A model generated the notes under the pieces. The model worked only from the letters and a program-made list of their open reading frames with translations. It made no database searches and was not told where the DNA came from. Both the position numbers and the translations under genes were made by a program. Positions 1-22,431 of a stretch of 22,431 bases of DNA are shown piece by piece; within the stretch, counting starts at the first letter, position 1; each line of letters opens with the position of its first letter. This stretch comes from a virus: positions 1 through 22,431 of IMG/VR virus record IMGVR_UViG_3300046714_000012. One strand, written 5' to 3'.

Positions 1-43
1 CACGATCTTTTTTCCCCCCGCAGTTTTCAATTGGCGATCAACA

Positions 44-301
44 ATGCCGCGCGCAGCGCGGGTAGGGCTAGCCGCAGTCGTCGCGCAGGGTGACCGACGC
101 GCGTCGCTCGAAGCTATTCGTGACCACCTCGCGCGTGAGCTTGAGGGCGCGCCGGCGACTGTCGCGGTCGCACCGATTGCTAAGCAGCTTGCCGACGTGA
201 TCCGAGAACTTGAGTCGCTGCCCGGCGCGCGGAAGGACTCGAAGTCGGATGACCTCGCGGCAAGGCGTGCTGCGCGGCGCGCGAAAGCCGCGGGTCTGTA
301 G
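44..301 (+). CDS. Putative terminase small subunit
   Basis: Encodes 85 residues. The short helical protein has a central segment (about residues 20-60) built as an aliphatic/charged helix pair, with motifs such as LEAIRDHLARELEG and APIAKQLADVIRELE. It ends in a very basic Arg/Lys/Ala tail. This pattern is typical of actinophage small terminase subunits, which recognise phage DNA and recruit the large subunit. The large terminase begins inside its 3' end, which supports the call. I took ATG at 44, but the frame is open back to base 2 and no clear ribosome binding site precedes 44, so the true start could lie outside the window. The upstream 43 bases hold a T-run followed by a C-run and nothing else I can identify. 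No helix-turn-helix could be assigned with certainty, so the call rests on size, composition and position. Confidence 0.7.
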   Translation: MPRAARVGLAAVVAQGDRRASLEAIRDHLARELEGAPATVAVAPIAKQLADVIRELESLPGARKDSKSDDLAARRAARRAKAAGL

Positions 302-1709
302 CGTCCCGAAGTATTCGTCTTCGGCGGGTAGCGAAGCGATCGACCTGGCAAAGTCTGCTGGTTTGATCCTCGACCCGTGGCAGCAGGACGTTCTAACGGC
401 GTCGCTCGGCGAACGACCTGACGGGAAGTGGTCGGCGTTCGAGGTCGGCCTAATCGTGCCTCGCCAGAACGGCAAGGGTGCCGTGCTTGAGGCCCGTGAG
501 CTGTTCGGGCTCATATTGGCCGAGGAAGAGCTGATCCTGCATTCGGCCCACCTGTTCAAGACGTCCAAGGATGCATTCCGCCGCGTGCTGTCGCTTTTCC
601 AGAACACGCCGGACCTGGATCGGAAGATCGCGCGCGTGTCGAACACGCACGGCCTTGAAGGCATCGAGCTGGTGAACGGCTGCCGACTGTACTTCGTCGC
701 TCGATCGAAGGGCGGCGGTCGTGGTCTGTCTGGCGACTGCCTGATCCTCGACGAGGCGTATGCGGTCACCGATGACCAGGTGGACGCGTTGATGCCGACG
801 ATGTCTGCGAGGCCGAACGGACAGATCTGGTACACGTCGTCACCGCCGCTGGATTCGGTGACGGGTGAACCGCTATTCGCGATGAAAGCCCGCGGTGAGG
901 CTGGCGACGCCGAGTTGGCGTGGTTCGACTGGGGCGCGACGGATGATGTCGACCCGGACGATCCGAAGGTGTGGGCGGCGGCCAATCCGGCTCTCGGGAT
1001 CCGGATCTCACACGAGACGGTCGCCCGGGAGCGCAAGTCGATGAAGCCGAAGGGCTTCGGGCGGGAGCGGCTCGGTATCTGGCCGGAGTCGATCGGCACG
1101 CGCGTCATCTCGGCCGAGTTGTGGCTTGAACTGATGACACCGAAACTCACGCGGCCTCGTGATGTCGCGTTCGCGCTGGACGTGACCCCGCTGCGGGATC
1201 ATGCGGCGATCGCCTTCGCCGGCCTCGACCCGGATGGCCACATGCTGGTGTCGGTCGTCGACCACCGCGAGGGTACGGATTGGGTTGTCGAGAGGCTACG
1301 GGAACTTAAGGAGCGTTGGGATCCGGTCGCGATTGGTCTGGACGAGAAGGGCCCCGGCGGTTCGCTGCTGACCGACCTAGAGAAGGTCGAGATCACGCGA
1401 CCGGCCGACAAGTCGAAGCCGAAGCGCGGCGATCTGGCGGTTCCAACCGGCCAGGAGGTGGGCGCGGCGTTCGGCATGTTCGTCGATGCCGCGACCCAGA
1501 AGCGCCTACGCCACGGCGATGACGCGCCGCTGAATCTCGCGGTCGCCGGGGCGCGTACAAGGTCATTGGGCATCGACGGGACGGCGTGGGCGCGCAAAGG
1601 CAACACCGACATCTCCCCGCTGGTCGCTGCGACCCTCGCTAACTGGGCTTTCGAGACCCGCGCGCATCTGGTGGCCGATGAATACGACCCGCAGGTGTTC
1701 TTCGTCTGA
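249..1709 (+). CDS. Terminase large subunit (ATPase and nuclease)
   Basis: Encodes 486 residues from ATG 249. It is the DNA-packaging motor: an N-terminal ATPase pumps DNA through the portal and a C-terminal RNase H-like nuclease cuts concatemers. Visible features are Walker A VPRQNGKG (residues about 70-77), Walker B LILDEAY (about 165-171), the coupling region WYTSSPP (about 194-200), and nuclease acidic residues in ALDVTP (D311) and GLDEKGPGG (D365). The stretch KPRVCSVP, a conserved start region in this actinophage terminase family, lies upstream of the small subunit's stop. The start must therefore be ATG 249 or GTG 267, giving an overlap of about 53 or 35 bp. Length is normal for the family. 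It lies directly upstream of the membrane protein and portal genes. Confidence 0.95.
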   Translation: MTSRQGVLRGARKPRVCSVPKYSSSAGSEAIDLAKSAGLILDPWQQDVLTASLGERPDGKWSAFEVGLIVPRQNGKGAVLEARELFGLILAEEELILHSAHLFKTSKDAFRRVLSLFQNTPDLDRKIARVSNTHGLEGIELVNGCRLYFVARSKGGGRGLSGDCLILDEAYAVTDDQVDALMPTMSARPNGQIWYTSSPPLDSVTGEPLFAMKARGEAGDAELAWFDWGATDDVDPDDPKVWAAANPALGIRISHETVARERKSMKPKGFGRERLGIWPESIGTRVISAELWLELMTPKLTRPRDVAFALDVTPLRDHAAIAFAGLDPDGHMLVSVVDHREGTDWVVERLRELKERWDPVAIGLDEKGPGGSLLTDLEKVEITRPADKSKPKRGDLAVPTGQEVGAAFGMFVDAATQKRLRHGDDAPLNLAVAGARTRSLGIDGTAWARKGNTDISPLVAATLANWAFETRAHLVADEYDPQVFFV

Positions 1710-1723
1710 GCCGAGGAGGCATC

Positions 1724-1984
1724 GTGCGGGCCTCCATCGTCCTTTTCGTGCTTGGTGAGGCGTTGACGCTCGGCGGGGTCGCCCTGTGGTCGATCCCGCT
1801 GGCACTGATTCTCGCCGGCATCCAGTGCGTGTCGCTGGCGCTGCTGCGCGAGGGCGGTACCGAGAGCGCAGCGGCGGTGGTTCGGCGTCCGGCGGTGCCG
1901 AAGACTCACCGCCGTCCGTCGTGGCGTAAGCGGATCCGCTGGCCGTGGCCGCGTCGGCTTCGTATGTCGGGTAGTGCGGCGTGA
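1724..1984 (+). CDS. Small membrane protein of the packaging region
   Basis: Encodes 86 residues from GTG 1724, preceded by a good ribosome binding site (GAGGAGG). Residues about 3-41 are almost wholly hydrophobic and can form two closely spaced membrane helices with a short turn near a Trp-Ser-Ile-Pro. The C-terminal half (about 55-86) is very rich in Arg, Lys and Trp and probably faces the cytoplasm. The stop codon overlaps the portal GTG start by 4 bp (GTGA), so translation is likely coupled. I do not recognise a named family. Small membrane proteins between terminase and portal occur in other actinophages, as far as I recall, and their role is unknown. Good start signal, overlap and codon bias support a real gene. 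Confidence 0.75.
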   Translation: MRASIVLFVLGEALTLGGVALWSIPLALILAGIQCVSLALLREGGTESAAAVVRRPAVPKTHRRPSWRKRIRWPWPRRLRMSGSAA

Positions 1985-3870
1985 CCCGGCTGTGGGATCG
2001 GCTACTCGGTCGAGGTGTGCTCACCTCGTTCCCGACGGACGACCTGGAATGGTCTGTTCTGGCGTCCACGTACGGAACGCCGGACGCTGAGCGGATCCTG
2101 CCGACGTTCGAGCAGTACACCGGGCTCGCCTATATGGGCAACTCGGTGCTGTTCGCCGTCATCGGCCGGCGGCTGAACCTGTTCTCGGACGCAACGTTCA
2201 AGTTCCGGTCCCTGTCCGACAAGCACCTGTTCGGCTCACCCGAGTTGGCGAAGCTGGAAACGCCGTGGCCTAACGGCTCGACCGGTGAACTGTTGGCCCG
2301 CATGGAGCAGGACGTCTCTCTGGCGGGTAACGCCTACATCCGGGATGCTGGCGACCGTCTTGAGCGACTACGTCCCGACTGGGTGACGATCGTTTCCCAT
2401 GTGACATCGGATCCACTGGGCCGCAAGGTCCGGGAAGTCCTCGGCTACTGGTATCAGCCTGTTGGCGACCCGGAGCGCGGCGACGAGTACTACACCGTTG
2501 ACGAGGTCGCGCACTGGTCGCCGATCCCGGATCCGTTGGCGAACTTCCGCGGCATGTCGTGGATGACCCCGGTTATCCGGGAGATCAACGCCGACTTCGC
2601 GATGACGGCGCACCGGGATGCGTTCTTCCGTAACGCGGCAACCCCGAACACCGTGATCCGGTACACGAACCGACTCAAGCCGGAGACGCTCGACCGGATC
2701 CGGGCCAGTGTTGCCGCCCGCCATGCCGGGTCGGAGAATGCGTTCGGGACGATGATCCTCGACGAGGGTGCCGATCTGACCGTGGTCGGTGACCGGATGC
2801 AAGGCTCGGCGTTCGTCGAGATCCAAGCAGTCGGTGAGACGCGGATCGCGAACGCCGCTGGCGTGCCCGGGATCGTGGTCGGCTTGCGTGAAGGTCGGCA
2901 GACGGGCGCACCAGGCGAGTACGCGGACGCGATGCGTGGCTTCGCGGACGCGACGATGCGCCCCAACTGGCGTACCGCATGCGCTGCGCTAGCAAAGCTA
3001 GTAAAGGTCTCAGCCGGCGCGCAACTCTGGTACGACACGACGGACATTTCGGCGCTGCGGCAGGGTGAAAAGGACCAGGCCGACACAATGTCGACCCAGG
3101 CCAGCACCGCCAACACACTGATGATGGCCGGTTACGAGCCGGACACGATCATGCCCGCGATCTACGCCGGTGACCTGACCCTGTTGAAGCACACCGGCAA
3201 CATGTCGGTGCAGATGCAGCCAGCGGACGGCAGTCCACCACCGGGTACGCCTGGTGCGCCGGGCAAGCCGAAAGGCGCGCCGCGGCCAGCGTCAGGAGCG
3301 GGCGGTTCACTCGGCGCGCTGTCGACGCTCGGTGGTGGAAGTCGTGCAGACTCGGCGGACGTCCCGACCGGTGCGATGGTCGCACTAGTCCCCACCGAGG
3401 CGGATGCGCAGCGGCTCGCGGTTCCTGACGGCGAGCTAGCCGAGGATCTGCACGTGACGTTGCTGTTCCTCGGCGAGGCGTCAAGTCTCGACGCGGCCGA
3501 TGAGACGGCAGTCATTGACGCCGTTCGTCAAGCGGCGGCGGACATGGACGCGTTCACTGCCGACGGGTTCTCGGTGTCGCTGTTCAACCCGACGGCTGCC
3601 GACAAGTCGCCGTGCATCGTCCTCGGCTTGTCCGGCGACGATCTCGGCGAAGCCCACGATGATATTGAGCACGCCGTCACGGGTGCGCTCGAGTCGACCG
3701 GGAATCTACTGATTCCGCAGAAGAAGCCGTGGCACGCACACCTGACCCTGGTCTATTCCGATGACGATTCGTTGGTTGGGACGTTGAAGGATCGGACCGG
3801 TCCGGTCACGTTCGACCGGATCCGCTGCGCGTTCGGCGGCCGGATCACCGATATCCCTCTCGGGGGCTGA
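1981..3870 (+). CDS. Portal protein with C-terminal 2H phosphoesterase (LigT-like) domain
   Basis: Encodes 629 residues from GTG 1981. Residues about 1-410 form an HK97-type portal, the dodecameric DNA channel and head-tail joint. Recognisable segments are LAYMGNSVLFAVIGRR (about 49-64), the SLAGNAYI motif (about 113-120), HRDAFFRNAATPN (about 211-223) and the clip/stem region near PGIVVGLREG (about 296-305). Residues about 415-460 are a Pro/Gly/Ser/Ala-rich linker. From about 464 to 629 there is a second domain with the two hallmarks of the 2H phosphoesterase superfamily: H491-V-T493 within DLHVTLLFLG, and H587-L-T589 within WHAHLTLVYS, about 95 residues apart. This family includes RNA 2',3'-cyclic phosphodiesterases, LigT and the phage anti-CBASS enzyme Acb1. 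Both catalytic pairs are intact, so it is probably active, but its substrate cannot be read from sequence. Ordinary portals lack this domain. No stop or frameshift separates the parts. Confidence 0.93.
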   Translation: MTRLWDRLLGRGVLTSFPTDDLEWSVLASTYGTPDAERILPTFEQYTGLAYMGNSVLFAVIGRRLNLFSDATFKFRSLSDKHLFGSPELAKLETPWPNGSTGELLARMEQDVSLAGNAYIRDAGDRLERLRPDWVTIVSHVTSDPLGRKVREVLGYWYQPVGDPERGDEYYTVDEVAHWSPIPDPLANFRGMSWMTPVIREINADFAMTAHRDAFFRNAATPNTVIRYTNRLKPETLDRIRASVAARHAGSENAFGTMILDEGADLTVVGDRMQGSAFVEIQAVGETRIANAAGVPGIVVGLREGRQTGAPGEYADAMRGFADATMRPNWRTACAALAKLVKVSAGAQLWYDTTDISALRQGEKDQADTMSTQASTANTLMMAGYEPDTIMPAIYAGDLTLLKHTGNMSVQMQPADGSPPPGTPGAPGKPKGAPRPASGAGGSLGALSTLGGGSRADSADVPTGAMVALVPTEADAQRLAVPDGELAEDLHVTLLFLGEASSLDAADETAVIDAVRQAAADMDAFTADGFSVSLFNPTAADKSPCIVLGLSGDDLGEAHDDIEHAVTGALESTGNLLIPQKKPWHAHLTLVYSDDDSLVGTLKDRTGPVTFDRIRCAFGGRITDIPLGG

Positions 3871-3871
3871 C

Positions 3872-4114
3872 GTGGTTGAGAAGTCGCCACAAGGGGTCAA
3901 GTCCGCCGAGCAGCTTCGCCTGTACTGGACGCGGGATCCGAAGGGATTAGCCAAGTGGGTTGACGCGCCGCACAAGTGGACCGCGCTTTACCACCATTTG
4001 GTGAAGTTTATGAATCCCGACGAGGCGAAACGAACCGCCGCGCAGTGGTTCCACGAGACGCTCGGCTACTGGCCAGGCGACCAGAAGGGTTCTAACCCGG
4101 TCGGCCCGGGCTAG
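3872..4114 (+). CDS. Small conserved phage protein of unknown function
   Basis: Encodes 80 residues from GTG 3872, two bases after the portal stop, with a G-run just upstream as a possible ribosome binding site. The sequence starts EKSPQGVKSAEQLRLYWTRDPKG and has a central helical region (about 28-62) containing WTALYHHLVKFM and AKRTAAQWFHETLGYWPG. Proteins beginning with a 'P-Q-G-V-x-S-A-E-Q-L-R-x-Y-W' pattern and ending near a Gly-Tyr-Trp-Pro occur beside the portal in other actinophages, as far as I recall, with no assigned function. No membrane segment or catalytic motif is visible. Position between portal and protease suggests a role in head assembly, but that is inference. Confidence 0.75.
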   Translation: MVEKSPQGVKSAEQLRLYWTRDPKGLAKWVDAPHKWTALYHHLVKFMNPDEAKRTAAQWFHETLGYWPGDQKGSNPVGPG

Positions 4115-4163
4115 CCAGCCACACCTACACCGCTGATCCATGTCGACCCGAAAGGGGTGCGGC

Positions 4164-4850
4164 GTGGACAACGACGCCGACCGCATGTTCACCGAATCCC
4201 TTCACCCGCGTGTGCCCGCCGGTAAGCACGGCGGCGGTGAGTTCGGTAAGGCTGGCAACAAGAAGGCGCCGGCGCCGAAGTCGACGGGTTCGCCTGTGAA
4301 GGCCATGCCCAAGAAGGCACCGAGCCCGCCCAAAGGCACTCTCGCCTACGACCCGAAGACCGGTCGTGGCCCTGGCTATGGGGTTAAGGGCGGCGATCCG
4401 CAGGTGAAGAAGCTACAGGCCGCCCTCAACGCGCTTGGTCTGCGTGACATTCACGGCCACAAGCTGCAGGACGACGGGATGCTCGGCCCGCTGACAACCC
4501 AGTCGATCAAAGCAGCGCAGCGCCGTCTCGGCCTCAAGGCCGACGGCCAGGTGACGCCGGAACTGATGAAGCAGCTTCTCGCCGCGAAGTCCCTTCCGGC
4601 GAAACGGAACGTCGAAGCCGATGACGGCGGCAGGGCGGCGGGTGACGAGATGCAACCGGACACCTACGGCGCTGCGCAGGCGGCACAGCCAGCCGGGGTC
4701 GCACTTTCGGATCCGATTCCGACTCAGACGGCGATGGTCGATGAGGACTGCGAAGCGGAACTGATGCGAATCCTCGCGGATCTGCCCGATGACGAAATCG
4801 CATACCTCGGTGAGTTGGCCGAGCAGGCTCAGATGGACGGTGGCTACTGA
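4164..4850 (+). CDS. Head-region protein with peptidoglycan-binding fold
   Basis: Encodes 228 residues from GTG 4164, chosen because an AAAGGGG ribosome binding site lies just upstream; an in-frame ATG at 4140 would place that site inside the gene. N-terminal residues 13-27 carry HPRVPAGKHGGGEFG, a Gly-rich basic motif seen in phage head proteins. A Pro/Lys/Ala-rich linker follows. Residues about 76-139 match a PG_binding_1 domain: a three-helix pattern with VKKLQAALNALGL, the Asp-Gly-x-x-Gly-Pro-x-T turn (DDGMLGPLTTQSI), then IKAAQRRLGLKADGQVTPE. The C-terminal 60 residues are acidic and end in a helix. PG_binding_1 domains normally bind cell-wall peptide or glycan. Its placement between portal and protease, with stop and start sharing a base with the protease (TGATG), suggests a virion or head-assembly role. 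No lytic catalytic domain is present. Confidence 0.8.
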   Translation: MDNDADRMFTESLHPRVPAGKHGGGEFGKAGNKKAPAPKSTGSPVKAMPKKAPSPPKGTLAYDPKTGRGPGYGVKGGDPQVKKLQAALNALGLRDIHGHKLQDDGMLGPLTTQSIKAAQRRLGLKADGQVTPELMKQLLAAKSLPAKRNVEADDGGRAAGDEMQPDTYGAAQAAQPAGVALSDPIPTQTAMVDEDCEAELMRILADLPDDEIAYLGELAEQAQMDGGY

Positions 4851-5917
4851 TGTCGCGGTTCAACGAACTCGCCGCGCGGCTCGCCGCGAAAGGCGCTCAC
4901 GACCCAGGTGCCCTGGCGGCATACATCGGCCGCAAGAAGTACGGCCGTGCCGGGATGGCTGCCCTCGCGGCGAAGGGACGCGGGGTGCACCACGCCGAGA
5001 AGAACCTCATGAAGGACGGCGAGAAGCGGTCCGAGTTCCTCGGCGTCCGCGCGTTCGACTTCCGCTCGTACACGATCGAGGACTGCACAGTCCGGGACGA
5101 CGGCGACGGCCGAACGGTTGAGGCATACGCCGCGGCGTTCAACATCCCGGCCGAGATCCGGGACCAGGACGGCCACTACAACGAGGTCATCTCGCCCGGA
5201 TCGTTCGACAAGACGATCGCCGAGAACGGGACTCGTGTCGGCGTCTTCTACAACCACGCCAGGTCGATCTACGGGACGCCAGACGGTGCGCTATCGGTGC
5301 CGATCGGTGTTCCGGTGGAAGCGCCGCGGCCGGACAACCACGGTGTCATGACCGTGACTCGCTACCTGAATAACCCGCTGGCTGACTCGGTGCTTGACGC
5401 GATCAAGCAGCGGGCGATCACCGCCCAGTCGTTCAGTGGCCGGTTCATCAAGTCGACGCGCACGCGGGCTACGGATCGTGGCGCGTTGCCGACGATCGCC
5501 CGGTCTGAGGTGGCGCTACGCGAGTACGGTCCGACCCCGTTCCCGGCCTACCAGCAGGCGCACGTGGTCGGCACCAGATCAACCGAGATGTGGATGAGCG
5601 ACCTGCTGCGGATGGATCCGCAGGAGCGGGCGGAACTGTTCCGCGAGATGGTCGCCCTCGCCACACCGCTTGAGACCCCGCGGGCCGAACCGGTCCGCGA
5701 AGTCATCGTCGTCACGCCGTCCATTGCGGTGCGAACGGACGAGGCAGTAGAAGAACCACCCGCTCCGGCCACTCCCGACGTGGAGCCGGCCCGCAGCGAC
5801 AACGAAGCCACATCCGACCCGGATGCCGGCGCCGATGAGCCGCACACGCACTCCATTCGGCAAGCAGACATCAAGCGACGCATTCGCGTTGCCATGCTTA
5901 TGGAAGGAGTGCGCTGA
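4850..5917 (+). CDS. HK97-family prohead protease (S78/U35 type)
   Basis: Encodes 355 residues from ATG 4850, overlapping the previous stop by one base. The protease core spans residues about 63-245: an opening strand EFLGVRAFDF, VEAYAAAFNIP (about 90-100), NEVISPGSFDKT (about 111-122), catalytic His136 in FYNHARSIYGTP, and catalytic Ser194 in ITAQSFSGRF, with an acidic residue in RSEVALREYGPTPFPAY (about 218-234). This enzyme trims the capsid delta domain during head maturation. The first 50 residues are an extra basic helical extension containing DPGALAAYIGRKKYG, a segment found in other actinophage head proteins. Residues about 280-340 are Pro/Glu/Asp-rich and probably disordered, and could serve as scaffold. 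It sits just before the capsid gene, as expected. Confidence 0.92.
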   Translation: MSRFNELAARLAAKGAHDPGALAAYIGRKKYGRAGMAALAAKGRGVHHAEKNLMKDGEKRSEFLGVRAFDFRSYTIEDCTVRDDGDGRTVEAYAAAFNIPAEIRDQDGHYNEVISPGSFDKTIAENGTRVGVFYNHARSIYGTPDGALSVPIGVPVEAPRPDNHGVMTVTRYLNNPLADSVLDAIKQRAITAQSFSGRFIKSTRTRATDRGALPTIARSEVALREYGPTPFPAYQQAHVVGTRSTEMWMSDLLRMDPQERAELFREMVALATPLETPRAEPVREVIVVTPSIAVRTDEAVEEPPAPATPDVEPARSDNEATSDPDAGADEPHTHSIRQADIKRRIRVAMLMEGVR

Positions 5918-5918
5918 C

Positions 5919-7382
5919 ATGCGTACCCTGCAGGAAATCAATGCTCGGATGGAGGCGATCCGCCACGAGCTGGCCGGCATCGCTGAGCTTCCGGAGCCCG
6001 AAGGCGACGACGCCGCCCGGGCGCAGACCATCCAGGACCGTTCGGACCTGACCGACGAACTGCTCGCCGAGCACGACGAACTCAAGGCCGAGAGGCAGCC
6101 GCTGGCCGACCGCCAGGAGCGCCTCGACGCCGTACGGGCGACCGCTACGTCGGGTGCGAACTCGGAGCGGGGATCGTTCCAGGCTCCGAACGTCATCATC
6201 CAGCGGGACGCGTTCTCCAACCTCGACCACGTCCGCGACGGCCTCGTGCCACCGGACCAGCTTCGGTCGCGGGCTCTCGAAGCGATCGAGAAGGCGCCGA
6301 GTTGGATGTCCGATGCTGGCCGCGAGCGGGCGACGCAACTCGTGGAGAACCCGGACGGCACCGACCGGCAGGCGCCGCTGATCGCGCGGCACATGCTGAT
6401 GACCGGCTCGCCGCAGTACTACCAGGAGTTCGTGGAGTACGCCCGCTCGCAGGGTGTCCTCGTCGGCCCGCAGATGCGTGCCGCGATGTCCACAACTGGG
6501 GCAAATGGTGGGTTTTTGGTGCCTTTCACCCTTGATCCAACCATCATCCTTACGAATGCCGGTGTCGCCGACCCGATCCGGTCGATCGCGACGATCAAGA
6601 CGATCGCCACGACCACCTGGGAAGGCGTCACGTCGGCCGGTGTCACCGCTGAGTGGACCGGTGAGTCGTCGTCGGCTGAGTGGGCCGATGCCACGCCGAC
6701 GTTCGGCCAGCCGAGCATCACGCCGAAGAAGGCCGACGCGTGGGTCCAGGGTTCGTACGAAATCCTGGCCGACTCCGGCTTCGCCTCCGAACTGGGCCGG
6801 CTGCTCGCCGACGCGAAGGCACGCCTCGAGGCCGCCGCGTTCGCCACCGGCAACACTGGTGCGACGCAGCCGCGAGGCATCGTCGCCGCCGTCAACGCGG
6901 TCACCGCGTCGATCGTCACGTCGCTGACCGTCTCGGCGTTCGCCAAGGGCGACGTGTACAACGTCTCCGGCGCGCTGCGGCCCCGCGACTCGGCGGCGGC
7001 GTCCTGGATCGCGAACAAGAACGTGTACAACCTGATCCGGCAGTTCGACACGGCCGGCGGTTCAAGTTTTTGGGCCAATTTGGGGATGAAGACCCCATCG
7101 GAATTGCTCGACGCGCCCGTCTACGAGTGCTCGTCGATGACGTCGGCGATCACCACCGGCGCCGCGATCCTGCTGGCCGGCAACTTTGCCGAGTACTACG
7201 TCGTCGACCGGGTCGGCATGTCGGTGCTGTACGAACCGATGGTCCGCGGCGTGTCCTCGGGACGCCCCACCGGTCAGGCCGGCTGGGCGGCGTTTTGGAG
7301 GGTTGGAGCGGATTGCGTAGATCCTGCCGCTTTCAAGGTTTTGCATTTGGAGACCACCGCAACTGCGGTTGCTCTGGCATAA
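5919..7382 (+). CDS. Major capsid protein, HK97 fold
   Basis: Encodes 487 residues. I chose ATG 5919, which follows a GGAAGGAG ribosome binding site; the frame stays open further upstream inside the protease gene. Residues 1-75 are a charged heptad-like helix (delta domain, a built-in scaffold), followed by a linker region to about 190. The HK97 shell domain starts near residue 195 with NGGFLVPF and runs to the end. It includes TTWEGVTSAGVTAEWTGESS, the SYEILADS spine-helix region, the AAFATGN loop with QPRGIV, and a C-terminal WAAFWRVGADCVDPAAFKVLHLE. The N-terminal part before the shell is about 190 residues, longer than HK97's removed 102-residue delta domain. Short stretches near 6496-6560, 7063-7100 and 7290-7382 use AT-richer codons than the rest (see findings). 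Confidence 0.95.
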   Translation: MRTLQEINARMEAIRHELAGIAELPEPEGDDAARAQTIQDRSDLTDELLAEHDELKAERQPLADRQERLDAVRATATSGANSERGSFQAPNVIIQRDAFSNLDHVRDGLVPPDQLRSRALEAIEKAPSWMSDAGRERATQLVENPDGTDRQAPLIARHMLMTGSPQYYQEFVEYARSQGVLVGPQMRAAMSTTGANGGFLVPFTLDPTIILTNAGVADPIRSIATIKTIATTTWEGVTSAGVTAEWTGESSSAEWADATPTFGQPSITPKKADAWVQGSYEILADSGFASELGRLLADAKARLEAAAFATGNTGATQPRGIVAAVNAVTASIVTSLTVSAFAKGDVYNVSGALRPRDSAAASWIANKNVYNLIRQFDTAGGSSFWANLGMKTPSELLDAPVYECSSMTSAITTGAAILLAGNFAEYYVVDRVGMSVLYEPMVRGVSSGRPTGQAGWAAFWRVGADCVDPAAFKVLHLETTATAVALA

Positions 7383-7412
7383 CTACATCTGAAATAGATT
7401 GTCAAAACCCTG

Positions 7413-7418
7413 TACACT
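7413..7418 (+). promoter_or_regulatory. Possible -10 element before the HNH gene
   Basis: The 42-base gap between the capsid stop and the HNH start is clearly AT-richer than its surroundings. It contains TACACT at 7413-7418, which fits an actinobacterial TAnnnT -10 box. There is no convincing -35 at normal spacing: a TTGTCA at 7399-7404 is only 8 bases away. If active, it would give the endonuclease its own short-leader transcript independent of the head operon. Confidence 0.25.
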
Positions 7419-7424
7419 GGGGGC

Positions 7425-8261
7425 GTGGAAACCTCTACGCCCCCAGTTGCGGGATGCACAGAACCCGATTGCCAACGGCCTGTCCGTAGCCTCGGCCTCT
7501 GTGAGAAGCACTACCGTGCGGCTCGACGAGTCGCAGCGACACCAGATCGGGCATGCAGAACCTGCGGCAAAGAGATTCCTGCATCCAACTCGGGTCGCCG
7601 TCGCGAGTACTGCGATGACACCTGTCGCCGGCCGAAACTGCGAGTTACGGCAGAGCAGGAAAGGCAATGCTCGGATGCCTCCTGCACTCGGGTAGCAAGG
7701 GTGCGTGGCTACTGTCTGCCCTGCTATCACAAACGCAAAGCGGACGGCGAGTTCGGCGGCCAGATCTGTGCGAAGGACTCGTGTGAACGCCTCGTCTACG
7801 GACGTGGCCTTTGCCACCTCCACCTCTGGCGGGCCTACGAGTACGGAGAATTGGAACGGCCAAGGTGTTCGGTTGAAGGATGCTCCAAGGTGCGCCGCTC
7901 GCGAGGGCTCTGCAACCGGCACCTGATGCGCGTGCGCGTTCACGGAGTGCCGGGCGAGGCCGAAGCGCGCCACCGTCCCAGCGGCTCTGGACATCTCGGT
8001 CGGAGCGGCTACGTCGAACTTCAGGTCGATGGCCGGAAGATCGGCCAACACCGGCATGTGATGGAAGAACACCTCGGCCGATACCTGTGGCGGTGGGAAA
8101 GCGTCCACCACAAAAACGGGCACCGCGCCGACAACCGGCTCGCCAACCTTGAACTCTGGGTGAGGGGCCAGCCCGCTGGCCAACGGCTCGACGACGTGCT
8201 TCGTCACTACGTGTCCCACTACCGGGCGGAGATCGAAGCGATCATCGCCGAACCCACCTAA
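7425..8261 (+). CDS. HNH homing endonuclease with zinc-knuckle array
   Basis: Encodes 278 residues from GTG 7425. Residues 1-170 hold five cysteine-rich modules. Four share one layout, C-x4-C-x9-C-x2-H/C: C11/C16/C26/H29, C82/C87/C97/C100, C115/C120/C130/H133 and C148/C153/C163/H166. The other is a C-x2-C plus C-x3-C pair (C44/C47, C63/C67). Residues about 194-248 form an HNH_3 nuclease domain: SGYVELQVDGR, QHRHVMEEHLGR, then VHHKNGHRADNRLANLELW with the catalytic His pair 228-229 and the paired Asn residues. The fingers probably read DNA and the HNH domain cuts. It sits between the capsid gene and the hairpin that normally ends a capsid transcript, as expected for a free-standing homing gene. 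The G-run upstream is very close to the start, so initiation may be weak. Confidence 0.88.
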   Translation: METSTPPVAGCTEPDCQRPVRSLGLCEKHYRAARRVAATPDRACRTCGKEIPASNSGRRREYCDDTCRRPKLRVTAEQERQCSDASCTRVARVRGYCLPCYHKRKADGEFGGQICAKDSCERLVYGRGLCHLHLWRAYEYGELERPRCSVEGCSKVRRSRGLCNRHLMRVRVHGVPGEAEARHRPSGSGHLGRSGYVELQVDGRKIGQHRHVMEEHLGRYLWRWESVHHKNGHRADNRLANLELWVRGQPAGQRLDDVLRHYVSHYRAEIEAIIAEPT

Positions 8262-8291
8262 TCAACGCCCGGCGGTAGCTCCGTCGGGAAG

Positions 8292-8323
8292 AAAGGCCCC
8301 GCATCCCCAGGTGCGGGGCCTTT
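8292..8323 (+). terminator. Strong intrinsic terminator or attenuator hairpin
   Basis: A perfect 12-bp inverted repeat, AAAGGCCCCGCA (8292-8303) and its complement (8312-8323), separated by an 8-base loop, ends in TTT and is followed by CGCATT. It lies after the HNH gene and 19 bases before the first glycosyltransferase start, with the ribosome binding site GGGAGAA in between. It probably ends or strongly reduces capsid-region transcription. Confidence 0.75.
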
Positions 8324-8342
8324 CGCATTCCTGGGAGAACAC

Positions 8343-9074
8343 ATGGCAAATCCAGAAGACAAGGTGGTTGTCGGGTATTGCAGTCCCGGCACCGTCGACA
8401 CCGCTTTCCACGAGTCGTTGCTGAACTTGATCGCCGCCGATGCTGTGACCACTCACCGGATCATTGGTGGTGGAGGCCGGATCTCAGTTCAGGCGTCGGC
8501 GAACATCTCCGGCGCCCGTAACGACATCGTCCGGCAGTTCCTCGACCACTCCGATGCCGAGTGGCTGTGGATGCTCGACACGGACATGACGTTCCCGGCG
8601 GAAACGCTCGAAGCATTGCTAGAGAATGCCGATCCGGACCGCGCGCCGATCGTCGGTGCGCTGTGCTTCGGCCTGGATGACGGCTGGCTGTTCCCGACGC
8701 TGTATGACCTGCGTCCGCATGAAGAGTCGCCGGTGGTTCGCTACCGGGAGTGGCCGCCGAACGCCATGTTCCAGGTCGCGGCGACTGGTGCGGCGTGCAT
8801 GCTGATCCACCGGACGGTGCTGGCGAAGATCCGCGACCAGGCGGGTGCTGAGTTCTCCGTCGCCTTCCCCTGGTATCAGGAACGCGAGCACGGGGTGATG
8901 AAGGTCGGCGAGGACGTCACCTTCTGTCTACGTGCCGGCCTGTGCGGTTTCCCGGTGTACGTGAACACCGGGGTCGCGATCGGGCACATCAAGTCGCACA
9001 CGTTGACGGTGGACGGCTATCTGGCGCAGCAGGCGTTCAAGGCCGGGATCGCGGAGTCGGAGGAGCAGTCATGA
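8343..9074 (+). CDS. Glycosyltransferase, GT-A (family 2-like)
   Basis: Encodes 243 residues from ATG 8343 with ribosome binding site GGGAGAA nine bases upstream. GT-A features are visible: an N-terminal strand VVVGYCSPG, a helix ISGARNDIVRQFLDHSDA (about 55-72), the strand EWLWMLDTDMTFP with the metal-binding D79-T-D81, a mid-region ending in AATGAACMLIHRTVL (about 146-160), and a later acidic KVGEDVTFCLRAGLCGFPVYV (about 187-207) typical of the acceptor and base region. It would transfer a sugar from a nucleotide donor; donor and acceptor are unknown. It opens an overlapping cassette that also holds a methyltransferase and a sugar epimerase, which points to virion or surface glycosylation. 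The stop overlaps the next gene by 4 bp. Confidence 0.82.
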   Translation: MANPEDKVVVGYCSPGTVDTAFHESLLNLIAADAVTTHRIIGGGGRISVQASANISGARNDIVRQFLDHSDAEWLWMLDTDMTFPAETLEALLENADPDRAPIVGALCFGLDDGWLFPTLYDLRPHEESPVVRYREWPPNAMFQVAATGAACMLIHRTVLAKIRDQAGAEFSVAFPWYQEREHGVMKVGEDVTFCLRAGLCGFPVYVNTGVAIGHIKSHTLTVDGYLAQQAFKAGIAESEEQS

Positions 9075-9358
9075 AGGCGAACATGAGCGGTTTCGTCAAC
9101 GTCAACGGCCGCACGGTGTGGGTCGATGAGGGCGAGGACTACGACGCCGGCCACGAGTTCGTGACCGCACGTCCGGACGTGTTCGGCGCGCCTGGACCTG
9201 TCCGTGCTGTCGACGCAGGCGAGATTGAGGAGGTTGATCCGACGATCTCGACGGACCCGGACGAGTTCCTCGACGAGCAGGCAGCCGGCCTGACGACGCA
9301 GAACGCTGCACCGATCATCCGCAAGCCGCGGCAGACCCGGGCGCGTAAGAGTGGGTGA
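9071..9358 (+). CDS. Small acidic protein inside the glycosylation cassette
   Basis: Encodes 95 residues from ATG 9071, which overlaps the previous stop (ATGA). A longer upstream reading in this frame is only a shadow of the glycosyltransferase. Residues 6-32 look like a small beta unit, SGFVNVNGRTVWVDEGEDYDAGHEF. Then follow an acidic stretch (about 50-75, many Asp and Glu) and a basic C-terminus (KPRQTRARKSG). Small proteins with a similar start are found in phage head-tail regions, as far as I recall, but I cannot name a family. It could be a head component or a partner or acceptor for the neighbouring transferases; both ideas are inference. Confidence 0.75.
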   Translation: MKANMSGFVNVNGRTVWVDEGEDYDAGHEFVTARPDVFGAPGPVRAVDAGEIEEVDPTISTDPDEFLDEQAAGLTTQNAAPIIRKPRQTRARKSG

Positions 9359-10043
9359 CCTTCTGGTCATCGTCCCGTCCCGGGGTCGTCCAGCTTCGGC
9401 AAAGGGACTGGTGGACAACTTCCGGCAGACCTGCACCGCCGACACGCGTCTCCTGTTCGCGGTTGACGTCGATGACCCGACCCACAGGGAGTACGCAGCC
9501 ATAGTCGATGACGTACCCAACTGCGGTGCCATATTCGGAATGTCGCGGAACATGGTCGAGGCCCTGAACGGCGCTGCGAACCTGGCACTTGCGGCACATC
9601 CCGATACCTTCGCGATCGGGTTCATGGGCGACGACCACCTTCCCCGAACGTACGGCTGGGACAGCCTCTACCTGGCGGCTCTTCGCGACCTTGGGACTGG
9701 GATCGTCTACGGCGATGACCTGTTGCAGCGGCAGAACCTGCCGACGCAGTGTGCGATGACCGCCGACATTGTCACGGCTCTCGGCTACATGGCACCACCC
9801 GAGCTGCATCACCTGTACGTCGACAATGCCTGGCTGGTGTGGGGTAACTCGCTCGGGGTCCTGCGTTATCTGCCGCAGGTGGTGATCGAGCACAGGCACC
9901 CGATGGCCGGGAAAGCCGAGTGGGACGAGGGCCACACCCGGGTCAACTCGGATGAGATGAACCACCACGACAAGCAGGCATTCGACGGCTACTCCCGCAG
10001 CCGGCTACGCGAAGACCTCGACAAGATCGCGGCCCTGAGATGA
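9351..10043 (+). CDS. Glycosyltransferase-like protein (second of cassette)
   Basis: Encodes 230 residues from GTG 9351, overlapping the previous gene by 8 bp. The N-terminus DLLVIVPSRGRPASAKGLVD is the classic first strand and loop of a GT-A glycosyltransferase. FAVDVDDPTHREY (about 36-48) and the metal-site candidate FMGDDHLPRTYGWD (about 91-104) follow, with a second acidic GIVYGDDLLQRQ (about 117-128). The later IEHRHPMAGKAEWDEGHTR is typical of phage proteins of this type, in which a conserved H-x-H-P follows the acceptor region. It probably acts on the same glycan as its neighbours. Starts and stops overlap on both sides, so all these genes are likely translated together. No signal peptide or membrane segment. 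Confidence 0.75.
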   Translation: MGDLLVIVPSRGRPASAKGLVDNFRQTCTADTRLLFAVDVDDPTHREYAAIVDDVPNCGAIFGMSRNMVEALNGAANLALAAHPDTFAIGFMGDDHLPRTYGWDSLYLAALRDLGTGIVYGDDLLQRQNLPTQCAMTADIVTALGYMAPPELHHLYVDNAWLVWGNSLGVLRYLPQVVIEHRHPMAGKAEWDEGHTRVNSDEMNHHDKQAFDGYSRSRLREDLDKIAALR

Positions 10044-10744
10044 AGGTCATCTCGTTCAGCCTGTTCGGGGTCAACGGGCCACCCGCACCCCTGTACACCG
10101 CCGGCGCGGTGGCGAACGCCTTGATCTGCGCTGACTTGTACTCGGACTTCGTGTGCCGGTTCTACGTCGGCGACAGCGTCACTGCTGAGGTTCGCCGGAT
10201 GTTGTTCGGGTTCCCGAACGTGCAGATCGTGCCGATGGTTAACCGCCCGGAGGACTGGTCGGCGCTCATGTGGCGGTTCTATTCGCTGCTCGACGCCGAG
10301 GTTGACGTTCACCTGTTCCGGGACGTGGATTCACGCCCAGATGAGCGTGAGCGGGCAGCGGTCGAAGAGTGGCTGAGGTCTGGCCTTGACTTCCATGTGA
10401 TGCGGGACCATCCGGAACACTGCATGCCGATCATGGCTGGGATGTGGGGCTGCACTGCGGTTGGTGCGCGGAAGATTGCACCGCTGTTGCCTGCGGGTGG
10501 CGGTAAGTCACGCTTCACGGATCAGCTGTGGTTGCGTGATGCCGTCTATCCGGGCGCCGCTGGTTCGATGCTGGTCCACGATGACATGCGCTGGCTGGAT
10601 GGCGAGGACCCGCAGCCGTTCCCGGTTGCACGGCAGCCACTTGGCGTGCTTCCTGGGTGGCGGTTCGTGGGTCAGGCGTTCGATGAGGACGACATGCCGC
10701 GGCTTCCCGCTGACGCTCTACGCATATCGGCGGGCGTCGGATGA
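10040..10744 (+). CDS. Putative glycosyltransferase-like protein (third of cassette)
   Basis: Encodes 234 residues from ATG 10040, overlapping the previous stop by 4 bp. The fold looks like a nucleotide-sugar transferase: N-terminal KVISFSLFG strand, FYVGDSVTAEVRRML (about 41-55), MWRFYSLLD then VDVHLFRDVDSRPDERE with a D-x-D candidate (D95-V-D97, about 88-104), HVMRDHPEHCMPIMAGMWGCTAVG (two halves around 119-142), and TDQLWLRDAVYP. This resembles family-8 or family-32-like transferases, where a D-x-D is followed by an Arg-rich helix and a loop that limits what is exposed to solvent. The exact family is not certain. Context with a methyltransferase and epimerase supports sugar transfer. Confidence 0.68.
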   Translation: MKVISFSLFGVNGPPAPLYTAGAVANALICADLYSDFVCRFYVGDSVTAEVRRMLFGFPNVQIVPMVNRPEDWSALMWRFYSLLDAEVDVHLFRDVDSRPDERERAAVEEWLRSGLDFHVMRDHPEHCMPIMAGMWGCTAVGARKIAPLLPAGGGKSRFTDQLWLRDAVYPGAAGSMLVHDDMRWLDGEDPQPFPVARQPLGVLPGWRFVGQAFDEDDMPRLPADALRISAGVG

Positions 10745-11298
10745 GCCGGGAGCGGCTCCGGCTGCGCTACTCGGACGCCGAGCTTGCTGAGATCTATGCC
10801 CAGCCGCACGACCACCGACAATGGCGTGACCACCATCTGCGGGTCGCGGCGACGATCGCTGTCGGCCAGTGGATGACTCCACAAGGCATCCCCGCAGCAG
10901 CGGATCTGTCCTGCGGCAATGGGGCGATCCTCGACGCGATCGACGCGAAGACGAAGGTCTACGGCGACTTCGCGCCCGGATACGAGGTCACCGGTCCGAT
11001 CGAGCAGACGATACGGACACTGCCGCTGGTCGACATGCTGGTCTGCTCGGAAACGCTCGAGCACCTTGACAACCCAGACCTTGTGTTGCGGTTGGCGCGT
11101 GAGCGTGCGCAGATGCTGCTGCTGTCCACGCCGGTTGGCGCATGGGCGGATCCGAACCCGCAGCACTATTGGGCATGGTCGCGGCGCGATGTCGAAGCGA
11201 TGCTGACGCAGGCCAAATGGCGGCCGATCGTCTACGTGGAATCGGACCTCCGACCGGCTGGCGCGGACTACAGCTTCGGGATCTGGGGGTGCCTGTGA
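10741..11298 (+). CDS. SAM-dependent methyltransferase-like protein
   Basis: Encodes 185 residues from ATG 10741 (ATGA overlap with the previous stop). Residues 52-64 (AAADLSCGNGAIL) form the glycine-rich SAM-binding motif I of class I methyltransferases. VYGDFAPG (about 73-80) is in the place of motif II, and DMLVCSETLEHLDNPDLVLRLA (about 98-119, given here only in outline) is motif IV plus the helix typical of small-molecule and sugar O-methyltransferases. A C-terminal YWAWSRRDVEAML and a final beta strand complete a shortened fold. No DNA methyltransferase catalytic motif (DPPY/NPPY or PCQ) is present. Its place between glycosyltransferases and an epimerase suggests it methylates a sugar or its acceptor. 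Substrate unknown. Confidence 0.75.
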   Translation: MSRERLRLRYSDAELAEIYAQPHDHRQWRDHHLRVAATIAVGQWMTPQGIPAAADLSCGNGAILDAIDAKTKVYGDFAPGYEVTGPIEQTIRTLPLVDMLVCSETLEHLDNPDLVLRLARERAQMLLLSTPVGAWADPNPQHYWAWSRRDVEAMLTQAKWRPIVYVESDLRPAGADYSFGIWGCL

Positions 11299-12092
11299 AG
11301 GCACTCGTCACCGGATCCGCCGGATTCGTCGGTCGACACATGCTCGCCGAACTCGACGACTACGGGTATGAGGTCCACGGGTGCGACCTGATCGACGGTG
11401 ACGACGTCCTCGACCTCGTCCGCCGCCCAGCCGACCGGTACGACCTGGTAATCCACGCCGCCGCGCGCAGTCCGCACAGGGCGGCGATCGACGGTGACCC
11501 GGCTATGCATGCCTACAACATGATGCTCGACTCGGCGATGTTCGACTGGGCCGTGCGGACACGTCAGAAGCGGCTCGTGTATCTGTCGTCCTGTGCTGCG
11601 GCGGACGGACCGGTCGACGACTACGCCCGAACGAAACTCGCCGGAGAATGGCTCGCTGGGACTGCCCGTGCCGCGGGCTTGCCCGTCACGGTGGTACGTC
11701 CCTACTCCGGGTACGGGTCCGACCAGTCACCGGACTTTCCGTTTCGGGCGATGGCCGAACGCGCGAGACGCCGTGACGACCCGTTCGACATCTGGGGCGA
11801 CGGGACGCAGGTCCGCGACTGGATCCACATCGACGATCTGGTCCGCGCAACCCTCGCCGTTGCCGAGTCGGACACCGGCGAAACCGTTCACCTGTGCTCC
11901 GGCATCGGCACCTCGGTACGCCAGCTCGCCGAACTGTTCTGCACCGCTGAGGGCTACCAGCCTGAGTTCCGGCTACGCACCGACAAGCCGGCTGGCGTGC
12001 GCGTCCGGATCGGTGACCCGACCGTCATGCACCAGTACTACACGCCGCAGATCGACATCGAAACCGGCGTGAAGCTCGCCCTGTCTGACTGA
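11295..12092 (+). CDS. NAD-dependent sugar epimerase/dehydratase (extended SDR)
   Basis: Encodes 265 residues from GTG 11295 (GTGA overlap with the previous stop); a longer upstream reading is a shadow. It has the full extended short-chain dehydrogenase signature: TGSAGFVG with Gly7/10/13 binding NAD(P), IHAAA (about 53-57), the active-site serine in YLSSC (about 96-100), the catalytic Y110-x3-K114 in DDYARTKLAGEW, VVRPYSGYG (about 133-141), and the substrate-binding RDWIHIDDLVRA (about 174-185). Such enzymes make NDP-sugars (epimerases, 4,6-dehydratases, reductases). The exact sugar cannot be named from sequence. It ends the cassette and is followed by a terminator. At 265 residues it is somewhat short, with a compact C-terminal substrate domain. 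Confidence 0.9.
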   Translation: MKALVTGSAGFVGRHMLAELDDYGYEVHGCDLIDGDDVLDLVRRPADRYDLVIHAAARSPHRAAIDGDPAMHAYNMMLDSAMFDWAVRTRQKRLVYLSSCAAADGPVDDYARTKLAGEWLAGTARAAGLPVTVVRPYSGYGSDQSPDFPFRAMAERARRRDDPFDIWGDGTQVRDWIHIDDLVRATLAVAESDTGETVHLCSGIGTSVRQLAELFCTAEGYQPEFRLRTDKPAGVRVRIGDPTVMHQYYTPQIDIETGVKLALSD

Positions 12093-12114
12093 CGACCCAC
12101 CGTTGCACGGTCTA

Positions 12115-12141
12115 GGCCCCGCCACGTGTGCGGGGTCTTTT
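12115..12141 (+). terminator. Intrinsic terminator after the sugar cassette
   Basis: Stem GGCCCCGC (12115-12122) pairs with GCGGGGTC (12130-12137) with one G-U pair and a 7-base loop, followed directly by TTTT. It lies 22 bases after the epimerase stop and 23 before the next start, with ribosome binding site AAAGGGAA in between. Confidence 0.7.
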
Positions 12142-12164
12142 GCTGCCCATGAAAGGGAACCGCC

Positions 12165-12635
12165 ATGCAGAGCGTCTACTCACTCTCCACCGGTGCTGCA
12201 GTCGCTCTGTCAGCGGCCACAGCCAAGACCGTCCTGTGCGCCCTGACGCCTGCGCAGTTCGGCGGCGACCTGCTCGGGATCGAGGTCGGGTTCGATGGTG
12301 TGACCGCCTCGGCGGTCCCGGTACTCGTCGAGATATGCACCTCAACGGCCGCAACGAACTCGACGCCGGGCACCAACAACACGACCGGAACCGTCAATCA
12401 GGTGTCTGGTCGTTCGATCACCACCGGGTTCACGGGCTTCTACAACTCGACGTCGGAGCCGACGGTGTTGACGCCGGTTGAGCGGTTCACCTTGACGCCG
12501 AATGGTGGCCTGTTGATCTACGACTGGCCGCGTGATTCGACGATCGACTGGGCGGTGTCGGCTGGCATCGCGATCCGCTGCACCGCCCCGGCGGCGGTCA
12601 ACGTGAACGCCACGATGAAACTTAGACGCTGTTAG
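12165..12635 (+). CDS. Small virion structural protein, probable capsid decoration
   Basis: Encodes 156 residues from ATG 12165 with a good ribosome binding site (AAAGGGAA). Small residues (Ala, Thr, Ser, Val) dominate and short beta strands follow one another: AAVALSAATAKTVLCAL, DLLGIEVGFDGVTASAVPVLVEICT (about 34-58, an alternating beta pattern), then a Thr/Asn-rich loop NSTPGTNNTTGTVNQ and a C-terminal AIRCTAPAAVNVNATMKL. This is the profile of small beta-sandwich virion proteins found between capsid and connector genes in actinophages, where 'FDGtsasavPvlVEl' is a recurring motif. It may decorate the capsid. Its own terminator-RBS module suggests high expression. The broken HNH gene converges on its 3' end. 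Confidence 0.7.
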   Translation: MQSVYSLSTGAAVALSAATAKTVLCALTPAQFGGDLLGIEVGFDGVTASAVPVLVEICTSTAATNSTPGTNNTTGTVNQVSGRSITTGFTGFYNSTSEPTVLTPVERFTLTPNGGLLIYDWPRDSTIDWAVSAGIAIRCTAPAAVNVNATMKLRRC

Positions 12636-12656
12636 CGGCATAAGGATGTATTTGCC

Positions 12657-13235
12657 CTATCTTACGGCGCGTGTCCTTCTCCCAAGCTTCGATGAGCCCG
12701 CGCAACACATTGCATCGCTGGCACGCTGGCACGCTGGCACGAGGTTGGCGATGTCGTTGTTGCGCGGGTTGTTGTCGAGATGATCCACGATCAGATCACC
12801 GGCCTTATAGGCACCACGTCCAGTCCGAACGATCCATTCAAGACTCGTTCCGCACCAGTGGCAGGCGTGGGGTCCTTCCCCGATCGACTCATAGAGAACG
12901 TAGCGGTGGACGAGAACTTTTCCGGTCGCGCCAGCGAGTGGGTGGCCGATATAGGTACGTGCCATACGCTTGCCGGTGTCGGCCACGTTACCGGCGCAAG
13001 TCTGTGAGCAATACTTCTGCACTCGACCGTTGCGGGTGTTGTCGGGCCATGCGAGGTATTCCTTCTCGCACCTGAAGCAAATTCGCTCGACCTTTCCCTT
13101 GTTAGGGTTCCGCGCCCGCCAGTCACGTGCGTACGCCGCACGGTCAGCGCGGCAGAAGTCGCAGCGACATCCGCGCCCGTAGTTCGCGCTGACGCTCAGT
13201 TCGGGGCTGTGAGTCATGAGAAATTCTAGAATCAC
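12657..13235 (-). CDS. HNH endonuclease with frameshifted C-terminus (probably inactive)
   Basis: The only minus-strand gene; 192 residues from GTG 13235, or 186 from ATG 13217. No clear ribosome binding site is seen for either. Zinc-type cysteines occur early (C23/C25/C28, C53/C56, C76/C80). The HNH core follows: KVLVHRYVLYESIG (about 106-119), HACHWCGTSLEW (about 123-134), then LIVDHLDNNPRNNDIANLVPACQ (about 148-170, stated in outline) with the D151-H152, N160 and N164 residues. After ACQR the sequence becomes unrelated. An 8-bp unit, GTGCCAGC on the coding strand, occurs three times in a row here. With two copies the reading would continue as RCNVLRGLIEAWEKDTRR, exactly the expected C-x2-C-N ending, and stop at 12622-12624. 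The gene has thus probably lost its second zinc cysteine pair. Confidence 0.82.
   Translation of the reverse strand: MILEFLMTHSPELSVSANYGRGCRCDFCRADRAAYARDWRARNPNKGKVERICFRCEKEYLAWPDNTRNGRVQKYCSQTCAGNVADTGKRMARTYIGHPLAGATGKVLVHRYVLYESIGEGPHACHWCGTSLEWIVRTGRGAYKAGDLIVDHLDNNPRNNDIANLVPACQRASDAMCCAGSSKLGRRTRAVR
12717..12740. repeat. Three perfect 8-bp tandem copies inside the HNH gene
   Basis: Three contiguous copies of GCTGGCAC on the + strand. They lie in the codons for the final HNH cysteines. Two copies give the conserved reading and three shift the frame by +8 (net -1). Slipped-strand replication would readily add or remove a copy. Confidence 0.9.
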
Positions 13236-13341
13236 GAATCAGCGGTAACCCAATCGGCGGTGCTAGGAATAGTTCCGTCGCTGCTAGCGGCACCGGTTGG
13301 GCACGGTGTGGGGGTGCGTCAACGGCTGAGGTGGTGCGGTC
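13236..13341. other. Gap between the minus-strand HNH gene and the lectin-like gene
   Basis: 106 bases. It should hold the start signals of both divergent neighbours, but no clear promoter is visible. A palindrome ATTCTAGAAT lies at 13223-13232, just inside the HNH start region. The + strand in frame with base 13260 reads like coding sequence (SAVTQSAVLGIVPSLLAAPV) and has no stop until far into the next gene, so it may be a remnant of a displaced gene. GAGGTGG near 13329 may serve as ribosome binding site for the next gene. Confidence 0.35.
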
Positions 13342-14763
13342 GTGACGAACCTGAACTACAACGCCGACAGCGGGACCAACGGCAACACCGTCACCATCAC
13401 GGACACCGCATCCGGGGATCACCTGGACGTTGTTCAGCCGGGTACGGGTGGCACTGTTCAGTGGTCGAACACCCATCCGGCACACGGCCCGCTCGGCATC
13501 ACATTCTTGACCGGCGCCACGTCCACATCGACCTACGTGGCGTGGACAACACAACTGGGCAGCCTCACCCAGATCTGGGGTCGCGCGTACTTCTACCTGC
13601 CGACTGTGCCGCCGACGGTCACGCAGGTGATCGCCCGTGGCTTGGGTGCGACCGCGCAGAAGTTCAGGTTGTTCGTCAACACGAGCGGCAAGCTCGTCCT
13701 CGCCGACAGCGCGACCGTATCCGCCGGTACGACCACCTCGACGATGCTCGCCAATACGCAGCAGCGCGTCGAGTTCATGGTCACCTCCGGGACCTCGGCA
13801 GCGTTCGAGCTCCGCTACTTCGCCTCGGCCGAGTCGGACACGCCAACGGAGACCCTGACCGGGTCGACGACAAACTTCGGCACCGCCAATTTCGACGAGA
13901 TCCGCTTCGGGACCGGGGCGAACTTCGCAAACGTCACTGCCTACTTCCTCGACGATCTCAACGTCAACTCGGTCGGCTTCCCCGGTCCGGTGCAATTGTG
14001 GACGCCACAGCCGAGAGTGTTCCAAGTTCCGGCGCTGTATCTGCCAAAGCTGACGCCGATTGTGGTTCGGTCGTCGTTAGCCGATGTGGTGACGGCCGCG
14101 GCAACACCAGCTCCGGTCGTTGTCAGCCCGGCGTCGCCGCTGATTGTGCCGCTGCGGCCTGCGACGGTCCGCAACACGCTGCAGGATCCTCCGGTCCTCA
14201 CAACACCGGCACCGGTTGTTGTATCGCCATCATCGCCGGTGGCGCGGACGTTCTCGCCGGTCGTCGCCCGGTCGTCGATCCAAGACTTTTCCACGCCGGT
14301 CACCCCGCCGCCGGTTGTGGTTGGCCAGCGCCAGCCGGCCGCCATTATTCCGGCGTCGGCGTTCATTGGACGTAGTTCGTTCGCGGCGGTCGCGCCCGGC
14401 ACCCAACCTGTCGTGGTCACGCCGACGATCGTCCAACTGGTCCAGCTCACGCGACCGGTCGTTGTCCAGGCGCCGCCGCAGCAGCCGCTGGTCCCACAGC
14501 CGCCGACGCAGCCCGTCGTCGTGTCGGCGACTGCGCCCTATCGCGGCATCCCGGCGCGGGCATCCGTCTTCGCCGGATCACCAATAGCTGCGCCAGCCGT
14601 CCCAGGTTCGATGACATCGAGTACATCGGCGGCCGGGTTCGCCAGTTCAACAGATAGGGCCTCGCTGGCTTCCGGCGCATCAGCGGCATCGGTAACAGGC
14701 GTGGCTGAATCGGCCGGTCTCACATCCACCACGAGATCAGGGCGGATGGTGAGCGGGCCTTGA
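13342..14763 (+). CDS. Virion protein: lectin-like domain plus Pro/Val-rich repeat stalk
   Basis: Encodes 473 residues from GTG 13342. Residues about 15-215 look like a concanavalin/laminin-G-type jelly roll: alternating beta strands such as IWGRAYFYLP, QKFRLFVNTSGKLVLAD, QRVEFMV, AAFELRYF, FDEIRFG and a closing AYFLDDLNV. From about 235 to 400 the protein is an unusual Pro/Val/Ala/Ser-rich repeat of about 33 residues, with two boxes per repeat: R-S/N-S/T-L/I/F (at 243, 277, 310, 344) and P-x-P-V-V-V (V at 259, 292, 325, 357, then 373 and 392). The last 70 residues are Ser/Ala/Thr-rich. It could be a fibre or binding protein on the head or neck, possibly holding glycans; this is inference. 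It overlaps the next gene by 4 bp. No signal peptide or membrane segment. Confidence 0.75.
   Translation: MTNLNYNADSGTNGNTVTITDTASGDHLDVVQPGTGGTVQWSNTHPAHGPLGITFLTGATSTSTYVAWTTQLGSLTQIWGRAYFYLPTVPPTVTQVIARGLGATAQKFRLFVNTSGKLVLADSATVSAGTTTSTMLANTQQRVEFMVTSGTSAAFELRYFASAESDTPTETLTGSTTNFGTANFDEIRFGTGANFANVTAYFLDDLNVNSVGFPGPVQLWTPQPRVFQVPALYLPKLTPIVVRSSLADVVTAAATPAPVVVSPASPLIVPLRPATVRNTLQDPPVLTTPAPVVVSPSSPVARTFSPVVARSSIQDFSTPVTPPPVVVGQRQPAAIIPASAFIGRSSFAAVAPGTQPVVVTPTIVQLVQLTRPVVVQAPPQQPLVPQPPTQPVVVSATAPYRGIPARASVFAGSPIAAPAVPGSMTSSTSAAGFASSTDRASLASGASAASVTGVAESAGLTSTTRSGRMVSGP
14065..14541 (+). repeat. Degenerate 33-residue protein repeat region
   Basis: Within the lectin-like gene, four R-S/N-S/T boxes (residues 243, 277, 310, 344) and at least four P-V-V-V boxes (259, 292, 325, 357) recur at intervals of 32-34 residues, about 99 bases. 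DNA copies differ, so this is an old protein repeat and not a recent tandem duplication. Confidence 0.75.
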
Positions 14764-15632
14764 CCACATATCCGCTGGGTGCACTCGTCGAACTAGACAC
14801 GGCCGTCACTGACGACAGCGGTAATCCGACCGACGCGACAGTGACGCTGGCTGTCGTCCAGCCTGATCTGACCACGGTCAACCCGGCCGTATCCCACTCG
14901 GGCGCGTCCGGCAGTGGGCTGTACACGGCTTCGCTCACCGCGGACCAGGTTGGGACGTACACCTACCTGTGGTCGGCGTCGGGCACGGTTACGACGAGCG
15001 ACGCCGGCCAGTTCGACACCGGTAACCCTGCGCCACCGCTGTACGCGTCTGTCGCTGATCTGCGGGCTAGGTTGAATATCCTCGACAACACGAAGGACGC
15101 GCTGCTATTCGACGCCCTGGGCGCCGCATCGCGTGAGGTTGAGGATGATTGCGGAGGGCGCAGGTTCTGGCTCGATCCGGCGCCTGTCGCGCGCATCTTC
15201 GACCCGCAGCACAGGGTTGTCCACACGCCGCGTGGTGAGCAATTGCTGGTCGACGACATCGGGGCTACGCAGACCCTGATCGTCGAAGTCGGGTCTGAGG
15301 TCACCGATACGTGGACGTCGGCCGGCTCGTTCCGTACCGGTCCGGATAACGCGCTGGCGAAACGGCAGCCGATCACCTACCTGATCCGGCCGTACGCATC
15401 GTGGGGATTTACGCCCACGATGCAGGTCCGGATCACCACTCAGTGGGGTTGGCCGTTCGATCCGCCGCAGATCAAGGCGGCCACGCTAATCAAGGCTGCC
15501 CGGCTGTACCGGCGTAAGGACTCGCCGGAAGGAATCACCGGCTCGGCAGAACTCGGCATAGTCCGCGTGGGGCGTTACGACCCGGACTATGACGCCCTGA
15601 TCGACCGGTTCATTCTCCGTGGCGGTGGCTGA
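14760..15632 (+). CDS. Ig-like domain fused to head-tail connector (adaptor)
   Basis: Encodes 290 residues from TTG 14760 (TTGA overlap with the previous stop); no other start codon lies nearby in frame, so a TTG start is likely. Residues about 5-85 have an Ig-like beta sandwich: LGALVELDTAVTDDSG, ATVTLAVVQPD, GLYTASLTADQVGTYTYLWSASG. This type is common in phage proteins that bind surfaces. Residues about 95-290 match the HK97 gp6-like adaptor that docks on the portal: YASVADLRARL, LLFDALGAASREVEDDCGGRRFW, RQPITYLIRPY, then a terminal helix IKAATLIKAARLYRRKDSPEG. The adaptor normally follows the capsid gene directly; here a 7-kb insert of other genes separates them. Confidence 0.78.
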   Translation: MTTYPLGALVELDTAVTDDSGNPTDATVTLAVVQPDLTTVNPAVSHSGASGSGLYTASLTADQVGTYTYLWSASGTVTTSDAGQFDTGNPAPPLYASVADLRARLNILDNTKDALLFDALGAASREVEDDCGGRRFWLDPAPVARIFDPQHRVVHTPRGEQLLVDDIGATQTLIVEVGSEVTDTWTSAGSFRTGPDNALAKRQPITYLIRPYASWGFTPTMQVRITTQWGWPFDPPQIKAATLIKAARLYRRKDSPEGITGSAELGIVRVGRYDPDYDALIDRFILRGGG

Positions 15633-16040
15633 GTGGACATCTACACGGTCCTGCAGGGCGTCGCCAACGCAGTCAATGTGATCGACGGACTGTCGGCCTA
15701 TCCGGTTCTGCCCGATGCAGTCGACCCGCCGGTATTTGGTCCCAACGACTTCGATATCGACTATCACCAGACGTTCGCTGACGGCCTCAACTTCCTGCCG
15801 CTGACGTTCATCGTGTTGACCTCGCGTGGCGATACCGAGGCCGGCCGGAAACTGCTGTCGGCCTATCTGAACCCGAGTGGATCGCAGTCGATCAAAGCGG
15901 CGATCGAGGCGGACAAGACCCTCGGCGGTGTGGCGAAGACGTTGATCGTCGACCGGGCACGTAACGCGTTCAAGCTCGCCGATGTCGCCGGCGTCTACTA
16001 CCTCGGCGCCGAACTAGACGTGAGGGTGTGGGGCACGTGA
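15633..16040 (+). CDS. Putative tail terminator/head-tail joining protein
   Basis: Encodes 135 residues from GTG 15633, immediately after the adaptor stop. Features: YTVLQGVANAVNVIDGLSAYPVLP at the N-terminus, a beta strand PLTFIVLTSRGDTEAGRKLLSAYLNPSG (about 56-83), then KAAIEADKTLGGVAKTLIVDRARN and a closing strand YYLGAELDVRVWG. This alternation of one helix, a long strand, a helix and final strands is that of tail terminators (gpU/gp11-like), which cap the tail tube at the head. Position between adaptor and tube genes agrees. Sequence identity alone does not settle terminator versus stopper. Confidence 0.6.
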   Translation: MDIYTVLQGVANAVNVIDGLSAYPVLPDAVDPPVFGPNDFDIDYHQTFADGLNFLPLTFIVLTSRGDTEAGRKLLSAYLNPSGSQSIKAAIEADKTLGGVAKTLIVDRARNAFKLADVAGVYYLGAELDVRVWGT

Positions 16041-16774
16041 CCCTGAATCCGCAGGTGTTGGTCGACACCAAGATTTACTGCGACTCGGCGGACCTGACCG
16101 GCTACAGCAACAAGGTCATGCTCGCGCCGACCGCCGACGCGCTGGACGCGACAACGTTCGGCTCCGGCGGCTGGAAGGCCCGCGTCGGCGGCCTGTTCGA
16201 CACTACCGCCAGCCTGGAAGGGTTCTGGCAGGCCGGCGACTTGACCCAGCCGGACGACTTGTTCTGGGCGAACCTGTCCGACAGCCAGGCCGCCCTGACG
16301 TTCTGCCCCACGGCAGGCACAACAGTCGGCGACCTTTGCTACCTAACCCGGGCGATGGAAACGAAGTACGACCCATCCGGCCAGATCGGCCAACTGTTCG
16401 CCTTCGCGGTGGACTGGTCCGGGAACTGGCCGGTTGCCCGCGGTCAGATCCTCAACCCAACCGGCGTGGTCCGTTCCTCGAGCGGTAACGGCACTGGCCG
16501 ACAGTTGGGCGCGGTCGCGGCTGGGCAGCGCATGTACGCGAACCTGCACGTTCTGGCGGCGTCGGGCACGTCGGTCGCGGTGAAGCTCCAATCCAGCGTC
16601 GACAACACCTTCGCCAGCCCCACCGATCGGATCACGTTCACCACCGCGACCGCACTCGGCGGTCAGTCCGCGAGTCTTGTCGGCCCGGTCACCGACACGT
16701 GGTGGCGTGCCGTGTGGACCGTGGTCTCCGGTTCCTTCACCTTTGTCTGCTCGGCGGGCATCGCCAGCAAGTAA
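16037..16774 (+). CDS. Tail tube protein 1 (major tail protein-like) with extra C-terminal domain
   Basis: Encodes 245 residues from GTG 16037 (GTGA overlap with the previous stop); GTG 16028 is also possible. Residues 1-145 match the tail tube fold. The motif ADALDATTFGSGGWKARVGGL (residues about 34-54, stated in outline) lines up with a similar motif in the next gene. Residues about 150-245 are a separate Thr/Ser/Val-rich beta domain (QRMYANLHVLAASGTSVAVKLQSS... ending in TVVSGSFTFVCSAG), probably a surface domain outside the tube. Such C-terminal additions are known in siphophage tube proteins. Confidence 0.78.
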   Translation: MTLNPQVLVDTKIYCDSADLTGYSNKVMLAPTADALDATTFGSGGWKARVGGLFDTTASLEGFWQAGDLTQPDDLFWANLSDSQAALTFCPTAGTTVGDLCYLTRAMETKYDPSGQIGQLFAFAVDWSGNWPVARGQILNPTGVVRSSSGNGTGRQLGAVAAGQRMYANLHVLAASGTSVAVKLQSSVDNTFASPTDRITFTTATALGGQSASLVGPVTDTWWRAVWTVVSGSFTFVCSAGIASK

Positions 16775-16800
16775 TCCCAGCTAGACCCTCTTTCCAGCCT

Positions 16801-16821
16801 GCCGCCTCCGGGCGGCTTCTT
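16801..16821 (+). terminator. GC-rich hairpin between the two tail tube genes
   Basis: GCCGCC (16801-16806) pairs with GGCGGC (16811-16816) across a 4-base loop, followed by TTCTT. It lies 25 bases before the start of the second tube gene, whose ribosome binding site GGAGGAA follows it. It may be a weak terminator or an mRNA processing or stability element. Confidence 0.5.
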
Positions 16822-16841
16822 CGTGCCCGGAGGAACCCAAG

Positions 16842-17255
16842 ATGGCTCTTACGCCGACGGTGCTCACAGATGCCTTTGTGATCATTAACAGCAACACGGT
16901 CTCCGACCACGGCAACAAGATCGAAATCCCGATCAGTGTTGCCGACCTGGACACAACCTGCTTCGGGCAGACGTGGCGGGCGCGCGTCGGCGGGTTGAAG
17001 GACGCGTCGCTGAACATCACGTTCATCAACGACTTCGTTGCCGCGCAGCTCGACTCGATCTTCTTCCCGCTGATCGGCTCGGTCGTCACGTTCGAGGTGC
17101 GTCCCACCTCGGCGTCCCGCGGTACCGGAAACCCGGCATACACCGGGAGCATCCTCATCAACGGGTGGACGCCGCTGTCTGGTTCGGTCGGCGACCTGGA
17201 CTCGGTCGACGTGTCGTTCCCGACCTCAGGTGCGGTTCTGCGGCAAACGTCGTGA
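16842..17255 (+). CDS. Tail tube protein 2 (major tail protein paralogue)
   Basis: Encodes 137 residues from ATG 16842, with the strongest ribosome binding site of the window (GGAGGAA). It is almost the tube fold alone: TDAFVIINSNTV, EIPISVADLDTTCF, then WRARVGGLKDASLNITFI, then SIFFPLIGSVVTFEVRPTSA and YTGSILINGWTPLSG. The middle motif is the same as in the preceding gene (DLDTTCFGQTWRARVGGL versus ALDATTFGSGGWKARVGGL), so both are paralogues. Its strong start signal and preceding hairpin suggest this may be the more abundant tube subunit. The stop overlaps the next gene. Confidence 0.75.
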   Translation: MALTPTVLTDAFVIINSNTVSDHGNKIEIPISVADLDTTCFGQTWRARVGGLKDASLNITFINDFVAAQLDSIFFPLIGSVVTFEVRPTSASRGTGNPAYTGSILINGWTPLSGSVGDLDSVDVSFPTSGAVLRQTS

Positions 17256-17776
17256 GCGGTGCGATCCTGTGGTCGCAGATCACAGGCGCACGCCAGCTAC
17301 GCGACGCGGCGAAACTGCTGCGGAACGCCGGCCGGAAGGACCTGGCCCGGAACCTGCAGACCGCGGTCAAGCGGGCAGGCCAGCCGGCGTTGAACAGACT
17401 CAAGGCGTCGGCGCGGCGTATCCGGGTATCCGGCTACGGCACGACAGCTCGGCGGAGGTTCGTTGGACCGACCGAACCGAAGCGGCTGCGGGAGCGGATC
17501 GCTAACGCGACCGGTATCGAGTACAGCGCGACCGAAACCGGTGCCCGGGTCAGCTTCCGCACCCGCTCGTCGCAGATGGGCTCAGCCGGCAAGCTGCCGC
17601 GTTACTTCGACTCCGGCGTCACGTTCCGGCACCCGATCATGGGGCACCGCTCGATGTGGGCGGATGAGAAGGGCGAACCCTGGTTCTTCGCCCCGATCAA
17701 GGACTCGCTGCCGGACTTCCGTGACGAGATCAGCAACGCGATCGACGAAACCATCCACCAGATCGAAACGAGCTAG
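17252..17776 (+). CDS. HK97 gp10-like tail completion/connector protein
   Basis: Encodes 174 residues from GTG 17252 (GTGA overlap with the previous stop); a longer upstream reading is a shadow. Residues 10-55 are a basic helix (QLRDAAKLLRNAGRKDLARNL, stated in outline), typical of gp10-like proteins. A central beta region (YSATETGARVSFRT) follows, then the frequently seen KLPRYFDSG, GHRSMWADEKG and PWFFAPIKDSLPDF, where the conserved P-W-F marks the family. C-terminal residues form an acidic helix. These proteins join tail and neck. In HK97-like phages the gene usually precedes the tube gene; here it follows it. Confidence 0.7.
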   Translation: MSGAILWSQITGARQLRDAAKLLRNAGRKDLARNLQTAVKRAGQPALNRLKASARRIRVSGYGTTARRRFVGPTEPKRLRERIANATGIEYSATETGARVSFRTRSSQMGSAGKLPRYFDSGVTFRHPIMGHRSMWADEKGEPWFFAPIKDSLPDFRDEISNAIDETIHQIETS

Positions 17777-17778
17777 CC

Positions 17779-18168
17779 GTGGCAATCACCCTTCGCCTGA
17801 CCCAAGCCGACCAGGAGCGTCTCGGCGCACCACAGGACGTCGAGATCGAGCTTGACCGGATGATGATGAAAGAGGTCATGGCCCTCGAGGAGCATCTCGG
17901 GCTGAGCCATGACGAGTTCCTCGATGCGCTGCGTGGACAACCAACCGCAGAGAGGAACAAGACGCTCGTCAGCCAGCGGGCATGGGGTTTCGCGTTGTGG
18001 ATGTCGCTGCACCGCATCGGCGTCGACATGCCGTTCGCCGACTTCGACTACGACGTAACCCGGACGGTCATCCTCGCTCCGGCCGTCAAGGCGGACGAGC
18101 CGGACCCAAAAGACCCGTCCACCCACGAGAAGCCGAACGGCGACGGAAGTCCTCCATCCGGTACCTGA
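17779..18168 (+). CDS. Tail assembly chaperone G (short frameshift partner)
   Basis: Encodes 129 residues from GTG 17779, two bases after the previous stop. The first part is beta/helix: AITLRLTQADQERLG, EIELDRMMMKEVMALEEHLG, then SHDEFLDALRG and LVSQRAWGFALWMSLHRIGVDM. The second half is acidic and rich in Pro and Lys. It is the gpG-like member of the chaperone pair that coats the tape measure during tail assembly and is absent from the virion. Position directly before the tape measure gene and the slippery site at 18105-18111 support this. Confidence 0.85.
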   Translation: MAITLRLTQADQERLGAPQDVEIELDRMMMKEVMALEEHLGLSHDEFLDALRGQPTAERNKTLVSQRAWGFALWMSLHRIGVDMPFADFDYDVTRTVILAPAVKADEPDPKDPSTHEKPNGDGSPPSGT

Positions 18169-18293
18169 TAGACGCCTACAAGCCGGCATTCGCGCACCTG
18201 TACGGCTTCACTCCGGACGTGATTGAGGCGCTGAGCTATCCCGACTGGATGCGGTACCGCGAGTACGCCGACAAGGTCCTGAACATCAGCTAA
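17779..18293 (+). CDS. Tail assembly chaperone GT (-1 frameshift fusion)
   Basis: Predicted 171-residue product made when ribosomes slip back by one base at CCCAAAA (18105-18111). The first 111 codons are shared with the short chaperone, ending ...DEPDPK. Reading then resumes at 18111 as RPVHPREAERRRK and continues through SSIRYLIDAYKPAFAHLYGF, then TPDVIEALSYPDWMRYREYADKVLNIS, to the stop at 18291-18293. The downstream part has no start codon and ribosome binding site of its own. Its helical, Tyr/Trp-rich sequence is typical of the T half, which contacts the tube protein. The gene ends 16 bases before the tape measure start. Confidence 0.82.
18105..18111 (+). promoter_or_regulatory. Canonical -1 slippery heptamer CCCAAAA
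   Basis: In the zero frame it is split as gaC CCA AAA, giving X XXY YYZ with X = C, Y = A. Slippage back by one base joins the two tail chaperone reading frames. It is followed by GACCCG, and the downstream + strand is GC-rich and may fold; no defined pseudoknot was identified by eye. Confidence 0.85.
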
Positions 18294-18309
18294 TCCCGAG
18301 GGGGTAGCT

Positions 18310-20409
18310 GTGGCGAAGGACCTCAAACTCGATGTCCTGACCACGTCGGACCCGAAGGGCCTCATCGAGGCCGCCGCCGGTGTCGACGAGCTGGCCAAGA
18401 AGACCGACAAGCTCGGCACGCAAATGAAGGAGACGACGGCTGACACCGCCGCTCTGGATGCCGCGCTAGAGGCAACAAAACTCAAGGTCAACGAACTGTC
18501 GAGGTCGTTCGCGGAGACCGGCGACAAGTCGATCCTCAAGCAAATCAGCGCCACGAAGCGGTATCAGAGCCAGCTTGAGTCGATTGAGAAGACTCTTGCG
18601 GACACCGGCAGCGAAGCCGGTAAGGCCGGCGACGATATCTCCGAATTCGGCCGCCTGGTCACCGCGAACCTGAACGACAGCCAGCCTGCGTTTGTTTCGC
18701 TGCAGAAGGCGATCACCGACACCCAGACCCGGATCAAGTCGCTGCGCAACGACTTCAAGAACAACGGCCACGAATCCGTGTTCGGTGACTTGCAAAAGTC
18801 CGAGGCTGATCTCAAATCGTTGATCGACTTCGCTGACAAGATGGCACCAGGGTTCGCCTCAGCATTCGCGAAGGCCGGCGTCAAGTCCGGCGAGGACTTC
18901 ACATCAGCGTTCGGTGAAGCCTTCTCCGGCATCAGCGAGTACGCGGTGCCGATCATGATCGGCGCTGCTGTGGCGGCGTCACCGTTAATCGCCGCGGCCA
19001 TCGGCGCCGCGGTAACCACGGGCTTCGGCCTGGGCGTCGTCGGTGTCGGTGCGCTCAGTTTGAAGAACAATCCGCAGGTGAAGGCCGCCCTGTCCGGGTT
19101 GACGTCGGATATTTCGTCCACGTTTTCTGGTACCGCATCGCCGCTGGTCGGCCCGATCGTGGGCGGCCTAAACGATCTCGATGCAGCGATCAACGAGGTC
19201 CGGCCAGATCTGACAAAGATGTTCACCGCCGCGGCTCCGGCCGCGAAGGAGTTGCTTGACGGGCTCGCTGGCGCGGCCAAAAGCGCGGCACCGGCATTCG
19301 CCGACGCCATGGTCAAGGCCGAACCGGCCGTCGAGGCGCTGGCCAGCTCCCTCCCGCAACTCGGTGCAGCGGTCGGCTCGGCCGTCGACCAGATCTCCAA
19401 AACACCTGGCCTGGCCCGTGACGTGTCCGGTGCCTTCCAGGTGCTGGAAGGCACCATCTATGCGGTCGGTATCGGCGTCCGTGCCCTAGGGACGATTTGG
19501 GATGCGTCCGGTATTCCGCAAAGCATGGAAGCCACCTTCGAGGTGTCGCAGAAGCTCTCCACCGGCCTGCGGTTCGTCACCGGCCAACTGTCCGAAGGTG
19601 GGACGGTCGCCGAAGGTGTCGGTGGCGAGATCAACACGCTCAACACTGCGCTCGCGGCCAACATCGCCGACCTGCAAGCCCAGGCCACGGCGATCGACAC
19701 CGTCATCGCCGCACAGCAGAAGTACACCAACGAGCTGGAAGCCAACGACAACGCTGTGCTGGCCGAGCATCAGGCACTGCTCAGCTTCCACCAGGAACTC
19801 AAGCGCGGCACCAAAGCCTGGGACGAGAACACCGCCGCCGGCATCAAGCAGGTCGGGAACCTGAACAGTGCCGAGCAGGCGATCATGCGCGTCTACGACT
19901 CGCAAGTGGCACTCAACGGCCCCACGGTCAAGAACACAACCGCAGCACTCAACTCAGCCGAGGCGCTCTATAAGACGGCGAAGGCCGCTGGCGCCACCAA
20001 GGGCGAATTGTCGACGCTCAAGTCGGATGTCGACAAGCTGAAGTCGTCTCTCGCCGGACTCAAGAGCAAGTCGTTCACGATCACCGAATACAAGAAGATC
20101 GTGCACACTGACAGCGGCGCCGGGTTCCGCGCCGCCAATGAAGGGATGCCCGCGAAGGCGTCAGGTGGACGCTACGGCCCCGGCCCGATGCTCGTGGGTG
20201 AGCGTGGCCCGGAGATCGTTGTTCCTGATGGGTCCGGGACGGTCATTCCCAACAACCAGATCAGCATGGGCAACGCTGGCACGCAGGCCATCCGGATCGA
20301 GTTCGCCAGCAGCAGCGACCAGCTCGTCAACGCCATCATTGGGGCAATCCGGCCGGTTGTCCGTGGACGGTATGGCGGCAACGTCACGTTGGCATTGGCG
20401 GGTGCGTAG
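18310..20409 (+). CDS. Tape measure protein
   Basis: Encodes 699 residues from GTG 18310, with the G-rich ribosome binding site GAGGGGG. It sets tail length and is ejected during DNA entry. The N-terminal 200 residues are long charged helices with heptads (EATKLKVNELSRSFAETGDKS in outline; YQSQLESIEKTL; KSLRNDFKNNG). Residues about 213-250 are a hydrophobic stretch (VPIMIGAAVAASPLIAAAIG and on), a possible membrane-spanning segment. Ala-rich helices follow (LLDGLAGAAKSAAPAFADAM). Near residue 615-640 is the typical tape measure C-terminal motif ASGGRYGPGPMLVGERGPE. No lytic or peptidase domain is seen. At roughly 0.15 nm per residue the tail would be about 100 nm, a rule-of-thumb estimate. 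Confidence 0.93.
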   Translation: MAKDLKLDVLTTSDPKGLIEAAAGVDELAKKTDKLGTQMKETTADTAALDAALEATKLKVNELSRSFAETGDKSILKQISATKRYQSQLESIEKTLADTGSEAGKAGDDISEFGRLVTANLNDSQPAFVSLQKAITDTQTRIKSLRNDFKNNGHESVFGDLQKSEADLKSLIDFADKMAPGFASAFAKAGVKSGEDFTSAFGEAFSGISEYAVPIMIGAAVAASPLIAAAIGAAVTTGFGLGVVGVGALSLKNNPQVKAALSGLTSDISSTFSGTASPLVGPIVGGLNDLDAAINEVRPDLTKMFTAAAPAAKELLDGLAGAAKSAAPAFADAMVKAEPAVEALASSLPQLGAAVGSAVDQISKTPGLARDVSGAFQVLEGTIYAVGIGVRALGTIWDASGIPQSMEATFEVSQKLSTGLRFVTGQLSEGGTVAEGVGGEINTLNTALAANIADLQAQATAIDTVIAAQQKYTNELEANDNAVLAEHQALLSFHQELKRGTKAWDENTAAGIKQVGNLNSAEQAIMRVYDSQVALNGPTVKNTTAALNSAEALYKTAKAAGATKGELSTLKSDVDKLKSSLAGLKSKSFTITEYKKIVHTDSGAGFRAANEGMPAKASGGRYGPGPMLVGERGPEIVVPDGSGTVIPNNQISMGNAGTQAIRIEFASSSDQLVNAIIGAIRPVVRGRYGGNVTLALAGA

Positions 20410-20412
20410 CTG

Positions 20413-22035
20413 ATGGCCACGACCAGCACCACGAACCTCGGCCTGGTCAAAGCCACCGCAGGCACAGCGGAGACGTGGAATTCCGGCCAGATCATTGGCC
20501 AGAACATGGACAAGCTGGATCTGCTGGCTACCGGCGTGTTCAACGTGGCGAGCTACGGAGCCACGCACAACGGCGCGTCCGACGACTACACCGCTATCCA
20601 AGCGTGTATCGACGCGGCTGGCACGTATGCCGCCTCACACGGCGGCGCCATGGTCGTGTTCCCGCCGAACCAGTACATGATCGGTGCCGCCGAGCGGATC
20701 AACGTCTACACCGGCGTGACGATCTGGGCGTACGGGGCGTACATCTTCAAGGGCGGCACCCCGAGTGTGGGCCTGCTCTGCAATTTCAAGCTGACGGATT
20801 CGTTCGCCGGCTACACCGGCAATTCACGGATCCGGATCTACGGCGGCATCTGGGATGGCCGCGGCCAGAACGCGGCGAGCAACGCCGGGTACGACACGAT
20901 CGACTTCAACCACTGCCGCGACATCATCTGCAAGGACATGGTTATTCGGAACGGCTGCTCAGACCACGGCCTGGAATTCAACTCGACCGACGGCGGTGTG
21001 GCGCTCAACTGCCGTTTCGAGGGTTTCGTGGACCAGACGTCAGGTCTGACCCGCCAGTTCTCCGAGGCTGTGCAGATCGACTGCGCCGAGTCCGGATCTT
21101 CGACGATCGGCCCATTCGACGGCACCCACTCGAAGAACATCATCATTGAGGGCTGCTACTCGGGTCCGGCGATCGACGGCTCTGGCCTCGGCTCGTACGG
21201 CAAGCTAGTCGGCTCACACACCACTGCCAGCGGCGGCAAGTACAGCAACATCCGGATCATCGGGAATGTCTCTGATGGCTCGTTGGATGTCGGGATCGGC
21301 GCCTACAACTGGTGCGATTCGGTGATCGCCTACAACCAGGTGTTGTCAGCGAACAGTCATGGGATCCGGCTTACTGTTCCGGACCCTTCGGTGGCTGGGT
21401 TCTCGGTGCTCGGATCGAACGTCGCCGTCATCGGCAACACGATCGACACCACGATCGGATCAGGCAACGTCGGAATTGAGGTCCTCGGCTACACCTCAAC
21501 GGCCGGCTACACCGACATCACGATCGTCGGTAACACGATCATCAACACCGCCGGGACAGGGATCTTCGTCGAGCTGGCGTCGAACGTAGTGGTCGAAGGT
21601 AACGTCATCGATACGCCAGGCAGCAACGGCATCAACATCACCGCGTGCCAGTACCCGCAAGTCACCGGCAATTTTGTACGGCACCCGCAGACAAACTTCG
21701 GCGTGTTCTTCGGTCAGGTCACCTCACCGTCGACCGTCAGCACAACGGATGGCCAGATCAACGGCAACATCTGCCTTCTCGGCTCCGCTGCGACCGCAGG
21801 CATCCGACTGTCGACCGGCACCGACAAGTGCTTGGTCACTGGCAACACTGTTCGCAAGGACGGCGGGTCGCAGACGGTTGCGGTTTCCTGCGCGGGCGGC
21901 GTCGGCACCAGCAATGTGGTGACGCAAAACGACTGCACAGGGTTCGGGTCTAACGCCAACACGATCACCGTATCCAGCGGCACCGTGAACAAGACCATCG
22001 CAAACGACGCGAATGTCGGGACCAACCTGTTCTGA
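20413..22035 (+). CDS. Right-handed beta-helix tailspike/pectate lyase-fold protein
   Basis: Encodes 540 residues from ATG 20413, three bases after the tape measure stop. The N-terminus (about 1-40, TTNLGLVKATAGTAETW) resembles the virion-attachment segment of tail fibres. FNVASYGATHNG, DDYTAIQACIDAAG (about 43-70) and GAMVVFPPNQYMI (about 78-90) are the entry motif of the pectate lyase-like beta-helix superfamily. Many rungs follow with the pattern hydrophobic-x-hydrophobic-x-G-N/D: NIRIIGNVSDG, NVAVIGNTIDTT, DITIVGNTIINT, NVVVEGNVIDTPG, CLVTGNTVRKDG. Such proteins bind or cleave surface polysaccharide. Acidic residues are abundant but no specific catalytic set could be assigned. The gene sits where a distal tail protein gene would normally start. 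Confidence 0.85.
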   Translation: MATTSTTNLGLVKATAGTAETWNSGQIIGQNMDKLDLLATGVFNVASYGATHNGASDDYTAIQACIDAAGTYAASHGGAMVVFPPNQYMIGAAERINVYTGVTIWAYGAYIFKGGTPSVGLLCNFKLTDSFAGYTGNSRIRIYGGIWDGRGQNAASNAGYDTIDFNHCRDIICKDMVIRNGCSDHGLEFNSTDGGVALNCRFEGFVDQTSGLTRQFSEAVQIDCAESGSSTIGPFDGTHSKNIIIEGCYSGPAIDGSGLGSYGKLVGSHTTASGGKYSNIRIIGNVSDGSLDVGIGAYNWCDSVIAYNQVLSANSHGIRLTVPDPSVAGFSVLGSNVAVIGNTIDTTIGSGNVGIEVLGYTSTAGYTDITIVGNTIINTAGTGIFVELASNVVVEGNVIDTPGSNGINITACQYPQVTGNFVRHPQTNFGVFFGQVTSPSTVSTTDGQINGNICLLGSAATAGIRLSTGTDKCLVTGNTVRKDGGSQTVAVSCAGGVGTSNVVTQNDCTGFGSNANTITVSSGTVNKTIANDANVGTNLF

Positions 22036-22141
22036 CCCGGCGCAGAGCCAGCATCGGCAGTTCCGCTCGGAAATCCTCAACTACCACGAACGCCTCGACA
22101 ATCGGATCACGCGCGTGGAGGACGTCAAACCGTCGACATAG
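22013..22141 (+). CDS. Very short ORF overlapping the spike 3' end
   Basis: Encodes 42 residues, MSGPTCSDPAQSQHRQFR through to ...RITRVEDVKPST, in the +1 frame relative to the spike gene and overlapping it by 23 bases. Codons after the overlap are GC-rich at third positions, as in the neighbouring genes. The C-terminal half has a heptad-like pattern (FRSEILNYHERLDNRITRVE) that could form a short coiled coil. No ribosome binding site is visible, so translation would depend on coupling to the spike gene. Function unknown; it may be a fibre-associated or trimerisation peptide, or a chance ORF. Confidence 0.45.
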   Translation: MSGPTCSDPAQSQHRQFRSEILNYHERLDNRITRVEDVKPST

Positions 22142-22159
22142 CCCGACGGGGGATGCGAC

Positions 22160-22431
22160 GTGGCGATTACCTGGGATGACTTCGCTACCACATGGGATGG
22201 CCCGGCAACCTGGGACGGCGCAGTTCCGATCACCGGCACAGGCGTGCTGTTGGGAGGCGGCGTGGCCACCGTCCTGGTGCAGATCGCGTTCGGCGCTGAC
22301 TTGACCGCATCGTCCGGCACGTGGACGTGGACCGACGTGACCTCAAGTGTCATGTACGACGGCATGGTCAACATCACGCAGGGCCGCGACAACGAAACCA
22401 GCCAGGCGCAGCCAGCGCAGTGCTCGTTCAC
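22160..22431 (+). CDS. Minor tail protein, 5' part only (runs off window)
   Basis: The first 90 codons are present, from GTG 22160 with a GACGGGGG ribosome binding site upstream, open to the end of the window. The N-terminus contains three similar Trp-Asp units (TWDDF, TWDGP, TWDGA), then a short hydrophobic strand with several glycines. From about residue 35 comes VLVQIAFGADLTASSGTWTWTDVTS and a typical ITQGRDNETSQAQP box. This box, followed in full-length homologues by a 'xxLxLxNxDGRfTP' strand, is common at the N-terminus of actinophage minor tail or distal tail proteins. The full gene lies to the right of this window. Confidence 0.7.
   Translation, partial: MAITWDDFATTWDGPATWDGAVPITGTGVLLGGGVATVLVQIAFGADLTASSGTWTWTDVTSSVMYDGMVNITQGRDNETSQAQPAQCSF

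What the first reader, a model, noticed from the sequence alone, without database searches (positions are those of the whole stretch)
3343..3867. Portal fused to an intact 2H phosphoesterase domain
Seen: residues about 464-629 of the portal carry two H-x-T motifs (H491-V-T493, H587-L-T589) separated by about 95 residues, after a Pro/Gly linker. Known: 2H enzymes include LigT/CPDase RNA phosphoesterases, and phage Acb1, a 2H enzyme that cleaves CBASS cyclic nucleotides. Inference: a dozen copies of such an enzyme at the portal would be delivered or assembled with the head. It could attack cyclic-nucleotide defence signals, repair or cleave RNA, or serve assembly only. I recall LigT-like domains joined to other actinophage head proteins, but cannot check.
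Basis: partly seen in the sequence, partly recalled or inferred. Interest (0 to 1): 0.75.

Follow-up and report, generated by a model that had tools for sequence, protein, structure and literature searches.

The report
Phage portal carrying a phosphodiesterase enzyme
A phage of actinobacteria has welded an intact RNA/nucleotide-cutting enzyme of the 2H family onto the end of its DNA-gate (portal) protein, probably as head cargo for use against the host; such 2H–portal fusions were already described in 2017 and 2022, so this is a good new example rather than a new kind of thing.

Summary
ORF 1981-3870 (629 aa) is an HK97-type portal with an in-frame C-terminal 2H phosphoesterase domain (residues ~460-629) after a Pro/Gly/Ala linker. 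AlphaFold2 gives it a 2H fold (pLDDT 95.8; closest solved structures LigT/CPDase/Usb1, Z 14.5-15.5; Acb1 Z 10.9). H491, T493 and H587 are invariant in 133 distinct relatives, so an active enzyme is likely. About 400 actinophage records carry the domain; in those inspected it lies among head genes, fused to MuF or head protease or alone. Portal fusion is rare (this window and one contig). Among its closest portal relatives only this one has 2H, but at the same C-terminus others carry an ADP-ribosyltransferase or other domains: the C-terminus behaves like a cargo slot. This favours a head-borne enzyme over an assembly-only part. None of 14 complete 2H-bearing phages has an ATP-dependent RNA ligase, which argues against RNA repair. 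The second motif has Tyr where LigT has its phosphate-binding Arg130, as in T4 Acb1, but it is not an Acb1 by Pfam. Substrate and injection are unproven. 2H–portal/MuF fusions and the injected-effector idea are published (PMC5512222, PMC9503650), so novelty is low.

The parts
1981..3870 (+). Portal-2H fusion gene, 629 aa
   Evidence: ORF; PF04860 1.3e-33, PF13563 7.7e-6; phrog_12 and phrog_2659
1981..3225 (+). HK97-type portal core (residues 1-415); most relatives stop shortly after this point
3226..3357 (+). Pro/Gly/Ala-rich linker (about residues 416-459)
   Evidence: Translation; atypical codon-position GC from its composition
3358..3867 (+). 2H phosphoesterase domain (residues 460-629)
   Evidence: AlphaFold2 pLDDT 95.8; LigT/CPDase/Usb1/Acb1 matches
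3451..3459 (+). First catalytic motif H491-V-T493
   Evidence: H and T invariant in 133 distinct relatives; also invariant in the 16-sequence set chosen by tblastn rather than by motif
3739..3747 (+). Second catalytic motif H587-L-T589
   Evidence: H587 invariant in 133; position 589 is T 89, C 36, A 4, S 3, R 1
3754..3756 (+). Tyr592, at the position of LigT Arg130 and of a Tyr in T4 Acb1
   Evidence: Tyr in 128 of 133; motifs HITLLR in E. coli ThpR and HITLSY in T4 57B
3872..4114 (+). 80-aa helical protein of the phrog_6439 type, a recurrent partner of 2H domains (same ORF or adjacent gene elsewhere)
   Evidence: phrog_6439 3.1e-16; architectures; model pLDDT 73.6
4140..4850 (+). Peptidoglycan-binding-domain protein in the head cassette
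   Evidence: PF01471 9e-12
4850..5917 (+). Prohead serine protease (S78); candidate to cut the linker (inference)
   Evidence: PF04586 8e-14
5823..7382 (+). Major capsid protein (HK97 type), ORF as listed; true start probably later
   Evidence: PF05065 1.2e-41; Gordonia/Mycobacterium/Rhodococcus phage capsids

Best explanation
The domain is a catalytically competent 2H phosphodiesterase carried as head cargo on the C-terminus of the portal of an actinobacteriophage. About a dozen copies per virion would sit at the portal vertex. I think it most likely acts on the host side as an early effector: it is released or passed into the cell with the DNA (perhaps after the S78 protease cuts the linker) and breaks a nucleotide immune signal or an RNA by metal-free 2H chemistry. 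Shown: in-frame fusion, predicted 2H fold, invariant catalytic residues, head-gene context across the family, and other domains at the same portal position in relatives. Inferred: enzymatic activity, position inside the head (portal C-termini face the capsid interior in known portals, from general knowledge), delivery, substrate.
For: 2H fold by AlphaFold2 (pLDDT 95.8); PDB matches to E. coli LigT, TT0787, CPDase, Usb1, Acb1. H491/T493/H587 invariant in 133 distinct relatives, and in 16 chosen without the motif. In annotated phages examined the domain lies in the head region, mostly between portal and major capsid genes, fused to MuF or protease or alone. In 96 ORFs most 2H domains are in fusions with head proteins, and many solo ones neighbour MuF or protease-type genes. 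A second portal-2H fusion, L083, is in a different portal and lies apart from this one in the 2H tree, though one origin is not ruled out. At the same C-terminus of related portals other domains occur: ADP-ribosyltransferase in L225 (PF03496 8.5e-12), C-terminal domain of a head-morphogenesis family in L197 (phrog_7625 4.7e-27), phrog_6439 domain in L162, weak GNAT in L223 (E 0.07). In L232 a gene joining 2H to an ART-like part (my reading of the translation) follows the portal gene. No ATP-dependent RNA ligase in 14 complete 2H phages, T4 control positive. Same proposal in PMC5512222 and PMC9503650.
Against: No assay, no virion proteomics, host unknown, and the record is a 22-kb fragment. A tethered portal domain cannot enter the cell without cleavage, and no cleavage site was identified. 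Second-motif Thr is Cys or Ala in many MuF-fused relatives, so some members may be altered. Conservation of the first motif in the viral contigs set is partly by selection, since the scan pattern contained it.
Confidence: 0.55

Rival explanations
1. Late enzyme that is not injected: the portal tether only localises it. It degrades defence signals or RNA in the producing cell during assembly, when capsid proteins accumulate.
For: It is in the structural gene cluster and physically joined to the portal; no cleavage site was identified; standalone 2H genes also sit in this cluster.
Against: The same slot and gene position hold domains typical of injected cargo, such as Alt-like ADP-ribosyltransferases; the polyvalent-protein literature treats these as injected (PMC9503650).
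Confidence: 0.22
2. RNA-end or tRNA repair enzyme (LigT/CPDase-like 2',3'-cyclic phosphodiesterase).
For: Highest Z-scores are to LigT/CPDase/Usb1; first motif LHVTLLFLGE resembles E. coli ThpR LHLTLAFLGE.
Against: None of 14 complete 2H phages has a PF09414 or PF09511 RNA ligase while T4 has both; LigT Arg130, which holds the product phosphate (PMC5283653), is Tyr here; no tRNA in the window; PMC5512222 never saw this 2H type with RNA ligases.
Confidence: 0.13
3. Assembly-only or structural domain without catalysis.
For: It is joined to structural proteins and has a recurrent helical partner (phrog_6439).
Against: Both His and the first Thr are invariant in 133 relatives; nearly all related portals lack it and do without.
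Confidence: 0.08

Closest known systems
2H domains fused to MuF or portal in phage polyvalent proteins (Iyer et al. 2017 PMC5512222; 2022 PMC9503650)
   Same: Same domain superfamily, same fusion to portal or MuF, same head context; the papers propose action on host nucleotide signals or RNA, and the 2022 one packaging and injection.
   Different: I did not find this phage named in the passages read; shown here in addition are exchange of domains at one portal clade's C-terminus, the phrog_6439 partner and the Tyr at the LigT Arg130 position.
E. coli LigT/ThpR RNA 2',3'-cyclic phosphodiesterase
   Same: Fold (Z 14.7) and first motif.
   Different: Arg130 replaced by Tyr; fused to portal; no RNA ligase partners found.
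Phage anti-CBASS nuclease Acb1 (T4 57B)
   Same: 2H fold (Z 10.9 to 7t26), HxT tetrad, Tyr five residues after the second His.
   Different: No Pfam Acb1 match for the window domain; different first-motif context; T4 Acb1 is a standalone protein.
Streptomyces, Gordonia and Mycobacterium phage 'RNA ligase' genes and MuF-protease fusions
   Same: Direct relatives of the domain, about 24-42% identical, in the head operon.
   Different: Fused to MuF or protease, or free, not to an HK97-type portal; many MuF-fused ones have Cys for the second-motif Thr.

Membership tests
2H phosphoesterase superfamily | Two H-x-[ST] motifs about 70-100 residues apart | tested here: met
   H491-V-T493, H587-L-T589; invariant His in 133 relatives
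2H phosphoesterase superfamily | Duplicated 2H fold | tested here: met
   AlphaFold2 model, LigT/CPDase/Usb1 Z 14.5-15.5
2H phosphoesterase superfamily | Metal-independent phosphodiesterase activity | not testable with these tools
   Needs an enzyme assay
LigT/ThpR 2',3'-cyclic phosphodiesterase | Arg after second motif (E. coli Arg130) that binds the product phosphate | tested here: not met
   Tyr592; Tyr in 128 of 133 relatives
Acb1 anti-CBASS nuclease | Match to Pfam Acb1 model PF23474 | tested here: not met
   No match for the window; 13 of 14 complete 2H phages no match, one below cut-off, T4 control 3.3e-61. A few relatives match below the cut-off
Acb1 anti-CBASS nuclease | Cleavage of 3'3'-cyclic oligonucleotides | not testable with these tools
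   Needs an assay
Head-packaged polyvalent/effector fusions | Effector domain fused to a head protein (MuF, portal, protease) | tested here: met
Head-packaged polyvalent/effector fusions | Presence in the virion and delivery to the cell | not testable with these tools
   Needs virion proteomics and an injection assay
HK97-type phage portal | Match to PF04860 and position between terminase and prohead protease/capsid | tested here: met
   gene order

The most novel reading that the evidence does not exclude
The C-terminus of this actinophage portal clade is a plug-in slot for injected enzymes (2H phosphodiesterase, ADP-ribosyltransferase and others), and the 2H inserted here is a distinct virion-delivered nuclease, LigT-like in motif 1 and Acb1-like in motif 2, that destroys a nucleotide defence signal at the moment of DNA entry.
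Probability: 0.3. Interest if true: 0.65.

Novelty: new member of a known kind. Interest (0 to 1): 0.38.

Why it matters
If these portal-borne 2H enzymes are active and delivered, phages bring anti-defence enzymes in with the particle, before any phage gene is expressed, with a fixed stoichiometry set by the portal ring. The exchange of domains at one portal C-terminus gives a simple natural experiment for testing that, and a short list of candidate virion effectors in actinophages. The general concept is already published.

Tried and rejected
A single-protein search for the domain in viral contigs found nothing; an alignment was needed. phmmer of the domain against PDB sequences gave nothing meaningful. 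A short PR..GKF-type motif before several portal-tail domains looked like a possible head-targeting signal, but it is not enriched in 2H ORFs (3 of 143), so I dropped it as a family feature. The idea of a separately translated 2H was considered and not supported. Whether the two portal fusions arose independently is not settled: they lie apart in the 2H tree, but starred branches do not exclude one origin. No literature was found in the held library on virion proteomics of 2H-bearing actinophages or on the phage BCSR5 phosphodiesterase. The structural second look lists LigT/CPDase above Acb1, but Acb1 is shorter, so Z does not decide the substrate. A first guess at the T4 57B position was wrong and was corrected.

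Full report
WHAT IS THERE. The window is a 22,431-base virus record. Its gene order is terminase (210-1709), portal-2H (1981-3870), an 80-aa phrog_6439-type protein (3872-4114), a peptidoglycan-binding-domain protein (4140-4850), prohead protease S78 (4850-5917) and HK97 major capsid protein (ORF 5823-7382). Best portal relatives in phage records are from Rhodococcus, Gordonia and Mycobacterium phages, about 40% identical and covering only residues 1-416; terminase and capsid also point to actinophages. The host is not known.

THE OBSERVATION. The portal ORF has PF04860 (1.3e-33) and PF13563 (residues 487-598; 5.5e-7 for the domain alone) in one frame, and PHROG 2659 'RNA ligase' (1.3e-26 for the domain). 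By shuffling, the motif pair alone has an 8.6% chance, so the case rests on profiles, fold and conservation.

FOLD. An AlphaFold2 model from 50 window and viral-contig sequences has mean pLDDT 95.8 and pTM 0.90. Foldseek and VIA-align give the 2H family: TT0787 Z 15.5, drCPDase 15.3, plant CPDase 15.1, Usb1 14.9, E. coli LigT 14.7, AKAP18 13.0, rotavirus VP3 13.0, Acb1 10.9 with 129 residues aligned. In viral models the top matches are Gordonia and Mycobacterium phage 'RNA ligase' and structural proteins.

CONSERVATION. Over 133 distinct domains H491, T493 and H587 never change; position 589 is T 89, C 36, A 4, S 3, R 1, with most Cys in MuF-fused forms. The viral-contig scan pattern contained the first motif, so first-motif invariance there is partly built in; in the 16-sequence set chosen by tblastn without the motif both His and the first Thr are also invariant, and the second His was never selected for.

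ACTIVE-SITE DETAIL. E. coli ThpR reads LHLTLAFLGE and HITLLR; T4 57B (Acb1) reads IHSTICYSRV and HITLSY; the window reads LHVTLLFLGE and HLTLVY (and the sequence). LigT Arg130 coordinates the nucleophilic water and the product phosphate (PMC5283653). Here the position is Tyr, as in T4 Acb1, in 128 of 133 relatives. The first motif is LigT-like and the second Acb1-like. This neither proves nor excludes either substrate. Acb1 membership by Pfam is not met.

FAMILY CONTEXT. tblastn finds the domain in 403 phage records at E 0.01, all from phages of actinobacterial genera. In the annotated records examined it lies mostly in the head region: inside MuF-protease fusions (Streptomyces), inside head maturation protease (Gordonia Zitch), as a free gene after the portal (Pupper, Sebata, E3) or after the protease (Wizard). 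Stormageddon has it two genes after the capsid gene. In 143 ORFs the counts are MuF 52, head859-type (a protease-like head protein) 33, other long ORFs 20, protease 19, solo 17, portal 2. The bacterial-genome hits carry titles of Actinomycetota (one, Rhodococcus sp. IEGM 1409, is given an odd lineage). Label changes on the 2H tree number 35 over 6 groups, so the domain has moved among head proteins repeatedly.

PORTAL C-TERMINUS AS A SLOT. Of 85 portal-profile ORFs from the 80 relatives plus earlier loci only the window carries 2H. At the same place others carry an ADP-ribosyltransferase (L225, PF03496 8.5e-12), the C-terminal domain of a head-morphogenesis family (L197, phrog_7625), a phrog_6439 domain (L162), a weak GNAT (L223, E 0.07) and an unnamed domain (L227). 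A second set of 80 relatives adds a few more tails. L083 is a second portal-2H fusion in another portal, with an unannotated N-terminal part of about 530 aa. L232 has a free gene after the portal that joins 2H to an ART-like region, by my reading of the translation.

RNA REPAIR TEST. PF09414 and PF09511 RNA ligases are absent from 14 complete 2H phages and found in T4. The annotation 'RNA ligase' on these 2H genes is a carry-over of the old family name '2'-5' RNA ligase'.

PRIOR ART. PMC5512222 (2017) states that 2H domains are fused to MuF or portal domains and suggests RNase action or degradation of defence nucleotides. PMC9503650 (2022) repeats this and proposes head packaging and injection. 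The present case is a new, well-supported member. Additions are the domain exchange at one portal clade, the phrog_6439 association and the Tyr/Arg difference.

VERDICT. Real and known in kind; an active enzyme is likely; delivery and substrate are unproven. Interest 0.38.

Noticed in passing
3872-4114: The 80-aa phrog_6439-type helical domain recurs next to or fused with 2H domains across actinophage head operons. Its function is unknown; the model is only moderately confident (pLDDT 73.6).
   Followed up: partly
8343-12092: A glycosyltransferase-like protein, several unannotated proteins and an NAD-dependent epimerase (PF01370 8.5e-33) sit between the capsid and tail genes; possibly virion or DNA glycosylation.
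   Followed up: no
7425-8261 (+) and 12657-13235 (-): Two HNH_3-type endonuclease genes inside the structural region.
   Followed up: no
L225, L197, L223, L227 and L162 portals: C-terminal tails of related portals carry an ADP-ribosyltransferase, a head-morphogenesis C-terminal domain, a weak GNAT, an unnamed domain and a phrog_6439 domain; several are preceded by a PRxxxGKF-like motif.
   Followed up: partly
L083 3202-4800: A roughly 530-aa N-terminal extension on the second portal-2H fusion has no Pfam or PHROG match.
   Followed up: no
L151 953-1411: In T4 the Acb1 gene 57B lies next to ipI, an internal head protein gene, and is labelled 'RNA ligase' in the record.
   Followed up: no
L006, L010, L011, L020: MuF-fused Streptomyces 2H domains have Cys or Ala for the second-motif Thr, a possible change of activity.
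   Followed up: partly
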